This document shows, one piece after another, positions 1-64,000 of a stretch of DNA of 64,000 nucleotides. The stretch is from an uncultured bacterium. GTDB taxonomy: Bacteria > Elusimicrobiota > Elusimicrobia > Elusimicrobiales > Elusimicrobiaceae. The stretch covers positions 62,001 to 126,000 of the forward strand of contig CASFOP010000004.1 in NCBI GenBank assembly GCA_949296525.1, in the 5' to 3' direction. The position numbers and the translations under genes were made by a program. The notes under the pieces are model-generated. The model had not been told where the DNA came from and made no database searches. It saw nothing but the letters and a program-made list of their open reading frames with translations. The number at the start of each line of letters is the position of its first letter. Within the stretch, counting starts at the first letter, position 1.

Positions 1-165
1 GGTTTCTTTATTGGAAAGGGGATGCAGGAAACAGGCCATTAAAAAAGCCGACAGCTGATAATCGGGTACGGTTCCCTGGGCTGCGGCTTGGGCGACAAAA
101 TCAAACTCTTCGGCATTTAGGGTTTTGCCGTCGCGTTTTTTAATAATCAGGTCAATCATTCTCAT
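1..165 (-). CDS. pdp: Pyrimidine-nucleoside phosphorylase, N-terminal part
   Basis: Only the first 55 residues lie in the window; the gene runs off the left edge. The N-terminus starts MRMIDLIIKKRDGK and continues with a GTVPDYQLSAFLMA helix, which is the usual opening of Pdp/DeoA enzymes that phosphorolyse uridine and thymidine to base plus (deoxy)ribose 1-phosphate. The start at 165 is supported by a strong GGAGGAGG ribosome site a few bases upstream. The MRM opening resembles Gram-positive Pdp more than E. coli DeoA, so broad pyrimidine specificity is likely but not proven. Confidence 0.85.
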   Translation of the reverse strand, partial: MRMIDLIIKKRDGKTLNAEEFDFVAQAAAQGTVPDYQLSAFLMACFLHPLSNKET

Positions 166-246
166 GGTGCGGCCTCCTCCGCTCCGCAGGGGGCGGACTT
201 CCAGCATAGCATATTAAACGCTTTTTGAGAAGGGGGAAAAGATGAA

Positions 247-360
247 ATGTTTAAAATCCGCCGTACTGTTTGTGCGGGCATTTTAAAAGGCCTTGCATTG
301 TTTTTTTTGATAAATTTTGCATATGGGCAAAATGTATCAAAAAATGTATCTGCAACATAA
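247..360 (+). CDS. Possible small secreted peptide (37 aa) or gene remnant
   Basis: A short reading frame with a signal-peptide-like shape: a basic start (MFKIRR), a hydrophobic stretch (GLALFFLINFAYG), then a short polar tail (QNVSKNVSAT). A purine-rich AAGGGGG lies about ten bases upstream of this ATG, and a second ATG at 242 in another frame gives only 14 residues. No family is recognised. It may be a real secreted peptide, a leader peptide, or the stump of a decayed exported-protein gene. It lies between the divergent pdp gene and the TPR gene, in AT-rich DNA that otherwise shows nothing. Confidence 0.25.
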   Translation: MFKIRRTVCAGILKGLALFFLINFAYGQNVSKNVSAT

Positions 361-452
361 AAAACGCTCTGAAGGTGTTTTGGGCGGCGGTTGTTGATAA
401 AATATCAAAAATATTTTTACAATATTCAAAAATAAACCCACTGGAGAAGCGT

Positions 453-1367
453 ATGGAAGAAGAAATCAAAAAAATAACATCGCTTTTGGAACAGGGAAAC
501 ACAAAAGAGGCCGACCAAGCCTGTGATGCGGCGCTGGCCGCCGATGCCAACAATGCCAGGCTGTATTATTTAAAAGCGCTTATTATGTGGCAGGAAAGTG
601 ACGTGTTTAACATTGACCGTGAAAAATTTCCCGCTCTTTTAAAAAAAGCCACGGATTTAGACCCGCATTATGCCGAGCCCCATAAGCTGTGGGCGTATGC
701 CAATATGCTGCTGGGTTATCCGCCTTTGGCGGAAGAGGGCTACACGCGTGCCTTGCAGGCCGATCCCGACGATTTGGAAGCGTACGCAGAGCGCGGGGAT
801 GCACGTTTGGAACTGAATAAATTTCAGGAAGCAATAGAAGATTTTAACAAAGTGTTGGAAATTGATCCCAATAACAGCGGAGCATATGCCAGGCGTGCCT
901 GGGCAAAAGAGAGACTCAGGGATTGGGCCAGTGCCGAGAAAGACTACACCAAGGCCATAGAACTCAAGCCTGATTACGGCGGCGGGTTTTTCGGCCGGGG
1001 AACATGCAGGGCACAGCTGGGGAATTTTGCCGGTGCGTTGGAGGACTTTACCCGTTTCCTGTCATTATACCCGAACGACGTGCCGGAAGCTTATAGCCTG
1101 CGGGGAAAAGTAAAAATGCATTTAAATGATTTGCCGGGTGCGTTGGAGGATTTCCAAAAAGCGCTTGAACTAGATCCGAATAATGAAGATGCCCGTAGAG
1201 CAGTCAATGATTTGCAGGAGGCTATTTTACAGTCTTTGCCAAAGGACGCAACAATGTTGCAGGTAACGCTTAAAAACGGGAGAAGGGTGAGGCAGGTGAT
1301 AATAAACGGCAAAATAGTCAACTTATGGCCTTTGAATGAGAAAACAGACGGAGAGCTTTCCGACTGA
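453..1367 (+). CDS. Tetratricopeptide-repeat protein, cytoplasmic
   Basis: 304 residues with no signal peptide or membrane segment. About six TPR units run from residue 30 to 260; the clearest have the pattern A..DF.KAL.LDPNN..A. The last 45 residues leave the repeat pattern and form a short lysine/arginine-rich tail with KNGRRVRQVIINGKIV. TPR proteins are scaffolds, so the partner cannot be read from the sequence. I chose the ATG at 453, which has GGAGAAG just upstream. An upstream TTG in frame at 270 would add 61 residues of unlikely Cys/Lys-rich sequence. A hairpin terminator lies 150 bases after the stop. Confidence 0.8.
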   Translation: MEEEIKKITSLLEQGNTKEADQACDAALAADANNARLYYLKALIMWQESDVFNIDREKFPALLKKATDLDPHYAEPHKLWAYANMLLGYPPLAEEGYTRALQADPDDLEAYAERGDARLELNKFQEAIEDFNKVLEIDPNNSGAYARRAWAKERLRDWASAEKDYTKAIELKPDYGGGFFGRGTCRAQLGNFAGALEDFTRFLSLYPNDVPEAYSLRGKVKMHLNDLPGALEDFQKALELDPNNEDARRAVNDLQEAILQSLPKDATMLQVTLKNGRRVRQVIINGKIVNLWPLNEKTDGELSD

Positions 1368-1518
1368 CAGGCAATCTTCAGCATAAAAAATAGAGACGGG
1401 AGGCTGGCGGGACAAGCGGTTTTGCATGTAGCACTGGCCCGGCGCCGTGTAGAATGGGCCGCCCGGCTGGAATCCGTCGGCGCCCCGGAAGCATAAAGCG
1501 CTTTTGCTGTTGGTTATA

Positions 1519-1545
1519 AAAACCCCGGCCATGCCGGGGCTTTTA
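1519..1545 (+). terminator. Intrinsic terminator after TPR gene
   Basis: CCCCGGC, a three-base CAT loop, then GCCGGGG, followed by CTTTT and preceded by an A-run. The 250-base gap between the TPR gene and ileS otherwise holds GC-rich sequence with direct copies of GCCCGGC and no supported gene. Confidence 0.7.
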
Positions 1546-1582
1546 ACGGAGGATATTTTCTGTATCTCTTTTTCATATTTCG

Positions 1583-1588
1583 TATAAT
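1583..1588 (+). promoter_or_regulatory. Probable -10 box of the ileS operon
   Basis: A perfect TATAAT sits 33 bases before the ileS start, downstream of the preceding terminator. No convincing -35 box is visible at 16-18 bases spacing. The ribosome site is AGAGAG at about 1609. Confidence 0.4.
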
Positions 1589-1620
1589 AGAATATATCCT
1601 TAAATATAAGAGAGTAAAAC

Positions 1621-4440
1621 ATGGCTAAAAACAAATATTCTTCCACCGTTTTGCTGCCCAAAACGGATTTCCCTATGCGCGCGGGTCTGGCACAGAAAGA
1701 ACCCAAAATTCTGGATTTCTGGAAACAAATCAACCTCTATGAAGCGATGCTGAAAAAGAACGAAGCGGGCAAACACTTTGTCTTGCACGACGGGCCGCCG
1801 TACGCCAACGGCGCCATTCACATCGGCCACGCGTTGGACAAAACCATTAAGGATATTATTTTAAAAAGCCGCGCGCTCATGGGCTTTTATACGCCGTATG
1901 TGCCGGGGTGGGACTGCCATGGCCTGCCCATTGAACAGGCCCTGATGAAAGAACTGAAAATAGACAAAAAGCACGTTACCGACGTACCCGCCTTCCGCAA
2001 AAAAGCGCGCGCCTTTGCCGCCAAATACATTGATTTGCAGCGGCAGGGCTTTAAGCGCCTGGGTGTGCAGGGCGAGTGGGACGACCCGTACCTGACCATG
2101 TCTCCGCGTTACGAAGGCATCACCATCGGCGTATTTTTGGATTTGATAGAAAAAGGCTACGTCTATAAAGGCCAAAAAACCATTACCTGGTGTCCGCATT
2201 GCGAAACGGCCCTGGCCGATGCGGAAACGGAATACAAAGACGCTTCTTCCCCATCCATTTACCTGCGCTTTAAAGTGGTAAACCCGCCCCAAGAAGTATT
2301 CGGGGATTTGGATTTTTCCAAACCGGTGTCTTTCGGCGTGTGGACCACTACTCCTTGGACCATTCCGGCCAACCGGGCGGCCGCCGTCAATAAAGAAGAA
2401 AATTACGCCGTCCTGCAGGACGAACGCACGCAGGAATATTATGTGGTGGCGGAAAAACTGGCCGAAGAATTTTTGAAAAACACCGGCCTGAAAGCCCGCC
2501 AAGTAAATAGCGTGCCGGGCGAAAAGCTGGTCGGCCAAAAATATTTCCATCCGCTGACGCAAAAAGAAAACCCCGTCATTTGGACGGACTTTGTTACCAT
2601 GGACGCGGGGGTGGGGATCGTGCACATCGCCCCGGGCCACGGCGAGGACGACTTCCACGCCGGCAAACAGTGGGGCCTGGAAACCTTCTGCCCCGTGGAC
2701 GAAAAAGGCTGCTACACCAAAGACGCCGGCATTTTTGAAGGTATGAACGTCTTTGACGCCAATCCGCTGATGGTAAAGAAACTGGACGAACTGGGCGCGC
2801 TGATTAAAGAGCAGGAAATTGTGCACAGCTATCCGCATTGCTGGCGTTGCCACAGCCCGATTATTTTCCGCGCCACGGAACAGTGGTTTATGAGCATTGA
2901 CAAAGACGGCCTGCGCCAAAAGCTGATGGATAATTTGGACCATGTCCGCTTTTATCCTGCCGGCGGACGCGAACGTATGCGCTCCATGATCGGCCTGCGG
3001 CCGGACTGGTGTCTGTCCCGCCAGCGTTTCTGGGGTACGCCTGTTACTATTTTGTACTGCAAAAAATGTGGCAAGGCGCAAATTGACCACAATCTTTTTG
3101 AGTTTGTCAAAGCGCGCGCCATGAAAGAAGGCTCCGATTTCTGGTTTACCGACCCCGTGGAAAAACTCATGCCGCAGGGTTATCACTGCTCCTGCGGATG
3201 CACGGAGTTCAGAAAAGAAACCGATATTTTGGACGTGTGGCTGGACAGCGGCGTGTCCTGGGCGGCGGTGCTGAAAGACCGCGGGCTGGACTTCCCCGCC
3301 GACGTATATTCCGAAGGCTCCGACCAGCACCGCGGCTGGTTCCAAAGCTCTTATATCCCGTCTTATACGCTGGAAGGCACGGCCCCGTTTAAAACCATTT
3401 TGACGCACGGCATGGTGCTGGACCAGCAGGGCCGCCCTATGCACAAATCCCTGGGCAACAGCGTAGACCCGCAGGACGTCATCAACAAATACGGCGCGGA
3501 TATCCTGCGCCTGTGGGTGGCGTTTTCGGATTATCAGGGCGATGTGCGCATCTCCGATGAAATTTTGGGCGGGCCGATTGACACCTACCGCAAGCTGCGC
3601 AATACGGTGCGTTATGCGCTGGGCAATCTGTCGGACTTTGAGCCGGAAAAACACGCCGTGCCCGCCGCCGAACTGGCGGAAATGGACCGCTATATGCTGG
3701 GCCGTTTGGACCAGCTGATTGCCGAAGTGCGCGCCGGATATGAAGAGTTCAATTTCCGCCGCGCCGTGCGCGCCATTACGGACTACTGCATTTTGGATCT
3801 GTCCTCCTTCCTGCTGGATGCGTCCAAAGACCGCCTGTATACGCTGGGTGCTTCTTCTCCGGCGCGCCGCAGCGCGCAGACCGCGTTGGCCGAAATCGTG
3901 CGCACGCTGCTGCAGCTGCTGGCTCCCGTCTTGTGCTTTACCTGCGAAGAAGCCTGGCAGGAACTGCTGAAAATTCCCGCCGGAAAGGGGCTGGCGCAGA
4001 GCGTGTTCCTGTCCGATATTTCGCAGCACGCTTCTTTAACCGCCGATGTAGCGCTGGAAGAAAAATGGACGCGCATCCGCCAACTCCGTGAGGACGTGCA
4101 AAAAGCGCTGGAAGAAACCCGCCAGAAAGGCGTTATCGGTTCTGCGCTGGAAGCCAAAGTCATTTTGAAAACCAATGATGCGGAAACGAAAAAATTCCTC
4201 TCGGAAAACGCCGCGCTGTGGCCGGAGATTTTCATCGTGTCCGCTACGGAAGTACAGGACGGCTCCCTGCCGCTGGAAGTGGCGGTGGAGCATGCCCGGG
4301 GCCAAAAATGCGCCCGCTGCTGGCAATGGAAAGAGGAAGTGGGACAGGAAGGGCGCAAACATACCGACCTGTGCGACCGCTGTGCCGCTGTGCTGGAGCG
4401 GGAGGGACTGACCGTGCCCGAGGAGCAGACCGTTGCCTAA
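1621..4440 (+). CDS. ileS: Isoleucyl-tRNA synthetase
   Basis: 939 residues, normal bacterial length. It charges tRNA-Ile with isoleucine in the cytoplasm and edits mischarged valine. The class I HIGH motif is at residues 67-70 after GPPYANGA. The editing domain includes WTTTPWTIPAN near residue 240. The second signature reads GRPMHKSLGN, with M607-H608-K609-S610 in place of the usual KMSKS; the catalytic second Lys is kept. The C-terminal zinc site is C897/C900 and C918/C921, and two more Cys pairs lie in the CP region. The stop overlaps lspA by eight bases, a common ileS-lspA arrangement. Confidence 0.97.
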   Translation: MAKNKYSSTVLLPKTDFPMRAGLAQKEPKILDFWKQINLYEAMLKKNEAGKHFVLHDGPPYANGAIHIGHALDKTIKDIILKSRALMGFYTPYVPGWDCHGLPIEQALMKELKIDKKHVTDVPAFRKKARAFAAKYIDLQRQGFKRLGVQGEWDDPYLTMSPRYEGITIGVFLDLIEKGYVYKGQKTITWCPHCETALADAETEYKDASSPSIYLRFKVVNPPQEVFGDLDFSKPVSFGVWTTTPWTIPANRAAAVNKEENYAVLQDERTQEYYVVAEKLAEEFLKNTGLKARQVNSVPGEKLVGQKYFHPLTQKENPVIWTDFVTMDAGVGIVHIAPGHGEDDFHAGKQWGLETFCPVDEKGCYTKDAGIFEGMNVFDANPLMVKKLDELGALIKEQEIVHSYPHCWRCHSPIIFRATEQWFMSIDKDGLRQKLMDNLDHVRFYPAGGRERMRSMIGLRPDWCLSRQRFWGTPVTILYCKKCGKAQIDHNLFEFVKARAMKEGSDFWFTDPVEKLMPQGYHCSCGCTEFRKETDILDVWLDSGVSWAAVLKDRGLDFPADVYSEGSDQHRGWFQSSYIPSYTLEGTAPFKTILTHGMVLDQQGRPMHKSLGNSVDPQDVINKYGADILRLWVAFSDYQGDVRISDEILGGPIDTYRKLRNTVRYALGNLSDFEPEKHAVPAAELAEMDRYMLGRLDQLIAEVRAGYEEFNFRRAVRAITDYCILDLSSFLLDASKDRLYTLGASSPARRSAQTALAEIVRTLLQLLAPVLCFTCEEAWQELLKIPAGKGLAQSVFLSDISQHASLTADVALEEKWTRIRQLREDVQKALEETRQKGVIGSALEAKVILKTNDAETKKFLSENAALWPEIFIVSATEVQDGSLPLEVAVEHARGQKCARCWQWKEEVGQEGRKHTDLCDRCAAVLEREGLTVPEEQTVA

Positions 4441-4927
4441 CTGGTTTTCCCGCCTGCGTGACTGGGCCCGCGCGCATAAGGCCGAAATTTGGACGGTGGC
4501 CGTGCTTTTGTTTATAGACCGCCTGACCAAATGCCTGACGCTGGCCTATCTGGCGGATACAGATATCATTGTCGCGCCGTTTTTGCACTTGCGCTATGTG
4601 CAAAACACCGGCGCGGCTTTTGGTATAATGCAGGGGGGAAACCTGATACTGATTTTGGTAACCCTGCTGATTATCGGCTATCTGATAAAATGCTGGAAAG
4701 AGCTCTGCGCGTACGGCCCGCTGGTCAAATGGGGGCTGGTGCTGATTTTGGGCGGCGCATTGGGCAATCTTTATGATAGAATAGCGTTAGGGTTTGTCGT
4801 GGATTTTATAGATTTACGGGTGTGGCCCGTGTTTAACGCGGCCGACAGTTTTATCACGGTGGGCGGCGTCATGCTTGCACTGGCGCTTTTGTTCCCTGCC
4901 AAAAGGCCCCAAAGGGAGGAAAAATGA
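4433..4927 (+). CDS. lspA: Lipoprotein signal peptidase (signal peptidase II)
   Basis: 164 residues with four membrane segments. This inner-membrane aspartyl protease cuts the signal peptide from diacylglyceryl-prolipoproteins. Visible family blocks are DRLTK near residue 24, VQNTGAAFG near 55, and the catalytic Asp regions GNLYDR...VVDFIDL and FNAADSF (the usual block has N(V/I)AD). The start is a TTG at 4433, inside the end of ileS, with GAGGAG seven bases upstream. Its substrates are present next door: the following gene encodes a lipoprotein whose ATG overlaps this stop, and lptA, lptC and the protein at 41927 also have lipoboxes. Confidence 0.95.
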   Translation: MPNWFSRLRDWARAHKAEIWTVAVLLFIDRLTKCLTLAYLADTDIIVAPFLHLRYVQNTGAAFGIMQGGNLILILVTLLIIGYLIKCWKELCAYGPLVKWGLVLILGGALGNLYDRIALGFVVDFIDLRVWPVFNAADSFITVGGVMLALALLFPAKRPQREEK

Positions 4928-5922
4928 AAAAATTGTGCCTGATGGTTTTGTCCGTTTGTTTGCTGGCCGCCTGCGGCGGAGGGGAAACCTCTTTGTTCCG
5001 CAAGGCTCAGATGGCTGCTGATAAAGGCCAATTTGATAAAGCCGTACGCTATTATTCCACCATTATTAAAAATAACCCCGAAAACTATGCCGCTTATGCC
5101 GGCCGGGCGTTGGCTTATGAGCAACTGCCCGCAGAAGATGCACAGGCCCGGCAAAAGAACCGCCAGCTGGCTGCGCGGGATTATACCAGAGCGCTGGAGC
5201 TGAACTACCGCCGCCCCGAGCTGTTTAACAACCTGGGCGCGCTGTATGTGGACATGGGCCGGTATGAAGACGCCGTTTTGACGCTGAACCAGGCCTTGGT
5301 GATGCGGCCCAATTATTTTATGGCCCTGCTTAACCGGGCGGTGGCATACAGCCGCATGGGCAAGTTAAGCCAGGCCCTTGTGGATTTTACGGCTGCGGAA
5401 CGCTTAAACCCGTATTCGGAACTGCTGTATTTAAACCGGGGGCTGGCCCAGTTTGCCGCCGGTGCATACGAGGGGGCGGCGTCTGATTATTCGAATATGA
5501 TGGATATTAACCCGGATAATCCTCGCGCTTATCTGGAGCGCGGGCGGGCCCTGATGAAGCTGGAAGCCTATCAAAACGCCATGGATGATTTTCAGCAGGC
5601 CATTGCCTTAAGCCCCAATTATGCCATGCCCTATTTTTATGCGGCGGAACTGCTGTTTAACAAAGGGGAGACGGAACAGGCCCTGGCATATGCCGAGCGG
5701 GCCAAGCTGCTGGCGCCTACCTATGCCCCCGCTTATGAAATGATGGGCGATATGCTGGCGCTGGAATCACCGGTGGAAGCCACACAGCATTATCTGGCTG
5801 CCCGGCGTTTAGATCCCCAGCGGGCTTTGCGTTACCAGGGTAAAATCCGCATGATGACTACGGAAGAAGGGCGCAAACGCGTGGTGGCTGGCCGTTTTTA
5901 TGATTTGAACAATCAATATTGA
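4924..5922 (+). CDS. TPR-repeat lipoprotein
   Basis: 332 residues. The signal peptide ends in the lipobox LLAAC, so Cys17 should be lipid-modified by LspA, encoded immediately upstream (ATGA overlap). About eight TPR units fill residues 25-300, with repeated patterns such as Y..A..DF.QAI.LSPNY. It is predicted to sit at a membrane facing the periplasm and to act as a protein-binding scaffold. The family is similar in outline to NlpI/PilF-type TPR lipoproteins, but no orthology can be claimed. The P-type ATPase gene starts three bases after the stop, so the two are probably co-translated. Confidence 0.85.
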   Translation: MKKLCLMVLSVCLLAACGGGETSLFRKAQMAADKGQFDKAVRYYSTIIKNNPENYAAYAGRALAYEQLPAEDAQARQKNRQLAARDYTRALELNYRRPELFNNLGALYVDMGRYEDAVLTLNQALVMRPNYFMALLNRAVAYSRMGKLSQALVDFTAAERLNPYSELLYLNRGLAQFAAGAYEGAASDYSNMMDINPDNPRAYLERGRALMKLEAYQNAMDDFQQAIALSPNYAMPYFYAAELLFNKGETEQALAYAERAKLLAPTYAPAYEMMGDMLALESPVEATQHYLAARRLDPQRALRYQGKIRMMTTEEGRKRVVAGRFYDLNNQY

Positions 5923-5925
5923 TTT

Positions 5926-7875
5926 ATGTCTTCATCCCCTTCGTCTGCTGCTGCCATTACCGCGGCGCTGTCTGTTCCCGTAAAAGCCTACTCCCGCAGG
6001 TTTTTCCTTTCTGTTTGTTTTTTTGTGATATTGGTATACTGCGTGGCTTTGGCCGCCTCTCCCTCCGGTTTATTTGTATTAGTGCTGCTTAATTTATTGT
6101 TCTGCGCCGATGTGATGTTTAAAAACGCCTGGCGCGACCTGGAACATTTCCGTGTGACGCTTTCCGTTTTGGCCTGCGCGGCTGTTTTGGCGGGATTTTG
6201 CTGCGTTTTATCCAAGACGTTTTTCTTAAGCCCTTTGGCAGAAGGCGCGGCCCCGCTGCATATTGCCCTGTCCGGGGTGGTGTTGTGTTATTTATGGATT
6301 TGTTCCCGGGATGCGCGCAGTAAAGAACGCACGAAAGTATTTATCAAAAAACTGGATGATTTTTTGCCAAAGTCCGGGAGACTGATGCAGGGACAGCGGG
6401 AAATGATGGTTTTTGCGCGCGAACTGAAAGAAGGCGATATCATTCGCGTCAAAGCCGGGGAACGCATCCCGTGCGAGGGGGAAATTGCCAAAGGGAACAC
6501 GGCTGTGGATGAAGCCTTGATTACGGGGAATATGTTGCCTACTTCCAAGGTTACCGGAAGCCGCGTATATGCCGGTACGCTTAACAAACGGGCGGAAATT
6601 ATGGTCAGGGTGAGCAAAACTTTAAACCGCAGCGTAATAGCCGGTATCATAGACGCCATTAAAACCAGCGAACGCCGCCGCGGCCTGCGCCAAAACCCGC
6701 TGGACGGATATGCGTTGTGGCTGCTGCTGGCGGCGGCCGTATTGGGGGTGGCGGGGTATATATTTTTTTATTGGCAGGGGGACTACCGCCGCCCTTTGCA
6801 TACGGTGGGTATTTTTTTGACGGTTTTGGGGCTGGGCTGTCCGTTATCTTTTTTCTTTAGTGCGGTATTCCCTTCGTGGTTTGTCCGCCTGGGTGCCCGG
6901 CGGCGCAAAATTAAACTGCAGGAATTGGGGGCGCTGGATGCATTGGCCCGGGCCGATGCCGTGTTTTTTGATAAAACCGGTACGTTGACCTACGGGGAAT
7001 TGCGCATAGCTTCAGTGCATCCTTCCGATGCCAAAAACCGCCGCCCTTTGCTGGAATGTTTGGCCACGGCCGAACAATTGGTAGACGGCCCCTTTGCCGC
7101 TGCCGTCAATATTTATGCCGAAGAACATAAGGTGGCCGTACGCAAATTGCTTTGCTTTGATATGTTGCCCGGGCTGGGGGTAAAGGCCATTTCCGGGAAA
7201 AATACGCTTTTGGCCGGGCGCCCCGAATGGCTGCGGGAACAAGGCGTGAACGTACCCGAGCAATCTTTTGGGGAGGCGGCCGTTATTTGCGGGGCCAAAA
7301 ACGGGCAGTATTTGGGCTATGTGCTGTTGGATGACAAGCTGCGCCCCGGTGCGGCAGAGATGGTGGAAAATTTAAAAAAAATGGGAAAAGACGTCATACT
7401 GATGTCCGGGGACAATGAGGCTTCCGTCTGCGCCATTGCCAAAGAAGCCGGTATAGAACAGGTGAATTTCGGGGTTTTGCCGCAGACGAAGGCGGAAATT
7501 GTCGGCAATTTTCACGCGTTGGGCCGGAAAACCGTGATGATCGGGGACGGGTTTAACGATATTACTGCCCTGCTGCGTGCGGATGCCGGGGTGGTATTTT
7601 CCTCCGGAAAAAACGTGTATAATAACTGGGTGGACATTATTGTAAACCGTTCCGATTTAAGCAGTATTACGGAACTTTTTTCCATCCGGCGCCAGATGGC
7701 GGCCCGGGTGCGGGGCAATGTGTTGCTCAGTGTGCTGTGCAATATGGCTTTGCTGGGCTGGATGCTGTTCACGCCCCCTGTTTCTTTGGAAGGGTGGTAT
7801 TTCCTGCCCGTCGGGTTGTTAGGCGGGATATTGGTGGTTTTTTTAAATTCCATGAGGTTGTTAAACGTAAAATGA
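5926..7875 (+). CDS. Divergent P1B-like P-type ATPase
   Basis: 649 residues, with membrane helices in the N-terminal 120 residues, around 265-330 and at the C-terminus. It keeps the phosphorylation motif DKTGTLT (D349) and the hinge GDGFND (540-545). Three usual landmarks of metal-pumping P1B ATPases are changed: the actuator TGE is TGN (200-202), the membrane CPC is CPL (305-307), and the nucleotide-domain HP dipeptide is missing (EQLVDGPFAAA instead of SEHPL). No N-terminal metal-binding domain is present. The pumped ion is therefore unknown, and the Glu of TGE that drives dephosphorylation is absent. It shares an ATGA overlap with queF. Confidence 0.85.
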   Translation: MSSSPSSAAAITAALSVPVKAYSRRFFLSVCFFVILVYCVALAASPSGLFVLVLLNLLFCADVMFKNAWRDLEHFRVTLSVLACAAVLAGFCCVLSKTFFLSPLAEGAAPLHIALSGVVLCYLWICSRDARSKERTKVFIKKLDDFLPKSGRLMQGQREMMVFARELKEGDIIRVKAGERIPCEGEIAKGNTAVDEALITGNMLPTSKVTGSRVYAGTLNKRAEIMVRVSKTLNRSVIAGIIDAIKTSERRRGLRQNPLDGYALWLLLAAAVLGVAGYIFFYWQGDYRRPLHTVGIFLTVLGLGCPLSFFFSAVFPSWFVRLGARRRKIKLQELGALDALARADAVFFDKTGTLTYGELRIASVHPSDAKNRRPLLECLATAEQLVDGPFAAAVNIYAEEHKVAVRKLLCFDMLPGLGVKAISGKNTLLAGRPEWLREQGVNVPEQSFGEAAVICGAKNGQYLGYVLLDDKLRPGAAEMVENLKKMGKDVILMSGDNEASVCAIAKEAGIEQVNFGVLPQTKAEIVGNFHALGRKTVMIGDGFNDITALLRADAGVVFSSGKNVYNNWVDIIVNRSDLSSITELFSIRRQMAARVRGNVLLSVLCNMALLGWMLFTPPVSLEGWYFLPVGLLGGILVVFLNSMRLLNVK

Positions 7876-8294
7876 AAACACAGGATATTGATTTCGGATA
7901 CACGTCCGACCATGCGCGCAAGAACGCCGATGCCGTTTTGCCGCAGATTCAGTGCTGGCCCAACCAGTATAAACGCGATTATGATATCAAGATTGAGCTG
8001 CCGGAATTTACTTCCGTTTGTCCCAAGACGGGACTGCCGGATTTCGGGGTCATTACCATTGAATATGTGCCCAATGAATTATGCCTGGAGCTTAAAAGCC
8101 TGAAATATTATTTGCTGGAATACCGCGACATGGGGATTTTTATGGAAAATATTGCCAATAAAATCCTGGACGACGTGGTAAAGGCCTGCCGTCCCAAATG
8201 CGCCGTAGTAACGGGGGTGTTTACGCCGCGCGGCGGGCTGCGGTCGGTAATTAGGGCGTCATATGACGAAAAGGAAGGCTATGGCAAAAAGTAA
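7872..8294 (+). CDS. queF: NADPH-dependent 7-cyano-7-deazaguanine reductase (short QueF)
   Basis: 140 residues, matching the short single-domain QueF type. It reduces preQ0 to preQ1 for queuosine in tRNA, in the cytoplasm. The nucleophile Cys50 lies in SVCPKTGLPDFG with the proton donor Asp57 seven residues later, and the QueF signature appears as ELKSLKYYLLEYR. The start at 7872 overlaps the stop of the P-type ATPase. No other queuosine gene lies nearby, so the grouping with an ATPase looks like packing rather than pathway. Confidence 0.95.
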   Translation: MKTQDIDFGYTSDHARKNADAVLPQIQCWPNQYKRDYDIKIELPEFTSVCPKTGLPDFGVITIEYVPNELCLELKSLKYYLLEYRDMGIFMENIANKILDDVVKACRPKCAVVTGVFTPRGGLRSVIRASYDEKEGYGKK

Positions 8295-9030
8295 ATTAAA
8301 AATCATTGCACTGCTGCTGAGCGTTTTAGTCGTTTTTTGTGCGGGGGGATGGTTTTTTACTTCCCTGGCGCGATGGGGCATAAGCGGCGGCGAAGTGGCG
8401 GATTGGTATACTGAAAACGGAGAATCTGTCGGGATTTTTGATAATGTCCCGCCGGAGGAGCTGGCCGCGGCCGAGGCGGCGGCTTCGTATGGGTTAAATT
8501 TGGAAGTCCTCCCCTCATCCGAAGGGGTGCGGCCCCGCGGGGCGGATTTACCCAGCCAGATAGTTTTGACTGACCGTGCGGATATAGCCGGCTTTGTCCC
8601 GCCGTCGCCGATGCCGCCGGAGGAAGAACCGGCCCCCGCATTGCCATTGGATTTGAGCGGCACGGAGGTGGCTTTGCTGCCAGGTCAGGATATTGAAGCT
8701 TTGCCGGAACAGGAAAGCCGGAAAACGCTGATAGAACTGCCGGTTAAGTTTTCCCTGATAAAAACCCCGCAGGAATATAAGGAATTTAAAGCCCGGGCCC
8801 GCGGCAGTTATCCGGAAGTGGACTTTGCCAAACAAATGCTGATAGTTTTGCAATCAGACAGCCAGTTTCCGGACAATGCATTTGAGATACGAACGGCAGA
8901 ACTGAAAGACGGCAAACTGCATGTAACTTATGTGGTAAATTTGTTTGATTTGGATAAGAAACTCAATACCCACACAGTAGCCGCCGTGGACCGTTCGGAC
9001 GCGGAAGTGGAATTGGAGCAGGTGTTATAA
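8281..9030 (+). CDS. Membrane-anchored protein with PrcB_C-like C-terminal domain
   Basis: 249 residues. One N-terminal membrane segment (residues 7-28) is followed by a long Pro/Glu/Ala-rich linker to about residue 145. A compact C-terminal domain then begins LPVKFSLIKTPQEYKEF and includes VDFAKQMLIVLQSD and GKLHVTYVV. That block resembles the PrcB C-terminal domain seen in secreted proteins, but only by eye. The start at 8281 is preceded by AAGGAAGG; an ATG at 8263 lies deeper inside queF. It probably sits on the periplasmic side. Function unknown. Confidence 0.65.
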   Translation: MAKSKLKIIALLLSVLVVFCAGGWFFTSLARWGISGGEVADWYTENGESVGIFDNVPPEELAAAEAAASYGLNLEVLPSSEGVRPRGADLPSQIVLTDRADIAGFVPPSPMPPEEEPAPALPLDLSGTEVALLPGQDIEALPEQESRKTLIELPVKFSLIKTPQEYKEFKARARGSYPEVDFAKQMLIVLQSDSQFPDNAFEIRTAELKDGKLHVTYVVNLFDLDKKLNTHTVAAVDRSDAEVELEQVL

Positions 9031-9081
9031 TTATAAAATTTCCCGGATTTACGTCTGGGGTTTAATATGAGTATTAGTTAT

Positions 9082-9112
9082 AAAAAATCCCGCTGTTACA
9101 GCGGGATTTTTC
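9082..9112. terminator. Bidirectional terminator
   Basis: ATCCCGCTG, a TTA loop and CAGCGGGAT form a perfect stem flanked by A-run and T-run. It serves the rightward queF operon and the leftward HU/gpsA operon, which converge here. Confidence 0.9.
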
Positions 9113-9372
9113 TATTTCAGCAAATTGCCCGAAGGTTTAAAACGCACTTTCTTTTTGGCAGGTACCTGCACCTTTTCGCCGGTTTTGGGGTTGCGGCGCG
9201 TGACAGGCAGAGCCGTTTTTAAATGGAAAGAACCAAAATTGCTGATGACCACTTTCCCGTCGCGTTTTAAGCCGTGCTTGATGATTTCAAACACTTTGTC
9301 CACGGAAATTTTGGCCTGTTTTTTGTCCAGCACGTGGCGGGTGAGATGGCGGATGACGTCGTCTTTGTTCAT
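9112..9372 (-). CDS. hup: HU-family DNA-binding protein
   Basis: 86 residues, standard HU/IHF size. It binds and bends chromosomal DNA as a dimer. Visible hallmarks are the N-terminal helices, the ISNFGSFHLK turn, and the beta-arm with TRRNPKTGEKVQVPAKKKV, where Arg-Asn-Pro is the intercalating RNP tip. The tail KPSGNLLK is also typical. It lies 17 bases downstream of gpsA on the same strand and shares the terminator with the convergent operon. HU and IHF cannot be told apart securely here; a single-gene HU role is more likely. Confidence 0.93.
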   Translation of the reverse strand: MNKDDVIRHLTRHVLDKKQAKISVDKVFEIIKHGLKRDGKVVISNFGSFHLKTALPVTRRNPKTGEKVQVPAKKKVRFKPSGNLLK

Positions 9373-9389
9373 GTTGCTCTGTCCTTATT

Positions 9390-10394
9390 TTATTTGTTGC
9401 CTCGGTTGATAAAACCCATGGCCTGCAGCAGTACATGCGGTTTTTTGCCCTGGCAGACGATTTGCCAAATGGCGTCAATAATCGGCGTGTTTAAATTGTT
9501 TTTGCGCGCAATGTCATAGACGCTTTGTACGGAGTTTACGCCTTCGGCAATAGTGCCCACTTCCTTTTTTGCTTCTTCCAGTGTTAGGCCTGAGCCCAAT
9601 TTTTCGCCTAAACGGCGGTTTCTGGAAATGGCGGACATGCAGGTCAGTATGGCATCGCCAAAACCAGCCAAGCTGTACACCGTATTCGGCTGGCCGCCCT
9701 GGCTGACTAAAACGCAGTCCATTTCCTGCAAAGCCTGGGTAATAAGGGCTGCTTTGGAATTGGCCCCATCGCCTATGCCGTCAATGACGCCCGCGCCGAT
9801 GGCCAGCACGTTTTTAATGGCGCCGCCATATTCCACGCCGCGCCGGTCCGAAGCCGGCACCACGATAATCGGGTCTCCGTCAAAGACGGGGCGTATTTCA
9901 TCCACCAAAGCAGGGTCTTTGCCGGCCAGCATGATTTTGGTCGGCACGTCCTGCGCCACTTCCAGCGCAAAGCTCGGCCCGCTGAAGGCCAGCGCTTTAT
10001 CTTTAAGCTGAGGAAGTTCTTCTTCAATGATTTCGCAAATGGTTTTGAAAGTCTTGTCCTCTATGCCTTTGGACGCGCTGACTACGGGTAAGACTTTGCC
10101 GTTTAAAAGCGGTTTTAGCTGTTCGCGGCAGAAAGACCGAATGGCTTTGGAGGAAATGACAAACACCAGCATATCCGCACCCTGCACGGCTTCTTTTACG
10201 TCACCGGTCAACTTGATGTTGTCATGGATTTTAAAATTGGGGATATTGGGGTGGCGGCCCATGGTTTGCAGCGCATGCAACAGCTGTTTGTTGTACTCCC
10301 ACAGGCGTACATTGTAGCCACGCTTGGCTAAATGCTGGGCAATGACGCTGCCCCAAATGCCCGCGCCGAAAACGGTAATATTATTTATTTTCAT
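9390..10394 (-). CDS. gpsA: Glycerol-3-phosphate dehydrogenase [NAD(P)+]
   Basis: 334 residues. It reduces dihydroxyacetone phosphate to sn-glycerol 3-phosphate for phospholipid synthesis in the cytoplasm. The Rossmann motif is VFGAGIWGSVIA at the N-terminus, followed by the substrate block SKGIE, AFSGPSFALEV and the catalytic Lys region GAIKNVLAIGAGVIDG. The start at 10394 (MKINNITVF) overlaps the end of plsY by 14 bases; a longer form from 10421 would add nine Lys-rich residues. The pair gpsA-plsY makes the substrate and uses it in the first acylation step. Confidence 0.96.
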   Translation of the reverse strand: MKINNITVFGAGIWGSVIAQHLAKRGYNVRLWEYNKQLLHALQTMGRHPNIPNFKIHDNIKLTGDVKEAVQGADMLVFVISSKAIRSFCREQLKPLLNGKVLPVVSASKGIEDKTFKTICEIIEEELPQLKDKALAFSGPSFALEVAQDVPTKIMLAGKDPALVDEIRPVFDGDPIIVVPASDRRGVEYGGAIKNVLAIGAGVIDGIGDGANSKAALITQALQEMDCVLVSQGGQPNTVYSLAGFGDAILTCMSAISRNRRLGEKLGSGLTLEEAKKEVGTIAEGVNSVQSVYDIARKNNLNTPIIDAIWQIVCQGKKPHVLLQAMGFINRGNK

Positions 10395-11007
10395 GTTTTC
10401 TTTTTTTTGCGCCGTCTTCAAAGGCCAGTTCTTTCTTGGCCAGCAGGCGCTTAATATTGGGAATATGTTTGTAAATGACCAGAAGGGCTATGGCTAAGGC
10501 CATAATATCTACGGCCAACGGATGGCTGCCGATAGAAAAGCTGGCTATGGGCAGCACTATGCAGGCGACGATGGAACCAATGGAAATGCGTCCCCACAAA
10601 GCCACGCATACCACAAATGCCGCAAACGCCAGCCCAGTCGGTATGGGCAGCAATGCGGCAAATACACCGGCAGAGGTGGCCACACCCTTGCCGCCGCGGA
10701 ATTTGAGGTAAATGGTCCACATATGGCCCAAAATAGCGATTGTGCCGCACAAAATGGCCGGCCAATAGCTGCCGGGGAAAATATGCAGGGCCAGGCAAGT
10801 GGGGATAAACCCTTTCAGGCCGTCAATTAAAAAAGTGGTTACACCGGCCCATTTGCCTACCGTGCGGTACACGTTGGCCGCGCCCGGATTGCCCGAGCCG
10901 TGTTCCCGGATGTCTATGCCCATTACTTTGCGGGCAATCAGGTAGCCGGTGGGAACGGCCCCGAGCAAATAACTAAATAAAACCAGCAGCAGTACTTTGA
11001 TAGTCAT
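10381..11007 (-). CDS. plsY: Acyl-phosphate:glycerol-3-phosphate acyltransferase
   Basis: 208 residues with about five membrane helices. PlsY moves an acyl group from acyl-phosphate to glycerol 3-phosphate to make lysophosphatidic acid at the inner membrane. The three family motifs are visible: SGNPGAANVYR, KFRGGKGVATS with the G-rich loop, and IYKHIPNIKRLL. The start MTIKVLLLVLFSYLLG at 11007 fits the first membrane helix. It is followed by gpsA with a short overlap, an enzyme/substrate pairing common in bacteria. Confidence 0.96.
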   Translation of the reverse strand: MTIKVLLLVLFSYLLGAVPTGYLIARKVMGIDIREHGSGNPGAANVYRTVGKWAGVTTFLIDGLKGFIPTCLALHIFPGSYWPAILCGTIAILGHMWTIYLKFRGGKGVATSAGVFAALLPIPTGLAFAAFVVCVALWGRISIGSIVACIVLPIASFSIGSHPLAVDIMALAIALLVIYKHIPNIKRLLAKKELAFEDGAKKRKHENK

Positions 11008-11126
11008 ATATTTATTATATAAAGTTTGGTTCGCGGCGCAACGGGGCAAATGGGTTTTGGGTGGCGAAAACGGGGAATTTTATATATACTTTAAAAAAGC
11101 GCGGTTTTCCGCGCGGGAGCCGAACA

Positions 11127-12119
11127 ATGAGAAAGAATTTGTTTGTAAGCCTGGCCTTTTTGTTAGGGGCGGCGGCGTTGCCGGCGCAGAAGGAACCCGC
11201 CTTTTTTGCCGAGGATTTTTTAAATCAAAGCATTATATTTATCCAGAATTCCAAAGAAAGCGCCAAATGCCAGGCCCTGCGCATTGCCCCGTATTGGTAT
11301 TTGACGGCGGCGCACTGCGTGGCCCCTTTATGTGACAAAGGCTGCGATATCTCCGTGGAACTTTTGCAGGGAGAGCTGGCCGCTTCCGCAGTTGTCAGGC
11401 ATACTTCAGACAAGGCAGGGAGGAAGGTGTTCGTGCATCCGGATTACCTCTCCGGCAACAAGAAAAATATACACCGGGATATGGCCCTGGTGCGTTTTGC
11501 TCCTTCGCTTGACGAATATTATTTTGCGGATTTTAGAACCGGTGAAAGACTGGATTATAAAACATTTATGCAGCGTCTGCAGGAGCCTTCCCTCCTGGAG
11601 CAGAAACTGCAGTGGGATGCTTTGACATCTCCCAAAGTGGTTTTGCGCACGGTGTCCGGCATGGCCAACCGTCATTTACGCCAGCCGCTGGCCGTGCCCG
11701 TTTTGAACGGAGAAGGCATATTTTTCCGCCAAAGCCAAAAAGATGATTTTTATTATTTTGCGGATTTGCGCCTGTATACCGGTTCCAATTTCGGGGTAGA
11801 ACAGGGGATGAGCGGCTCGGGGGTGATTTTCCCGGGCGGGGATGCCGTGGGCGTAGTGTCCGGCCTTGTGGGGATAACGGAATTGGAAGCCTATAATGAG
11901 GAAGGCGAAGTGGTGGCCAGCGTCCCTTATAGTCTGGATAAATTTTATTTTGCGCCTTTTGACTCCAGAAATGTTCGTTTTATCCGTTCCACGGTACATT
12001 TATTTCATGACAAGAAGGGACCGGTTTTCCGCTCCATCACTTCCCAGCAGGCGGCCGTGACGGAACAGTCTTCCGCGGCGGATCCGTTGTCCGGAAAGCC
12101 TTTTTCTATGCCTTTGTAA
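11127..12119 (+). CDS. Secreted trypsin-like serine protease (S1 fold)
   Basis: 330 residues with a clear signal peptide ending near LPAQ (residue 21). The catalytic triad is visible: His63 in TAAHC, Asp118 in HRDMALVRF, and Ser229 in EQGMSGSGVIF. The usual GDSGG is GMSGSG here. Cys residues around His63 could form disulfides in the periplasm. No PDZ domain follows, so it is not DegP; the C-terminal 70 residues are Ser/Ala-rich. The start at 11127 has GGGAG just upstream. The end overlaps the convergent hflX gene by 14 bases. Substrate unknown. Confidence 0.85.
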   Translation: MRKNLFVSLAFLLGAAALPAQKEPAFFAEDFLNQSIIFIQNSKESAKCQALRIAPYWYLTAAHCVAPLCDKGCDISVELLQGELAASAVVRHTSDKAGRKVFVHPDYLSGNKKNIHRDMALVRFAPSLDEYYFADFRTGERLDYKTFMQRLQEPSLLEQKLQWDALTSPKVVLRTVSGMANRHLRQPLAVPVLNGEGIFFRQSQKDDFYYFADLRLYTGSNFGVEQGMSGSGVIFPGGDAVGVVSGLVGITELEAYNEEGEVVASVPYSLDKFYFAPFDSRNVRFIRSTVHLFHDKKGPVFRSITSQQAAVTEQSSAADPLSGKPFSMPL

Positions 12120-13353
12120 GCTGTGCCGTTAAATGGCTGTGGTTGCCTTCCGTGGCCATGACGCGCAGCTGCAGCCCGCCGTCCGGCAGGGTGCTGCGGT
12201 GCAGGACCAAGCAGCGCATATAAATCTGCCCCAAAAGGCCCGCTTGATCCGCGCGCAAAGACAGCGTATATACTTTCCATTTTTTTTGCAGGGCTTTTTC
12301 CACAGCTGCCATCAGCTGTGTCAGGCCCTGTTTGTTTTGTGCGCTGATAAATAGGGCGCGGGGGTATTGCTCCTTCAGGGCGCGCAGGCGCGGCGCGGGA
12401 AGCAGGTCCGTTTTATTCATCACGTCTATAACGGGCAGTTGTGGAATACGCAAATCCGTTAAAATCTGGCGTACGGTGCGGCTTTGGCTTTCCCGCAGGG
12501 GGGAGGAAGCGTCATGTATGTGCAAAAGCACATCGGCAAAGGCGGTCTCTTCCAGCGTGGCGCGGAAGGCAGATACCAGCGCGTGCGGCAGTTTTTGAAT
12601 AAATCCCACCGTATCAGTAAACAACATTTGCCCGCCGCCGCGCATGGGAACGCGGCGCGTGGTGGGGTCTAAAGTGGCAAAGAGTTTGTCATCGGCATAC
12701 ACGGCAGAAGTATTGGCCAATGCGTTTAAAAGCGTGCTTTTGCCGGCGTTGGTGTATCCGATAAGCGCAATTTGCGGCAGGGGCACGCTGGAGCGCCGTT
12801 GGCGGCGCAAGGCACGTTCTCGCTTGACCTGGTCAATTTCTTTTTCCAGGCGGGTAATGCGCGCGCGCAGGCGGCGGCGGTCATATTCCAGTTTGCGTTC
12901 GCCCGGGCCGCGCATGCCGATGCCGCCTTTTTGCTGCATCATGGCCGCGCCGCGCCCGCTTAAACGCGGCAGCAGATAATTCAGCTGCGCCAGCTCCACC
13001 TGGAGTTTGCCCTCCTGGGTGCGTGCGCGCGAAGCGAAAATGTCCAGTATCAGGCGTGTGCGGTCCAGCACTTTGGCGGGCAGGATTTCTTCCAAATTTT
13101 TTTGCTGGGCGGGGGTGATTTCATCGTCAAAAATTACCGCGTCAGCACGGCAGGTTTCGCAGGCGGCGGCAATTTCTTTTAGTTTACCCGTCCCAATCAG
13201 CGTGGCCGGATTGTAGGCTTCCAGGCGTACGGAATAAACGGCGGCGGTTTGTGCGCCGGCGGTTTCGGCCAGGCGTTTAAGTTCTTCCAAAGAATGGGGG
13301 TCCGGCGTTTGTGTTTTCAGCGTCGCGCCGACCAGGATAACGGTTTCAGGCAT
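12106..13353 (-). CDS. hflX: Ribosome-associated GTPase HflX
   Basis: 415 residues. HflX binds the 50S ribosome and rescues stalled or heat-damaged ribosomes. The N-terminal domain ends in GGIGMRGPGERKLEYDRRR, the family hallmark before the coiled coil (about residues 195-240). The GTPase domain follows with GYTNAGKST (P-loop), DTVGFIQKLP (G3) and NKTDLL (G4). The start at 13353 (MPETVILVG) overlaps the miaA stop by eight bases; the miaA-hflX pairing is common in bacteria. The C-terminal end overlaps the opposing protease gene. Confidence 0.95.
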   Translation of the reverse strand: MPETVILVGATLKTQTPDPHSLEELKRLAETAGAQTAAVYSVRLEAYNPATLIGTGKLKEIAAACETCRADAVIFDDEITPAQQKNLEEILPAKVLDRTRLILDIFASRARTQEGKLQVELAQLNYLLPRLSGRGAAMMQQKGGIGMRGPGERKLEYDRRRLRARITRLEKEIDQVKRERALRRQRRSSVPLPQIALIGYTNAGKSTLLNALANTSAVYADDKLFATLDPTTRRVPMRGGGQMLFTDTVGFIQKLPHALVSAFRATLEETAFADVLLHIHDASSPLRESQSRTVRQILTDLRIPQLPVIDVMNKTDLLPAPRLRALKEQYPRALFISAQNKQGLTQLMAAVEKALQKKWKVYTLSLRADQAGLLGQIYMRCLVLHRSTLPDGGLQLRVMATEGNHSHLTAQLTKA

Positions 13354-14290
13354 AAGAGGTATATTTTTCAATAATGTGTTGGGACAAACCTTCCGCAGAA
13401 AACTCTTTTTCGGAGTGGAGATCCAGCCGCAGGGCATTTTTATAGCGGTTGAACCAGGTGCGCTGGCGTTTGGCGTACTGGCGCGTGAGCGTAAAAATTT
13501 TGTCAAACGTTTCTTCCCTGCTTTTTTCCCCGTTTATCCATTGTAAAACCTGCGGGTAGCCCAGGCTTTTGAGAGCGGGGCAGTCAGCCGCCGCTCCGGC
13601 GGCCAGCAGGGCGCGCGTTTCATCAGCCATGGGCTCCAGCATGCCGTGCGTGCGCCGCTCAATGCGTGCGTTTAAAAGTTCTTTGTCCCAGTTTAGATAC
13701 ACAAACAGGGCCTTTTCTTCGGGAAATTGGCCGAAAAATGCGCCGCTTTTCAGCTCCGAAGCCGGTTTGCCGGCCAGTAATGTAATTTCCAGTGCGCGCA
13801 TGACGCGCTGAATATTACCCGGAGGGATTTGTACGGCGGAAAAGGGGTCTTTTTCCGCCAGACGCGCATGCAGGGCCGCCTTGCCGCGGGCGGCGGCAAA
13901 AGCCGTCAGTTCGGCCCGCAGGGGCGGATCAGAAGGAGGCAGCGGATCCATGCCAACAAAAAAAGCGTGCAGATACATGCCCGTCCCGCCGGCAAAAATA
14001 AAAGGCGTGTGGGTCTTTTCCCGCGTCAGTGCCGCCGCCTGCGCACAAAAAGCCGCCGCATCAAAGGTTTTATCCGGCGGCAGAAAATCCACCAAATGAT
14101 ACGGTATGCCCTGCACGCGGTATGTGCCGTTTCCCCATACGCCTTCGGGTTTGGCGGTGCCATGGGTCAGCCCGCGGTAAATTTGCCGCGAATCGGCGGA
14201 GATAATCTGCGCGCCCAGTTTCCGGGCCAGCACCAGGGCCAGTTCCGTTTTTCCGCTGGCGGTAGGGCCGGCCAGAACAATATGTTTCAT
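13346..14290 (-). CDS. miaA: tRNA dimethylallyltransferase
   Basis: 314 residues. MiaA adds a dimethylallyl group to A37 of tRNAs reading UNN codons. The P-loop is AGPTASGKTELAL, followed by ISADSRQIYRGL and FAGGTGMYLHAFF, which are the ATP, tRNA-flip and substrate motifs. The start at 14290 (MKHIVLAGPT) places the P-loop at the normal position. The product is the substrate of MiaB, encoded nearby at 15374-16600 but in a separate transcript. In operon with hflX downstream. Confidence 0.96.
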   Translation of the reverse strand: MKHIVLAGPTASGKTELALVLARKLGAQIISADSRQIYRGLTHGTAKPEGVWGNGTYRVQGIPYHLVDFLPPDKTFDAAAFCAQAAALTREKTHTPFIFAGGTGMYLHAFFVGMDPLPPSDPPLRAELTAFAAARGKAALHARLAEKDPFSAVQIPPGNIQRVMRALEITLLAGKPASELKSGAFFGQFPEEKALFVYLNWDKELLNARIERRTHGMLEPMADETRALLAAGAAADCPALKSLGYPQVLQWINGEKSREETFDKIFTLTRQYAKRQRTWFNRYKNALRLDLHSEKEFSAEGLSQHIIEKYTSYA

Positions 14291-14362
14291 GTGTATATTG
14301 TAGTAAATTGAGGGCGGCAAAACCGGCCGGGCTCACGGGGCCTGCGCAGAACGGAAGGAAAA

Positions 14363-14575
14363 TCAGGCGGAACGTTTGGTTTTGCCTTTGCCGCGGGGCT
14401 TGAGGGCTTTGTTGATTTTACGTTTGCTTTGCAGGTAGCATTCGCGCCGCTTGGCTATGCAGAAAAGCCGGAAGCATTTTTCCTTGGCTTCCAAAAAATT
14501 TTCTCTTGCATGGCAGATGGCGGCATATAAATCTTCCAGCTCGGCCTGCGTAATTTCCGGCGGGGGGGTGGGCAT
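14363..14575 (-). CDS. Small basic protein of unknown function (70 aa)
   Basis: Begins MPTPPPEITQAELEDLY. An amphipathic helix region with Cys/Arg-rich FRLFCIAKRRECYL follows, then a strongly basic tail (KPRGKGKTKRSA). No family is recognised; the basic tail suggests nucleic-acid or ribosome contact, which is inference. The start at 14575 has GTGAGG six bases upstream; a longer form from 14599 is possible. It lies 72 bases upstream of miaA on the same strand. A foldable leader precedes it (see 14580-14775). Confidence 0.5.
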   Translation of the reverse strand: MPTPPPEITQAELEDLYAAICHARENFLEAKEKCFRLFCIAKRRECYLQSKRKINKALKPRGKGKTKRSA

Positions 14576-14579
14576 AACA

Positions 14580-14775
14580 AACCTCACGTGTGCGGGCATA
14601 AAAAAAGCGACGCCCGTAATTTGAGGATCGCATTCCCAAAACAGGCATCGCCTGCCGCTCCGCAAGGAACGGCAAAACGATACCGTTTTTTGGCTGCGAT
14701 CGGCCGGACGGCTCCGGCCAAACCCCGTTAAGGGGTACCAAAAAATCGGTAAAAAACGGCTTATTTGTATAATAT
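14580..14775 (-). other. Foldable leader region, possible structured RNA
   Basis: An outer inverted repeat CCGTTTTTT (14683-14691) / AAAAAACGG (14751-14759) encloses two perfect hairpins: GGCCGGA-CGGC-TCCGGCC (14702-14719) and ACCCC-GTTAA-GGGGT (14722-14736). A third hairpin lies closer to the small gene. On the minus strand it would be the 5' leader of the 70-residue gene. No known riboswitch consensus was recognised. Confidence 0.3.
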
Positions 14776-14868
14776 TTTATCATTTCCCTATTTAGCATTC
14801 CCTAACCTTTTTAGAGCAATCATACACATAATTTTCCATTATCCGTTCGTATGGAATCCATAAAAAAG

Positions 14869-14886
14869 GCCCGCCTTAAGGCGGGC
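14869..14886 (-). terminator. Terminator of the miaB-PilZ operon
   Basis: Perfect palindromic stem GGCCCGCC-TTAA-GGCGGGCC followed on the minus strand by a run of six T. Confidence 0.9.
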
Positions 14887-14906
14887 CGTAAGAGGGACTG
14901 GACTGG

Positions 14907-15371
14907 TTAATCGTCAAACAAGGTTTCGTCTTTTTGTATTTTATTGCAAATACGGTAGGCCTTGCAGGTGGCCACGCATACTTCCGGCAGGCGCAGCAGG
15001 ATGCGCGTGTCGCAATCATTGAAATCGTCAGCCATGGCGCTGATCATCGCAGCGTACTGCGGCTTCATGTCCGTAAATTCAATACCTACGGTATACACGT
15101 TTTCTTTTTGTTTGACCCAGGCCATGCGCGCGGCGATTTCCATTTTTTCCATCCCCGGCAGCTGCAGGCTGATGGAAAAATGTTCCGCCATCGGTGCGCC
15201 CAAAAAGCTGATCATGCGCATGCCGGAGGCGGACAGGTCGGCCAGGATGGCCACTAAAGAGGTTTCCTTCCCGTCCTGGGTTTTGTAAAACAGGTTAACC
15301 GGTTCAATCAAATTGCTGATGACCGGCATACGGCGGTGTTTGCGTTTTTCCGAAAAATTCTTTTTGTTCAT
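14907..15371 (-). CDS. PilZ-domain protein
   Basis: 154 residues. The c-di-GMP-binding signature is present: RKHRR near residue 10 (RxxxR) and DLSASGM near residue 59 (D/NxSxxG). The PilZ barrel covers about residues 8-120. A Cys-containing tail follows (CVATCKAYRIC) that is not part of the barrel. The start at 15371 has GAGGGAC upstream and follows the miaB stop by two bases. Type IV pilin genes elsewhere in the window make a link to pili or motility possible but unproven. No diguanylate cyclase is seen here. Confidence 0.85.
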   Translation of the reverse strand: MNKKNFSEKRKHRRMPVISNLIEPVNLFYKTQDGKETSLVAILADLSASGMRMISFLGAPMAEHFSISLQLPGMEKMEIAARMAWVKQKENVYTVGIEFTDMKPQYAAMISAMADDFNDCDTRILLRLPEVCVATCKAYRICNKIQKDETLFDD

Positions 15372-15373
15372 AA

Positions 15374-16600
15374 TCAGTCCCTCATTAAAAGTAAGGTATC
15401 TTCGGCGCTGGCAACCCGGCTGCGCACCACAGTACCTATTGTATAACTTTTTTGCGTTTGTGCCCAAAAATTATCCGATGTGCGGCCCTTGTTCGGGCTT
15501 TCCATGAGCACTTCTTTTTCTTTGCCTGCCTGCGCCGCATAGGCGGCTTCGGCCAGGCCTTTTACTTTATTTAACAAAATATCTAACCGTTCTTCCAGTA
15601 TTTTTTCGGGAAGGAGTTTCATTTGCGCCGCCGGCGTGCCCTGGCGGGGGGAATATTTAAAGCAATACGCGGCCGAAAAGCCGGCGCGCTGCACCAGTGA
15701 AAGCGTTTCTTCAAAATCCGCTTCCGTTTCCGTCGGGAAACCGACAATCAGGTCCGTGCTGACGGCAAAGCCGCGTTCTTTTAAGGCGTCTATTTTTTCC
15801 AGCAGTGTTTCCCGCGTGTAGCCGCGTTTCATTTCGCGCAGGACTTTGCTGGAGCCGCTTTGCACGGGCAGGTGTATGTGGCGCGCGATTTTGGGATTAT
15901 TTTCCACCGCCGCCAGGAATTGCGGCGTGATAAATGCCGGGTGCGGGCTAACAAACCGCACACGCTGCACGCCGGGGAGGGCGGATACTTCATTTAATAA
16001 ATCGGCAAAAGTCTTGCCTTCTTCTTTCCAGGCGTTGACGGTTTGCCCAAGCAGCATAATTTCCGGGCAGCCCGAGCGGGCTTTTTGGGCGGCCTGGGCT
16101 AATATGTCAGCCGAAGGCAGGCAGTGCACGGGCCCGCGTACGGAAGGGACAATGCAATAAGTACAGGCAAAATCACAGCCGCGCATAATGGTTACATACC
16201 CCGTTATTCCGTGGGACTGCACTTTGCCTCCTTTCGCCGCGCTGAACAGACCGCTGCCGTCCAACAAAGACGCGAAATGATCTATTTCCCGCGCGCCGGA
16301 CACCAGGTCTAAATATGGAAATGTTTTTTTCAGTTTTTCACCCAAACGCTGCGCCGCGCATCCGGCGAAAATAATATGCCGGCCTTCTTTTTCCCGCTTC
16401 CACTGCCGCAGGCGGCCCAGGAAGGACAGGGCGCGGTGTTCGGCGTGGTCACGCACGGTACAGGTGTTAACCAAGGCCAGATCCGCCTCGTCCAGATTAT
16501 CTGTCAGGGCATACCCGCGCAGCAGCAAATGCGCGGCCATTTCTTCGGAGTCGGCCAGATTCATCTGGCAGCCGTAAGTTTGAATGAAAAGTTTTTTCAT
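15374..16600 (-). CDS. miaB: tRNA-2-methylthio-N6-dimethylallyladenosine synthase
   Basis: 408 residues. This radical-SAM enzyme adds a methylthio group to i6A37 made by MiaA. The N-terminal UPF0004 domain has Cys11 (QTYGCQMN), a second Cys in NTCTVR and a third in GCAAQR for the auxiliary cluster. The radical-SAM triad is CDFACTYC near residue 145. A short TRAM-like end follows. It is a little shorter than typical MiaB, and the block after the triad is VPSVRGPVHC. The NTCTVRDHAEH block fits MiaB better than RimO or MtaB. Confidence 0.92.
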   Translation of the reverse strand: MKKLFIQTYGCQMNLADSEEMAAHLLLRGYALTDNLDEADLALVNTCTVRDHAEHRALSFLGRLRQWKREKEGRHIIFAGCAAQRLGEKLKKTFPYLDLVSGAREIDHFASLLDGSGLFSAAKGGKVQSHGITGYVTIMRGCDFACTYCIVPSVRGPVHCLPSADILAQAAQKARSGCPEIMLLGQTVNAWKEEGKTFADLLNEVSALPGVQRVRFVSPHPAFITPQFLAAVENNPKIARHIHLPVQSGSSKVLREMKRGYTRETLLEKIDALKERGFAVSTDLIVGFPTETEADFEETLSLVQRAGFSAAYCFKYSPRQGTPAAQMKLLPEKILEERLDILLNKVKGLAEAAYAAQAGKEKEVLMESPNKGRTSDNFWAQTQKSYTIGTVVRSRVASAEDTLLLMRD

Positions 16601-16611
16601 AAATACATAAA

Positions 16612-16638
16612 AAAGGCGGCGTTGTATGCGCCGCCTTT
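16612..16638 (-). terminator. Terminator of the bat-pgi operon
   Basis: AAAGGCGGCG, seven-base loop, CGCCGCCTTT: a perfect ten-base-pair stem, followed on the minus strand by TTTTTTA. It separates pgi from miaB. Confidence 0.9.
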
Positions 16639-16650
16639 ATCCTGCGGAAG

Positions 16651-18315
16651 TTAGAACTGTTCGCTGAGTTTTTTAATCGCTTCCGCCACCGGTTGCTGCA
16701 AGTGCAGTTTTACCACGCGGCGGCCTTTGTTTTCCAGCGCCTGGAAATCACCCAGCGCCTGGGCATTGCACAGCTGCCCGAAGGTGTAGTGCTGGCCCGG
16801 GATCTGGATGTCTTTGGCGGGTTCGGCCGACAGGATGAGGAATACGCCGTTGTTGCCGTCGCCCTTGTGCAGCTGGCCGCTGGAGTGCAGGTAGCGCGGG
16901 CCATAGCCAAACAGCACGGCACGTTTGGTGCGGCACAGAATTTTGTCGCGCAGGCCTTCCAACGCTTCGTCAATTTCTTTGGAAGGCCACAGATAGGGCA
17001 GAATAGCCACATAATCGTTGCTTTCCAGCAGGGAGTAGAAATCCTGCGGCAGGGTGTCCAGTTTTACCTCGTCTTTTAGGTCTTTGCTGACTAGCAGCGG
17101 GGCCGTTACTTCGGCAGGGATATCCCCCGCTTCCAGTTTGGCCAGCACGTTTTTGGTCAGGGTTTTGGCTTCCTGCACATTGGGCTGGTCAAAGGGGTCA
17201 ATGGCCAGGATGGCGCCCGCGGCCGCGGTGGCAATTTCCCACAGCAGATACATCGCGCCCAACTGGTAATTATCTTCCATTGTCAGTCTCATGACGGGGA
17301 AACCGCGTTCGGCCAAATCATCGGCAATTTCTTCCACACGTTTATTATCATCCGTATCCGTGGCAATGTATACGAAGAAACGGTCCTCGCGGTAATCAAA
17401 ATTACGGTGCAGGGTTTCGCCTACCACGGGCACGATGCCTTTGCCTTCTTTGCCGGTGGATTCGGCCACCAGCTGTTCGGCCCAAAGCCCGAAGGCGGCA
17501 ATTTCGCCCGGGGTCAGAATGGTCAGTTTATCTTTGCTGTGGTTGGCATAACATGCACCCATATACGCACCGAGCTGTATGGCCACATTGTCCTTGACCG
17601 GGGCATCCGGGCCGAAAAAGGAGGCGGCTTCTTTGGCGCCGTTTAGGATTTTCACCACATCCACGCCCATAATGGCCGCCGGCACAATGCCGAAGAAAGA
17701 CAGCGCGGAAAAACGGCCGCCGATGTCGGAAGGGTTGGTAAATACGTGGCGGAATTTATATTTTTTGGCCAGGGTCTGCAGGCCGGTGCCTTCATCGGTA
17801 ATGGCGATAAAATTCTGCCCCGGGTTTTTGACATCAGCCTGTTTGACTTCTTCATAAAAATATGCAAACTGGGAGGACGGCTCCACCGTGCCGCCGGATT
17901 TGCTGGCGAAAATGAACAGCGTTTCGGCGGGGTTGATTTGGCTGCGCACGGAACCAACCCAGTCCGGGTTGGTGGTGTCTGCCACAAACAGTTCCGGGCG
18001 GCCGGACTGCTTGCCGAACAGCGAACGGAACACTTCCGGGGCCAGGCTGCTGCCGCCCATCCCCATGACGACGCAATATTTAAACTCTTTTTTGGCTTCT
18101 TCGGCCACTTTGAGCACTTCGTCAATGTGTTCCAGCGTCCAGTTGTACACCGTCTGCCAGCCCAGGAAATTTTTAATCAGCTCCTGATGCTGCGGATCCT
18201 GCTTCCACAGGGTGGGATCTTTGGCCCAGAATTTATTTTTAAAGTCCAGGTTTTCCAGCTTGATGATGCCTTCGCGGATAATCCCTTCCGCCATGGGGTT
18301 TACTTTCATTTTCAT
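16651..18315 (-). CDS. pgi: Glucose-6-phosphate isomerase
   Basis: About 554 residues. It interconverts glucose 6-phosphate and fructose 6-phosphate. SIS-type phosphosugar features are visible: GMGGSSLAPEVF near residue 90, FASKSGGTVEPSS (phosphate loop) near 140, and NPSDIGGRFSALS near 190. The C-terminal half resembles the Pgi part of transaldolase-Pgi fusions (GPRYLHSSGQLHKGD), but no transaldolase is attached. A GTG nine bases upstream (18324) is possible; I prefer the ATG at 18315 because AAGGAAG would be too close to the GTG. Last gene of the operon. Confidence 0.93.
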   Translation of the reverse strand: MKMKVNPMAEGIIREGIIKLENLDFKNKFWAKDPTLWKQDPQHQELIKNFLGWQTVYNWTLEHIDEVLKVAEEAKKEFKYCVVMGMGGSSLAPEVFRSLFGKQSGRPELFVADTTNPDWVGSVRSQINPAETLFIFASKSGGTVEPSSQFAYFYEEVKQADVKNPGQNFIAITDEGTGLQTLAKKYKFRHVFTNPSDIGGRFSALSFFGIVPAAIMGVDVVKILNGAKEAASFFGPDAPVKDNVAIQLGAYMGACYANHSKDKLTILTPGEIAAFGLWAEQLVAESTGKEGKGIVPVVGETLHRNFDYREDRFFVYIATDTDDNKRVEEIADDLAERGFPVMRLTMEDNYQLGAMYLLWEIATAAAGAILAIDPFDQPNVQEAKTLTKNVLAKLEAGDIPAEVTAPLLVSKDLKDEVKLDTLPQDFYSLLESNDYVAILPYLWPSKEIDEALEGLRDKILCRTKRAVLFGYGPRYLHSSGQLHKGDGNNGVFLILSAEPAKDIQIPGQHYTFGQLCNAQALGDFQALENKGRRVVKLHLQQPVAEAIKKLSEQF

Positions 18316-18361
18316 ATCACTCACTACTTCCTTTTTGCAAGTTTACAAATTTATTTTTAGG

Positions 18362-18811
18362 TTACGACAGCTGTTTTTCCAGTTCCAGCACCTTGTCCAC
18401 GCGTTTTTTATAGTTGCCTTCGTTAAAATACCGGGCGTTTAAAAAACGCTCCACCAGTTCTTCGGCCGTATGTTTGCCGATGACCAGCGCGCCCAGGCAC
18501 AGCGCGTTCATATTGTCGTGTTCTACGCCCTGGTGGGCCGAATAGGCGTCATGGCAGACGCAGGCATATACGCCGCGTATTTTATTGGCCGCTATGCACA
18601 TGCCTATGCCGCTGCCGCAGATCAGCACCGCGCGGTCTGCCTTGCCCTGCGTAAGCAGGGCGCCGGCCTTGGCGGCGTAATCAGGGAAATCCACGCGCTG
18701 CGCACCGTCGCAGCCGCAGTCCAGCGGTTCGTGCCCCAGTTCTTTAATTTTATTCAGCACCGTTTCTTTGAGTGCAAAGCCCGCATGGTCGCAGGCAACG
18801 GCTACTTTCAT
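18362..18811 (-). CDS. rpiB: Ribose-5-phosphate isomerase B
   Basis: 149 residues, standard size. It interconverts ribose 5-phosphate and ribulose 5-phosphate. Family blocks are VACDHAGFALKE at the N-terminus, DCGCDG, VDFPDYAAK, the phosphate loop ICGSGIGMCIAANK with the catalytic Cys, and HDAYSAHQGVEHDNMN. The start at 18811 has AGGAGC upstream. With rpe (29605) and pgi it covers much of the non-oxidative pentose phosphate branch. It sits eight bases after gmhA, sharing sugar-phosphate isomerase context. Confidence 0.96.
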   Translation of the reverse strand: MKVAVACDHAGFALKETVLNKIKELGHEPLDCGCDGAQRVDFPDYAAKAGALLTQGKADRAVLICGSGIGMCIAANKIRGVYACVCHDAYSAHQGVEHDNMNALCLGALVIGKHTAEELVERFLNARYFNEGNYKKRVDKVLELEKQLS

Positions 18812-18819
18812 ATATGCTC

Positions 18820-19377
18820 CTAAAAAGCCTGATCCACCAGGTCGCAGACGCTGTGCCCGATGAAAATATGGCATTCCTGCACGCGCGGCGTATTGGGCCA
18901 TTTGACCACGATGGGTAAATCCACCACGTCTTTAATCGCGCCGCCGTCTTTGCCCAGCAGGGCTGCGGTGTAGCAGCCGCGCTCTTTGGCCAGTTCCAAT
19001 GCCAGCTGTACGTTTTTGCTGTTGCCGGAAGTGGAAATGCCGATGACCACATCCCCTTTGCGCGCAAAGCCGTCAATCTGGCGGGAAAATACCATATCAT
19101 AGCCGTAATCATTGCCTACGGCGGTGACGGTGGATGTATTGGTGTTTAGAGCCAAAGCGGGGAAAGACTTGCGTTCTTTTTTAAAACGGCCCACAAATTC
19201 GGCTGCGATGTGCTGGGCATCACCGGCACTGCCGCCGTTGCCCATTAAAATGACCTGGTTGCCGTTTTTAAAAGCCTTGATAATTTGCTCCGCCAGCTGC
19301 TGCACCTGAGTACCCAGGTTTTCTTTTACATAGGTGACGGCAGCTATCAGTTCGTTGGCTTCTTTTTCAATAAACAT
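18820..19377 (-). CDS. gmhA: Phosphoheptose isomerase
   Basis: 185 residues. GmhA turns sedoheptulose 7-phosphate into D-glycero-D-manno-heptose 7-phosphate, the first step to the LPS inner-core heptose. SIS-domain features are GNGGSAGDAQHIAAEFVGR near residue 50, NDYGYDMVFSRQ near 95, and ISTSGNSKNV near 115; HIFIGHSVCDLVD near the end supplies catalytic residues. The start at 19377 fits a GGAGCG ribosome site. Its presence supports heptose-containing LPS, in line with kdsA/kdsD and lpt genes. Confidence 0.95.
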   Translation of the reverse strand: MFIEKEANELIAAVTYVKENLGTQVQQLAEQIIKAFKNGNQVILMGNGGSAGDAQHIAAEFVGRFKKERKSFPALALNTNTSTVTAVGNDYGYDMVFSRQIDGFARKGDVVIGISTSGNSKNVQLALELAKERGCYTAALLGKDGGAIKDVVDLPIVVKWPNTPRVQECHIFIGHSVCDLVDQAF

Positions 19378-19391
19378 ATACGCTCCGCAAA

Positions 19392-20111
19392 TTAAATTTT
19401 TTCCAGTGCTTCGGCCTGTATCCATCCCTGCAGGCCCTCGGATTTGACCACCACGTCATACCAATTGTCTTTGCTGTCCTGAAGAAGGAGCAAATGCCCT
19501 TGCGCCACATTGGCGCTGGCGGGGAAATTGCTCCCGGGTCCGCTGCGCAGCTCCGCCACGGGTGCGGCTACCACGGCCAGCGGCATTTTTTCTATTTTGC
19601 TGCGCCAGGCATACCATACGGCTAATACCGCCACTATGGCTAATGCGCTTACGGCGGCATAGCCCAGACGGCGTTTAATAAGCCACAGTGAAGCCAGCGA
19701 GCAAAAAACCCACAAGCTCAAAAGCAACAACCCTTTTAGCTCATCGGCACGCAGCCCGAAAAAAAACTTATGCAACACTTCAGGCATGCCGGCGGGGACA
19801 AAGCGCTCTCCCCCGTTCTGCAAAGCCAAAGTCAGGTTATGGCGTATATCCGCGTCACGCGGTGCCAGGCGGAATGCCCGGTAATAATTGGCTACCGCAA
19901 GTCCCGTGCTACCCATTTTAAAATAACAGTTTCCTATATTGTAGTAAAGATGGGGGTCGTTTGGGTAGGAGGCGAGCAGGTGTTCATAGGCGCCCAGCGC
20001 GGCGGCAAATTTGCCCTCTCGGTACAAGGCTTCGGCACTTTGCATGTCTGTTGCGCAAACGGCCGCAGCCGTCCAAAACACCAGCCCCAGGGCAACTATC
20101 ATTTTTTTCAT
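19392..20111 (-). CDS. batE: BatE-like TPR protein with SH3-like tail
   Basis: 239 residues. Order: signal peptide (to about 20), two TPR units (22-95), two membrane helices (about 125-175), then an SH3b-like domain with VAELRSGPGSNFP and GLQGWIQAEALEKI. This order matches BatE of the Bat (aerotolerance) cluster, whose proteins act at the inner membrane. The start overlaps the batD stop (ATGA). It is followed after 14 bases by gmhA. The biochemical role of Bat proteins is not settled. Confidence 0.8.
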   Translation of the reverse strand: MKKMIVALGLVFWTAAAVCATDMQSAEALYREGKFAAALGAYEHLLASYPNDPHLYYNIGNCYFKMGSTGLAVANYYRAFRLAPRDADIRHNLTLALQNGGERFVPAGMPEVLHKFFFGLRADELKGLLLLSLWVFCSLASLWLIKRRLGYAAVSALAIVAVLAVWYAWRSKIEKMPLAVVAAPVAELRSGPGSNFPASANVAQGHLLLLQDSKDNWYDVVVKSEGLQGWIQAEALEKI

Positions 20112-21943
20112 ATGCGGCCCCCTTTGTCCATTTTTTTCATCAGTTCTTCGGCCTGCCGTGCCAGCGCGGCGGCATTTTGGCGCTGCATGGCCGCCGGAGC
20201 AAAACGTGCCGCATCCAAATGCTGCCACAGGGACTCAAAATGTTTAATAAGGTCGGGCGGGCATCCGCGTTTTTTCAGCGAGGCAGAAATATCACGCAGC
20301 GGCAGGCTGGCCGTATGCACCCCGTAGCGCACCTGCAAATAAACGGAGAGCGCGTCGGACACGGCTTCTTCCGTAGCGGCTCTTTTTAATTGGGCCCGCG
20401 CACGGGACAAAGCCCGTTTCCCGGCCAGCGTTTGTTTATCCATAAGGGCAAATACACCGGCAGTCAGCAACAGCGCCGCAAACAGATAACTGGCCATATC
20501 CAGCTTCGCCAGCCCGGCCAGGAAAGTTGTATCTCCCTGCGCCAAATCAGATTTTAAATAGCGTATGTCGCGCCCCAGCTGGCGGAAGCCGTTGCCCAGA
20601 TCCGCCTGTGCGGCGAAATCAAATCCCGTATCCGTTTTAGAAGAAGGGGTGGCCTCTATTTCCAGCGGTTTTGTGCGTATGGTGCGGTATTCTTTGGCGG
20701 CCGGGTCAAAATAAGACCAGTCCAGGGCGGGGATGGTGTATGTGCCGGAAGAAACGGGCACGATAACGGTTTTAAAAATCTTATAGCTTTTGAGGGTGCC
20801 GTTGTTTGGCACGGTGCCTGCGTTGGAAGCCACATCATAGACTTTAAAACCGGGCAGTGCGGGTAATTTTAAATCCGCTGTGGGTTTTAAATTGCCCGGC
20901 CCGTTGACATTGACGGTCAGGTTGACGGCTTCCCCGGCTTCCACTTCGTCGCGGTCCAACGAAGCGGAAATGCTGTATCCGGATCCGACCGCCCCGTAAA
21001 AGCTTTTCGGTTTTCCCGCCTGCGGAGTTGGGCGGATAGTAAGCGAAACGGCATTGGATTTCACCGTTTTGGGCTCCTGGGATACGGCGGCAAACATTCG
21101 GTCAAATACGGAGAGGTGTACATTGCCCATGGGGATATATTTGACAGAAGCTGCCCCGGCTTCGGCCGGCCCTGCCGTTACGCCGGATACGGCATAACGC
21201 CGTTCAATATAAGAGTAAGTTTTGCCGGAAATAGTCTGGCGGCCCTCGGAAGAACCGACAAGCTCCATAAACAGGTTGGAAATAGACGGGTCGGCATATG
21301 GGGCATTGCCCGCGAACAAACGTGCATAGTAAAAACGCACCGCCAGAGTAACCGTTTGGTTGACGTACGGATGGTTGTTGCTGATGGCTGCCACCATAAA
21401 ATAGTCCTTATCCCCATTGCGCGCGGCCAAGTTATACAGGCTGCGTTCCAGGGGAGGCATATCCGCCGGGGCCTGCGCCGTGACGGGTTTTTGCTGCGGG
21501 GCGGGCACAGCGGTGTCTATATTGCCGCCAGTTTTGGCGGGCGTGGGGGAAGAGGCCCCTGGCGCAGAACCGGTGCGGTATACCGTTACGGTAATAGGGT
21601 CGGTTTTATAGGTTTTGTTGGCGTAATTTAATGTGACGGGGCCGATAACGGCTTTGCCCGCAAAGCGCGGCACCATGACATATTCAAATGTGGTCGTGGC
21701 GTGGGAATTAATAATTTGCCGGGCTATGGAACTGCCATAAATATTAAAAGAGGGCATGCTGGGCAGCTGGGGGGTAAAGTCCCCCGCGGCGCCGTCCACC
21801 GTTACGGTAAGCAGCAATTCATCTTCCGTGGTCAGGACGGTTTTGTTGACGGATGCAGTCAGGCTGACCGCGTTTGCGGCGGAGGCCGCCGGGAACAAAA
21901 GCAGCGTAAACAAAAATAATAAAATACACCAATGCTTCCGCAT
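20108..21943 (-). CDS. batD: BatD family protein
   Basis: 611 residues. A signal peptide is followed by repeated beta-sandwich stretches: ASVNKTVLTTEDELLLTVTV near the N-terminus and ASLDRDEVEAGEAVNLTVNV in the middle, the typical BatD openings. A membrane helix lies near residue 480, then a cytoplasmic helical tail. A Pro/Ala-rich linker occurs near residues 130-165. BatD is thought to act in the periplasm with BatA and BatB. The start is one base after the batC stop; the end overlaps batE. Confidence 0.88.
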   Translation of the reverse strand: MRKHWCILLFLFTLLLFPAASAANAVSLTASVNKTVLTTEDELLLTVTVDGAAGDFTPQLPSMPSFNIYGSSIARQIINSHATTTFEYVMVPRFAGKAVIGPVTLNYANKTYKTDPITVTVYRTGSAPGASSPTPAKTGGNIDTAVPAPQQKPVTAQAPADMPPLERSLYNLAARNGDKDYFMVAAISNNHPYVNQTVTLAVRFYYARLFAGNAPYADPSISNLFMELVGSSEGRQTISGKTYSYIERRYAVSGVTAGPAEAGAASVKYIPMGNVHLSVFDRMFAAVSQEPKTVKSNAVSLTIRPTPQAGKPKSFYGAVGSGYSISASLDRDEVEAGEAVNLTVNVNGPGNLKPTADLKLPALPGFKVYDVASNAGTVPNNGTLKSYKIFKTVIVPVSSGTYTIPALDWSYFDPAAKEYRTIRTKPLEIEATPSSKTDTGFDFAAQADLGNGFRQLGRDIRYLKSDLAQGDTTFLAGLAKLDMASYLFAALLLTAGVFALMDKQTLAGKRALSRARAQLKRAATEEAVSDALSVYLQVRYGVHTASLPLRDISASLKKRGCPPDLIKHFESLWQHLDAARFAPAAMQRQNAAALARQAEELMKKMDKGGRI

Positions 21944-21944
21944 A

Positions 21945-22601
21945 TTACCAGTCCTTCTCCACGGTTTGATCCGGCTGCCGGTTGGAGGCCGCAGCACGGC
22001 GGTATTCGTTTTCTTTAGCCATGGACATCACGCGGTCAGCGGCATTTTTGTCCAGTTGTGCCTGCTTGTCCTGTGGTTCCTGTTGCGGGTCCTGCGGCGC
22101 CTGGCCTTTGTTGTCCTGGTTTTGTTGGTTCTGATTGTCGGAGCTTTGGCTTTGGTTATTATTATTGTTTTGATTGTCGTTTTGTTGTTGCTCCTGCTGC
22201 AGGACCAGCTGTAAATTATGTATGGCTTCCTTGTCTTTAGGATTGCTGAGTATGGCCTTTTTGTAACTTTCTATGGCTTTTTGGCGGTCCCCGGCGCGGT
22301 AATAGGCATTGCCCAGGTTAAAAAGGGCATTTTGGTTTAAATCACCCGCCAGTTCTGCGGCCTGTTTATAGGCTTCTTCCGCCAGGGTGTATTCGTTGAG
22401 CCGGTAATAGGCATTGCCCGTGTTAAACAGGGCCTGCTGGTTCGTGGGGTCTCCTTTTAAAATTTCCTGATAGCTGTTTAGAGCAGAGCCATATTTTTGC
22501 TCATTATAAAATTGGCCGCCCTGGCGCAACTGGCTGCGCACGCCGGCCTGAGCCGCCGCGGCCAAAAACAAAAAACATAGGAAAGTACCGGCTTTTCTCA
22601 T
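21945..22601 (-). CDS. batC: BatC-like TPR protein with Gln/Asn-rich tail
   Basis: 218 residues. Signal peptide, then three TPR units (residues 25-130; FNTGNAYYRLNEY and FNLGNAYYRAGDRQ are clear), then a low-complexity stretch of about 55 residues made mostly of Q, N, D and S. In Bat operons this TPR gene follows batB, as here. The polar tail is likely disordered in the periplasm. The gene lies nine bases after batB. Confidence 0.85.
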   Translation of the reverse strand: MRKAGTFLCFLFLAAAAQAGVRSQLRQGGQFYNEQKYGSALNSYQEILKGDPTNQQALFNTGNAYYRLNEYTLAEEAYKQAAELAGDLNQNALFNLGNAYYRAGDRQKAIESYKKAILSNPKDKEAIHNLQLVLQQEQQQNDNQNNNNNQSQSSDNQNQQNQDNKGQAPQDPQQEPQDKQAQLDKNAADRVMSMAKENEYRRAAASNRQPDQTVEKDW

Positions 22602-22610
22602 GATTTTATT

Positions 22611-23645
22611 CTACCTTTTTTCTTCCGTTTCCGTCTGTACCGCCCGCGCCTTAAAGGGCAAAGCCAGCCACAGGGACAGACACAATATAGCCAGCAACAG
22701 CGGGATCTGATAGCGGTTTTTATAACGTGCCCGCGAAGAAGCCGCCGAGCGGCTGCGGTCCAGCTCCCCAATGCTTTCTTCCACCTTGGCTGCCACCTGG
22801 GCCGGCGTGGTGTATTTAATGTATACGCCCTGCGTGGCCTGTGCCAATGCAATCAGGCTGGGTTCGTCCAATTTGGTAACAACGGTTTTGCCGTCTTTGT
22901 CTTTTTTATATTCCACGACTTTGCCCGATACGTCTGTCTCCTGTGGAATCAGCTCTCCTTCAGGCGTACCGATGCCGATGGCAATCACGCGTATGCCTTC
23001 CTTTTGCGCGGCGGCCTGGGCCTCTTTAAGCTGGTCAGATTCGTGATCTTCTCCGTCGGTCAAAATAATCAGGGCTTTTTTACCCGGATATTTGGACAGC
23101 ATGTGCGCGGCCAGTTTGACCGGCGCGGCCAAAGACGTACCCGCCACGGGCAGCATGTCCGGCTGCAGGGAAGAAATAAAATATTTCAGTGCGTCTTCAT
23201 CGGTGGTAATGGGGCACTGTATATAGGCCTGCGATGTAAACGCAATCAGGCCGATGCGCTCATTTTTTAAATTGCTTACCAGCATGCGCAACATATTTTT
23301 GGCGCTGTCCAGACGGTCTGGGTGCACGTCCCGCGCCCGCATGGAAGCCGATACGTCCACCGCAATAACCGTTTGCGCAAATTCCCCTTCAGCCTTTACA
23401 ATTTCCAGCCCCCACTGCGGTTTGGCTAATGCGGCAAACAGGAAAAACAGCCCGCACAGGAACAGTACCGTTTTGGGTTTTTTCAGCCGGTCCCCGCCTC
23501 CGCTTAAACGCTTGTAGGCTGCCGGCCCAAACAGGGCATGCACGATACGCCTTTTGAGCCTGCCCCCTGCCCAGTACACGGCCCACAGCGCCAAAAGCGC
23601 TATGAGAAAGTACAGAAAATAAACGGGTTGTTCAAACAGTTCCAT
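22611..23645 (-). CDS. batB: BatB, VWA-domain membrane protein
   Basis: 344 residues. Two N-terminal membrane helices flank a short loop, then a von Willebrand A domain (about 90-275) with the metal site DVSASM near residue 97 and ILTDGEDHE near 195, and a final membrane helix near 315-335. The MIDAS layout DxSxS is intact, so it should bind a divalent metal and a partner. Placed directly after batA. Confidence 0.92.
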   Translation of the reverse strand: MELFEQPVYFLYFLIALLALWAVYWAGGRLKRRIVHALFGPAAYKRLSGGGDRLKKPKTVLFLCGLFFLFAALAKPQWGLEIVKAEGEFAQTVIAVDVSASMRARDVHPDRLDSAKNMLRMLVSNLKNERIGLIAFTSQAYIQCPITTDEDALKYFISSLQPDMLPVAGTSLAAPVKLAAHMLSKYPGKKALIILTDGEDHESDQLKEAQAAAQKEGIRVIAIGIGTPEGELIPQETDVSGKVVEYKKDKDGKTVVTKLDEPSLIALAQATQGVYIKYTTPAQVAAKVEESIGELDRSRSAASSRARYKNRYQIPLLLAILCLSLWLALPFKARAVQTETEEKR

Positions 23646-23646
23646 A

Positions 23647-24777
23647 TTACGGCACCTTAATAAAAATCAGCTTGCGCAGTACGACGGCCAGCAGCAAAAG
23701 CCCCAGCCCCGCCAGCAAAAAGGGGCGGTATGCGTCGTGTTGGCTCACGCGTGCGGCCTGTGTAAAATCGGTCTTTTCCAGCCGGTTGATTTCGTCATAA
23801 ATGTTTTGCAGTTCCAGCTCGTTTTTGGCGCGGTAAAACTGCCCTCCCGTAGTTTTGGCAATTTCCATCAGCAGCCCTTCGTCAATTTCTTCTTCGCGGC
23901 TGGAAAAAATGGTGGTGCCCGGGGGGCTGGCAGTGGCAATGGCGTAAATTTTGATGCCATAGGCCGCGGCGGCCCTGGCGGCCAGCAGGGGGTCCAGTGC
24001 GCCGGCATTATTGGAGCCGTCGGTCAGAAGCAAAATGATTTTGCTTTTGGCCGTGCTGTCTTTTAAATGGCTGGACGCCACGCCCAATGCGTCCCCGATG
24101 GCGGTCAGGCTCGGGTCAATGATACCCAAATACAAAGAGGCCACCAGCTCCTGCAGCGCGTCATGGTCCAGCGTCAACGGCGCGGCCAGGGAAGCGTAAC
24201 GGGCGAACATCACCAGGCCGATGCGGTCATTGAAGCGCTTGCCGATGAAGTTAATGGCGGTTTTTTGTGCGGCCACAAAGCGGGAAGGATAAAAATCCTG
24301 GTTATTCATGCTGGCCGATACATCTATAATCATCATGATGTCTATCCCCTGGGTGGGGGGGAGTTTTGAGGTGCTGACGCTTACGGGCCGTGCCAGTGCA
24401 ATAATAAAAAGGCACATGGCCGCCAATACCAGCCCCAGCGGCAGGCGGCGCGTCAGCGCCGCGCGCAGGGAAAAGGGCTGCTGCAGGAAGCCTGCCAGCG
24501 GATAATCGGCCGTTTGGCGGAAGTGTTGCCCTCCGAACAGGTGCAGGGCAAACAATATGGCGGGCAGAGGCAATAACAGCAGGAAATACGGATTTAAAAA
24601 GGTAAACCGCCCGCCGGCTGCACGCTGGGCCAGCATGCCCGCGGCCAGCAGCAGCGTGGTGCAGGTAAATACCAGCACGGCACTACCCGTGACACGCGGG
24701 AAACGGCGCAGCAGCGCAGAAGCCACCAGCGAAAGCATCAATAAACCCAAAGAGATCAAAAACCAGGAGGAAAACAT
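23647..24777 (-). CDS. batA: BatA, VWA-domain membrane protein
   Basis: 376 residues. Three or more membrane helices fill the first 130 residues, a VWA domain follows with DVSASM near residue 150 and LLTDGSNNAG near 250, and a terminal membrane helix ends the protein. The arrangement matches BatA. Its start codon overlaps the stop of the preceding gene by one base, and batB begins one base after its stop, implying tight co-translation. Confidence 0.92.
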   Translation of the reverse strand: MFSSWFLISLGLLMLSLVASALLRRFPRVTGSAVLVFTCTTLLLAAGMLAQRAAGGRFTFLNPYFLLLLPLPAILFALHLFGGQHFRQTADYPLAGFLQQPFSLRAALTRRLPLGLVLAAMCLFIIALARPVSVSTSKLPPTQGIDIMMIIDVSASMNNQDFYPSRFVAAQKTAINFIGKRFNDRIGLVMFARYASLAAPLTLDHDALQELVASLYLGIIDPSLTAIGDALGVASSHLKDSTAKSKIILLLTDGSNNAGALDPLLAARAAAAYGIKIYAIATASPPGTTIFSSREEEIDEGLLMEIAKTTGGQFYRAKNELELQNIYDEINRLEKTDFTQAARVSQHDAYRPFLLAGLGLLLLAVVLRKLIFIKVP

Positions 24778-25718
24778 CAGCGGACCTCCTCTTGCGCCTG
24801 TTCGGGGCGCGGGGTGGTTTCTTTCACCAGCTTTCGTACGCAGCCCACATCCTGCTGCATGGTCTGCTGGGCGGGGATGACTTTGGCAAATTTAACCAAA
24901 TCGGATGAATTTAAATATTCGCGCAGCGGCAAAAGCAGGTTTTTAAGCTGCGGGATTTTGCGGGCGCGGCGCAATAGTTCGGCCGATGTGTCCGATGAAA
25001 CATCCTGCTTAAAACGCCGCCAAAAATATTCACGCAGAATATCCCCCAGTTCAATATAAAACATTTTATATTGCGCACGTTCCCACAGACCGCTTTGCAG
25101 CAGGGCTTCTATTTTGGACAAAGCAATTTCGTCGGCGGGGCGGTTGTCCTGTGCGTGTGAGAGCTCCCGGGCGCGTGTCTGGATTTCTTTATAAAAATAC
25201 CATGCAAAATAAATAATCAGCCCCAGCACCAGCAGACATAAAAGCCAAATCAGCAGGCTGGAGGGAATATATGGCGGGCGGATGTCGCGCAAAGTCTGTT
25301 CGTCAAAATATTTGACGGGTTTAACGTCAATTTGCACCTGTTCGGAGAGGGCAGACGCGAGGGTTTGTGCGCCGGCCTGTTTTTTGAGATTAAAAGTTAC
25401 CGCCGTAAATGTGGATACTCCCAGCGTAAAGGGTATAAAAGTTAAATCATAGGCCACTGTACCCGGGGAAAGTTTTTCCTGTTTTTCCGCCGTCAGTTCA
25501 AAGCCTTCCGGAAGGCTCTCCTTGTCCAGCTCCACCACATAGCCGGGCGTGTGGGAAATTTCAAAACGCGTATCAAACGCCGCAGCAAAAGGAGTTTGCT
25601 GCGGCACATGTTGTGCCGTCAGGCCGATGCGGTTGTCCGCAGCCTGCGCCGCGGTGGGCTGCTGGGCCATGGCTGTCAGCGGAAATAAGCATAAAATAAA
25701 CAAATATAAGTTTTTCAT
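24777..25718 (-). CDS. Bat-operon membrane protein with DUF4381-like layout
   Basis: 313 residues. Signal peptide (to about 19), periplasmic beta-rich part (to 155), one membrane helix (about 160-180), then a cytoplasmic helical domain with ALSKIEALLQSGLWE and DILREYFWRRFKQDVS. In Bat clusters the slot between the DUF58 protein and batA is usually filled by a protein of this architecture. Function unknown. It overlaps the DUF58 gene by four bases (ATGA) and batA by one. Confidence 0.75.
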   Translation of the reverse strand: MKNLYLFILCLFPLTAMAQQPTAAQAADNRIGLTAQHVPQQTPFAAAFDTRFEISHTPGYVVELDKESLPEGFELTAEKQEKLSPGTVAYDLTFIPFTLGVSTFTAVTFNLKKQAGAQTLASALSEQVQIDVKPVKYFDEQTLRDIRPPYIPSSLLIWLLCLLVLGLIIYFAWYFYKEIQTRARELSHAQDNRPADEIALSKIEALLQSGLWERAQYKMFYIELGDILREYFWRRFKQDVSSDTSAELLRRARKIPQLKNLLLPLREYLNSSDLVKFAKVIPAQQTMQQDVGCVRKLVKETTPRPEQAQEEVR

Positions 25719-26611
25719 CTTCGTAACTTCCGTGCACGGCGTTTGAAAAATTCAATCACAGGGTTCGCCGGAGGCTGGGCCGTGTCTACCAAAATGGCCT
25801 CTATTTTCAGCGGGTTGAACAGGTGGAGCAGCTGCTGGCTCCACACTTCGCGCCGCAGGGCCAGCAGGCGGTTCAAATCCGAAGAAGCAAGCGACAAGAA
25901 TTTTTCTTCGCCTGTTTCGGGGTCTTTTACGTCCAGGCAGGCATGCACCAGAGGCAGGGCGCGCTCCAGCCTGTCTTCTATAATCACGGGGATTAAGTCA
26001 AATTTTTTGGCGGCCAGGCGCAGCGGCTGGGCGAAAGATTCTGGTTCGGCCAGAAAATCGGAGATAAAAATTAAAATGCCCTGGCGTTTGATGACTTTGC
26101 TTAATGTGGTTAATGCCAGTGAAATGTCCGTGCCCGTGCCGCGGGGCTCAAAAGCCACCAGCTCGCGTATCAGACGCAAAATATGCTTTTTGCCTTTTTT
26201 GGGAGGGACGAAAAGTTCTATCTGGTCCGAGAATAACAGCAGGCCCACTTTGTCGCCGTTTTTTAAGGCGGAAAAAGCAAACAGCGCGGCCAGCTCCGCG
26301 GCGGCCTCCTGTTTAAATTTATCAAAGGAGCCAAAACGCTGGGAGGCTGACACGTCGCAGGCAATCATCAGCGTCAGTTCGCGCTCTTCATTAAATTTTT
26401 TGACGTAAGGGGTGCCGCTGCGCGCGGTGACGTTCCAGTCTATGCTGCGCACATCGTCGCCTGGGATATATTCGCGCACTTCGGCAAATTCTATACCCTG
26501 GCCTTTGAACGCACTGAGATACTCCCCGGCAAAGGTTTCTTCCACCAGTTTGCCGGTTTGTATTTCAATCTGCCGTACCTTTTTTAAAATGTCGGCGGTG
26601 TCCATGCGCAT
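25715..26611 (-). CDS. DUF58 protein (MoxR partner)
   Basis: 298 residues, cytoplasmic. The DUF58 signature is EFAEVREYIPGDDVRSIDWN near residue 40, then a VWA-like part with ACDVSASQRFG near 88. Family members are nearly always next to moxR, as here, and are thought to be linked to the MoxR ATPase as metal-dependent adaptors. I kept the start at 26611 (GGGGAG eight bases upstream); a second Met two codons later is possible. Confidence 0.92.
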   Translation of the reverse strand: MRMDTADILKKVRQIEIQTGKLVEETFAGEYLSAFKGQGIEFAEVREYIPGDDVRSIDWNVTARSGTPYVKKFNEERELTLMIACDVSASQRFGSFDKFKQEAAAELAALFAFSALKNGDKVGLLLFSDQIELFVPPKKGKKHILRLIRELVAFEPRGTGTDISLALTTLSKVIKRQGILIFISDFLAEPESFAQPLRLAAKKFDLIPVIIEDRLERALPLVHACLDVKDPETGEEKFLSLASSDLNRLLALRREVWSQQLLHLFNPLKIEAILVDTAQPPANPVIEFFKRRARKLRR

Positions 26612-26632
26612 AACGTCTGCTCCCCGCGTCGA

Positions 26633-27616
26633 TTAAGGTACGTCCACGGCTTCAAAAACTTCTTTGATGATTTGATCGGAGGTGATATTTTCCGCTTCGG
26701 CTTCATAAGAGAGCAGCACGCGGTGGCGCAGTACGTCCAGCCCCACGGCTTTAATATCTTCCGGCGTAACGTATCCGCGGCCGTTTAAGAAAGCGTAGGC
26801 TTTGGCCGCCTGCGTCAGGAAAATGGTTGCGCGCGGGCTGGCGCCGTAGGCGATAAAAGAGGCCAGTTTATCCAATTTGTAGGCTTTGGGTTCGCGCGTG
26901 GCGAAAACGAGTTCTACAATATAGTTTTTGATTTTTTCGTCCACATAAATGCCGTCTACCACCTGGCGTGCCCTTAAAATCATTTCCGGCGTGACGGAAG
27001 TGTTCATTTTGATGGCCTGGTGAGAGGACATACGCTCCAAAATCTGCTTTTCTTCTTCTTTGGTGGGGTAGGTGATCAGCACTTTGAGCATGAAGCGGTC
27101 TACCTGCGCTTCTGGCAGCGGGTAGGTGCCTTCCTGCTCTACGGGGTTTTGGGTGGCCAGCACCATAAACGGCGCGGGCAGTTTATAGGTTTGCTCTCCG
27201 ATGGTCACCTGCCGTTCCTGCATGGCTTCCAGCAGGGCGCTTTGCACCTTGGCGGGGGAACGGTTAATTTCGTCGGCCAGCACAAAGTTGGAAAAAATCG
27301 GCCCGCGTTTGGGGTAGAAAAGCCCGTCTTTGGGATTAAAAATTAAGGTACCGGTAATATCGGCTGGCAGCAAATCCGGTGTAAACTGGATGCGTTGAAA
27401 TTGGGCCTGAATGGCCGCGGCCAAAGTCTTAACGGCCAGGGTTTTTGCCAGGCCGGGCACGCCTTCAATCAGAATATGCCCGTCTGCCAGCAGGGCCACC
27501 AGCATTTTTTCAATAAGGTCTTCCTGTCCGACGATAACTTTGCTTACTTCGCGTTTTAAATCCTGCAAAAACAGGCTTTCATTTTGTACCTGTTTGTTTA
27601 GCGTGGTAATATCCAT
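26633..27616 (-). CDS. moxR: MoxR-type AAA+ ATPase
   Basis: 327 residues. Walker A is GVPGLAKTLAVK near residue 45, Walker B is LADEINRSP near 105, and LATQNPVEQEGTYPLPEAQVD carries sensor 1. MoxR ATPases act as chaperones that activate or insert metal-dependent partner complexes, here most likely the VWA proteins of the downstream Bat operon. The start at 27616 has GGGGAGGGG upstream. It is the first gene of the leftward operon that runs through pgi. Confidence 0.95.
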   Translation of the reverse strand: MDITTLNKQVQNESLFLQDLKREVSKVIVGQEDLIEKMLVALLADGHILIEGVPGLAKTLAVKTLAAAIQAQFQRIQFTPDLLPADITGTLIFNPKDGLFYPKRGPIFSNFVLADEINRSPAKVQSALLEAMQERQVTIGEQTYKLPAPFMVLATQNPVEQEGTYPLPEAQVDRFMLKVLITYPTKEEEKQILERMSSHQAIKMNTSVTPEMILRARQVVDGIYVDEKIKNYIVELVFATREPKAYKLDKLASFIAYGASPRATIFLTQAAKAYAFLNGRGYVTPEDIKAVGLDVLRHRVLLSYEAEAENITSDQIIKEVFEAVDVP

Positions 27617-27794
27617 AAACCCCTCCCCAAAGTGTGGCGGCTCTCGCAGGGTGCCGGCCCTTTTCTTTATTATAACTAAAATGTTCCACACGCGGAAGAT
27701 GTGCGAAAGGATTAGATGGAAAAAAACAGGCGGCCCTTGCGGGTGCATACGGGGCAGGCAAATTGGGAAGAGAAAGAAAGGAAAAAATAAAAAT

Positions 27795-27814
27795 CCCCCG
27801 TCCAAAGACGGGGG
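27795..27814 (-). terminator. Terminator after rplS
   Basis: CCCCCGTC-CAAA-GACGGGGG, followed on the minus strand by ATTTTTATTTTTT. It closes the rpsP-rplS transcript upstream of moxR. Confidence 0.88.
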
Positions 27815-27850
27815 GAATTCTTGGAGGAAATAATTCGGCCCGTGGCCTTC

Positions 27851-28264
27851 TTATTTAGCCTCGGCGGCGGGCTGCTGAGCGGCGGCCTCTTCGCCAGCGG
27901 CGGCGGTTTCAGCCGCGGCGCCGGTCTGTTTTTTTACTTCCTGCAGACGGGCGGCTTTGCCGGAGAGTTTCTTTAAGTAGTTCAGTTTGGCTCTGCGCAC
28001 TTTACCGCTCTTTAATACTTCAATGCTTTCCACGCGGGGGGAGTGCACGGGGAAAATTCTTTCCACGCCCACGCCGAACGAAATTTTGCGCACCGTAAAG
28101 GTTTCGCTGATGCCGCTGCCTTTGCGGCCGATGACCACGCCGTCAAAAGCCTGCAGGCGTTCGTTGTCGCCTTCCACGACTTTGACTTTTACGCGCACCG
28201 TGTCGCCGGATTTAAAAGACGGCACGTTGGTCTTGAGGTTGTGTTTGATTTGGTTGATGTTCAT
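27851..28264 (-). CDS. rplS: 50S ribosomal protein L19
   Basis: 137 residues; the L19 core is about 115. Core blocks are [28 protein letters not shown] and [17 protein letters not shown]. The C-terminal 25 residues are an Ala/Glu/Gln-rich extension ([19 protein letters not shown]) not found in the core fold. L19 sits at the 30S/50S interface. Last gene of the rpsP-khpA-trmD-rplS group. Confidence 0.97.
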
Positions 28265-28285
28265 AACGCTTACTTCCTCCGAAAA

Positions 28286-29068
28286 TCATTTCTTCGTCTG
28301 TTTCTTTGTTTTCCGGGCGGTCTTCGCGGCGGGTTTGTCCGCGGTTTTTACCGCCTTCTTTTTGACGCTTTTGTTCACTGCGGCCTTTTTTGCCTGAGAG
28401 GTATTAAGCAAATCGGGTCTGTATTTTTTTGTCAGTTCCAAGGCTTTTTCCCGTTTCCAGGCTTCCATTTGCTTGTGGTGCCCGCTCAAGAGCACCTGCG
28501 GCACTCTTTTACCCCGCCATACTTCGGGCCGTGTGTACTGCGGAGCTTCCAGCAGGCCGTCTTCAAACGACTCGGAAACGGTTACGTCCTGTTTTTTAAA
28601 CGTCCCCGGCAAAAGCCGCGTGACTGCGTCTATCATCACGGCCGAGGCCAGTTCCCCGCCGGTCAGGATAAAATCCCCCAGCGATACTTCCATATCCATT
28701 TCGGGATACACGCGCTCGTCTATCCCTTCATAATGCCCGCACACAAAAATCAGGTGTTTCTTTTTGGCCAGTTTTTTGGCCAGCGCCTGCGTGAACGTCT
28801 GCCCGCGCGGGCTGGTCAGAATCACCACCGAATTTTTTTTGCGAAGGCTTTTTATTGCCCGGTACAGCGGCTCGGCTTTCATCAGCATGCCGGGGCCGCC
28901 CCCGTATGGCCTGTCGTCGAGCGTGTGGTGCTTGTCTTCGGTAAAGTCGCGCGGGTTGGTAAACCCGAGCTTGAGCACCCCTGCCTTTTGCGCCCTGCCC
29001 ACGATACTCTGGCCCAAAGGGCCGGCCAGCATATCGGGGAACGCGGTGACGACGTCCACTTTCAACAT
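28286..29068 (-). CDS. trmD: tRNA (guanine-N1-)-methyltransferase
   Basis: 260 residues. TrmD methylates G37 of tRNAs, using SAM, to prevent frameshifting. The knot-fold signature is visible: DDRPYGGGPGMLMK near residue 55, LTSPRGQTF, CGHYEGIDERV near 112, and LGDFILTGGELA near 130. About 37 extra C-terminal residues are almost all Lys, Ala and Thr, unlike the usual enzyme. The start shares a base with the khpA stop; rimM, usually between them, is missing. Confidence 0.96.
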   Translation of the reverse strand: MLKVDVVTAFPDMLAGPLGQSIVGRAQKAGVLKLGFTNPRDFTEDKHHTLDDRPYGGGPGMLMKAEPLYRAIKSLRKKNSVVILTSPRGQTFTQALAKKLAKKKHLIFVCGHYEGIDERVYPEMDMEVSLGDFILTGGELASAVMIDAVTRLLPGTFKKQDVTVSESFEDGLLEAPQYTRPEVWRGKRVPQVLLSGHHKQMEAWKREKALELTKKYRPDLLNTSQAKKAAVNKSVKKKAVKTADKPAAKTARKTKKQTKK

Positions 29069-29298
29069 CAGTCTTCCAGCTTTAACGTAACTTTTACGTT
29101 TTGTTTGGCCGCCGCCGCACTCAGCACGGTGCGCACGGCCTTAATAATGCAGCCGTCTTTTCCGATTACCTTGCCTTTGTCCTCGGGGGACACTTTGGTC
29201 GTCAGGTAAACTTTATTGTTCTCAACTTTTTCTTCTACCACCACATTATCCGGATTAGCGGAGAGGGATTTGAGAAGGATAGTGGCTAACTCTTTCAT
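29068..29298 (-). CDS. khpA: KH-domain RNA-binding protein KhpA
   Basis: 76 residues, one KH domain. The GKVIGKDGCIIKAVR block holds the GxxG RNA-binding loop. KhpA usually follows rpsP and pairs with KhpB in RNA binding and cell-size control. Here it lies between rpsP and trmD. Confidence 0.92.
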   Translation of the reverse strand: MKELATILLKSLSANPDNVVVEEKVENNKVYLTTKVSPEDKGKVIGKDGCIIKAVRTVLSAAAAKQNVKVTLKLED

Positions 29299-29306
29299 AA
29301 CGCCTC

Positions 29307-29561
29307 TTATTTGGCGGCGGTTTGGGCTTTCTTGATCAGCGCGGCCACCGTTTCGGACGGTTTGGCGCCGTTTTTGATCCAGTGCTCCACGCGGTCCAGT
29401 TTAAGGTTAATCTGTTTGGCGGTTTCTTTGTTGCACGGATCATACTGACCCAACACTTCTTTGGCTTCAGAGCCGACGGCGGTTTTCTTTTCAATCGCTA
29501 CGACTCTGTACTGCGCGTGGGCTTTTTTACCCACTCTCTGTAATCTGATGACGACTGCCAT
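29307..29561 (-). CDS. rpsP: 30S ribosomal protein S16
   Basis: 84 residues. S16 binds 16S rRNA early in 30S assembly. Typical blocks are VVIRLQRVGKKAHAQYRVVA and LGQYDPCNKETAKQINLKLD, then RVEHWIKNGAKPSETVAALI. The start at 29561 (MAVVIRLQ) has AAGGAG upstream. First gene of the small ribosomal operon. Confidence 0.97.
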   Translation of the reverse strand: MAVVIRLQRVGKKAHAQYRVVAIEKKTAVGSEAKEVLGQYDPCNKETAKQINLKLDRVEHWIKNGAKPSETVAALIKKAQTAAK

Positions 29562-29604
29562 GTGTAACTTCTCCTTATGTTCGCCCTTATAAAGGGCGGT
29601 GTAA

Positions 29605-30291
29605 TTAAATCGTGGCGGCCCGGCGTATATCGGCCAGGGCCTTTTGGGGGTCTGAGGCGGCGAATATGGCGTTTCCCGCCACAAACGCGTCCGCCCCCGC
29701 CCGTGCCGCTTCGGCAGCGGTTTGGGCGTTAATCCCTCCGTCCACCTCCAGCCATACGGGCCGTCCGGCGGCGTTGATTTGCGCGCGCACGGCGGCTATT
29801 TGTGCTGGGCTGTGCGGCAGGAAACTCTGCCCCCCAAACCCCGGCTGCACGGTCATAACCAGGACCAAATCCAGCAGGTCCGAATAATTCCCCAGGCGTT
29901 TCGGGTCCGTATCCGGTTTAACGGACAGGCCCGCTTTTACGCCCAGTTTTTTAATCAGTAAAAGAGCTTCTTTTACGTCGTCCTCGGCCTCAATATGCAC
30001 GGTCAGCATGTCCGCTCCGGCCTTGGCAAACGCTTCTATAAATTTTAACGGACGCTGCACCATCAGGTGTACGTCCAGCGGCAGCTGCGCTCGGCCGCAC
30101 AAGTTTTTTACCACAGCGGGGCCGAAACTCAAATTCGGCACGAAATGGCCGTCCATCACGTCCACATGCAGCCAGTCCGCCCCGGCTTTGCGCACCGTTT
30201 CCACATCGCGGCCCAGGTTCCATAAATCGGCCGACAAAATGGAAGGCGCAATAATTATTTTACCATTTGCGGGGCCGATTTTGGAAGTCAT
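29605..30291 (-). CDS. rpe: Ribulose-phosphate 3-epimerase
   Basis: 228 residues. It interconverts ribulose 5-phosphate and xylulose 5-phosphate. TIM-barrel blocks: APSILSADLWNLG near the N-terminus, HVDVMDGHFVPNLSFGP with the metal-binding His and Asp, DVHLMV, VMTVQPGFGGQSF, and EVDGGINAQTAAEAARAGAD. The start ATG overlaps the stop of the PASTA gene (ATGA). Spacing to rpsP is 43 bases, so fmt-PASTA-rpe may run into the ribosomal operon. Confidence 0.96.
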   Translation of the reverse strand: MTSKIGPANGKIIIAPSILSADLWNLGRDVETVRKAGADWLHVDVMDGHFVPNLSFGPAVVKNLCGRAQLPLDVHLMVQRPLKFIEAFAKAGADMLTVHIEAEDDVKEALLLIKKLGVKAGLSVKPDTDPKRLGNYSDLLDLVLVMTVQPGFGGQSFLPHSPAQIAAVRAQINAAGRPVWLEVDGGINAQTAAEAARAGADAFVAGNAIFAASDPQKALADIRRAATI

Positions 30292-31289
30292 TGTATTTCG
30301 CGCTCCCGCACCAGGATGCCGTCCGACAAAATGCGGAAGGTTGCTTTGCCGCTGTACGAGATTTCCAAATCTATCTTGCTGCCGGGCTGTTTACTTTCGT
30401 TGATGACTTCGCGCTCGCCGTTGTCGTCAATGAGCACAATGCGTACGCGCATGGCTTTTTTACCCTGCGGCAGTTCATAATGCAAATGGTATATCTTTTC
30501 ATCTTCGGAAGCCTCGCGGCGGCTGACGGTTACTTCCAGCGCCGAACCGGGGGCCAGCTCACTGTCGGCCGACGGGCTTTGCTCCGCAATCGTGCCGTAT
30601 GGGAAGGGTGAGTGGGCATCTTCCTTTACGGTTAAATTCATATTCTGCTGGCTGGCCCAGAGAGTTGCTTCCGCCAGTTTTTTATTGCGGAAATCCGGCA
30701 CCAAAATCACGCTGGCCGGCGGCTGTCCGTTAGAGAGAGTCAGCGTTACTTTGTCTCCACGCGAAAGCATGCTGTCCGCTTCAGGTGCCTGGGAAATAAT
30801 CAGGCCTTTTTCCACCGTCAGAGAATAGGCGTTTTCCACTTTTTCCACCTGCAGGCCCGCCTGGCGTACAGCCAGCTGCGCCGCGCGCAGGTCCAGCCCT
30901 TCCACGGACGGGACAAACACCATTTCATCTCCCTGGGAAATCCATACGCGGATGACGCGCCCTTCGCGCACGGTGCTGCCGGCGGAGGGGATTTGGCGCA
31001 GGACGGAGCCGGGGGGGACATTGTCAGCAAATTCCAGGCCGGCCTGCTTCATGGCCAGGTTGACCGAAGCCAGCGAGTTCAGCGCTGCGGTAACGGGTTT
31101 TTTGGTAATATCGGGCACCTGCACTTCCTGACGGGTATGCACCATGGCCCCCATAACCCAGTCAATGGAAATAAAGATAAGTAATACAAAAAAAACAAAA
31201 ATCACGCCCGCTATAATCCATTTGGTGCGGGAGGAATTTTTTGTTTTGCCGATAAATTCTTCAAAACTGATGTCTGTATTTTTAGCCAT
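30288..31289 (-). CDS. Membrane-anchored PASTA-domain protein
   Basis: 333 residues. A cytoplasmic tail of about 22 residues, one membrane helix (23-45), then three PASTA domains (about 55-125, 126-195, 196-262) marked by QVPDITKKPV, FVPSVEGLDLRAAQ and LVPDFRNKKLAEA. A further beta-rich C-terminal part follows. PASTA domains bind muropeptides/lipid II in Ser/Thr kinases and some PBPs; here no kinase or transpeptidase domain is attached. Probably an envelope sensor or scaffold. Overlaps fmt by eight bases. Confidence 0.88.
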   Translation of the reverse strand: MAKNTDISFEEFIGKTKNSSRTKWIIAGVIFVFFVLLIFISIDWVMGAMVHTRQEVQVPDITKKPVTAALNSLASVNLAMKQAGLEFADNVPPGSVLRQIPSAGSTVREGRVIRVWISQGDEMVFVPSVEGLDLRAAQLAVRQAGLQVEKVENAYSLTVEKGLIISQAPEADSMLSRGDKVTLTLSNGQPPASVILVPDFRNKKLAEATLWASQQNMNLTVKEDAHSPFPYGTIAEQSPSADSELAPGSALEVTVSRREASEDEKIYHLHYELPQGKKAMRVRIVLIDDNGEREVINESKQPGSKIDLEISYSGKATFRILSDGILVREREIQ

Positions 31290-32253
31290 GAAAAATAAAC
31301 ACCTCCGTGCCGGGTTTAATGCCGTGGCCGTTGGCGTACGCCGCCGCGGGCATGGGCTTTTTGCCGGCCGGATGCACCTGCGTAATCCAAATACTTCCTT
31401 GTTTACATTTTACTAAAATTCCGTTTGGGCTTTCAACGCGCAGCACCGTCCCGGCCCGGACTGCCGCATCGGCCGGGGGTTCCGGCCCGTCCGGCAGGCG
31501 CGTGCGCAGGATTTGCAGCGGCTCTTCTTTGCCGTGCAAACAGATGCTAGTTCGTGCCTTGGGGCCGCAGGCCAGCCCGCGCACCCTATGGTGTATTTCT
31601 TCAGCTGCCATGGTGTCAAAACAAATCAGCGCGCCTTCTTTTTTAATCATGGGGGCCAGGGTGGGCTCGCCCGTCTGCGGGATTTTAATGATTTCGCCCG
31701 CTTCCAGGCGCGTAAGGGTTTCTTTTAAAGCTTCCAGCCCCAGCGGGATTAGTTTGCCAAACAGGCTCTGGGCGTCGTCCTGCGGGTCTATGGGAATTTC
31801 TTTTTGCAGGAAAAGCGGGCCATCGTCCATGCCCGGGGCGATCCAAAACACACTGACGCCCGTTTTGGAAAAGTTATTAAATAAGGAATGTTGTACCGGC
31901 GCGGCGCCGCGCAAAAGCGGCAAAAGCGAAAAATGCACGTTTAAAAAACCCGTCTTGGCCAGGGCCAGAAAGTCGGGGCGGAAAATTTTGCCAAACGCCA
32001 CCACCACACCGATATCAAAAGGAATGTTTTTTACTTCTTCGTAAATATCTTTTAGTTTGTCCGGCGAGCGTACCGGCAGGCCCAGCTCCAGCGCGCGGCT
32101 TTTGACGGGGCAGGGGGTAATGACCATGCCGCGCCCGCGCGGTTTGTCGGCCTGCGTAACGACCAGCTGCACGTCGGTCAGTTCATGGGCCAGCTCCAAA
32201 TACGGCACGGCGATGTCCGGCGTGCCGAAGAAAATCGTTTTGAGTTTGTTCAT
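31282..32253 (-). CDS. fmt: Methionyl-tRNA formyltransferase
   Basis: 323 residues. Fmt formylates initiator Met-tRNA with 10-formyl-THF. The N-terminal block is IFFGTPDIAVPYLE, the folate-binding site is NVHFSLLPLLRGAAPVQ with the catalytic Asn-His pair, and the C-terminal domain contacts tRNA. The usual partner def (peptide deformylase) is not in the window. Start at 32253. It opens a leftward operon with the PASTA protein and rpe. Confidence 0.95.
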   Translation of the reverse strand: MNKLKTIFFGTPDIAVPYLELAHELTDVQLVVTQADKPRGRGMVITPCPVKSRALELGLPVRSPDKLKDIYEEVKNIPFDIGVVVAFGKIFRPDFLALAKTGFLNVHFSLLPLLRGAAPVQHSLFNNFSKTGVSVFWIAPGMDDGPLFLQKEIPIDPQDDAQSLFGKLIPLGLEALKETLTRLEAGEIIKIPQTGEPTLAPMIKKEGALICFDTMAAEEIHHRVRGLACGPKARTSICLHGKEEPLQILRTRLPDGPEPPADAAVRAGTVLRVESPNGILVKCKQGSIWITQVHPAGKKPMPAAAYANGHGIKPGTEVFIFHG

Positions 32254-32284
32254 TTTATATATTTTAACAAATGGAAAAGTGGGT

Positions 32285-32315
32285 TTGATAAAAAAAGAAA
32301 TTTTTGGAATAATAT
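32285..32315 (+). promoter_or_regulatory. Possible promoter for structured RNA/outer-membrane gene
   Basis: TTGATA (32285-32290) and TAATAT (32310-32315), 19 bases apart, in an AT-rich stretch between divergent fmt and the beta-barrel gene. A start near 32322 would place an AGGAGG without any reading frame at the extreme 5' end of the transcript. Confidence 0.35.
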
Positions 32316-32321
32316 ATTTGT

Positions 32322-32587
32322 TTAGGAGGTTGTGCAGTAAAAGATAAGCCTTAAACGCGGCTTATATACAATTTGGTTCTGTTTTTGGAATCGCGCTTCG
32401 GCGCGAAGAGCTTTTGGGAATCAAAGGCGACTTATCTCTCCAAAAACGGCTCGTTATGAGGCAAACAGTAAACGGACTAATTACCCGGTTGCTGTTTGCC
32501 GAGTTCTTGTTGTGTATATACACGGCAAGGCACGGCTGTTGCATTTTGGGTAAGAGATAAGTGCTCAAACGTAACGGCCGTTTTTAT
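32322..32587 (+). ncRNA. Candidate structured RNA with pseudoknot and terminator
   Basis: A 370-base gap without a gene folds strongly. Hairpin ATAAGCC/GGCTTAT (32344-32365). A nine-base-pair stem 32381-32389/32439-32447 encloses two hairpins: six base pairs with a UUCG tetraloop (32391-32406) and seven base pairs (32410-32428). Then a nine-base-pair stem 32460-32468/32492-32500. A ten-base perfect complement, ACTTATCTCT (32430-32439) and AGAGATAAGT (32553-32562), would form a pseudoknot. An eight-base-pair stem 32533-32540/32573-32580 is followed by TTTTT. G-U pairs and the UUCG orientation favour the + strand. It does not match tmRNA, RNase P or 6S motifs I know. Confidence 0.45.
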
Positions 32588-32623
32588 CGGTCAAAAAAGC
32601 CAACTTACATAACGAGGTATCCA

Positions 32624-33373
32624 ATGAAAAAAGTATTATGGGCTGTATGTTTGGCCGTTCTGGCCGCGCCGTCCTGGGCTGAGCCATATGCTCCTTCCCA
32701 GTATGCGCCCGTTCAATATGTTCCGGTGCAGTATGTTCCGGCTCAGTATGTTCCGGCTCAGTATGCTCCTGCCCCGGCAGCGTCTGCTCCCGCCGCTGCA
32801 GAATATGAAACGGCGCCTGCGGTACGGAAGCGGAATTTGTTTTCCCTGGGGGCAGGTCTGGTTATTCCTACGGGAAATGTGATAGAGGAAGGAGACCTGT
32901 CTCTAAAAGCAGGCGGGCCCGGGGGCGGGATAGAACTGCAATATTTAAATTTTCTGAATGAACGCTTTGCTTTGGGCGTGGAGTTTGGCGGTACGGTGCT
33001 GACGGAAGAAACAGAAAACTATTATGGGTATGAAATCAAAACCAAGAGCCAGACCTTGCACGGCATGATATCCGGGCGTTTATATGTTAATCCAAATAAC
33101 AAAAATTTAGTGTATGTCCCGTTTGGTGTGGGATTTGTGCAGGGGGAACTGGATTGGGATATTTATACAGGAGGAGTGAAGAGATTGGTATTGAATGATT
33201 TTTCAGATACGGCCCCTGCGGGTTACATCGGCTTGGGGGTGGAATTGGAAAGGACAGAAGAAAGCCTGATTTCATTAGAAGCCCGGTATCACATGGCGTG
33301 GTTTCGTAAAAGCGGTATTAGTGCCACCTACAGCTATGTATCCATTATGTTAAAAGCAGGCGGTCTTTTTTAA
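32624..33373 (+). CDS. Outer-membrane beta-barrel protein with QYVP repeats
   Basis: 249 residues. Signal peptide cut after SWA (residue 19). Residues 20-50 are a chain of QYAPVQYVP-type five-residue repeats, then a Pro/Ala linker. From about residue 68 the sequence alternates in the way of an eight-stranded OmpX/OmpA-like barrel (LGAGLVIPTGN, GVEFGGTVL, GYIGLGVELE) and ends on an aromatic residue (GGLF), as expected for BAM-dependent insertion. Ligand or role unknown. Its leader contains the structured RNA described above. Confidence 0.8.
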   Translation: MKKVLWAVCLAVLAAPSWAEPYAPSQYAPVQYVPVQYVPAQYVPAQYAPAPAASAPAAAEYETAPAVRKRNLFSLGAGLVIPTGNVIEEGDLSLKAGGPGGGIELQYLNFLNERFALGVEFGGTVLTEETENYYGYEIKTKSQTLHGMISGRLYVNPNNKNLVYVPFGVGFVQGELDWDIYTGGVKRLVLNDFSDTAPAGYIGLGVELERTEESLISLEARYHMAWFRKSGISATYSYVSIMLKAGGLF

Positions 33374-33390
33374 TATAAGAAAATATATTT

Positions 33391-33425
33391 AAACGGCCCG
33401 TTTTATAAAGAAACGGGTCGTTTTT
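33391..33425. terminator. Bidirectional terminator
   Basis: AAACGGCCCGTTT and AAACGGGTCGTTT form a stem with a seven-base loop and end in a T-run. It separates the convergent beta-barrel and MATE genes. Confidence 0.85.
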
Positions 33426-33429
33426 GGAT

Positions 33430-34890
33430 TTATTTATACGGCTCCGTCCAGTGGTTGAGCTTGCGCGAGAGTTTTAAATACATCAGCCGCAGGCGGCGTT
33501 TGGACGTGATTTTTTTGCGGCCCGTCTGATACTGTTTAAAGAAGCGGTATAAAATAACCGCCGCCGCAAAAAACGTCAGCATATCGGCCAGCGGCTGGGT
33601 GGCTTCCACCCCGCTCAGGCCGAAATAATGCGGCAGGATAAAAATCAGCGGCAGGAACATAATGCCCTGGCGGCAGCTGGCCAAAAAGGCCGAGCTTTTG
33701 CTGCGTCCCAGCATTTGCAGCATTTGGTCCACATAGGTGGAAAAAGGCAAAAAAGGCAGCGCCATACAAAATAAATACAGTGCGTCCACCCCGATGTCTA
33801 TTACTTCCCGGCTGCCGGTTTGAAAAGAGGCGATGACCGGCGTGGCCCACAGGGCCAGCGCGCCCGCAAAACACAGGCAAATCAGCGTTCCCGCCCGCGT
33901 GGTCACCCAAAACGCCCCGCGTACGCGGTCGTAGAGTTTAGCCCCGTGATTATATCCCGCCACCGGCTGCAGGGCCTGGCCGATACCTAAAATAATACTT
34001 CGTATAGCCAGGTAAATTTTAACCACAATACTGACGGCAGCCACGGCCGCGTCCCCGAACGGGGCGGATTTTACGTTCAGCAGCGCCATGGCCAAAGAGG
34101 CAAAGCCCTGCCGCAGCGTGGTGGGGCTGCCCAGGCGGATTAAATCCCAGTAAACCCGACGGTCACGGCTGATGAGTTTAAAAGACAGGGTCGTCACGCT
34201 TTTCTTACGGATAAAAAACGAAAGCAAAATACATAAACTGATGCACTGGCAGACCAGCACGGCCAGTGCCGCGCCGCCTATGCCCCAATCCAATACATAA
34301 ATAAAAATAGGTGCAATGGCAATATTCAGTATGGCGCCCGTGGTTAGGCCAATCATGGAAAACACGGCTTTTCCTTCGGCGCGCAGGGTGGTGTTGAGCA
34401 CGAACGCGGCGCACATTATGGGCGCGGCGATCAGAATATAATGCCCGTAATCGCAGGCATAAGGCAAAATAGTATCCGTACTGCCCAGCAGACGCATCAG
34501 CCAGTGCAGGTTGAGTTCTCCGGCCGTTAAAATACATAACCCGATAAACGCACCCGCAAAAAACGCCGACGATACATAGCGTGAAGCGGTTTGTACGTCC
34601 CTGCGGCCCAGGCAGCGGCTGACCATGCTGGCCGCCCCCGTTCCCATTCCCATACCGAAGGCCTGTATCAAAGACATCAGCGAAAATACCACGCCCACCG
34701 CTCCGGCCGCACTGGGGCCGAGGTGCGATACATAAAAGGTGTCGGTAATATTGTAAATGGCCGACACCAGCATGCTGATCACCGTCGGCACCGCCAGCTT
34801 GGCGATGAGTTTTCCCACGGGGGTCTGCGTCATGATGAGAAATTGTTTTTCTTCCCGGCTGGCGTCGGAAGCGGGTAAAGCGCTGCTCAT
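33430..34890 (-). CDS. MATE-family multidrug/Na+ efflux transporter
   Basis: 486 residues with twelve predicted membrane helices. MATE pumps export cationic compounds using a Na+ or H+ gradient. Family blocks: KLAVPTVISMLVSAIYNITDTFYVSHLGP at the N-terminus in the usual place (positions about 46-74), GMGTGAASMVSRCLGR, and GIGQALQPVAGYNHGA in the second half. The N-terminal ASDASREEKQFL is cytosolic. The start at 34890 lacks a good ribosome site; Met at 34833 is an alternative. Substrate not inferable. Confidence 0.92.
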   Translation of the reverse strand: MSSALPASDASREEKQFLIMTQTPVGKLIAKLAVPTVISMLVSAIYNITDTFYVSHLGPSAAGAVGVVFSLMSLIQAFGMGMGTGAASMVSRCLGRRDVQTASRYVSSAFFAGAFIGLCILTAGELNLHWLMRLLGSTDTILPYACDYGHYILIAAPIMCAAFVLNTTLRAEGKAVFSMIGLTTGAILNIAIAPIFIYVLDWGIGGAALAVLVCQCISLCILLSFFIRKKSVTTLSFKLISRDRRVYWDLIRLGSPTTLRQGFASLAMALLNVKSAPFGDAAVAAVSIVVKIYLAIRSIILGIGQALQPVAGYNHGAKLYDRVRGAFWVTTRAGTLICLCFAGALALWATPVIASFQTGSREVIDIGVDALYLFCMALPFLPFSTYVDQMLQMLGRSKSSAFLASCRQGIMFLPLIFILPHYFGLSGVEATQPLADMLTFFAAAVILYRFFKQYQTGRKKITSKRRLRLMYLKLSRKLNHWTEPYK

Positions 34891-35013
34891 AAATATATGA
34901 TAGCAAAACTCTTTTCGGACGGGAAAGCGCAAAAAATATTATGATATGTATAACTGCCGCAAGACTTTCAGGGAGCTGTGATACTTTTCCTGCCGGAGCA
35001 TAGTATATAGTGT

Positions 35014-35511
35014 ATGGCGCCTTTTCAAGAGTTATACAACGCTTATTTTAAACGGGTATACGCTTATGTGTTTGTGCGCGTGAAAGACGCGGCGCTGGCC
35101 GAAGACCTATGCGCCGGCGCATGGCGCAAGGCCTGTGAGAAATTCGCTTCCTATGACGAAACAAAAGGCGTTTTTGCGCAGTGGATTTTTACCATTGCGC
35201 GCAACGAAATCAATATGTACCGCCGGCTGTACTGGGTGCGCCATTTCTTTTCGCTGACGGATACGGAAGATGTGTTGCCGGTGCAGGATAAAACCCCGCT
35301 CCGGCAGGCCGAGGAGGACGAGCTTAAACGCCGCCTGCTTTTGGCCTTGGACAAATTGTCAACCAAAGAGCGGGACGTGATTTCGTTAAAGTTTTACTCG
35401 GGCCTGAACAACCGCCAAATTGCGGCGGTAACGGGCATGAGCGAGAGCAATGTGGGCACCGTAGCCCACCGCGCCGTGGAAAAAATGCGGCGTGACATGG
35501 AGGATTTATGA
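35014..35511 (+). CDS. ECF-family RNA polymerase sigma factor
   Basis: 165 residues. Sigma region 2 covers about 5-75 (FQELYNAYFKRVYAYVFVRV, with WIFTIARNEINMYRR as 2.4-like). Region 4 covers about 105-160 (LSTKERDVISLKFYSGLNNRQIAAVTGMS then a recognition helix SNVGTVAHRAVEKMR). No extra domains. It should direct polymerase to a small regulon, probably including its own operon. It overlaps the next gene by four bases (ATGA), the usual place for its anti-sigma. Confidence 0.92.
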   Translation: MAPFQELYNAYFKRVYAYVFVRVKDAALAEDLCAGAWRKACEKFASYDETKGVFAQWIFTIARNEINMYRRLYWVRHFFSLTDTEDVLPVQDKTPLRQAEEDELKRRLLLALDKLSTKERDVISLKFYSGLNNRQIAAVTGMSESNVGTVAHRAVEKMRRDMEDL

Positions 35512-35981
35512 GCAAGCCAACCTGGCAGACGCGTGCGGAAAAGCTGGATTTTGACCCGAACGGATCGGCGCAAAACCGCGTATGGGCGCGCGTAAGCCAA
35601 AGAAGGGTGATTGCCTGGAAGTGGCCGCTGGCCTGGGCGGGATGTGCGGTGTTTGTGCTGGCCCTGGGCGCGGTGGTGGTTAACCGCTTGCCTTCGCCGT
35701 GGCAGGCGCCGGCGGCGGAAGCGGGCCTGACGGAGGAAGACTGCGCCGAGCTGAACAGCCGCTACCTGCTGGCCAAGGCTTTAATCGCCAGCGAGGAAAA
35801 CTGCCCCTGTGAGGAGCATTTAAGCAGTTATGACAAGCGCACCATGTCGCATTTGCGCAAGGGGCTGGAAAGCGTGGCCTGCACCGCCTGCTCGCCGCAG
35901 GAACAGGCGCGGCTGAAACAATGCGCGGTCAAATATCCGTCGCAGATTAAAGAATTAAAATTATGCAGAACATTGTGTTAG
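35508..35981 (+). CDS. Cys-rich single-pass membrane protein, probable anti-sigma
   Basis: 157 residues. A cytoplasmic head of about 37 residues, one membrane helix (38-61), and an extracytoplasmic part with eight Cys: C79, C99/C101 (CPC), C125/C128 (CTAC), C139, C153, C157. The head lacks the HxxxCxxC zinc motif of ZAS anti-sigmas. Position after an ECF sigma with an ATGA overlap, and topology, argue for an anti-sigma. The Cys pairs would let it read periplasmic thiol state, which fits the Trx-DsbD gene that follows. This role is inference; no family was recognised. Confidence 0.6.
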   Translation: MSKPTWQTRAEKLDFDPNGSAQNRVWARVSQRRVIAWKWPLAWAGCAVFVLALGAVVVNRLPSPWQAPAAEAGLTEEDCAELNSRYLLAKALIASEENCPCEEHLSSYDKRTMSHLRKGLESVACTACSPQEQARLKQCAVKYPSQIKELKLCRTLC

Positions 35982-35989
35982 GAGAGAAT

Positions 35990-37342
35990 ATGTATCGGAA
36001 GGGACTGTTTCGCGGTATTTTATTTGCCGTACTCGGATGTCTGGCCTGGACGTACGCGGCGGCCAAACCCATAGATATTTTGGTGTTTACTTCGCCGTAT
36101 TGCGTGCATTGCCGCCATTTAAAGGAAGATAAATTTATAGAAAACTTCACCGCCCGCCACAAAGGGGACGTGAATATTGTCCATTATGATGTTACGCAGG
36201 GAGAGGGAAATTTGGTGTTTATCAAAGCCATGGAAGCGCGTGGGGTAACTTCTATGGGTATTCCGACCGTGATTATCGGCGATGAAGTCTTGCAGGGATA
36301 TCCCCGTTCCATCAACCGCTGTGAAGAAGTGTTGGAAAAAGTATTGTCCGAGCAAAAAGCCGCGCAGAAGCAGCAGCCTGCCGTCCAAAACGAGCAGGGC
36401 GCCTCCGCCGCCTCTTTGACAGAGAAAAATTCGGCGCCCGAGGCACAGGAGCTGGCCGCGCAGGATAAACCCGAAGAAACGCCTGTGGCGCGAAGCACAG
36501 CTGTTTCTGATGACAATGTCTCCGAAACCGCAGCTGCTCCGGCACCGGACAAGGACACCACTTCCGCAGAGGAACAGGCCCTGGCCCAGCATGAAGCCAT
36601 GTTCAGCCAAATCACCGTATGGGCCATTATCGGCGCGGGACTGGCAGACGGCGTTAATCCGTGCGCATTTGCAGTAATTGTTTTCTTCATTTCGTTCCTG
36701 GCCGTGTATAAATATAACCGCAAAGAAGTGATTTTGGTGGGGATATCTTACTGTGCGTCCGTATTTGCCGTTTACGTGTTGCTGGGATTTGGGGCGTTCC
36801 GTTTCCTGTATGCCATGAAAGGTTTTACTTATGTGACGCTGATTGTGCAGTGGGTGACTATCGGCCTGTGTGCGATTTTCTTTGTTTTGAGTCTGTATGA
36901 TTTTATGATATACCAGCGCACCAAAAAATCGGAAAAAATGCTGTTGCAGCTGCCTAAAAGCTATAAGCGGTTTATACACAAAGTTATGCATTTTTTCCTG
37001 GGGGAAAAGCACGGCTCTTCCTGGCTGCTGATGCTGGCCGCGTGCTCGGTGGGATTTTCGGTGTCCGTGGTGGAGGCGGTATGTACGGGGCAGGTGTACT
37101 TGCCTACCATCATGATTATTTTAAAAGAGGCAGACAAACACTTCTTCCGCGCCGCAGAGTATCTGCTGCTTTATAACTTGATGTTTATCGTGCCGCTGGT
37201 GCTGGTGTTTGTGTTGGCTGTGTGCGGCAAAGAATCGGCTACTTTTAACAACTGGCTCAAAAAGCATTTGGGGCTGACCAAACTGCTGTTGTGCTGTGTG
37301 TTTTTAGGGCTGCTGGTGCTGTTGCTGGCCAATAATCTGTAA
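35990..37342 (+). CDS. Thioredoxin-like/DsbD-CcdA-like membrane fusion
   Basis: 450 residues. Signal peptide, then a periplasmic thioredoxin-like domain with C38-V-H-C41 (SPYCVHC) and a cis-Pro site MGIPTVII; a Glu/Ala-rich linker (about 130-200); then six or more membrane helices with C225 in DGVNPCAFAV and C365 in VEAVCTGQVYLP, the Cys pair of DsbD/CcdA electron carriers. Order is reversed compared with E. coli DsbD, where the thioredoxin domain is last. It should pass electrons from cytosolic thioredoxin to the outside. GGAGAG overlaps the stop of the previous gene. Confidence 0.88.
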   Translation: MYRKGLFRGILFAVLGCLAWTYAAAKPIDILVFTSPYCVHCRHLKEDKFIENFTARHKGDVNIVHYDVTQGEGNLVFIKAMEARGVTSMGIPTVIIGDEVLQGYPRSINRCEEVLEKVLSEQKAAQKQQPAVQNEQGASAASLTEKNSAPEAQELAAQDKPEETPVARSTAVSDDNVSETAAAPAPDKDTTSAEEQALAQHEAMFSQITVWAIIGAGLADGVNPCAFAVIVFFISFLAVYKYNRKEVILVGISYCASVFAVYVLLGFGAFRFLYAMKGFTYVTLIVQWVTIGLCAIFFVLSLYDFMIYQRTKKSEKMLLQLPKSYKRFIHKVMHFFLGEKHGSSWLLMLAACSVGFSVSVVEAVCTGQVYLPTIMIILKEADKHFFRAAEYLLLYNLMFIVPLVLVFVLAVCGKESATFNNWLKKHLGLTKLLLCCVFLGLLVLLLANNL

Positions 37343-37362
37343 TTACCTTCGTCTGTTCTGCA

Positions 37363-37396
37363 AAAAACCGCCCGCCTGTTACCGGCGGGCGGTTTT
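37363..37396 (+). terminator. Terminator of the sigma-Trx/DsbD operon
   Basis: AAAAACCGCCCGCC, seven-base loop, GGCGGGCGGTTTTT: a long perfect stem ending in a T-run. Confidence 0.93.
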
Positions 37397-37442
37397 TGCT
37401 ATACTGTATGCGCGGTTTGTGCCGCGGGTTTAAGGAGGAAAT

Positions 37443-38066
37443 ATGAAATATGTTTTGTGGGGTGTGGTTTTAGTCGTCGTGATTATCGGCGTGTGCAGTG
37501 CGGTTCATTTGTGGCGTGTGGCGGCGCGCAATGCGCGGGAAATGAAAGCCTATGAGGGGGCGCCGGCTGTGCTGGAGTATAAGCTGGGCAAAACATTGGT
37601 GGTGTATTATTCTCTGACCGGACACACCAAAGACATTGCTCTGCAAATAGCACAGCTGACGGGGGCGGATGTATGGGAGGTGCAGACGGAGCCTGCTTTT
37701 AAGCCGGGGATAAAGCTGTACTGGACCAGCTACCGCCAACTTAAAACAGGCAACTATCCTGCTTTGAAAGAACCCGTGCCGGATTTAGCGGCGTATGATA
37801 CGGTGTTTGTCGGCTCTCCGGTATGGTGTTACAGCGTTTCCTCTCCGGTGCTGGCTTTGCTGCGCGATACGGACTGGCAGGGGAAAACCGTGGTGCCGTT
37901 TTTTACGCAGGGCAGCAATACGGGCAGCTCGGTGGAAGATTTTGCCGCTCACGCGAAAAACGCGCATATTCTGCCTGCGGCCACGTTTAACAATTTAGAT
38001 GAAAAATATGACGCGGCCGTCAAAAATAAAATCATAGTCTGGCTTAACAGCCTGGAGCGCAAATGA
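37443..38066 (+). CDS. Membrane-anchored flavodoxin-like protein
   Basis: 207 residues. One N-terminal membrane helix (3-24) and a short linker precede a flavodoxin domain with the FMN phosphate loop YYSLTGHTKDIA near residue 56, the YWTSYRQLK block and GSPVWCYSVSSPVLALL near residue 120. Such flavodoxins carry electrons; most lack a membrane anchor. By the positive-inside rule the domain could face either side, so location is open. Overlaps the DUF4491 gene (ATGA). It starts 47 bases after the terminator of the thiol-redox operon. Confidence 0.85.
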   Translation: MKYVLWGVVLVVVIIGVCSAVHLWRVAARNAREMKAYEGAPAVLEYKLGKTLVVYYSLTGHTKDIALQIAQLTGADVWEVQTEPAFKPGIKLYWTSYRQLKTGNYPALKEPVPDLAAYDTVFVGSPVWCYSVSSPVLALLRDTDWQGKTVVPFFTQGSNTGSSVEDFAAHAKNAHILPAATFNNLDEKYDAAVKNKIIVWLNSLERK

Positions 38067-38347
38067 ACTGGCCCGCGCTGGGGGTGGGGCTGGCTGGGTT
38101 TGTGATTATTGGCGCGTTTCATCCCGTGGTCATTAAAGCGGAATACTATTTTTCCAAAAAAGTCTGGCCGGTTTTCCTGCTGGCTGGGCTTTTGTGTTTA
38201 TGGTCTGCTTTATATATAAAAAACACAGCCTGGGCCTGTGTGGTCAGCGTATTGGGGTTTACGTGTTTGTGGAGCATAAAAGAGCTGTTTGAACAGGAAA
38301 AACGCGTGCAAAAGGGCTGGTTTGCCCGTAATCCAAAACGTAGGTAA
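38063..38347 (+). CDS. DUF4491 small membrane protein
   Basis: 94 residues with three membrane helices. The block FHPVVIKAEYYFSKKVWP followed by a C-terminal LWSIKELFEQEKRVQKGWF is the DUF4491 signature as I remember it. Function unknown. It is co-translated with the flavodoxin. Confidence 0.82.
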   Translation: MNWPALGVGLAGFVIIGAFHPVVIKAEYYFSKKVWPVFLLAGLLCLWSALYIKNTAWACVVSVLGFTCLWSIKELFEQEKRVQKGWFARNPKRR

Positions 38348-38403
38348 CCATCCAAACGGTATGCAAAATTGGCGCGGCCGTGCCTTGCGGCAGGCAAGTT
38401 TGT

Positions 38404-38409
38404 TATAAT
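38404..38409 (+). promoter_or_regulatory. -10 box of tRNA-Ser
   Basis: TATAAT 14 bases before the mature tRNA. No -35 box at standard spacing was found. Confidence 0.5.
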
Positions 38410-38422
38410 ATAGTCACTGCCT

Positions 38423-38511
<89 letters not shown>

Positions 38512-38666
38512 TTTTTTCTTTATAACACGGCTTTTATGTCTTGCCCGGACGGGTTCCCGTGCCGGGGAGGTTTCTGTACCCGCCGAAATCCGGCTGTTTG
38601 GGCCGGCACCGGCGTACGGCCTGTTTCCGCCCGTCCCCTTGCTTAAAATGCTAAAATAACCTTAAT

Positions 38667-39896
38667 ATGAGCAAACTAGTCAGAGGTTTTAGGGACATTT
38701 TTGAGCCCCAGTCCAATTTATTTACCGAACTGGAAAACTGCGCCCGCAGCGTGCTGCGCTGCTACGGGTTTTCTGAGCTGCGCCTGCCGACGGTGGAGCA
38801 GAAAGAACTGTTCGTCAAATCCACCGGCGAGACGACCGACATCGTGCAAAAAGAAATGTACACATTTGAGGATGCCGGCCACCGCCAGCTGGCCATACGC
38901 CCTGAGGGTACCCCGGGCGTGGTGCGCGCGTATTTGGAGAATAATTTTACGCAGGCCGCCCCGGTGCAAAAATTTTATTATATCGGCAATATGTTCCGCG
39001 CCGAACGCCCCCAGGCGGGCCGCTACCGCGAGTTTGAGCAAATCGGCGCCGAGTCCATAGGCAATTCCGCCCCGGCCGCCGACGCGGAAATGATACTGAT
39101 GCTCAAAGACATCGTGTCCGCTTTCGGGGCCAAAAATTATTCCGTTAAAATCAACAGTTTGGGTTGCGACAAATGCCGTCCGATCTACCGCCAAACGCTG
39201 ATTGATTTTCTCTCCAAAGAAAAAGATACCCTGTGTGAAAACTGCCAAACGCGCCTGGAGAAAAACCCCCTGCGCGTGCTGGACTGCAAAATTGACGGGC
39301 CCCGTTTTGCCGGCCGCGTGCCGACCATGACCCTGTGCCCCGAATGTCAGGTGCATTTTGATGAAGTTCAGCGCCTGCTGAAGGGGAAAATAGATTTTGT
39401 CGTAGACCCCATGCTGGTGCGCGGGCTGGATTATTACAGCCGTACCGTGTTTGAATTTCAGGCGGGGGATACGTCCCAAAACGCCATCGCCGCCGGAGGC
39501 CGCTATGACGGCCTGATTAAGAGTATGGGCGGCCCCGCCACGCCCGCCGTGGGCTGGGCCATGGGCGTGGAACGCGTGATTGCCTCGCGCGGGGAAATGC
39601 CCTTGCAGCGGGAAAAAAGCGTTTTTGTGGCGTCTTTAGGTCCCGAATGCAACGAAACGGCCTTTAATTTGATGCAGGCCCTGCGCGCGGCCGGCGTGCG
39701 CACGGAAGGCGGTTTGTTTGACAAAAACGCCAAGGGCCAGATGAAGCAGGCCAACCGCTGCGGCGCGGCGTATGCGCTGATTTTGGGCGAAGACGAACTG
39801 GCCAAACAGGAAATCACTTTGAAAGATTTAACCAGCGGAGAGCAGAAACAGCTGCCGCTGCAAAGCATTGTCCAAGAGGTTAAAAAACTCGTATGA
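38667..39896 (+). CDS. hisS: Histidyl-tRNA synthetase
   Basis: 409 residues. Class II enzyme charging tRNA-His. Motif 2 is FRAERPQAGRYREFEQIG, HisRS block LVRGLDYYSRTVFEF near residue 250, GGRYDGL and motif 3 GWAMGVERV near 290, then the anticodon-binding domain. Cys pairs at about 168-171 (CDKC) and 194-197, with CPEC near 226, suggest a zinc-like cluster in the insertion domain. No Shine-Dalgarno lies before the ATG, and TAAAAT boxes end ten bases before it. Overlaps aspS (ATGA). Confidence 0.96.
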   Translation: MSKLVRGFRDIFEPQSNLFTELENCARSVLRCYGFSELRLPTVEQKELFVKSTGETTDIVQKEMYTFEDAGHRQLAIRPEGTPGVVRAYLENNFTQAAPVQKFYYIGNMFRAERPQAGRYREFEQIGAESIGNSAPAADAEMILMLKDIVSAFGAKNYSVKINSLGCDKCRPIYRQTLIDFLSKEKDTLCENCQTRLEKNPLRVLDCKIDGPRFAGRVPTMTLCPECQVHFDEVQRLLKGKIDFVVDPMLVRGLDYYSRTVFEFQAGDTSQNAIAAGGRYDGLIKSMGGPATPAVGWAMGVERVIASRGEMPLQREKSVFVASLGPECNETAFNLMQALRAAGVRTEGGLFDKNAKGQMKQANRCGAAYALILGEDELAKQEITLKDLTSGEQKQLPLQSIVQEVKKLV

Positions 39897-41641
39897 AAAG
39901 AACGAATTATTGCGGGGGCCTGCGCGCCTCGCACATCGGCACCAAACAGACGGTCTGCGGCTGGGTTAACAGCTACCGCAACCACGGAGGCGTGTTGTTT
40001 ATTGACGTGCGCGACCGCAGCGGCCTGGTGCAAATCGTCGTAGGCCCCGAAAGCCCGTTTTTTGAGCTGGCCTCCACCCTGCGCAACGAATACGTGGTGG
40101 AAGTGTCCGGCGAGGTCAAACACCGCATTGAAGGGGCGGTAAACAAAAATATCCCGACGGGCGAAATAGAAATCGCGGTGGAAAATTTAAAACTGTTAAA
40201 CACGTCCGTGCCTTTGCCGTTTGACGTGGAAAAATCGCGTGAGGCTTCCGAAGAAACGCGCATGAAATACCGCTATCTGGATTTGCGCAACCCCGTTATG
40301 GTGCGCAACCTGACCATGCGCCACAAAATCGCGCAGGCCGCGCGGCGGTACTTGGACGGGCAGGGCTTTTTGGAAGTGGAAACGCCGGTGCTGACGCGTT
40401 CCACGCCTGAAGGCGCGCGCGACTATCTGGTGCCTTCGCGCATTCACCACGGGCAGTTTTATGCCCTGCCGCAAAGCCCGCAAATGTTTAAGCAAACGCT
40501 GATGGCCAGCGGCATTGACCGCTATTTCCAGCTGGCGCGGTGCTTCCGCGACGAAGACCTGCGTGCCGACCGCCAGCCCGAACACACGCAGATTGATATG
40601 GAAATGTCCTTTGTAACGATTGAGGATATCCACGAAGTGGTGGAAGGGCTGATGAAAGAAATTTTTAAAACCGCCGGCAAAGAGCTGCAAACGCCGTTTG
40701 CAAAACTGCCTTACAACGACGCCATGGATTTGTACGGCTCCGATAAGCCGGATTTGCGTTATGATTTGCAGATTAAAAATGTCGGCAGTATTTTTGCCAA
40801 GACGGGCTTTAAAGTGTTTGCCGATGTGCTGGCTGCCAAAGGCGCGGTATACGCCGTACGCGGAGAAAAAGGCGCGGCCCTGTCGCGCGGGCAGATTGAC
40901 AAACTGACCGATTTGGTCAAAAAGAACGGCGCCAAGGGCCTGGTGTGGCTGAAGGTAAAAGACGGCAGGCTGGAAAGCCCGACCGCCAAGTTCTTTACCG
41001 AAGAGGAAATGAAAGCCTTGCAGACCGCCGTGTCCGCGCAGGAGGGGGATATTATCTTTGTGGGCAGCGATGCCAATGTGCGCACCTGCCAGGGCTTTAT
41101 GGGCGCTTTGCGCAAAGAGCTCGTCAAAAATTTAACCCCCAAATGCGAGTGGGCCTTTGCGTGGATTACCGATTTCCCGCTGTTGGAATATATCCCCGAA
41201 GAGGACCGCTGGGACGCAGCACACAACCCGTTCACGGCCCCGCATGAGGACGATTTGGACAAGCTGGAGTCCGACCCGGGCTCCGTGCGTTCCTATCAGT
41301 TTGACCTGGTGCTCAACGGCAACGAGCTGGCCTCCGGCTCCGTGCGCAACTGCCGCCGCGATGTGCAGGAACGCATTTTGGCCCTGATGAAACACAGCAA
41401 AGAGCAGGCTGCCCTGCGTTTTGGTATGCTTTTAAACGCCCTGCAATACGGTGCGCCCCCGCACGGGGGCATCGGCATCGGCCTGGACCGTGTAACTGCG
41501 CTGCTGTGCGGGGAAGATTCCATACGCGAAGTCATCGCTTTCCCCAAAACGACGCAGGCCGTGTGTTTGCTGACCGATTCGCCGAATGTGGTGGACGCGC
41601 AGCAGCTTAAAGACCTGGGCATAGAAATAGCCAAAGAGTAA
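39893..41641 (+). CDS. aspS: Aspartyl-tRNA synthetase, probably non-discriminating
   Basis: 582 residues, full bacterial form with the GAD insertion domain. Motif 2 is FRDEDLRADRQPEHTQIDMEMS split around residues 222-241, the QSPQ box is present, and motif 3 is GIGIGLDR near 530. His31 (RNHGG) and Gly81 (RIEGAV) match the residue pair linked to relaxed tRNA recognition in Pseudomonas-type non-discriminating AspRS, so it may also charge tRNA-Asn with Asp. Co-translated with hisS, a common pair. Confidence 0.95.
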   Translation: MKRTNYCGGLRASHIGTKQTVCGWVNSYRNHGGVLFIDVRDRSGLVQIVVGPESPFFELASTLRNEYVVEVSGEVKHRIEGAVNKNIPTGEIEIAVENLKLLNTSVPLPFDVEKSREASEETRMKYRYLDLRNPVMVRNLTMRHKIAQAARRYLDGQGFLEVETPVLTRSTPEGARDYLVPSRIHHGQFYALPQSPQMFKQTLMASGIDRYFQLARCFRDEDLRADRQPEHTQIDMEMSFVTIEDIHEVVEGLMKEIFKTAGKELQTPFAKLPYNDAMDLYGSDKPDLRYDLQIKNVGSIFAKTGFKVFADVLAAKGAVYAVRGEKGAALSRGQIDKLTDLVKKNGAKGLVWLKVKDGRLESPTAKFFTEEEMKALQTAVSAQEGDIIFVGSDANVRTCQGFMGALRKELVKNLTPKCEWAFAWITDFPLLEYIPEEDRWDAAHNPFTAPHEDDLDKLESDPGSVRSYQFDLVLNGNELASGSVRNCRRDVQERILALMKHSKEQAALRFGMLLNALQYGAPPHGGIGIGLDRVTALLCGEDSIREVIAFPKTTQAVCLLTDSPNVVDAQQLKDLGIEIAKE

Positions 41642-41664
41642 CGGCATACAGCCGGCATTTTCCC

Positions 41665-41692
41665 AAGGCGGGGCAGACACTTGCCCCGCCTT
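41665..41692 (+). terminator. Terminator after aspS
   Basis: AAGGCGGGGCA-GACACT-TGCCCCGCCTT, a perfect eleven-base-pair stem. The T-run is short. The rest of the gap to 41926 holds no supported gene. Confidence 0.75.
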
Positions 41693-41890
41693 GCTGTATA
41701 GTAAGAAGCTTCGGTGAGGCCGGGATAGGGGAATTGCCCTTGGAGCTGGCCGTTTGTCCGTCGTTTTGTGCGGGGGAATCCTTTCTTTGTCTTCCGTTTC
41801 CCCCTTCCCAGAGGTGTTCCGAAGGTTGTGTGGAAAGTAAGTGGAAAGCTTGTGCCTTTTTTGGGGGGACGGAATTAACCTTTATTCCGG

Positions 41891-41920
41891 TTGACGTGCT
41901 TGCGCCCCTTCTGCTATGCT
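41891..41920 (+). promoter_or_regulatory. Promoter just before a start codon
   Basis: TTGACG (41891-41896) and TATGCT (41915-41920) with 18 bases between. The ATG at 41927 lies at the expected transcription start, and no ribosome site precedes it, so the message may be leaderless. Confidence 0.55.
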
Positions 41921-41926
41921 GTAAAA

Positions 41927-42508
41927 ATGAAACAAGTTATATCCTTTGTTCTAGTATGCCTGCTTACAGCCGGTTGTGCGGGAAGCGGCGTCCCCAATGC
42001 CAAATCCCAGCGTTACCGCGTCAGCACGGAGCGGGAACCGGCCTATTATTTGGGAACGGATGCCGAAGCAGTGGAGGATAGCTGTCCGGGCAATAATATT
42101 TTGAAACAATATAATTGTACGCGGGCTCAGGAAGACGGTTATGAATGTTTTGACGTATATCTGGCGCAGGGCAGCCCGATAAACAATCAGCGTTATACAT
42201 TGCTGCAGGAACGGGTGGAACGCCAGGCGGTCAGCCCCCAGCCGCAGTGCCCGGCTATGGAGGCTACTTGTGAATCCTTCCTGCAGGCATTAAATTATAA
42301 TTTGGAATTTTCCTGGTATTTGGTGAATTTCCCCACTTCTTCTTTTCCCCAGTGCCGTGAAACCTATGACTGCAAACGCATTGACTGTTACCTGCCGCCC
42401 GATCCGCAAAACGGGATTAAAGATTCAACTTTGGTGTCCTGTGTATATAAGCGGAACCAGCTGTTTTTTGTCGGTTCGGGAATCGTTTGCCGCAAAACGC
42501 CGCGCTGA
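41927..42508 (+). CDS. Cys-rich lipoprotein of unknown function
   Basis: 193 residues. The signal peptide ends with the lipobox LTAGC (Cys at about 17). Ten or more further Cys residues are spread through the mature part (for example SCPGNN, YNCTR, YECFDVY, CKRIDCY), enough for several disulfides. No family recognised. It is a probable envelope protein. The start is set by the lipobox distance and the promoter 7 bases upstream. It precedes the PAS mega-gene by about 100 bases; a hairpin CGGCCC-CGCA-GGGCCG lies between. Confidence 0.75.
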   Translation: MKQVISFVLVCLLTAGCAGSGVPNAKSQRYRVSTEREPAYYLGTDAEAVEDSCPGNNILKQYNCTRAQEDGYECFDVYLAQGSPINNQRYTLLQERVERQAVSPQPQCPAMEATCESFLQALNYNLEFSWYLVNFPTSSFPQCRETYDCKRIDCYLPPDPQNGIKDSTLVSCVYKRNQLFFVGSGIVCRKTPR

Positions 42509-42611
42509 TCTGCAAGCCGCCGCGGCGGGATTCCCTTGCCAGATTGAAAGAAATTTTATTAGCATATAAAAAACACGGCCCCGCAGGGCCGCGCCCGTGC
42601 ATGAGGAAATT

Positions 42612-45600
42612 ATGTCAGATAAAACTTTTTTCTTTTCCCAAAATGGTGAAGCACCCGATTTTTTGACCCAAATGGATGCCTGGCTGGAGTTGATGCCCTG
42701 TGCTGCCTGTTTAATAGATCAAACGGGTCTGATTTTGTTGGCCAATAAACAAACGGCGGCGGTGTCCGGTTTCCCCGCGGAAATGCTTAAAGGCAGCCAT
42801 ATTGCCAAATACGGGCTGACTCCGGCCGATGTGCAGAATCTGTTGAATGGAAAAGGAGATGCCTCCCTGCTTAAAGAAATGGTAACCAAAAACATGGAAG
42901 CGCTGTGTATGAATGTGCGCGCTTCCGCCGTCCCGGGGACTTCTTATATTATCCTTTGTTTTGACGCGGCCGCACAATATCATCAGGCGGTAAAGGATAA
43001 AAAGTTTTTTGAATCCCTTGTCCATTCTTATCCCTGTGCGGTGACGGTGCAGGATGGGCAGGGAAAATGTTTGGTGTGGAATGAAAAGGCCGAGAAAATG
43101 TTTTCTCTTTCTTCCGCCCAGGCGCTGGGCCGTCCTTTGTATGATATTTTGCCCTCCGCTCTTTGCTCTGCCCTGGAATTGTTGGACCGGGATGTAAAAG
43201 AGAAGAAACAGACCCGCGCTGTCAGGCAGATGAGTTTTAAAAACAACCGGGGGAATGAGCTGACGCTTTCCGTGGTCAAAGTGCCGTTATTGGATCCTGC
43301 CGGAGAAGTGAGGGATATTTTGACGATATATGAAAACATTACCGTCCGGCACGCCCAGGAAGAAGACTTGATACAGACGCGCAATTTGCTGCAGGCAATT
43401 TTGGATCATGTGCCATTGGGTATTTATACCCGTACGGCAGACGGCGTCATGACTTTTTTTAATAAGCAAAGCCAGGAAGTCCTTTCGGAAACGGAACCAA
43501 AATGCGTTAACACGCCCCACCCGAAACAGGATGCGGCCGTGGTGCGGATGTATGCGGAACGTGAGCGGAAAATCCTGGAAGAGGGCAAGTTGCGCGATTT
43601 CCCCAATGAAGTATATGTTGACCGTGACGGCCGCGAAAAAATGATACATATCATTAAGGTGCCCCTGCGCCATGCCGGCCCGGAACCGCTGGTGCTCAGC
43701 ATCGTGGAAGACGTTACCAAAAAACTGGAACAGGAAAGGGAAATAGTAACGGCCAATAATTTCCTCTCTTCTATTGTCAACAATGTGCCTATCGGGTTAT
43801 ACGTCCGCATGCGCAACGGAAAGCTGTTGCTGCGCAACAAAATGTGCGAGCAGATTTTTGGCGCAAACGAAAATGTATTTGACGAACAGGGATCCTTACC
43901 CCATGAAACAAAAGAACAGGTGCAGGGGTATTTAAGCCGGGAAACCCAGGTGCTCCAGTCCGGCAAGTTGTTAGACATTCCGGAAGAGCCTTACACCACC
44001 GGGACGGGGGAGCAGCGTCTGCTGCATTTGGTAAAAGTGCCGGTGTCTGACTCTGAAGGCAATCCTGAATTTGTCATTACCATGGTGGAAGACATTACCC
44101 GGAAAAAGGAACAGGAACGCAAATTGATGGAAGGGCAAAGCTTCCAACAGGCTATTTTGGACAATGCACCGATGGCCATTTACGCGCGCGGCGTGGATAT
44201 GTCCATGTTCTTTGTCAACAAAAGGGCGTTGGAATTATTCCCTTATGAAAAAATTGATGAGGAAGAAAATGATGATTACCGGGAACGGGAGGAAGAAGTG
44301 TTCCGTTCCGGTAAAATCCTGGATATTCCGGAAGAAGAGTATTTGCGCCGGGACGGAAAGAAAGTCTTGCTGCATTTGATCAAGGTGCCTGTGTATGACG
44401 ATGACGGCCGGCCGTTTATGATGCTCTCCCTTGCCGAAGACATTACCCAGAAAAAACAGCAGGAGCGCAAACTGGCGGAGGTGCAGAATATCCATCAGCT
44501 GGTGCTGTCCCACACGCCTATGGCTATTTATGCCTATGATGCAGGCCATCGGCTTTGTTTCTATAATAAAGCGGCCGATGTCATGTTCCCTGGGGAGATG
44601 TCTTCCGATCAGGATCAGTATGGATACAACAGCCGGGAAGATGAAATTTTTAAGGGCGGAAAAATCCTGGATATCCCGGAAGAAGAATATGTGCGCCGGG
44701 ACGGAAAGAAAGTCTTGCTGCATTTGGTAAAAGTGCCCGTATTCGCCCCGGACGGACAACCGTTGATGGTGCTGACCATTGCCGAAGATATTACCCAGCA
44801 GAAGCAGCAGGAAAAAGAAGTCCGCGATACGAGAAACTTTTTGCAAAATGTGGTAGACAATTTGCCGGTGGCTTTGTCCGTGAAACGCCGCAGCGGGGAA
44901 TATGTCGTATGGAATAAACGCAGTGAGGACGTATTCGGCGTGCCGGCCAAAGATGTCATCGGGAAAGACAATTACCGTACCGATATTACCAGGGAACAGG
45001 CCGAGTTTATGCAGGAAGCGGATGAACGTATTTTTCAAAGCCGTAAGGAGCTTAACATTGCCCAGGAATTGATTTCCACCCCTTCCGAAGGCGTAAAAAT
45101 TATGCATACGGTTAAAACGCCGTTGTATAAGCCCGATGGCACGCCGGATTATCTGCTCAGCGTGTCCGAAGATATTACGGCAAAGACCAAAATGGAAAAA
45201 CAAATCCGCGAGACGGGGGAGAAGAATTCCCTGTTGGTGGAAAACGCGCGGGAAGGCATTATTATCCTGGAAGATTACCAGGTGATTTATGCCAATGTGG
45301 CCGCCTGCAAATTACTGGGCTATGAATCGGCGGAAGAAATTGTGCGTAAGCCGTTTTTAAATTTCATTTCACCCGATCACCAGCCGTTTGCCACGGATAA
45401 GTATGAATCGGTGGTAAACGGGGTGGAGGGGGGCGAAGACCCCATCCAGCTGCATTTTGTCAAAAAGTCCGGCAGCCAGGCGGAAGTAGAAATGGCGGCC
45501 ATGGCTTCCAAATATTTAGGCCGGCGTATTGTCATCGTATTTTTGCGGGACGTTACGGCGTTCAACAAGTCCATGCGGGAAGTGCGCGGTGAGCGGGAGA

Positions 45601-47975
45601 AGTTCAAAAATGTGTTTGAAAAGGGCCTCCTGCCCGCATTTATCCTTAATCACAAAGGATATATCAACGTCATGAACCGTGCGGCCAGGGATTTGTTCCA
45701 CTTTACGGAGGAGGACCGCCACTTCTACCGCAATGTGTACATCCGCCCCGCGCTGACCCTGCAAACCAGGCGCCATCTGTCACGCGGGGAAAGCGCACAG
45801 ATGGATTATGTGTTTGACTTTGATAAAGCCGCAGCCAAGTTCCCGGGCCGTATTCACGGAGAGGGGAAAATGTTGTTGCATGTGTCGCTGGAGCCTTTTA
45901 ACCGGCGTGACGCCAAAGACGGGACGGTGGAGGCCGATTATTTGGTGACGCTGGATCGCCGGGAACGGGGGGGCACTCCTCCTCCGTCTGTACCCTTGGC
46001 AGGCATTGCAAAAAAAGTGCGTAAGCCGCAGCCGCCGTGCGCCGTATTGCTGCCCAATACCCAGCCGTATGCAGTGTGTTCTTCCCAGTTTAAAATCATT
46101 TCCTGCAATGATTTATTCTGCGCGCTAAGCCAACATGAACGGGAGGAACTGACAGGACAGGAACTTGTCCGTTTGTTTGCGGCGGAAAGTGCTTCTTTGT
46201 TTAAAGAGGATTTGGAAAAATTGAAATCCACCGGAGAACTGGAAAACAGGGAATACCGTTTGTGCCTGGCCAGCGGGCTGGAAACGACCCCTGTCCGCCT
46301 GTGCGCCCTGCGCAACCGGGACGGGAATTATGTGTTTATTTTCCACAACCTGGCCCTGCAAAAACAATTGATGAATTTGCTGCAGGAACGTTCGGCCCAG
46401 TTAAACGCTTTGCTGGATGCAACTGACGGGGCCGTGTTTTCCGTGCAGTATGAAGACGGCAAGCTGGGCCGGGTCGAACGCGCCAATAAATTCTTTTCCC
46501 GCTTTATCGGCTATTCCCGGGAGGAACTGACATCCGTGCCTTTTGAGCGGTTATTTACGGCGCCGGATGGAAAGAATTCCGCCGAAGTGAAAGAGAAATT
46601 CGGCCGCGCCGTGCAAAATTTGCAGGCGTCCGGACGGGCCAATCTGGCGGCCTTGCTTTTTACCAAGGACGGCAAACCTATTGAAACGGCCGTTACGCTG
46701 ACGGAGCTGGATATCCCCGGCCAAAATGTGGTTTTGGCCGTGGTCACGGATTTGTCTGATTTGCTGGAACGCCTGTCCCGCAATTCCCGTGCGGCGCTGG
46801 AGCTGAGCAGTGTGCGCCAATCTTTGCCTGGGATTTATCTGAAGACTAATTTAGACGGCCGGGTGCTGGAAGTAAGTGCCAATTTGCCCTATCTGAGCCA
46901 GGCGCAGGCCCAGGATATGTTTTTGGATAAGCTGCCCAAGGAATATTGGCCGGAAGAAGTGGCTTCCAAAGAATTGTTTGCCGTCAAGGAATCCGCCGGT
47001 GTGCATATTAACACTACCTTTGATTTTGAATGGGAGTTTGCCGGCCGCAAACGGTTTTTGGAAGCCGTTTGCATGCCTATCATCGGGCGGGAAGAAGTGG
47101 TGATTTGGCTCAGGGATGCCACGGAACGCCGCCTGCATGAAGAACATATTCAGGAATTGTATTCCATCAGCAATGAAAATAATTCCACTATTACGCAGCA
47201 GGTGGACCGGATTTTGGATTTCGGTAAAAAAATATTCAAATCGGATGTGGGTATAGTGTTGCGTTTTCGCGACTCCAACCCCGATGAACTGACCGTTATC
47301 TATTCCACGCCCAGTCCGTTTAATATTGAACGTTATATGGTATTCCCGTTGGAAGAATGCCTGTTTGACGTGCGCGATGACAATGTGGTCGTGTTTCCGG
47401 ATTTGTCCAATACCAACTGCAAACGCTGCCTGCATAAAGAAAAAAATTTTGGCTCCCTGATTGCCGCTCCGCTGTATGTAGGCGGCAAGGTGGCCGGGGT
47501 GCTGTGTTTTGCCGCCCGGGCTTCCAAAACGCATTTTGAAGAAGGGGCTGAAGAGCTAATTGGCATCATGTCGCGAATCCTGAGCCTGCGCATAGAGCTG
47601 CGTGAAGCCAGTAAAACCCTGGGGGAAACCTCGCAGAGTTTTATCCGTACGCTGGAATACCTTAACTCTCCCGCCGTGGTGCTGGATTTGTACCACCGCG
47701 TGCGTTATGCCAACGATGTATTCCTGGGGTTTACGGGGCGTCAGCCGCGGAATGTGGAAAACCGGGAGTTTTTTGATGAGTTTGTCCGCAATCCGCACAG
47801 CAGCCGCCACATGTTTGACAGCTATGCCCGCGGTGCCGTGGGCAATGCTTTCCAGGTGCGTTTGGAACAAGTGGATGACAGCGGAAAATATTCCCCGGTT
47901 CAGTGGGATGTGTTTTTGATGAAAGACATAAAAGGTGAAGTGGAAGGGTACGGCCTGATTGGCGTGCCGCAGAAA
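42612..47975 (+). CDS. 1788-residue multi-PAS/GAF protein without output domain
   Basis: Soluble, no signal peptide or membrane helix. By eye there are about thirteen PAS-like modules at residues near 26, 133, 259, 384, 511, 626, 743, 873, 998, 1151, 1265, 1400 and 1677, and one GAF domain at about 1517-1663. Modules end in the PAC-type strand LxxVEDITxKKxQE and are joined by short coiled helices. Modules 5 and 6 are near-identical tandem copies (period 348 bases). No histidine kinase, GGDEF, EAL, HTH, STAS or phosphatase domain is seen; the protein ends inside a PAS fold (GYGLIGVPQK). It may sense ligands and signal through protein contacts. Start at 42612 has GAGGA upstream. The stop TAA follows at 47976-47978. 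Confidence 0.9.
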
Positions 47976-47978
47976 TAA

Positions 47979-48226
47979 GTTCTGTGCCGGGGCTGTGGGC
48001 AGCCCGCGGCATAACCGCACACGGACCGGCGTTTTGCCATATAGAAGCCGGCGGTATAAACAGGGCCGCGTGGGCCAAAAGGCACCCGGGGCAGGGCCCG
48101 GGCGTGTGGTGGTATAGGCCTGTGCTTCCCTCAAAATAAGGACGGGCGCGCAGCCGTTGTACGGGCTGGGGGATATATACGCAATATATGTTTTGTGCCT
48201 TAGGCTCCGGGTATTTTGGCAGAAAT
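47979..48226. other. GC-rich intergenic stretch with hairpins, no gene
   Basis: After the PAS gene there is a stem TGCCG-GGGCTG/CAGCCC-CGGCA (47985-48011, one bulge) and more GC-rich inverted repeats around 48070-48110. No reading frame has codon use or a ribosome site worth calling. It may be a 3' UTR or contain an RNA; I cannot identify one. Confidence 0.3.
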
Positions 48227-48264
48227 AAAAAGCCCCTGCGCCATAAAAAGCGCCGGGGCTTTTT
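48227..48264. terminator. Bidirectional terminator
   Basis: AAAAAGCCCC...GGGGCTTTTT with inner GCGC pairing, T-run on both strands. It ends the leftward FKBP gene and could end the rightward PAS transcript. Confidence 0.85.
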
Positions 48265-48278
48265 GCCGTATATCCTCT

Positions 48279-48698
48279 TTATTCGTTGATTTCTTTGATT
48301 TCCACTTCAAAGGTCAGGTCTTTTCCGGCCAACGGGTGGTTGAAATCCAGCGTAATTTCTTTGTCCGTGATTTCCGTTACCACCGCTCGGAAGGTGTGGC
48401 CCTCGTTACTGGCGCCTACCATGTCGCCTACTTTAAGTTGGTCGGCATTCATAATGGCTTCTTTCGGCACGCGTTTGATGGCTTCCTGCAGTACGGGGCC
48501 GTATGCTTTTTCCGCTTTAATTTCCACGGTTTTTTTGTCGCCGAGGTTCATTTGTTCCAATACTTCTTCCAGCCCCTGTATAATCTGGCCCGCGCCGTGG
48601 GTGTATTCCAGCGGGCCGCGCCCGGCGGAAGTGTCCTGCACTTTCCCGTCCACAGTCAGGGTGTAGTCAAATTTTACTTTGGAACCTTTTTTAATCAT
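48279..48698 (-). CDS. slyD: SlyD-type FKBP peptidyl-prolyl isomerase
   Basis: 139 residues. FKBP domain with inserted chaperone flap: FDYTLTVDGKVQDTS, EYTHGAGQIIQGLEEVL, AEKAYGPVLQEAI and the closing LDFNHPLAGKDLTFEV, the last being typical of SlyD. The His/Cys-rich metal tail of E. coli SlyD is absent; the protein ends at EIKEINE. It should speed prolyl isomerisation and hold unfolded chains in the cytoplasm. Start at 48698 has AAGGAG upstream. Confidence 0.9.
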   Translation of the reverse strand: MIKKGSKVKFDYTLTVDGKVQDTSAGRGPLEYTHGAGQIIQGLEEVLEQMNLGDKKTVEIKAEKAYGPVLQEAIKRVPKEAIMNADQLKVGDMVGASNEGHTFRAVVTEITDKEITLDFNHPLAGKDLTFEVEIKEINE

Positions 48699-48738
48699 GG
48701 CTTTCTCCTTTTGGCCGCGCTGAAGGCGGGATGGTCTT

Positions 48739-48769
48739 ATTGTAACATTTCCGTTCCCGTTTGTGTAAA
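48739..48769 (-). promoter_or_regulatory. Promoter of the FKBP gene
   Basis: On the minus strand TTTACA then 19 bases then TACAAT, about 40 bases before the start codon. Shifting the -35 to TTACAC gives 18 bases. Confidence 0.45.
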
Positions 48770-48791
48770 AATATCCGGGCCTCCGGGCAAA

Positions 48792-48817
48792 AGCCCCCGC
48801 CCGGGGAGGCGGGGGCT
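48792..48817 (-). terminator. Terminator-like hairpin upstream of the FKBP promoter
   Basis: AGCCCCCGCC, six-base loop, GGCGGGGGCT, then TTTTG on the minus strand. It could back up the guaC terminator. The 285-base gap between guaC and the FKBP gene has no supported gene. Confidence 0.5.
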
Positions 48818-48941
48818 GCCGCAGCATGCCGGGCTTGGGGGAAATGGGAAGCTCCTCTCCATTTTGCCGATCTGCCCTTTTGTATTCTTTCATTTTGCAT
48901 GCACTGCGGCAAGCCGGAAAAAAGGGCTAGAAAGGAAATAA

Positions 48942-48967
48942 AAAACCGCCCGTTGCGGGGCGGTTTT
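48942..48967 (-). terminator. Terminator of guaC
   Basis: AAAACCGCCC/GGGCGGTTTT stem with a six-base loop, then TTTATTTCC on the minus strand. Confidence 0.85.
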
Positions 48968-48983
48968 CCATAGAAAAGGGATT

Positions 48984-50087
48984 TTACTCTTCTCCAAATA
49001 TATTGTTTAACTGGCGGTTGACACGGTAGAATGTAGCGCATTTGGGCATGTCTTTGAGGCGCTTTGCACCGATGTAAGTCATACAGCTGCGCAAACCGCC
49101 CAAAATGGCCAAAAGCGTGTGTTCTATGGGGCCGCGGAAAGGGATTTCCACCACTTTGCCTTCGCTGGCGCGGTATTTTTTCATGCCGCCGTAATGGGCC
49201 TGTTGGGCGTATTCGGAACTCATGCCATAGAACTTTTTAAAACGCTTTTCTTCCAGCCGCATGGCGCAGGTTTTGTCGTCAATCATTTCTGCCTCTCCGG
49301 TCTGGTAAAATTTGGTGCACAGTTCCCCGGCACTTTCTTCATGTCCGGCCAGCATGCCGCCCAGCATGACAAAATCCGCCCCCGCGCAAAAGCTTTTGCA
49401 TACGTCTCCAGGTACGGTACATCCGCCGTCGGCACAAATCATGCCGCCCACGCCGTGTGCAGCGTCCGCGCATTCAATAACGGTGGAAAACTGCGGCCGG
49501 CCCACGCCGGTCAGTTTGCGCGTGGTGCAGACGGATCCGGGCCCGATGCCCACTTTTACGATGTCTGCCCCGCTTAAAATTAAATCTTCCGTCATGTCCC
49601 CGGTAACCACATTGCCGGCCATAATCAGGCTTTCCGGCCAGGCGGCGCGCACTTTTTTGACATAATTGACCAGATAAGGGGAATAGCCGTTGGCTACGTC
49701 AATGCAAATATTGCCGACTAAACCGCTTTTCATAACGGCGCTTAATTTTTCAAAATCCGTATCTGATACGCCGGAGCTGACGAAAATTAAATCATTGTTG
49801 CCGTATGTTTTTGCATTGTCTTTTAAGAAGGCCAGTATTTCTTCGGAGGCGTAATGCTTATGCAGGGCGGTGAAAAGTTTTTGTTTTTGCATTTCGCGCG
49901 CAATTTCCATGGTGCCGGTGGTGAACATGTTGGCTGCCACCACGCCGGTGGCGCTAATGGCGCGCGGGCACCACTTAAAGGTGTATTGGCGGACAATGTC
50001 CACCTGTGAGCGCGACGCCAGCGCCGAGCGTTTGGGCCGCAGCAGCACGTCGCAATAATCCAGTTGTACGTCGTCTTGAATTCTCAT
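48984..50087 (-). CDS. guaC: GMP reductase
   Basis: 367 residues. It converts GMP to IMP with NADPH. IMPDH/GMPR barrel: YCDVLLRPKRS at the N-terminus, NICIDVANGYSPYL, the catalytic loop GIGPGSVCTTRKLTGVGRPQ with the active-site Cys, ADGGCTVPGDVCKSFCAGADFVMLGG in the phosphate region (about 215-240), and GMSSEYAQQAHYGG. No CBS domains. It is closer to the E. coli/animal GuaC type than to IMPDH because the loop ends TTRKLTG. Confidence 0.95.
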   Translation of the reverse strand: MRIQDDVQLDYCDVLLRPKRSALASRSQVDIVRQYTFKWCPRAISATGVVAANMFTTGTMEIAREMQKQKLFTALHKHYASEEILAFLKDNAKTYGNNDLIFVSSGVSDTDFEKLSAVMKSGLVGNICIDVANGYSPYLVNYVKKVRAAWPESLIMAGNVVTGDMTEDLILSGADIVKVGIGPGSVCTTRKLTGVGRPQFSTVIECADAAHGVGGMICADGGCTVPGDVCKSFCAGADFVMLGGMLAGHEESAGELCTKFYQTGEAEMIDDKTCAMRLEEKRFKKFYGMSSEYAQQAHYGGMKKYRASEGKVVEIPFRGPIEHTLLAILGGLRSCMTYIGAKRLKDMPKCATFYRVNRQLNNIFGEE

Positions 50088-50163
50088 ACCTTGCTCCGCC
50101 CGGGCAAATTGGTCCTGGGGCCTCCGGGCCGTTAGATATCATAGCAAATTTAGCCGTCCGGGG

Positions 50164-50191
50164 TTGCCGCTTAGGCGGGATTTAGTATAAT
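50164..50191 (+). promoter_or_regulatory. Promoter of the prepilin cluster
   Basis: TTGCCG (50164-50169), 16 bases, TATAAT (50186-50191), about 50 bases before the first prepilin start. A second AT-rich TATACTATAA lies closer. Confidence 0.5.
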
Positions 50192-50242
50192 GAATATTGT
50201 AAAAATCCGTAAATGTCTTATACTATAAACATCGGAGCATTT

Positions 50243-50719
50243 ATGAAAATATTTCTTTCCGGCAGAAAGGCCGGGTTTACATTGGTGGAATTATTGGTGG
50301 TTGTCATGATTTTGGGTATATTGTCAGCCATTGCTTTGCCTCAGTACCGCCGCTCGGTGGAGCGTGCGCGTGTGGCCGAGGCACAGACCCTGTTGCGTTC
50401 CATTTATGATGCCTGTGAACGGCTGGCTTGGGAAAACAATATGTCCAGCTGCGAGGATGCCGTCAAAAACGATGCGGTAAATTTCCGTAAACTGGATATT
50501 ACGGTAAAAGGGACTTTTAACAGCAATGCCAGCACTTTGACGACGGAAAATTTTCATTATGAATTCGGCGGGAATACGGTGTGGGCCCAGGCCCAACGGG
50601 GGGATTATGTGGGGGCCATTATTACATTTGACGGCCGGCAGTTTACCTGCACGGATACCATCCATCCCGCCCCCAACGCCTGCACGGTATGGGGTGCGGC
50701 CAACTGGAACGAGGAATAA
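50243..50719 (+). CDS. Type IV prepilin-like protein 1
   Basis: 158 residues. Class III signal: MKIFLSGRKAG cut before FTLVELLVVVMILG, with Glu at +5. The hydrophobic helix is followed by LPQYRRSVERARVAEAQ, then a beta-rich head with Cys pairs. Pilins or pseudopilins assemble into fibres after PilD-type cleavage and methylation. The start at 50243 has CGGAG eight bases upstream. First of three adjacent intact prepilin genes on this strand. Confidence 0.9.
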   Translation: MKIFLSGRKAGFTLVELLVVVMILGILSAIALPQYRRSVERARVAEAQTLLRSIYDACERLAWENNMSSCEDAVKNDAVNFRKLDITVKGTFNSNASTLTTENFHYEFGGNTVWAQAQRGDYVGAIITFDGRQFTCTDTIHPAPNACTVWGAANWNEE

Positions 50720-50724
50720 ACGTT

Positions 50725-51204
50725 ATGAAAAAATATATCAATGATATTTTGCCGTGCCCGGGCCGGGGGTTTACGTTAATTGAGCTGATGGCCGTGGTGA
50801 TGATTATAGGTGTTTTGTCATCCATTGCATTGCCGCAGTACCGCCGGGTGGTGGAAAGGAGCAAATTCACCAAGGCGCAGGTTATGGCCAAGTCCATGTA
50901 TGATTCCTGCCAGCGCCTGGTGGCGGAATGGGGGGTGGACAATTATACGGACTTATCGACCGACGTGCGTAAGATTTCCCGCCTGGATATCGGGGACGAG
51001 GCGGATTTGCCTGCCGGTTTTTCCGTATCGGACAACTCAATTGTCGGGGCCGGTTTTGTATATACGCTGGGCAGCAATTGCGTAGTGAATGTCGAGAAAA
51101 CATCGGGCAATTATGCGGGCGTTACCATGAATTATAACGGGCTGGCATTTTATGATTGTTCGGATGACGGTTCCGGTGCGTGTGATATTTACGGGCTGGA
51201 TTGA
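50725..51204 (+). CDS. Type IV prepilin-like protein 2
   Basis: 159 residues. Leader MKKYINDILPCPGRG before FTLIELMAVVMIIG; the leader is longer and carries a Cys. LPQYRRVVERSKFTKAQ follows the helix. The head has SDNSIVGAGFVYTLG and a Cys-containing end (CSDDGSGACDIYGLD). GAGGA upstream sits across the stop of prepilin 1, six bases before. The head shares little with prepilin 1, so the genes are paralogs that have diverged rather than recent copies. Confidence 0.9.
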   Translation: MKKYINDILPCPGRGFTLIELMAVVMIIGVLSSIALPQYRRVVERSKFTKAQVMAKSMYDSCQRLVAEWGVDNYTDLSTDVRKISRLDIGDEADLPAGFSVSDNSIVGAGFVYTLGSNCVVNVEKTSGNYAGVTMNYNGLAFYDCSDDGSGACDIYGLD

Positions 51205-51213
51205 GGAAACGGT

Positions 51214-51753
51214 ATGAAAAAATATATATTATGCAAAAAAGTCTGGGCCTGCAAAGACGGCGGTTTTACGCTGATGGAAATTTTGGTGGCGGTGTTAATT
51301 CTGACCATTTTAATTACTATGGCCGTGCCTATGTATGAGCGCACGGTGGAAAAATCCCGCCTGGCGGAAGTCAGTACCCTGCTCAAGCGTATATCCGAGT
51401 CAAAACTGCGCACCATGGACAGCCAGAACATCACTAACTACTACACATCCGCTTTCGGGATGGACGAGCTGGATATAACCGTTCCATCTAGTGATGATTT
51501 TTATTACGGTTTATATCCTGAGTCGTACTCCAATGCCGTCTGCGCACGCCGCCTGCGCGGGGATAATGCGGGGACGGTATTCCTCTACCTGGGGGAAGCG
51601 GCGCCGGATTATTGCTATACGGGCGGGAAAGGCACCGCCATATGTACCGAGTATCTTTCCAGCGGCCGCAGACTGTTCTGCCAAAATGCTAGCGGCAAAT
51701 CCACCTGTGAAAGCTATGGGCTGGACAGTTATACCACAGGTTCCTGTCAGTGA
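51214..51753 (+). CDS. Type IV prepilin-like protein 3
   Basis: 179 residues. Leader MKKYILCKKVWACKDGG before FTLMEILVAVLILT; two Cys in a long basic leader. After the helix the usual PQYRR is PMYERTVEKSRLAEV. The C-terminal head has several Cys (VCARRL, DYCYTGGKGTAIC, LFCQNASGKSTC). Nine bases after prepilin 2. Ends before a strong terminator. Confidence 0.9.
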   Translation: MKKYILCKKVWACKDGGFTLMEILVAVLILTILITMAVPMYERTVEKSRLAEVSTLLKRISESKLRTMDSQNITNYYTSAFGMDELDITVPSSDDFYYGLYPESYSNAVCARRLRGDNAGTVFLYLGEAAPDYCYTGGKGTAICTEYLSSGRRLFCQNASGKSTCESYGLDSYTTGSCQ

Positions 51754-51771
51754 TTTTTTCCCTGTTTTATC

Positions 51772-51806
51772 AAAACCCCGCGCGACACAGGTTGCGCGGG
51801 GTTTTT
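51772..51806 (+). terminator. Terminator of the prepilin cluster
   Basis: AAAACCCCGCGC, ten-base loop, GCGCGGGGTTTTT. Confidence 0.9.
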
Positions 51807-51947
51807 GGATATATAACGGTTTTTATAAGCGGAAGAATTCAGCATGCCCCTATCAAAAACTGTCGTGGCTGTTATGCTGTTTCCCCATCGGCGTTTTTTA
51901 TCTCTCAATTCACAAGCCTTGACCTGTTTTTTTTGATACATTTTCGC

Positions 51948-52289
51948 ATGAAGAGTGAGAAAAACGCCGCATTTACACTGATAGAGTTGTTAACGGTTGT
52001 TTTAATTATCGGTATTTTAACCGTCATATCCGTGCCGTAATACCGCCTGGCTGTGGAAAAAGCGCGCATTTCCTGGCTGTGGCCGGTGATGCGCAGGATT
52101 AAGCAGGCCATGGAAATCTATAAAATGGCTAACGGCCGGGGGTATGATCTTGACCTGTTGGAATTAAAGAGCCGTTGGGCGCAATGTTACGCATATGAAG
52201 AGGGGAATTTTGGCGACAAAGTCTGCGCTTCTTTGGGCGGGGAACTTGTGTCTGCGGAGGGCTGGCGCCTTTATTCCGTCCGGTTTTAG
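51948..52289 (+). pseudogene. Prepilin pseudogene with in-frame TAA
   Basis: The frame starts MKSEKNAAFTLIELLTVVLIIG, split by the cleavage site after Ala8, and reaches VISVP; the next codon is TAA (52038-52040) exactly where the family has Gln of LPQYR. Reading continues in the same frame with YRLAVEKARISWLW to a natural stop at 52287-52289. One C-to-T change of CAA explains it. The remaining head is also short (113 codons in all against 157-179). A decayed prepilin is the simplest reading; a sequencing error is the alternative. Confidence 0.8.
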
Positions 52290-52301
52290 ACCGGATTTGG
52301 C

Positions 52302-53129
52302 TTAATTGATTTTGCTGTGCGGGGGGACATCCCGGGTAATCCATTTGTTGGCGCCGATAATGCTGCCTTCACCTACGGTAATATTGCCCAAGACGGTAGT
52401 TTCGGCGTAAATAATGACGTCATCACCAATATTGGGATGGCGCTTGATGCCTTTGACCGGGTGGCCGTTTTCATCCAGCGGGAAACTTTTGGCTCCCAGC
52501 GTAACCCCTTGGTAAAGCTTGACGCGTGCGCCGATGACGCAGGTTTCCCCAATAACTACGCCCGTTCCGTGGTCAATAAAAAACGCCGGTCCGATTTGTG
52601 CCCCGGGGTGGATGTCTATGCCGGTTAAGCTGTGGGCATATTCCGTAATAATGCGCGGTATGATGCGTACGCCGCGTTTATATAAAAAATGTGCCATGCG
52701 CTGATAAGTAATTGCCATCACACCGGGATAGCAGAGCAAAGTTTCTATCTCGTCTATGGCAGCCGGGTCGCCTTCATAGGCGGCGCGAATATCTGTAAGC
52801 AAGAGCTTTTGTATGTCTGGCAGAGCCTCAGCAAAGGCGCGTGCGGTGTGAGCGGCTTTACTGCGGCAGGCGGCGCAGTCACCTTTTTGGCGGCAAAGAA
52901 GGCAAAGCGAATTTAAAATTTCCTGTTCCAAGCTGCGTGTGCAGTTGTTCAGCAAGGCCTCCTGTGCAGATGTGTCCCCGTGGAGGGGGTACTGGCACAG
53001 CAGGGAGCGAAAGCCTTTGAAAATACGCACCACCTCATCGGCCCGCGGGATAAAAGGGGCTTTTTCATAAAAGGTCTGGTCAAATGTATTTTGCAAGGCC
53101 TCAATAACGGCGGATTCTCTGTCAGACAC
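52302..53129 (-). CDS. cysE: Serine O-acetyltransferase
   Basis: 275 residues. It acetylates serine with acetyl-CoA for cysteine synthesis. The left-handed beta-helix has hexapeptide repeats and the SAT signature GIDIHPGAQIGPAFFIDHGTG around residue 170-190, with the catalytic His in IDHGTGVVIGE, then YQGVTLGAKSF. Unusual is C76-x2-C79-x5-C85-x2-C88 in the N-terminal helical part, a possible metal site. It is the last gene of the kdsA-lpt operon, 11 bases after lptB. A small hairpin TCCGGT/ACCGGA follows at 52279-52295. Confidence 0.93.
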   Translation of the reverse strand: MSDRESAVIEALQNTFDQTFYEKAPFIPRADEVVRIFKGFRSLLCQYPLHGDTSAQEALLNNCTRSLEQEILNSLCLLCRQKGDCAACRSKAAHTARAFAEALPDIQKLLLTDIRAAYEGDPAAIDEIETLLCYPGVMAITYQRMAHFLYKRGVRIIPRIITEYAHSLTGIDIHPGAQIGPAFFIDHGTGVVIGETCVIGARVKLYQGVTLGAKSFPLDENGHPVKGIKRHPNIGDDVIIYAETTVLGNITVGEGSIIGANKWITRDVPPHSKIN

Positions 53130-53140
53130 GGAATATCCCT

Positions 53141-53860
53141 TTACATCTTAAAATCTTCGCCTAAATACAGACGGCGCGCGTCGGGGTCGTTAAGCAGAGT
53201 ATTTTGATTCCCTTCCACCAGGATTTTACCGTCGTAAATTAGGTAAGCTCTTTCTGTCAGCGGCAGTGTTTCGCGCACGTTATGGTCGGTAATCAGCACG
53301 CCGATGCCTTTGTCCTTAAGTTTGAAAATCATATGACGCAGGTCGGACACGGTAATAGGGTCAATACCAACGAACGGTTCATCCAGCAAAATAATTTTTG
53401 GGTTGCTGATCATACAGCGCGCGATTTCCATGCGGCGCTTTTCCCCGCCGGAGAGCGTCCAGGCTTTTTGTTTGGCCAGTTTGGTCAGGCCGAACTCGGC
53501 CAATAGGCCGTCCACGCGGCGTTTTTGTTCTTCTTTATCGTCCAAAATACGCTCCAGCACAGCCAGCAGGTTTTCTTCCACAGTCAGCCCCTTAAAAATG
53601 GTCGGTTCCTGTGCCAGATAACCCAGGCCGTGGCGCGCGCGCTCATACATGGGCAGTGAAGTAACGTCTTCATTGTCTATAAACACCCGTCCTTTGGTGG
53701 GACGGATGAAGCCCGTCATCATGTAAAACGTAGTGGTTTTGCCCGCGCCGTTGGGGCCCAGCAGGCCCACAATTTCGCCGGATTTAACGTGGATATCCAC
53801 CCCTTTTACAACCATGCGGTCTTTGTATGTTTTGACGACATTATCGCTGCGTAGTTCCAT
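53141..53860 (-). CDS. lptB: LPS export ABC transporter ATP-binding protein
   Basis: 239 residues. LptB powers LPS extraction from the inner membrane with LptFG. Walker A GPNGAGKTT near residue 38, signature LSGGEKRRMEIAR near 142, Walker B IILLDEPFVGIDP near 162, H-loop ITDHN near 196. The start MELRSDN at 53860 fits. The genes for LptF/G are not in the window. Directly follows lptA and lptC, the usual order. Confidence 0.96.
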   Translation of the reverse strand: MELRSDNVVKTYKDRMVVKGVDIHVKSGEIVGLLGPNGAGKTTTFYMMTGFIRPTKGRVFIDNEDVTSLPMYERARHGLGYLAQEPTIFKGLTVEENLLAVLERILDDKEEQKRRVDGLLAEFGLTKLAKQKAWTLSGGEKRRMEIARCMISNPKIILLDEPFVGIDPITVSDLRHMIFKLKDKGIGVLITDHNVRETLPLTERAYLIYDGKILVEGNQNTLLNDPDARRLYLGEDFKM

Positions 53861-53893
53861 AAAAAATCCGTTTTTACACACCAGCGGTGCGGT

Positions 53894-54847
53894 TTATAAA
53901 GTTTCATTGGCGCGGGACTGGTTAATTTGTTCCGACACCGTCCAGCCTTCCACCTGCCCCGTCATTTTGATTTTACGGGTGGCGTTTTCGGCACTTACCC
54001 TGTCTGCTATTATAGCAAATGTGCCGTCCTGCGTTTTGCCCCGCAGCAGCGGCCGTCCGCCGTAAGCATAGGTATAACCTTCCCGGCCGTTGTATTCAAT
54101 GGTTTGGGCGTTTAGGCGGTAGTTATCATTTTGCGCTTCCGCATTGCCCTGTAAAATGGCGTAATTATCTTTTTGTTTGGCGATGATTTCTTTGGCTTTC
54201 AGCGTGGAAATTTTTCCCGCCGCATCCCTGTAAGTAACAAATACGCTGCCGGTTAAGTGATATACTTCCGTCTGTGTATTAAATTCGGCTTTGCGTGCCC
54301 AGGCGGTAATTAATTCGTTTTGTGCGGTGTGGTAAACCAGCTTGATTTTCTTTTTGCCCGCCGCTTCGGCGTTGCCCTCCCCGCTTTGGTAATTGTATAC
54401 GGCTTTGTCGGCGTACAGCTCATACCAGACGTTTTTGTTTTCATTGTAACGCAGATATACGTCTTCTTTGGCAGTCAGCAGATTTTTTTTACGCTGGGAA
54501 AGCGCATAACCGGCACGGAATACATAGATGCCGTTGTCATAGTGTACGTTTCCCTCAAATTCTTCTTCGGCTTTTTCTTTATAAATGACCCAGCGGTCGC
54601 TGCTAACCACGCCGCCCAGCGTATCGGGCAGGGAGGAAAACTTCTTATTTTTTAAATCCCGGGCCTTTTGCTGGGCTTCGGCGGCCTGGGAGGCGGCTGT
54701 GGGGGGGACGGCCACTGAATATTCTTTTTTGTCAGACAAGGAAAAACATCCGGCCAGCAGCAGCGGCAAAAACAACGTCAGAAAGGCTGCCCGTCCTGTA
54801 CCCGGCTTTTCTGCCTGCCGCGCGGAAAATCCCGTCTTTTGGCTCAT
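53894..54847 (-). CDS. lptA: LptA/OstA-like LPS transport protein, lipoprotein form
   Basis: 317 residues. A long n-region precedes the lipobox LLLAGC (Cys34). Then repeated OstA-type beta-strands: VHYDNGIYVFRAGYALSQ, ADKAVYNYQSGEGNAEAAG, and GNAEAQNDNYRLNAQTIEYN. Standard LptA is about 180 residues and soluble in the periplasm; this one is longer and lipid-anchored. Overlaps lptC by four bases (ATGA). Role as the LPS bridge is inferred from fold and neighbours. Confidence 0.85.
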   Translation of the reverse strand: MSQKTGFSARQAEKPGTGRAAFLTLFLPLLLAGCFSLSDKKEYSVAVPPTAASQAAEAQQKARDLKNKKFSSLPDTLGGVVSSDRWVIYKEKAEEEFEGNVHYDNGIYVFRAGYALSQRKKNLLTAKEDVYLRYNENKNVWYELYADKAVYNYQSGEGNAEAAGKKKIKLVYHTAQNELITAWARKAEFNTQTEVYHLTGSVFVTYRDAAGKISTLKAKEIIAKQKDNYAILQGNAEAQNDNYRLNAQTIEYNGREGYTYAYGGRPLLRGKTQDGTFAIIADRVSAENATRKIKMTGQVEGWTVSEQINQSRANETL

Positions 54848-55380
54848 TTGGCGGCCTCCTGCAGCTCCTTGATGTCCTGCGGCAGAGAGGTTTGCTGTTT
54901 TTTAAATTCAATGACTAGCAGCTTGGAATCTGTTTCTATTCCGCCGCGCGCCGTAACGGTGGTATTGCCGCGGGTAACCACGGTGGGCAGGTCGGACCAG
55001 ACACGGTCATTTTCCACATCATAGAAAAAGCGTTCCGTGCTCAGGTTGGTTTGCTCGGTAAACGAGCGTACGCGAGCGTTGCCCTCTATGCTGACAGTTT
55101 TGCTGGAATAATCAAAAGTGCCTTTTTTACCGGTTACTTCCGCCGCGGGCTGACCGTTTTCACTCAGCAGCAGATGGGGGTTGTACAGTATGGCATTGTT
55201 CATGTCGGCAAAATCCACTTCGTCTGAGCGTAGAATCCATTTTTTTTGGCTGTCTTTGGACTCAAAAATCGTTACGTTTTCTGCTCGCTGCATATCCCCG
55301 TCATCGGGCGAAAATTCCTTTTCACCGCCGCAGGCGGCTAAACACAGCGTCAGCAGAAAAAGGGCAGAAAGTTTTTTCAT
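54844..55380 (-). CDS. lptC: LptC-like LPS export protein, lipoprotein form
   Basis: 178 residues. Lipobox LCLAAC (Cys17) instead of the usual LptC membrane helix. The YrbK/LptC fold is visible: WILRSDEVDFADMNNAILYNPHL is the typical strand pair (positions about 49-71), then VTGKKGTFDYSSKTVSIEGNARVRS. LptC takes LPS from LptBFG to LptA. It overlaps both kdsD and lptA by four bases, so the three are co-translated. Confidence 0.87.
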   Translation of the reverse strand: MKKLSALFLLTLCLAACGGEKEFSPDDGDMQRAENVTIFESKDSQKKWILRSDEVDFADMNNAILYNPHLLLSENGQPAAEVTGKKGTFDYSSKTVSIEGNARVRSFTEQTNLSTERFFYDVENDRVWSDLPTVVTRGNTTVTARGGIETDSKLLVIEFKKQQTSLPQDIKELQEAAK

Positions 55381-56372
55381 GATTTCTTGTCCAACATGGC
55401 AATAAATTCAATCAGGTCTTTTTCGTCAATAATACCGACAACCCTGCCCGTTTTGTCCAGCACGGGGATATTGTCCACATGGGTGGAGTGAATCATTTTG
55501 GCCGCTTCTATGGCCGGAGCCGTGTCCAAAATATGATACGGGTTTTTTGTCATCACGTCGGTGATTTTTTTGTTGATAATATCGGCTCCACGCTGCAGTT
55601 CGCGGCGCAAATCACCGTCCGTAAAATACCCCAGCAGCTTGCCTTTTTTGTCCACCACGCTGGTGGCGCCGGCGGCGTTGCTTTTGGTCATAACCAGCAG
55701 CGCGTCTTTGACGGAGGCCGTTTGCGGCACGACGGGATTGTTTTTTCCCTTGCGCATAAGGTCTTTGACCTGCTGCGTCAGCAGTTTGCCCAAAGAACCG
55801 CCCGGGTGGAAAAGGGCAAAATCGGTTTTTTCAAAGTGTTTGATTTGCATCAGGCACACGGCCAACGCATCGCCCACTGCAAGCGTGGCGGTGGTGGAGG
55901 CCGTTGGAGCCAGGTTATAGGGGCAGGCTTCGCGCTCAATATAAATTTTAATGTGAATGTCTGACATCAGCGCCAGTTTGGAATTTTCATGCCCCGTCAT
56001 GGAAATAATGGTCAGCTTGCGCCGTGCCAGCGAAGGCAGGATTTTGTTGATTTCCTCGGTCTGGCCGGAAAAAGAAATGGCCAAAATCACGTCCCCGCTC
56101 ATAATCATGCCCAAGTCTCCGTGCAGGGCTTCCACCGGATGCACGAAAAAAGACGGCGTGCCCGTAGAGGCCAGCGTGGCCGAAATTTTGCGCCCGATGA
56201 TGCCGCTTTTGCCTATGCCCAGCACAACGACGCGGCCTTTGGTTTCGGCGCATACTTTGACGGCTTTTAAAAAGCCTTCATCCAGGCTCTTGCGCGAAAG
56301 TTCCAGCGCTTTGTGTTCCACGTTTAAAACTTTGCGGGCGGTTTGCAAAATTTCTTTTTCATCGTATTTCAT
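55377..56372 (-). CDS. kdsD: Arabinose-5-phosphate isomerase
   Basis: 331 residues. KdsD makes D-arabinose 5-phosphate from ribulose 5-phosphate, the first step to KDO. An SIS domain (about 40-175) has GIGKSGIIGRKISATLASTG and FSGQTEEINK; two CBS domains (about 205-325) follow with VMTKNPYHI. This is the full KdsD/KpsF architecture. Followed by lptC with an ATGA overlap. Confidence 0.96.
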   Translation of the reverse strand: MKYDEKEILQTARKVLNVEHKALELSRKSLDEGFLKAVKVCAETKGRVVVLGIGKSGIIGRKISATLASTGTPSFFVHPVEALHGDLGMIMSGDVILAISFSGQTEEINKILPSLARRKLTIISMTGHENSKLALMSDIHIKIYIEREACPYNLAPTASTTATLAVGDALAVCLMQIKHFEKTDFALFHPGGSLGKLLTQQVKDLMRKGKNNPVVPQTASVKDALLVMTKSNAAGATSVVDKKGKLLGYFTDGDLRRELQRGADIINKKITDVMTKNPYHILDTAPAIEAAKMIHSTHVDNIPVLDKTGRVVGIIDEKDLIEFIAMLDKKS

Positions 56373-56382
56373 GGATTGTCCC

Positions 56383-56550
56383 TCATTTCAGCCACGGGGT
56401 GGCTTCCGGGGCCGGTTTTGTGGGCCGGTACGGCGCGGGCAGTTTGCCGGCGGCATAAGAAATAATAAAAAACGCCGCCGTGCACAATACCAACAGTACG
56501 GCCAATACTTTTATATGCCATTTCAGGGTGGGGATAAAAGGCCCGGCCAT
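56383..56550 (-). CDS. Small single-pass membrane protein (55 aa)
   Basis: A 55-residue frame fills the gap between kdsA and kdsD. It begins MAGPFIPTLKWHIK, has one membrane helix (VLAVLLVLCTAAFFIIS, about 15-32), and ends with a Pro-rich tail (APYRPTKPAPEATPWLK). AGGGG lies seven bases before the ATG at 56550; the gap to kdsA is eight bases and to kdsD ten. No family recognised. Its place in the KDO/LPS operon suggests an envelope role; this is inference. Confidence 0.65.
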   Translation of the reverse strand: MAGPFIPTLKWHIKVLAVLLVLCTAAFFIISYAAGKLPAPYRPTKPAPEATPWLK

Positions 56551-56558
56551 ATGAACCC

Positions 56559-57386
56559 CTATTTAAATGTTTTGACCAGCGCGTCAATTTGGCAGAGCTG
56601 GCGCGTCATTTTTTCCGTCTGCTTCATGTCCAGCGAGTTCGGCCCGTCGGATAATGCCTCTTTGGGTTTGGGGTGCGCTTCAAAAAACACGCCCGCTATG
56701 CCCAGGGCCGTGGCCGCTTTGGCCAGCACGGGGGCCAGGGCGCTGTTGCCGCCTGTGGCGGTGCCCAGCGCGCCGGGTTTTTGCACCGAATGCGTGGCGT
56801 CAAAAATAACGGGATAGCCAAACTGTTTCATAATTTCCAGCGAGCGCATATCCACCACCAAATCCCCGTAGCCGAAGCTTGCCCCGCGTTCGGTCAGCAG
56901 GATATTATGGTTGCCTTCGGACTCAATTTTCTTAATGACTTGTTCCATGGCCGCCGGCGCCAGAAACTGGCCCTTTTTCACATTGACGGCCCTGCCGGTG
57001 GCGGCGCAGGCCAGGATTAAATCGGTTTGCCGGCACAGGAATGCCGGTATTTGCAAAATATCCGCTACGCGCGCCGCTTCTTCGGCCTGCCAGGGCTCGT
57101 GTACGTCCACCAAAAGCGGCAGTTTTAACAGGCGTTTTGCTTTTTCCAAAATTTCCAGCCCTTTGGCCAGCCCGGGCCCGCGGTAAGCGGACAAAGAGGT
57201 GCGGTTGGCTTTATCAAAAGAGGCTTTTAAAATATACGGGTGGCCGGTTTTGGCGATGATTTGTTTGAGTTTTTTGGCCGTGTCAATGTAATGCTTTTCG
57301 CTCTCAATGACACAGGTGCCCGCCATGAACACCAGCGGGAGCGTGTTGGAAATTTTGATATTGCCGATTTTGACTGTTTTTTGCAT
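56559..57386 (-). CDS. kdsA: 3-deoxy-D-manno-octulosonate 8-phosphate synthase
   Basis: 275 residues. KdsA joins PEP and arabinose 5-phosphate to KDO8P. Blocks: FMAGTCVIESEKHYIDTAKKL (usually AGPCVIE; here GT) at about 20-40, ILKASFDKANRTSLSAYRGPG in 50-75, DVHEPWQ, FLCRQTDL, NVKKGQFLAP, LTERGASFGYGDLVVDMRS and IFDATHSVQKPG. The Asn in KANRTS is the non-metal/metal type decider region; a metal-site Cys is seen in TCVIE. First gene of the LPS operon. Confidence 0.96.
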   Translation of the reverse strand: MQKTVKIGNIKISNTLPLVFMAGTCVIESEKHYIDTAKKLKQIIAKTGHPYILKASFDKANRTSLSAYRGPGLAKGLEILEKAKRLLKLPLLVDVHEPWQAEEAARVADILQIPAFLCRQTDLILACAATGRAVNVKKGQFLAPAAMEQVIKKIESEGNHNILLTERGASFGYGDLVVDMRSLEIMKQFGYPVIFDATHSVQKPGALGTATGGNSALAPVLAKAATALGIAGVFFEAHPKPKEALSDGPNSLDMKQTEKMTRQLCQIDALVKTFK

Positions 57387-57425
57387 AGTTATATCATAGC
57401 AAATTTAGGCCGTTCCGACGGCGGA

Positions 57426-57899
57426 TTAGTGGCGGACGATGTAGCCTTCCTGCCCTTCAATCTCCGTATCGGGGCCGTCTTCCTGGCCGGAATAACTCAT
57501 ACAGAAATTTTCACCCGCGCCGTTAAGCGGTACGCATACCAACTCCTGCAGCTCGTTTTGCGAGGCCAGGAAATACTGGATGTGCCAGTCCGGGTCTTTT
57601 AAACGCAGTTCCAGCTCCCAGCAGTTTTCCTGGGGATCCTGTTTGTCGCGGCAAATAAAAGTCAGCGTAAAATATTTCAGCATGCCTTTGTCATTAACTT
57701 CCCGCTCTATGCGCGCTGCGCTTGCTTCGGTAATAAAGCGGCCACGGTTCATGCGTTTAAACTGGCTCCACCAAATGGTGGCCTCCGTATTGCGTGCGCT
57801 TTGCACCGCGTTTTGATAGGCGGGCAGGGCAATGCCTACCAATATGCCTATAATAAGCACAACCACCAGCATTTCAACCAAAGTAAACCCTTTTTTCAT
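57426..57899 (-). CDS. Type IV prepilin-like protein 4
   Basis: 157 residues with a very short leader: MKKG before [14 protein letters not shown]. After the helix [20 protein letters not shown] replaces LPQYRR. The acidic head has two Cys pairs. Its start overlaps the stop of the AlbA_2 gene (ATGA). It stands apart from the other prepilins and on the opposite strand. Confidence 0.9.
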
Positions 57900-59080
57900 A
57901 CGATATCCTTTTGACTTGCGCTGAGAAGGCGTCCTGTCAGGCCGCGCATATCTTTATCGTCTATGCGCAGCCCCAGGGACCAGGCGGTTGCCTGCAGCGT
58001 GTTTTGCAATATGTCCGGCAGGGAGGAGGCAATTTGGGCGATGTTGTAATTTTCATCCATGCGCAGATAGTCCTCCAACACCGTGGCGGCCTGTTTGCCA
58101 AACAGTGCGCGCAGGCCGCGGGTATTGTTCAGTTTCAGGCGGAAATATAAAGGCCCGCCGAAAGATAATTTGTTAAAAAATTTAATGGCGCAGCGGAAAA
58201 AACGCACCGTACGTGCGGCCAGTTCTTCAAAATTTACGGCCTGTGCCTCATGCCCGTTAAAAAGCACGGGGTGAGATACCTCCCATTTGCTCATCAGCAG
58301 GCCGTAGGAGTTAAATTCAGCCATATGATGCACTCCGCGTGCGCCGTTAATGGCGGCCAGGCCGTCCTGCACCGGCTGCAGGGCCATATGTTCCTGCGGC
58401 GGCAAGCCTTGAAAACAATACTCCATCAGGTCAGGCAGGCGGCGGAAATCAATCAGCGGTTCTTCGGGATACAGCGGCATCAGCGACAGCGCGGCCACGG
58501 TGCGCCCTTCGGAGCTGACGTTTTTGGTTTTGAGGTAATTTTCAAAATGGCTCTCGGCTTTGTCATATAAAATATGACGCAGGCGTTCGGATTTTTTACG
58601 GTGGTCCAGCAGCCACGGCAGTTTGTCCGGGTGAACCAAAATTTCGGGGCGGCTGCTCTGGCCCGTGCGGATATAGGCGCGTTTTAGTTTGCCCACCAGG
58701 TGGGGGGTTAAATTGCTCTGCGGAATATTGACCACCACAAACATGCGCTGGCCGTCTTTGCTGACACAGGTGTTGACGTCCACGAATACAATGGGGTCAA
58801 TATACGTTTGGATAATATCTTCAATGGTGTTGCGCATTTTTTCGTGGTATGGAATACCGGTAAAGGGCGCTTTTGGCTTGTCGTTTTTATCGTCGTTGAC
58901 GCCGATAATGACCGTGCCTCCCAGCGCATTGGCAAAAGACGCAATGGTCTTGGCGAATTTTTCTTTGTTTTTGGGCAGGAAATATTTGTAATCCAGCTGT
59001 TTGCCTTCCGGTTGCTGGGTCTGACAGAATTGGACTACATCTTCAAAAGTTAAATCGTTTACGGGTTTGTCAAAAAGCAT
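57896..59080 (-). CDS. AlbA_2 (Schlafen-type) domain protein
   Basis: 394 residues. The N-terminal AlbA_2 domain (about 20-145) shows [38 protein letters not shown] and the YIRTGQSS strand, as in putative ATP/DNA-binding Schlafen-like regulators. The C-terminal 230 residues match no family I know ([34 protein letters not shown]). The usual C-terminal ATPase/HTH parts were not seen. It is translationally coupled to a prepilin gene, which is unusual for this family. Confidence 0.78.
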
Positions 59081-59175
59081 ACGTCCCCCTTGGGTTGCGG
59101 CGGGCCGCGTATAATATTTATTATAATAAAAACAATCTGATTTTAAAGGCCCGCGTTTTGCGGAAAAAGAATACT

Positions 59176-59919
59176 ATGAATGGACCCAATGCCAATCTGA
59201 CCCCGTGGGTGACGGAAAAATTTATTTCCGCCGCGCCGGCCGCCGCGGCCAAAGCGCTGGGCGTACTGGCCACGCACGAGGCCGTATTGCTGCTCAAACC
59301 CCTAAAGGCGGAGTATATTATCGCGTGCTTAAATCCCATGGAGCCGGAAAAGGCCGCCGCCGTGCTGCGCCGTCTGCCCTCACGCCAGAGCGCGTATGTG
59401 TTGGCACGGCTGGATTTGCGGCAGGGGGCCAAGGTGTTTGCGGCGTTTTCCGTTCCGCAGCGGGAAAAGATGAAAACCCTGTTGCCCGCGCCTGTATTGC
59501 GTGCGCTGCAGGACAGCGCTTCCTGGCCGGCCGGCAGTGCGGGTGCTTTGATGAATACGGATTTTTTGGCTTTTAAAACGGATGCCAGACTGACGGAAAT
59601 TATTGAAAAGCTGAAACTGCTGCCGCGCAAGAAACTGCCTGCGGCCTGTTTGGTAACGGCGCGGGACGGGAAACTGAAAGGATTTATCCGCACGGCGGAA
59701 CTGGCCTTTTATGCGCCGTCCAGCACGGCCGGCTCGGTAATGACGGACGCGCAGGGCGTGCCTCCGCAAAGCCCCGCCGAACAGGCACAGGAAATATTGG
59801 ACTCGGGGCAGCCGCTGGTGCCGGTTCTTGATGAAAACGGCGTGCCGCTGGGGGTGCTGGCGGAGCAAGACCGATTGCCCGCCTCATCGCAACGCAAAAA
59901 ACGCTTTGGCTGGTTTTAA
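59176..59919 (+). CDS. Soluble MgtE-like protein: MgtE_N plus CBS pair, no channel
   Basis: 247 residues. Residues 1-125 are helical repeats like the MgtE N-domain (ATHEAVLLLKPLKAEYIIACL, split here, and PEKAAAVLRRLPSRQSAYVL); residues 130-240 form two CBS motifs (ALMNTDFLAFKTDARLTEII; PLVPVLDENGVPLGVLAEQD). MgtE continues with a five-helix Mg2+ channel; here the protein stops at KKRFGWF. The start at 59176 has AAAAGAA upstream. It may be a stand-alone regulatory module. Followed by a strong terminator. Confidence 0.8.
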   Translation: MNGPNANLTPWVTEKFISAAPAAAAKALGVLATHEAVLLLKPLKAEYIIACLNPMEPEKAAAVLRRLPSRQSAYVLARLDLRQGAKVFAAFSVPQREKMKTLLPAPVLRALQDSASWPAGSAGALMNTDFLAFKTDARLTEIIEKLKLLPRKKLPAACLVTARDGKLKGFIRTAELAFYAPSSTAGSVMTDAQGVPPQSPAEQAQEILDSGQPLVPVLDENGVPLGVLAEQDRLPASSQRKKRFGWF

Positions 59920-59922
59920 AAT

Positions 59923-59952
59923 AAAAAAGCCCGGGGTTTTCCCGGGCTTTTT
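59923..59952. terminator. Bidirectional terminator
   Basis: AAAAAGCCCGGG-GTTTT-CCCGGGCTTTTT between convergent genes. Confidence 0.9.
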
Positions 59953-59965
59953 GCATCCGTTCTTT

Positions 59966-61927
59966 TCAGTTCATGTAGAAAGAGGAATTTAATGCCTGTT
60001 TCAGCCTGTTCTTTTCCAGGCCGTAAGCGTACTCCATTTCATCTTCCAGGCGGCCGGGCGGGATATCCCCCAGGCTCATCACTTTGGCGTGGAAATCGGA
60101 AAGCGAGAAATTTTTCCCCTGCTTTTTCTGATATTTGGCCCGCAAATCGGCCAGTGCTTTATATCCGTAGATATAGCTGACGGCCTCACCGGGGCGGCGG
60201 ATGATTTGCTTGAGCATGTTTTGGGCTTCTTCCTGCTCAAAGCCCAGTTCCCCCGTCAGGAAATCATAGGCCTGCATATATGTAAATTGCCCGGTTTGTA
60301 ATTTAAAATCTGTCACGGCCGCCGCGGCGCGCACATAATCGGCCCAGGCCAGATAGAGGCGTTCTTCATCGGAAGAAATATAACTGTATTCGGCTGCTAA
60401 ATGCTGGGCGTACACCTCCCAGCCGTTGCGCAGGGTAGGCACGGAGTACATCTTGCGGAAAGGCGACAGCCCCGCATAATTATATGCGGAGCGGTAAAAC
60501 AGCCCGGGCACCAGCTGCCCCGCCACCATGAGCTTTTGGGTGGGGCGGTTGAAATCGCGGTTGCGCATTTCCTGCCGGGTCAGCTCATTGCCGTCGGGCA
60601 GGCGCAGGAAAAAGTCATGGGTGGGGTTTGTCTGCGTGCCGAAGGGGGGTAAAAATAAATACGGGCGCGTATACGCATAATATTGCGGCAGCCTATAAAT
60701 GGAAAAAGACATTTCCCCCGCGGGCAGGACTTTTTCCTGTACAAAGAAATCCGTCAGGCCGGCTGCTTCTTTTTCCAGTTCTGCCAAAAAGGCTTGCTCT
60801 TTGACGGGCTGGGCCATGTGTTGCGTCAAAGCGTAAAAAACGGCGGCAAGAGACGGTGCGGCATTTTCCTGCCCGCTCTGCTGCGCAGGGGACGGCATTT
60901 CCGGTTCTTTCGCCGGGAGTTCACCCGTGTTTTCGTCCATATCGGCAGACAACGGGGTTACCGTAACGCCCTCGGCGTTTTCTTCTCCGGGAACCTGCAT
61001 GCTGTCCAGCACTGTTTCATCTGCAGACAGCGCCGGCAGGGCAAACGCTTCCAGGGCTTGTTGCAGGGCTTGGCGGGCCGAGTCCAGATTTTTGGAAAGC
61101 AGCTTTTGCACGGAGCGGGGTTTTTCCTCTATAAAATAGCGGTTTTTGAGCACGAAGAAATAATCTTCTTCTCCCAGCCGGAAATCCTGTTGGCGGTTTT
61201 GGGAAGACAGCTGTTTAAATTGTTCAAACATTTGGCGCACGGCCTCTTTGGAAGCCTTTGCTTCCGTGCGCAGTTGGGCGCGGCTAACGTCATCTTCCGC
61301 ACGGCGCATGAGGTATTGTGTCACTTGGTCCAGGGATAAGTACGCATAATATGCGTCTTCCATGGCCAGCTGCGCCAGTGTGGGGGAAGGAGCCGTCAGG
61401 TTGTTTTGGGATTGCCGGGCAACTTCAGGCAAAGCCTGCCACCGTGCAGCCAGATCCGGGTCTTGCAGGGAGGGGACATTCATGGTCTTTAAGGTTAAAT
61501 CATATACGCCGTCAAATGCCTGTGTGTATAAAAGGGGATCCGTGGCGGTGCGGTTGCGCTCCAAATCCCATTTGCCTATGGCCAGCAGGCCGGTTAGGGT
61601 GTCGTAGTCCGTTTTTTTAGGCTCGGAAAGGTTTTTGCGGTTGACGGCCTGCAGGCTTTCTTCCACAATATTATATGCCCGCGCGGCCTGTGCGTCGCGC
61701 GCCCCGTCCCGCTTGTCCAGCAATTCATTGGCCGATTCAAACCCAATGCGTGTGGCCTGTTCCGGGAAAAAAGACAAAAGGGCGGAGGAATAGCGGTTGG
61801 TGACATCTGTTAAGGCATTGTCTTCCATAATAGCGTCTATGTCGTCAAATCCGCCCAAATCCGCTGCTTGTGCCGCAGGCGAGAATAAAAGGAGCAATCC
61901 CCATAGAATGGCAGATGGTTTCTTCAT
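59966..61927 (-). CDS. DUF885-family exported protein lacking the zinc motif
   Basis: 653 residues with a signal peptide cut after AQA (about 21). The DUF885 scaffold is visible: YDTLTGLLAIGKWDLE near 105, YYAYTRPYLFLPPFG near 420, and the C-terminal ALADLRAKY/RLEDEMEYAYGLEK helices. In active members HExxPGHH and EGW bind zinc. Here that place reads GQLVPGLF (about 468) and NGW (about 501), so the metal ligands are gone. A Glu/Pro-rich insert (about 320-350) is extra. Likely a non-catalytic periplasmic protein. Alone between two terminators/tRNAs. Confidence 0.8.
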   Translation of the reverse strand: MKKPSAILWGLLLLFSPAAQAADLGGFDDIDAIMEDNALTDVTNRYSSALLSFFPEQATRIGFESANELLDKRDGARDAQAARAYNIVEESLQAVNRKNLSEPKKTDYDTLTGLLAIGKWDLERNRTATDPLLYTQAFDGVYDLTLKTMNVPSLQDPDLAARWQALPEVARQSQNNLTAPSPTLAQLAMEDAYYAYLSLDQVTQYLMRRAEDDVSRAQLRTEAKASKEAVRQMFEQFKQLSSQNRQQDFRLGEEDYFFVLKNRYFIEEKPRSVQKLLSKNLDSARQALQQALEAFALPALSADETVLDSMQVPGEENAEGVTVTPLSADMDENTGELPAKEPEMPSPAQQSGQENAAPSLAAVFYALTQHMAQPVKEQAFLAELEKEAAGLTDFFVQEKVLPAGEMSFSIYRLPQYYAYTRPYLFLPPFGTQTNPTHDFFLRLPDGNELTRQEMRNRDFNRPTQKLMVAGQLVPGLFYRSAYNYAGLSPFRKMYSVPTLRNGWEVYAQHLAAEYSYISSDEERLYLAWADYVRAAAAVTDFKLQTGQFTYMQAYDFLTGELGFEQEEAQNMLKQIIRRPGEAVSYIYGYKALADLRAKYQKKQGKNFSLSDFHAKVMSLGDIPPGRLEDEMEYAYGLEKNRLKQALNSSFYMN

Positions 61928-62101
61928 TAGGTTACCTCATATGCGTGATGGAATATCTGTTTTGCTTATTATAGCTAATTTTGGAGAAAGCCGTTTTTTC
62001 CCGCAGGAGGGCTGGTATTTTGACGGGAAAATATGTTAAAATAACTCATCCGGTTTAATACCGGTTCCCGCGCGGGGGTCCACCCTGCCGCTCTTTTTTG
62101 C

Positions 62102-62107
62102 TATAAT
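62102..62107 (+). promoter_or_regulatory. -10 box of the tRNA-Lys/tRNA-Leu/tig transcript
   Basis: TATAAT 20 bases before tRNA-Lys. The -35 is not clear. Confidence 0.45.
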
Positions 62108-62127
62108 CTACTTAATATCCGGTTTTC

Positions 62128-62200
62128 GGGCCATTAGCTCAGTTGGTAGAGCAGACGCCTCTTAAGCGTAAGGTCGTGAGTTCGAGCCTCACATGGCCCA
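62128..62200 (+). tRNA. tRNA-Lys(CTT)
   Basis: Acceptor GGGCCAT/ATGGCCC, D-arm GCTC/GAGC, anticodon loop CTCTTAA giving CTT (codon AAG), T-loop TTCGAGC. The anticodon stem has a G-A mismatch at its first pair. CCA is not encoded after the discriminator A. Confidence 0.93.
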
Positions 62201-62219
62201 CTTTTTAAACACAAAAATA

Positions 62220-62301
62220 GGACGGATGGCGGAATCGGCAGACGCGCACGCCTTAGGAGCGTGTGGGGTAACCCTTGAGGGTTCAAGTCCCTCTCCGTCC
62301 A
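62220..62301 (+). tRNA. tRNA-Leu(TAG)
   Basis: Acceptor GGACGGA/TCCGTCC, anticodon stem CACGC/GCGTG with loop CTTAGGA giving TAG, long variable arm as in class II tRNAs, T-loop TTCAAGT. CCA is not encoded. It lies 19 bases after tRNA-Lys and 30 before tig, so the three may be cotranscribed. Confidence 0.94.
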
Positions 62302-62331
62302 GATTTTATTTACAGTTAAGGAGCAAGAAAC

Positions 62332-63621
62332 ATGTCCATTTTTAAAACCGCTGCGGCGGGTGAAGTAAAAGCCAAAGAAATAAACAAAGAAGGCTGCCGC
62401 GTCAACCTGAGTGTGGAGGCATCGCCCGAGCTTATCACCAAAGCCTTCCAAAACGCCGCCGTGCAGGTGCAGTCCCGTGCGCAGATGCAGGGTTTCCGCG
62501 CCGGTAAAGTGCCCCTGGATTTGGTCAAACAAAATTTCGCAGGACACATTAAAGAACGTGCCCTGGACCTGGCCATTAAAAGTGCCATCGCTTCGGCGCT
62601 GGAACAGAGCAAGTTAAACCCCGTGGCCGTGCCGTCGCTGACCAAGGCCGATTTTTCCACTTTTAACGAGGGCCAGGCCTTCTCTTTTGAGCTGGCGGTG
62701 GACGTGGCCCCCGAATTTGACGTGAAAGACTACAAAGGCATACCCGTCACCAAAAAAGCCGAAACGGCTACCGAAGAAGAAGTTAAAGCCCAGCTGGACC
62801 GCATCCTGCAGGCCAATGCCCGCCTGGAAAGCGCTCCCGAAGGCGCCGTGGTGGACGACAAAGTATACGCCGTCGTGCAGTACAAAGGCAAACGCAACGG
62901 AGCCGACGACTACAAACTCAGCGCCGAAAGCGAACTGATTGACATGGCCGCGCCGCAGACCATGCCGGAGCTGGCCAAGGCCGTGCTGGGCATGAAAAAA
63001 GGCGAAAGCAAAGATTTTGAAACAAAAGAAGGCAATGACACCCTTTCTTTCCATGTCACCTTGGACGACATCAAAACCAAAATCGTACCGAACCTGGACG
63101 ATTCCTTCGCCAAAGACATGGGCTTTGAAACGCTGGACGAGCTGAAAAAACGCGTGCAGGAAGGGCTCAATGCCGAAGCCAAAGAAAACTCCGCGCGTGA
63201 TTTTACGCGCCAGATTGAAGACCACCTGGTCAAAATGAACAACTTCCCCCTGCCGCAAACGCTGGTGGAGGAATACACCGACAATTCTTTAAATAATTTC
63301 GTGCGCAATGTCACGCAGCTTAAGCCCGAGCAACTGTCCGAAGAACAGCGCAAGAGCTTTGAGGAACGCATCCGCCCCACGGTGGAAAAAGACTTGCGCA
63401 TCGGCTACATCATTCACGCCATCGCCAAAAAAGAAAACCTGCAGGCCACGGAAGCGGACTGGCAGGCTGAGCTGGACAAAAGCCTGACCGCCAACGCCAA
63501 AACCAAGGAAGACGAAAAGAAAATCCGCGCGTTCTTTGAGGAACGCAAGGATCACATTTTGGCCACGCTCAACGAACGCAAAGTCTTTGACTTCCTGAAA
63601 AAAGAAGCGGTTGTCAAATAA
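62332..63621 (+). CDS. tig: Trigger factor
   Basis: 429 residues. This ribosome-bound chaperone meets nascent chains. The N-terminal ribosome-binding domain has the signature FRAGKVPLDLVKQNF near residue 55 (family GFRKGKVP). The middle PPIase domain (about 150-245) has DDKVYAVVQYKG, and the long helical C-domain follows. The start at 62332 has AAGGAG upstream. clpP and clpX often follow tig, but the next gene start does not look like ClpP. Confidence 0.95.
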   Translation: MSIFKTAAAGEVKAKEINKEGCRVNLSVEASPELITKAFQNAAVQVQSRAQMQGFRAGKVPLDLVKQNFAGHIKERALDLAIKSAIASALEQSKLNPVAVPSLTKADFSTFNEGQAFSFELAVDVAPEFDVKDYKGIPVTKKAETATEEEVKAQLDRILQANARLESAPEGAVVDDKVYAVVQYKGKRNGADDYKLSAESELIDMAAPQTMPELAKAVLGMKKGESKDFETKEGNDTLSFHVTLDDIKTKIVPNLDDSFAKDMGFETLDELKKRVQEGLNAEAKENSARDFTRQIEDHLVKMNNFPLPQTLVEEYTDNSLNNFVRNVTQLKPEQLSEEQRKSFEERIRPTVEKDLRIGYIIHAIAKKENLQATEADWQAELDKSLTANAKTKEDEKKIRAFFEERKDHILATLNERKVFDFLKKEAVVK

Positions 63622-63642
63622 TCCTTAAAATGCTATCCTGTC

Positions 63643-63802
63643 TGTCCCGCGCATAAAACGCGGGGCAGAGCAGGCGCCTTTTGCGGGCCAAAAAATATAA
63701 AGACAAATTTGCCGAAAGGCAATTAAACTTCTTGTTTTAGACTTCTAAGACAATTAGTTTAACCTCAGGGGTGGGCCATTCACGGGGCCCGCCCTGTTTT
63801 TT
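63643..63802 (+). ncRNA. Chain of RNA hairpins ending in a terminator
   Basis: A 334-base gap after tig contains: TGTCCCGCG/CGCGGGGCA (63643-63667, one G-U); TTGCC-GAAA-GGCAA with a GNRA loop (63709-63722); a 16-base-pair hairpin TTAAACT-TC-TTGTTTTAG-ACTT-CTAAGACAA-TT-AGTTTAA (63723-63762, written with its two internal loops); and CAGGG-GT-GGGCC/GGCCCGCCCTG with TTTTTT (63766-63802), an intrinsic terminator. It could be a small RNA or a folded 3' UTR of tig. The family is unknown to me. Confidence 0.4.
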
Positions 63803-63955
63803 GTTTGGGAAATTTATTTAAAGCGGGGGTGGCGTCCTTTGCGCCGGGGCTTTCCCGAGCGGTAATTTAAAAAAATCTTTGACGCCACGGCGAAAAAAAC
63901 TACAATATATACAATTCCATTTATTTTCCAATTTGTTTTTTGTACAGGAGGCTTT

Positions 63956-64000
63956 ATGTTTCCCGTTACCAAGTCTTCCAATGAGGGCATGTTTGTAAAA
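63956..64000 (+). CDS. Start of an unidentified gene
   Basis: The last 15 codons read MFPVTKSSNEGMFVK, preceded by a good AGGAGG seven bases upstream. Too short to identify; it does not look like the N-terminus of ClpP. Confidence 0.6.
   Translation, partial: MFPVTKSSNEGMFVK

What the first reader, a model, noticed from the sequence alone, without database searches (positions are those of the whole stretch)
32322..32587. Pseudoknotted RNA candidate upstream of the beta-barrel gene
Six mutually compatible stems, including a UUCG-capped hairpin, a two-branch junction, a ten-base complement that knots the junction to the loop of a terminator-like stem, and a T-run 37 bases before the next gene. 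If the ten-base pairing forms it competes with the terminator loop, a layout expected for a riboswitch or attenuator. It does not match RNA families I recognise. G-U pairs fit only the + strand.
Basis: partly seen in the sequence, partly recalled or inferred. Interest (0 to 1): 0.7.

Follow-up and report, generated by a model that had tools for sequence, protein, structure and literature searches.

The report
Multi-copy RNA attenuator of Elusimicrobiota
The stretch is a real, previously uncatalogued RNA switch that exists in up to about 50 copies per genome in gut Elusimicrobiota bacteria, usually in front of pilin or other surface genes, and that appears to decide whether transcription stops before the gene or continues into it.

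Summary
The 32322-32588 RNA belongs to a multi-copy family: 63 of 66 genomes of the window's genus have it, and one relative has 52 copies scoring over 100 bits. No Rfam family matches. Covariation is overwhelming: 64 of 84 pairs change on both sides, including all 9 pairs of the "pseudoknot".

The interpretation needs one correction. Together they form a ~23-bp antiterminator. In 190 copies the best fold is P2+terminator at full length (91-92%), but the antiterminator in 95% when the transcript stops just before the terminator's 3' half. So it is a terminator/antiterminator attenuator, with its own promoter, a median 41 nt before mainly type IV pilin-like genes, plus outer-membrane, glycosyltransferase, lipoprotein and restriction-modification genes.

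Unexpectedly, the loop of stem P3 is self-complementary in 173 of 182 copies (nine different 6-nt palindromes), suggesting kissing dimers. The input signal is unknown; no conserved ligand pocket is visible.

The parts
32285..32313 (+). sigma-70-like promoter TTGATA-17-AATAAT with TG before the second hexamer
   Evidence: 10 of 12 matches; other copies also have a -10-like hexamer 20-75 nt upstream of P2. TSS inferred near 32320, not measured
32344..32365 (+). P1, optional 5' hairpin AUAAGCC/GGCUUAU with loop UUAAACGC
   Evidence: almost confined to copies in front of non-pilin genes
32368..32374 (+). conserved unpaired ACAAUUU
   Evidence: mean entropy 0.48 bits
32379..32389 (+). P2 5' strand CUGUUUUUGGA
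   Evidence: P2 98% of cells paired
32390..32406 (+). P2a hairpin (UUCG loop here; GNRGA-type loop in most copies)
   Evidence: 7 of 7 pairs with two-sided changes
32410..32428 (+). P2b hairpin
   Evidence: 8 of 8 pairs with two-sided changes
32430..32438 (+). 'knot' 5' strand ACUUAUCUC, hypervariable between copies; base of the antiterminator
   Evidence: 9 of 9 pairs with two-sided changes, 90% paired; own loop is the best partner of all in 176 of 193 copies
32439..32454 (+). P2 3' strand plus flank (UCCAAAAACGG + CUCGU): switching strand, pairs either with P2 5' or with P5 5'
32460..32500 (+). P3 hairpin with self-complementary loop ACUAAUUAC (UAAUUA at 32478-32483), candidate kissing-dimer site
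   Evidence: P3 lower stem 97% paired, 11 of 11 compensatory; palindromes
32504..32530 (+). P4 hairpin
   Evidence: 14 of 14 pairs with two-sided changes
32532..32550 (+). P5 5' strand ACGGCUGUUGCAUUUUGGG: terminator 5' arm and antiterminator 3' arm
32554..32562 (+). 'knot' 3' strand GAGAUAAGU in the P5 loop
32564..32585 (+). P5 3' strand CUCAAACGUAACGGCCGU and U-tract: intrinsic terminator
   Evidence: 93% of copies have at least 4 U in the first 5 nt after P5
32611..32617 (+). Shine-Dalgarno-like AACGAGG
   Evidence: sequence
32624..33373 (+). regulated gene: 249-aa outer-membrane beta-barrel protein
   Evidence: Pfam OMP_b-brl, E 8e-8

Best explanation
It is the leader of the beta-barrel gene and a member of an undescribed family of transcription attenuators spread through Elusimicrobiota. 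As the RNA is made, stem P2 (with P2a and P2b) forms first, then P3 and P4. When the terminator's 5' arm and loop emerge, they invade P2 through two toeholds: the UCGU flank, and the 9-10-nt strand between P2b and P2 (the 'pseudoknot' pairing). This builds a long antiterminator helix enclosing P3 and P4. When the terminator's 3' arm emerges it takes the 5' arm back, P2 re-forms, and the polymerase stops at the U-tract before the gene. In the predicted energies the two forms are balanced about when the polymerase reaches the U-tract, so a modest push on P2 or on the long helix sets read-through. Shown here: the family, the covariation of all helices, mutual exclusivity and conservation of the alternatives, position before genes. 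Inferred: that termination really happens, the order of events in the cell, the direction of control, and that the self-complementary P3 loop makes leaders dimerise. The input signal is not known.
For: Family and distribution. Covariation incl. the 'knot'. Cognate 'knot' duplex median -12.1 vs -1.9 kcal/mol for non-cognate copies. Antiterminator kept across divergent lineages with different sequences: cognate mean -12.3 vs permuted -8.5 +- 0.9, 0 of 20000 permutations. Two-state folding in 190 copies: full length P2 91%, P5 92%, antiterminator 7%; cut before the P5 3' arm P2 3%, antiterminator 95%, nested 'knot' 94%. Shuffling either 'knot' strand lowers the antiterminator to 64-67% and raises P2 to about a third. 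Window copy: P2 up to transcript end 32560, antiterminator 32562-32574, P2+terminator from 32576; across copies the terminator overtakes at a median of 2 nt before its last base. U-tract in 93%. ORF with SD a median 41 nt downstream.
Against: No transcript data: termination, read-through and start sites are not measured. Folding is nearest-neighbour thermodynamics without kinetics or pseudoknots. Within the main family the antiterminator core is nearly invariant, so its covariation there is not significant (67 of 500 shuffles reach it); support comes from 9-15 divergent copies whose strands I delimited by hand. The lineage-permutation test does not remove shared ancestry.
Confidence: 0.82

Rival explanations
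1. A metabolite riboswitch: the P2/P2a/P2b three-way junction binds a small molecule, which stabilises P2 and favours the terminator (the usual P1/antiterminator/terminator logic).
For: The strand-sharing layout is that of transcriptional riboswitches; three-way junction with GNRA-like loops; many unlinked genes under one leader, as with second-messenger riboswitches.
Against: No conserved pocket: J2a/2b 1.44 bits and the P2a/P2b loops 1.3-1.4 bits entropy, among the most variable parts, while only P2, P5, ACAAUUU and the P3-P4 joint are conserved. Target genes are surface, glycan and restriction genes, not one pathway. No Rfam riboswitch match.
Confidence: 0.25
2. A protein (or processive-antitermination factor) binds the leader, e.g. 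through P2a hairpins with boxB-like GNRGA pentaloops or the conserved ACAAUUU, and sets read-through.
For: P2a loops are GAAGA, GCAGA, GUAGA, GCGGA, GAGGA, GUGGA in many copies; ACAAUUU and P2 are among the most conserved segments.
Against: P2a is UUCG in the window copy and GAAA or AAG in others; no partner gene was found or sought; GNRA-like loops are common in any structured RNA.
Confidence: 0.3
3. No dedicated signal: an intrinsic attenuator whose read-through depends on polymerase speed, pausing, temperature or Mg2+, giving low or noisy expression of many paralogous surface genes.
For: The forms are predicted to be nearly balanced at the decision point; lack of a conserved pocket; target genes of the variable-surface type.
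Against: Conserved unpaired ACAAUUU, P3 palindromes and P2a loop type suggest more than a bare strand exchange.
Confidence: 0.25
4. A stand-alone trans-acting small RNA that happens to sit before genes.
For: Termination would release a stable RNA of about 265 nt with its own promoter and terminator; self-complementary P3 loop.
Against: In 178 of 190 testable copies an SD-bearing ORF follows on the same strand, median 41 nt away, 88% within 100 nt; in the copies read by eye there is no obvious second promoter in that short gap; the conserved antiterminator has no purpose in an sRNA.
Confidence: 0.07
5. A mobile repeat (MITE-like element) with incidental structure.
For: Dozens of dispersed copies per genome and a patchy distribution in the phylum; occasional tandem copies.
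Against: Copies are mostly 60-75% alike with compensatory change, not recent near-identical repeats; fixed position between promoter and SD of genes; none in viral contigs with the pattern used.
Confidence: 0.05

Closest known systems
Transcriptional riboswitches / attenuators with shared-strand terminator and antiterminator
   Same: P2 3' strand is shared between an upstream stem and an antiterminator that excludes an intrinsic terminator before the gene
   Different: No conserved ligand pocket seen; the base of the antiterminator is a hypervariable 9-10-bp helix private to each copy; up to about 50 copies per genome on functionally mixed surface genes
Cyclic di-GMP riboswitches (GEMM) before pilin genes (from memory)
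   Same: A leader RNA in front of type IV pilin genes in several unlinked places
   Different: No Rfam match to GEMM or any family; different secondary structure
HIV-1 dimerisation initiation site (6-nt palindromic kissing loop; reviewed in PMC7357161)
   Same: P3 loop often 9 nt with a 6-nt palindrome flanked by 2 nt 5' and 1 nt 3' (AC-UAAUUA-C, CC-UUAUAA-C), palindrome sequence free to vary
   Different: Bacterial leader RNA; some copies have only a 4-nt palindrome (GAUC, AGCU) and many palindromes are A+U only; dimerisation not measured
Terminator-loop pseudoknot motif mentioned in PMC11109978 (weak riboswitch candidate)
   Same: A terminator loop complementary to an upstream strand, proposed to prevent the terminator
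   Different: Here the pairing is nested with a longer antiterminator and is shown by covariation; no relation between the RNAs was tested
lambda boxB / EAR / put antitermination RNAs (from memory)
   Same: GNR(N)A-type pentaloop on P2a; leader RNAs promoting read-through
   Different: No conserved boxA or partner protein identified; loop type not conserved in all copies

Membership tests
Transcription attenuator (terminator/antiterminator leader) | Intrinsic terminator (GC stem + U-tract) between promoter and gene | tested here: met
   P5 plus U-tract; 93% of copies have at least 4 U of 5; ORF a median 41 nt downstream
Transcription attenuator (terminator/antiterminator leader) | Conserved alternative helix that excludes the terminator | tested here: met
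Transcription attenuator (terminator/antiterminator leader) | Measured, regulated termination | not testable with these tools
   needs in vitro transcription or Term-seq
Metabolite riboswitch | Conserved ligand-binding core | tested here: not met
   Three-way junction and loops are variable; a minimal pocket is not excluded
Metabolite riboswitch | Ligand-dependent structure | not testable with these tools
   needs in-line probing or SHAPE with ligands
Any Rfam 15 family | Covariance-model score at gathering threshold | tested here: not met
   no match above threshold overlaps an element copy
Peptide-leader attenuator | Translated leader ORF upstream of the switch | tested here: inconclusive
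   In many pilin copies a -10-like hexamer lies only about 25-30 nt before P2, leaving no room for a leader ORF; start sites not measured
Palindromic kissing-loop dimer (DIS-like) | Apical loop with a 4-6-nt palindrome whose sequence varies but stays palindromic | tested here: met
   173/182 copies (6-nt in 123); 19 of 29 distinct loops of at least 6 nt have a 6-nt palindrome vs 1.75 expected by shuffling; P2a, P2b, P4 loops have no 6-nt palindrome
Palindromic kissing-loop dimer (DIS-like) | Dimer formation | not testable with these tools
   needs native gel or SEC
Mobile element | Near-identical dispersed copies with defined ends | tested here: not met
   Copies mostly 60-75% alike, embedded between promoter and SD

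The most novel reading that the evidence does not exclude
A phylum-specific regulatory network in which dozens of leader RNAs per cell, each with a private antiterminator 'key' helix but self-complementary P3 loops of a few shared types, dimerise with each other (nascent with nascent, or nascent with released leaders), so that leader RNA concentration itself feeds back on termination and coordinates a large set of pilin and other surface genes without a metabolite ligand.
Probability: 0.25. Interest if true: 0.88.

Novelty: new variant of a known kind. Interest (0 to 1): 0.74.

Why it matters
It would be a large undescribed cis-regulatory RNA family, in nearly every genome of one gut genus and in distant relatives. 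It offers a handle on how Elusimicrobiota, which lack flagella and in Endomicrobiaceae carry only pilins as cell appendages (PMC11257099), control many paralogous pilin and other surface genes. It also shows a strand-exchange switch whose four strands must change together, and a palindromic loop kept self-complementary through nine hexamer sequences, which makes RNA-RNA dimerisation in bacterial attenuation directly testable.

Tried and rejected
Rfam scans at gathering and relaxed thresholds found only chance matches or matches outside the element. A pattern hit in a Clostridia MAG (L197) and one in a groundwater Elusimicrobia MAG (L181) have no covariance-model match and are chance. A control search of 147 genomes from the order of that Clostridia MAG gave one 23.5-bit hit, so matches under about 30 bits (e.g. 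G323, G000 C5) are not counted as members. Pattern scan of viral contigs: none. Extending the antiterminator by CCAAA:UUUGG is not general (several copies lack it). Uniqueness of 'knot' sequences within a genome (20 of 20 in G071) is not evidence of avoidance: non-cognate pairing is equally weak within and between genomes. Literature searches found no description.

Full report
WHAT WAS CHECKED. The + strand from 32322 to 32600 folds at -101.5 kcal/mol against -73.5 +- 4.7 for dinucleotide shuffles (z -5.9, none of 200 as good); the minus strand reaches only z -3.2. A promoter-like TTGATA-17-AATAAT lies at 32285-32313, the terminator U-tract ends at 32585, and the ATG of a 249-aa outer-membrane beta-barrel protein (Pfam OMP_b-brl, E 8e-8) is at 32624. 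The upstream gene on the other strand (31282-32253) reads as methionyl-tRNA formyltransferase (from the translation, by recall, not tested). No Rfam family matches.

A FAMILY. A DNA search of relatives found matches in 27 of 61 genomes, often several per genome. A covariance model (R1, 226 positions, 37 copies) found the element in 63 of 66 genomes of the same genus and in 100 of 340 genomes of the phylum, 12 of 100 genera. Hits concentrate in the window's family (all 18 genomes listed of a second genus, g15) and in one distant family (f21) whose named member is an Endomicrobia MAG; weak hits under about 30 bits are unreliable (control). Copy number runs from 1 to 52 matches above 100 bits in a 1.5-Mb MAG (JAIRMX..., G344). 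The window's genome has four good copies.

STRUCTURE. On the 37-copy alignment A1 the structure P2(P2a,P2b)-P3-P4-P5 plus the 'knot' has 90.0% standard pairs (75.0% in shuffles), 64 of 84 pairs with two-sided changes (45.9) and 451 two-sided cells (134); slid versions reach 39-45% paired. The 'knot' helix has two-sided changes in 9 of 9 pairs, up to five pair types each. Over 193 copies the cognate 'knot' duplex has median -12.1 kcal/mol against -1.9 for non-cognate combinations, and in 176 copies the RNA's own loop is the best of all 193 loops. It is the most variable part of the RNA (1.66 bits entropy) while P2 (0.17) and the outer part of P5 (0.28) are nearly fixed.

THE ANTITERMINATOR. The 3' strand of P2 plus its 3' flank (AACAG-YCGU) is complementary to the 5' arm of the terminator (ACGGCUGUU): 96.7% paired, but too conserved in the main family for covariation to be significant. 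In divergent copies from other genera and families the strands have changed and the complementarity is kept: e.g. L100 AAAUAAUCGU with ACGAUUAUUU, L039 AAACAGUCGC with GCGGCUGUUU. Mean duplex energy is -12.3 for cognate pairs, -8.5 +- 0.9 after permuting partners among lineages (0 of 20000), and -5.5 for shuffled strands. This helix is nested with the 'knot', so the two form one long stem around P3 and P4. In 190 copies, the full-length minimum-energy fold has P2 in 91%, P5 in 92% and the antiterminator in 7%. Transcripts ending just before the P5 3' arm have P2 in 3%, the antiterminator in 95%, and the 'knot' nested in it in 94%. Shuffling either 'knot' strand cuts the antiterminator to 64-67% and returns P2 in about a third. 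For the window copy, P2 is the best fold up to transcript end 32560, the antiterminator from 32562 to 32574, and P2+P5 from 32576. Across copies the antiterminator appears a median of 41 nt before the last P5 base and P5 wins only at the last 2 nt. With the polymerase covering its last ~8-10 nt of RNA (general knowledge), the balance point falls about where the U-tract is reached; this is an inference. The near-invariance of the P2/P5 core is explained by four strands having to change together.

GENES. Among 190 copies with enough downstream sequence, 178 distinct SD-bearing ORFs follow on the same strand; 88% of starts lie within 100 nt of the element end, median 41 nt. About 101 of 178 are type IV pilin-like (motif FTLIELLVVVLI...; Pfam N_methyl confirmed in 4 of 4 tested). 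The others include glycosyltransferases (families 8, 2, 9), OMP beta-barrels, lipoproteins, polysaccharide pyruvyl transferase, DNA methylases (EcoRI-type, N6_N4), a type I restriction R-like protein and an SNF2-domain protein. Two 5' forms exist: non-pilin copies often carry P1 with a -10 box about 69 nt before P2, whereas many pilin copies have a -10-like box only about 25-30 nt before P2, leaving no room for a leader peptide.

A SELF-COMPLEMENTARY LOOP. The apical loop of P3 carries a palindrome of at least 4 nt in 173 of 182 copies and of 6 nt in 123. Distinct loops include UAAUUA, UUAUAA, UCAUGA, UUGCAA, UUCGAA, UCUAGA, UAGCUA, CUAUAG and AUUAAU. Nineteen of 29 distinct loops of at least 6 nt have a 6-nt palindrome against 1.75 expected (maximum 6 in 500 shuffles). 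Loops of P2a, P2b and P4 have no 6-nt palindrome. This is what a kissing homodimer demands; the layout of 2+6+1 nt in many copies resembles the HIV-1 dimer initiation loop reviewed in PMC7357161. Short divergent relatives lack P3, so it is an addition to the switch. Dimerisation itself is untested, and several palindromes are A+U only.

MECHANISM. Best reading: a transcription attenuator in which P2 and the terminator exchange strands with a long antiterminator. Shown: family, covariation, exclusive folds, gene position. Inferred: actual termination, kinetics, direction, dimerisation. The signal is unknown; the variable junction and loops speak against a classical metabolite pocket, and a protein, an RNA-RNA (dimer) input, or an intrinsic kinetic switch remain open.

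NOVELTY. The mechanism belongs to a known kind (terminator/antiterminator leaders) but the family is not in Rfam 15 and no paper in the held open-access library was found that describes it (subscription journals and bioRxiv are largely outside the search). The hypervariable, private antiterminator base, the copy number and the palindromic loop set it apart.

Noticed in passing
window 32344-32365 and homologous P1 of other copies: P1 hairpin AUAAGCC-UUMAACGY-GGCUUAU with a conserved loop is almost confined to copies in front of non-pilin genes (24 of 28 classified), so two sub-classes of leader exist.
   Followed up: partly
L096 (1268-1465 and 1501-1704), L076 (1501-1728 and 2710-2935), L232 (1-232 and 2922-3136): Two copies of the element close together, in L096 directly in tandem.
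   Followed up: no
L041:244-470: The best-scoring copy has a 'knot' 5' strand (ACAUUCUGAG) that does not match its own loop (UUAGGGAAAAUGG) but a loop of another type; recombination between copies or a chimeric assembly.
   Followed up: no
P2a and P2b loops of all copies: P2a loops are mostly GNRGA pentaloops (boxB-like), P2b loops mostly GNRA-like.
   Followed up: no
L097, L099, L100, L101, L102, L103, L113: Short divergent relatives (about 180 nt) with one hairpin instead of P3+P4 and largely different P2/P5 sequences that keep the same four-strand logic.
   Followed up: partly
G000:C8:90774-90990 (L136:2275-2491): Fourth copy in the window's own genome, 80 bits, with no clear SD-bearing gene directly downstream; may be decaying.
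   Followed up: no
window 33391-33423: Terminator-like hairpin (14 pairs, T-rich tail) just after the beta-barrel gene, so the gene is probably a single-gene unit.
   Followed up: no

What the first reader, a model, noticed from the sequence alone, without database searches (positions are those of the whole stretch)
42612..47975. A 1788-residue PAS array with no output domain
About thirteen PAS modules and one GAF domain fill the whole protein, with no kinase, cyclase, phosphodiesterase or DNA-binding part and no separate partner gene beside it. The modules are different enough to bind different ligands. It may be a soluble sensor hub or scaffold of an undescribed type.
Basis: partly seen in the sequence, partly recalled or inferred. 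Interest (0 to 1): 0.75.

Follow-up and report, generated by a model that had tools for sequence, protein, structure and literature searches.

The report
Giant PAS sensor lacking output domain
A small gut bacterium and nearly all its relatives keep one huge protein made only of sensor modules, with no part that could act on a signal, so it most likely passes what it senses to separate signalling enzymes, some of which have lost their own sensors.

Summary
The gene (42612-47978) encodes 1788 residues: 13 PAS modules and one GAF domain, with no enzymatic or DNA-binding domain; two AlphaFold models cover it and leave no room for a hidden one. It is neither a frameshift nor an oddity of one genome. 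The array, or a remnant of it, is found in 86 of 90 genomes of this family (Elusimicrobiaceae), including the isolate Elusimicrobium minutum, and full-length copies end at the same final PAS. A GTDB scan found none outside the family. The 11-13 modules vary through tandem copying around PAS5/6. The most conserved stretch, also spared by natural deletions, is PAS7 with the helix behind it, which I take as the likely output interface. A new finding bears on mechanism: a GAF-PAS histidine kinase conserved across the order lost its sensor in the genera that carry the array, leaving a bare 253-residue kinase. A second sensor-less kinase lies 115 bp upstream of the array in one relative. I therefore favour an in-trans sensory hub for sensor-less kinases, but this is inferred: one genus keeps the array and has cleanly deleted the bare kinase. 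New variant of a known kind.

The parts
42612..47978 (+). PAS-array gene, 1788 aa, stop included
   Evidence: orthologs start at the same ATG
42612..42659 (+). N-terminal peptide (M-x-x-K-x-F-S-F-F-S-K in the genus), conserved short hydrophobic motif; amphipathic helix in other genera; membrane contact is inferred
42660..42977 (+). PAS1 (residues 17-122)
   Evidence: model
42978..43379 (+). PAS2 with linker (123-256)
43380..43754 (+). PAS3 with linker (257-381)
43755..44135 (+). PAS4 with linker (382-508)
44136..44831 (+). PAS5 and PAS6 (509-740), tandem copies 53% identical; region of copy-number change (11-13 PAS in relatives)
44832..45173 (+). PAS7 (741-854), most conserved module
45174..45251 (+). 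PAS7-PAS8 linker helix (855-880, AKTKMEKQIRETGEKNSLLVENARE), most conserved linker yet low pLDDT in the monomer model; candidate output interface
   Evidence: function inferred
45252..45959 (+). PAS8 and PAS9 (881-1116)
45960..46064 (+). Disordered linker (about 1117-1151)
46065..47165 (+). PAS10, PAS11, PAS12 (about 1152-1518)
47166..47633 (+). GAF domain and long helix (1519-1674); C1583, C1603, C1606 and H1608 conserved in the genus, possible metal or redox site (inferred)
47634..47975 (+). PAS13 (1675-1788), terminal module; PYP-like by HMM but far below cut-off and without Cys
41927..42508 (+). Small lipoprotein gene (lipobox LTAGC), adjacent to the array in 45 of 51 genus loci, same-strand or divergent; no Pfam match

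Best explanation
A stand-alone multi-input sensor of a reduced, gut-associated lineage. Each PAS or GAF module can bind a small molecule or report redox state; helical linkers couple neighbouring modules along a probable parallel dimer; the integrated state is read at the PAS7-PAS9 core, most likely by histidine kinases that have no sensor of their own (the 253-aa bare HisKA-HATPase kinase and/or the 320-aa membrane-coil kinase). Shown: architecture, absence of output domain, conservation, natural deletions, loss of the sensor by the kinase. Inferred: ligands, dimerisation, docking site and the kinase partnership.
For: Array or remnant in 86 of 90 family genomes, none found outside the family. 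PAS7 and its linker score 0.79/0.84 in conservation against a mean of 0.54 for 25-residue windows. Natural variants: G058 ends after PAS9, G065 lacks PAS10-12 and GAF, G105 lacks PAS2-6; PAS7-PAS9 is common to all three. An order-wide GAF-PAS-HisKA-HATPase kinase (about 510-575 aa in family f2 and in genera g12 and g13, which lack the array) has lost its GAF-PAS in genera g1, g11 and g14, which carry the array. Orthology rests on a tree (100/99 for the joint clade) and the same upstream secreted-protein gene. In genome G092 (JAQXJI010000030.1, SUG1247) the sensor-less kinase of the RsmI-Sua5 operon lies 115 bp upstream of the array, same strand. The array-bearing genomes of each lineage inspected in detail keep at least one of the two sensor-less kinases.
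Against: No kinase is next to the array in the window genome. In G105 (genus g15) the bare kinase is cleanly deleted while its flanking genes and the array remain. A subclade of g14 (G088, G091, G101) has no detectable 320-aa kinase. The 320-aa kinase is order-wide and also occurs without any array. The kinase's lost GAF-PAS is not specifically similar to the array's GAF-PAS13. Only two genomes represent the array-less genera of the family. No interaction data exist.
Confidence: 0.42

Rival explanations
1. The array is a scaffold or hub for partners other than the sensor-less kinases, such as the orphan receiver or receiver-GGDEF proteins, the kinase HK369 that has its own PAS, or non-two-component proteins; output is by binding alone.
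For: PAS modules often bind proteins (general knowledge). Orphan receivers and one receiver-GGDEF protein are conserved in the genome. The bare kinase is dispensable in G105.
Against: No conserved neighbour encodes such a partner; none was picked out by phylogenetic pattern.
Confidence: 0.28
2. The bare kinase lost its sensor because it gained a new input from the overlapping 173-aa helical protein and the AI-2E permease downstream; the array is unrelated to it.
For: The 173-aa gene abuts or overlaps the kinase gene and AI-2E follows in the array-bearing genera; AI-2E had no match in G085, G086, G027 or G033.
Against: In G105 the 173-aa gene and AI-2E persist without the kinase, so they have a role of their own. 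Does not explain what the array does.
Confidence: 0.2
3. The array is regulated together with, and works for, the adjacent lipoprotein and envelope proteins, for example as a cytosolic regulator of surface proteins.
For: Lipoprotein adjacent in 45 of 51 genus loci through a change of strand and of all other neighbours; secreted-protein genes border the array in g11, g14 and part of g1.
Against: The lipoprotein is absent beside the array in the other genera; cytosolic array and exported neighbours cannot touch directly.
Confidence: 0.12
4. Degenerate remnant of a multi-PAS kinase that lost its catalytic part and has no function.
For: Output domain missing; a few genomes carry truncated arrays.
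Against: Long open frames kept in 86 of 90 genomes with invariant segments, no relic of a kinase downstream in any ortholog.
Confidence: 0.03

Closest known systems
Multi-PAS histidine kinases (for example cyanobacterial kinases with up to 19 PAS domains, PMC10468136)
   Same: Long tandem PAS arrays.
   Different: Those are kinases; here no kinase domain exists in any ortholog seen.
Ortholog in Elusimicrobium minutum Pei191
   Different: 1543 aa, and its GAF lacks the CxxCxH motif; no functional study was found in the held library.
Bacteriophytochromes ending in a PAS rather than a kinase (XccBphP 5akp; RpBphP1, 4gw9), hits
   Same: Sensor whose terminal module is a PAS; output thought to be a protein contact (general knowledge).
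   Different: They have a PAS-GAF-PHY bilin core; here 13 PAS, no PHY, no bilin evidence.
NifL acting in trans on NifA (9qq6, hit)
   Same: PAS protein that controls a separate partner by binding.
   Different: NifL has a GHKL part and a dedicated partner gene; the array has neither.
PpsR/CrtJ (4hh2)
   Same: Row of PAS domains joined by long helices.
   Different: PpsR has an HTH; the array has no DNA-binding domain.

Membership tests
PAS domain superfamily | PAS fold and PAS HMM matches | tested here: met
   PAS_4 E 9.5e-77; TIGR00229 320.8 bits, 11 stretches; 13 PAS folds in the models
GAF domain | GAF HMM match over cut-off | tested here: met
   PF01590 32 bits against cut-off 22.4 at 1531-1660
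PAS histidine kinase | HisKA or HisKA_3 plus HATPase_c in the same protein | tested here: not met
   No such domain match or fold; none in orthologs by length and C-terminus
PAS diguanylate cyclase, phosphodiesterase or chemoreceptor | GGDEF, EAL, HD-GYP or MCP domain | tested here: not met
PpsR-type PAS-HTH regulator | C-terminal HTH and family cut-off | tested here: not met
   38.8 bits against cut-off 275; protein ends in PAS13
Photoactive yellow protein (PAS13 only) | TIGR02373 cut-off and chromophore Cys | tested here: not met
   27.5 bits against cut-off 143; no Cys in residues 1686-1788 (sequence)
LOV, haem or flavin PAS | Cofactor bound in a module | not testable with these tools
   Needs purified protein and spectra
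In-trans sensor of sensor-less kinases (working hypothesis) | Physical contact with a kinase and change of its activity | not testable with these tools
   Only genomic evidence here
In-trans sensor of sensor-less kinases (working hypothesis) | Strict co-occurrence of the array with the 253-aa kinase | tested here: not met
   G105 has the array but a clean deletion of the kinase

The most novel reading that the evidence does not exclude
A split sensory system: during genome reduction kinases shed their own sensors and one giant shared PAS array became a pluggable multi-input sensor for several sensor-less kinases, with PAS7 and its linker as the common plug and tandem PAS copying as a way to add inputs.
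Probability: 0.25. Interest if true: 0.8.

Novelty: new variant of a known kind. Interest (0 to 1): 0.55.

Why it matters
Bacterial sensors are normally fused to what they control. A conserved 13-PAS protein without output, in a lineage where a kinase has lost its fused sensor, makes the question of whether sensing can be pooled into one shared protein directly testable, and E. minutum is a cultured isolate that carries both the array and the bare kinase.

Tried and rejected
Hidden catalytic domain: rejected by Pfam, NCBIfam, two AlphaFold models and PDB fold search. Frameshift at 47975: rejected, orthologs end alike. Origin of the array's GAF-PAS13 from the kinase's lost GAF-PAS: not supported, weak scattered hits only. 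The 320-aa kinase as an array-specific partner: weakened, it is order-wide and sensor-less without arrays too. PAS7 as a relic of a particular kinase: its nearest relatives in f2 are ordinary PAS in various signalling proteins. One regular expression script gave no result and was replaced. Paper searches found no study of this protein.

Full report
CHECK. The open frame 42612-47978 encodes 1788 residues, starting at an ATG behind GAGGAA. Pfam and NCBIfam show only PAS and GAF domains. Two AlphaFold models, residues 1-738 and 739-1788, account for the protein as 13 PAS and one GAF joined by helices, with one short disordered linker. Fold searches listed only PAS, LOV and phytochrome-type proteins. 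The finding is confirmed and is far from chance.

CONSERVATION. The gene is single copy in its genome. Orthologs occur in all 24 other genomes of the genus first sampled and in 85 of 90 family genomes, across genera coded g1, g11, g14 and g15; a profile search then found a truncated copy in G058, making 86 of 90, while G060 and G097 (66% and 64% complete) and G085 and G086 (genera g12, g13) lack it. A scan of GTDB genomes gave full-length matches only in Elusimicrobia records, with titles naming Candidatus Avelusimicrobium and gut or rumen samples, and generic PAS matches elsewhere. That scan rests on two short peptide patterns, so distant arrays could be missed. G083 is E. minutum Pei191 by exact genome size (1,643,562 bp; PMC2613244).

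ANATOMY. Orthologs differ in the number of PAS modules before PAS7, giving 11, 12 or 13 in the genus; PAS5 and PAS6 are 53% identical to each other. PAS7 and the helix behind it are the most conserved part (0.79 and 0.84 against a window mean of 0.54), yet that helix has low confidence in the monomer model, as expected for a dimer or partner contact; this is inference. Natural deletions leave PAS7-PAS9 in common: G058 stops after PAS9, G065 lacks PAS10-12 and GAF, G105 lacks PAS2-6. The GAF holds C1583, C1603, C1606 and H1608, invariant in the genus members aligned but absent in E. minutum and in G105, so any metal or redox role is not universal. A short hydrophobic N-terminal peptide (FSFFSK) is kept in the genus, with amphipathic stretches in its place elsewhere.

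NEIGHBOURS. In the genus a small lipoprotein gene borders the array in 45 of 51 loci, on the same or the opposite strand, while other neighbours change. Outside the genus the neighbours are secreted proteins, an FKBP-type isomerase or glutamate dehydrogenase. One relative, G092, has the sensor-less kinase of the RsmI-Sua5 operon 115 bp upstream on the same strand. With about 70 loci examined, one such case could be chance.

CANDIDATE PARTNERS. The window genome holds about six histidine kinases. Two have no sensor domain: a 320-aa kinase with a membrane segment and a coil, and a 253-aa kinase that is only HisKA and HATPase. The 253-aa kinase is the ortholog of a GAF-PAS-HisKA-HATPase kinase found across the order: the tree joins them with 100/99 support, and the same secreted-protein gene lies upstream in all. 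In f2 and in g12 and g13 the match runs from the first residues of the kinase; in g1, g11 and g14 it starts at about residue 276-296, so the GAF-PAS is gone. Sensor loss thus falls in the genera that carry the array. In g15 (G105) the kinase itself is cleanly missing between its neighbours while the array persists. The 320-aa kinase is order-wide, with or without arrays, and is missing from a g14 subclade.

READING. The best-supported reading is a stand-alone sensory hub that acts in trans, with sensor-less kinases as leading partner candidates (0.42). The partnership is not shown. Rivals are a scaffold for other partners (0.28), a new input of the kinase by its overlapping 173-aa neighbour and AI-2E permease (0.2), a role tied to the envelope neighbours (0.12), and a dead remnant (0.03).

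NOVELTY. PAS arrays of this size are known in kinases (up to 19 PAS, PMC10468136). Sensors that end in a PAS and act by contact are known from bacteriophytochromes and NifL (general knowledge; structural hits). What is new is a family-wide conserved giant array with no output and the matching loss of a kinase sensor. I rate it a new variant of a known kind.

Noticed in passing
L040:1567-2328 and L193: Order-wide GAF-PAS histidine kinase reduced to a bare 253-aa kinase in the array-bearing genera, and cleanly deleted in G105 between its neighbours.
   Followed up: yes
L040:2325-2846: A 173-aa helical protein without Pfam match overlaps the bare kinase gene and is followed by an AI-2E family permease; both persist where the kinase is lost.
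   Followed up: partly
L040:658-1554: A roughly 290-aa secreted protein without Pfam match sits directly upstream of the GAF-PAS kinase or its bare form across the order.
   Followed up: partly
L039:2454-3416: Sensor-less membrane-coil histidine kinase in an RsmI-Sua5 operon, found across the order.
   Followed up: partly
window 50213-51753: Three tandem type IV pilin-like genes close to the array, also beside it in related genomes.
   Followed up: no
L041:1715-2641: Receiver-GGDEF protein with a GGDDF motif in place of GG(D/E)EF, conserved in the genus.
   Followed up: no
L052, L055, L056, L117, L118, L130: Secreted proteins with a shared start motif (such as ALSSPYG or VLSSPVG after the signal peptide) lie downstream of the array in several lineages.
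   Followed up: no
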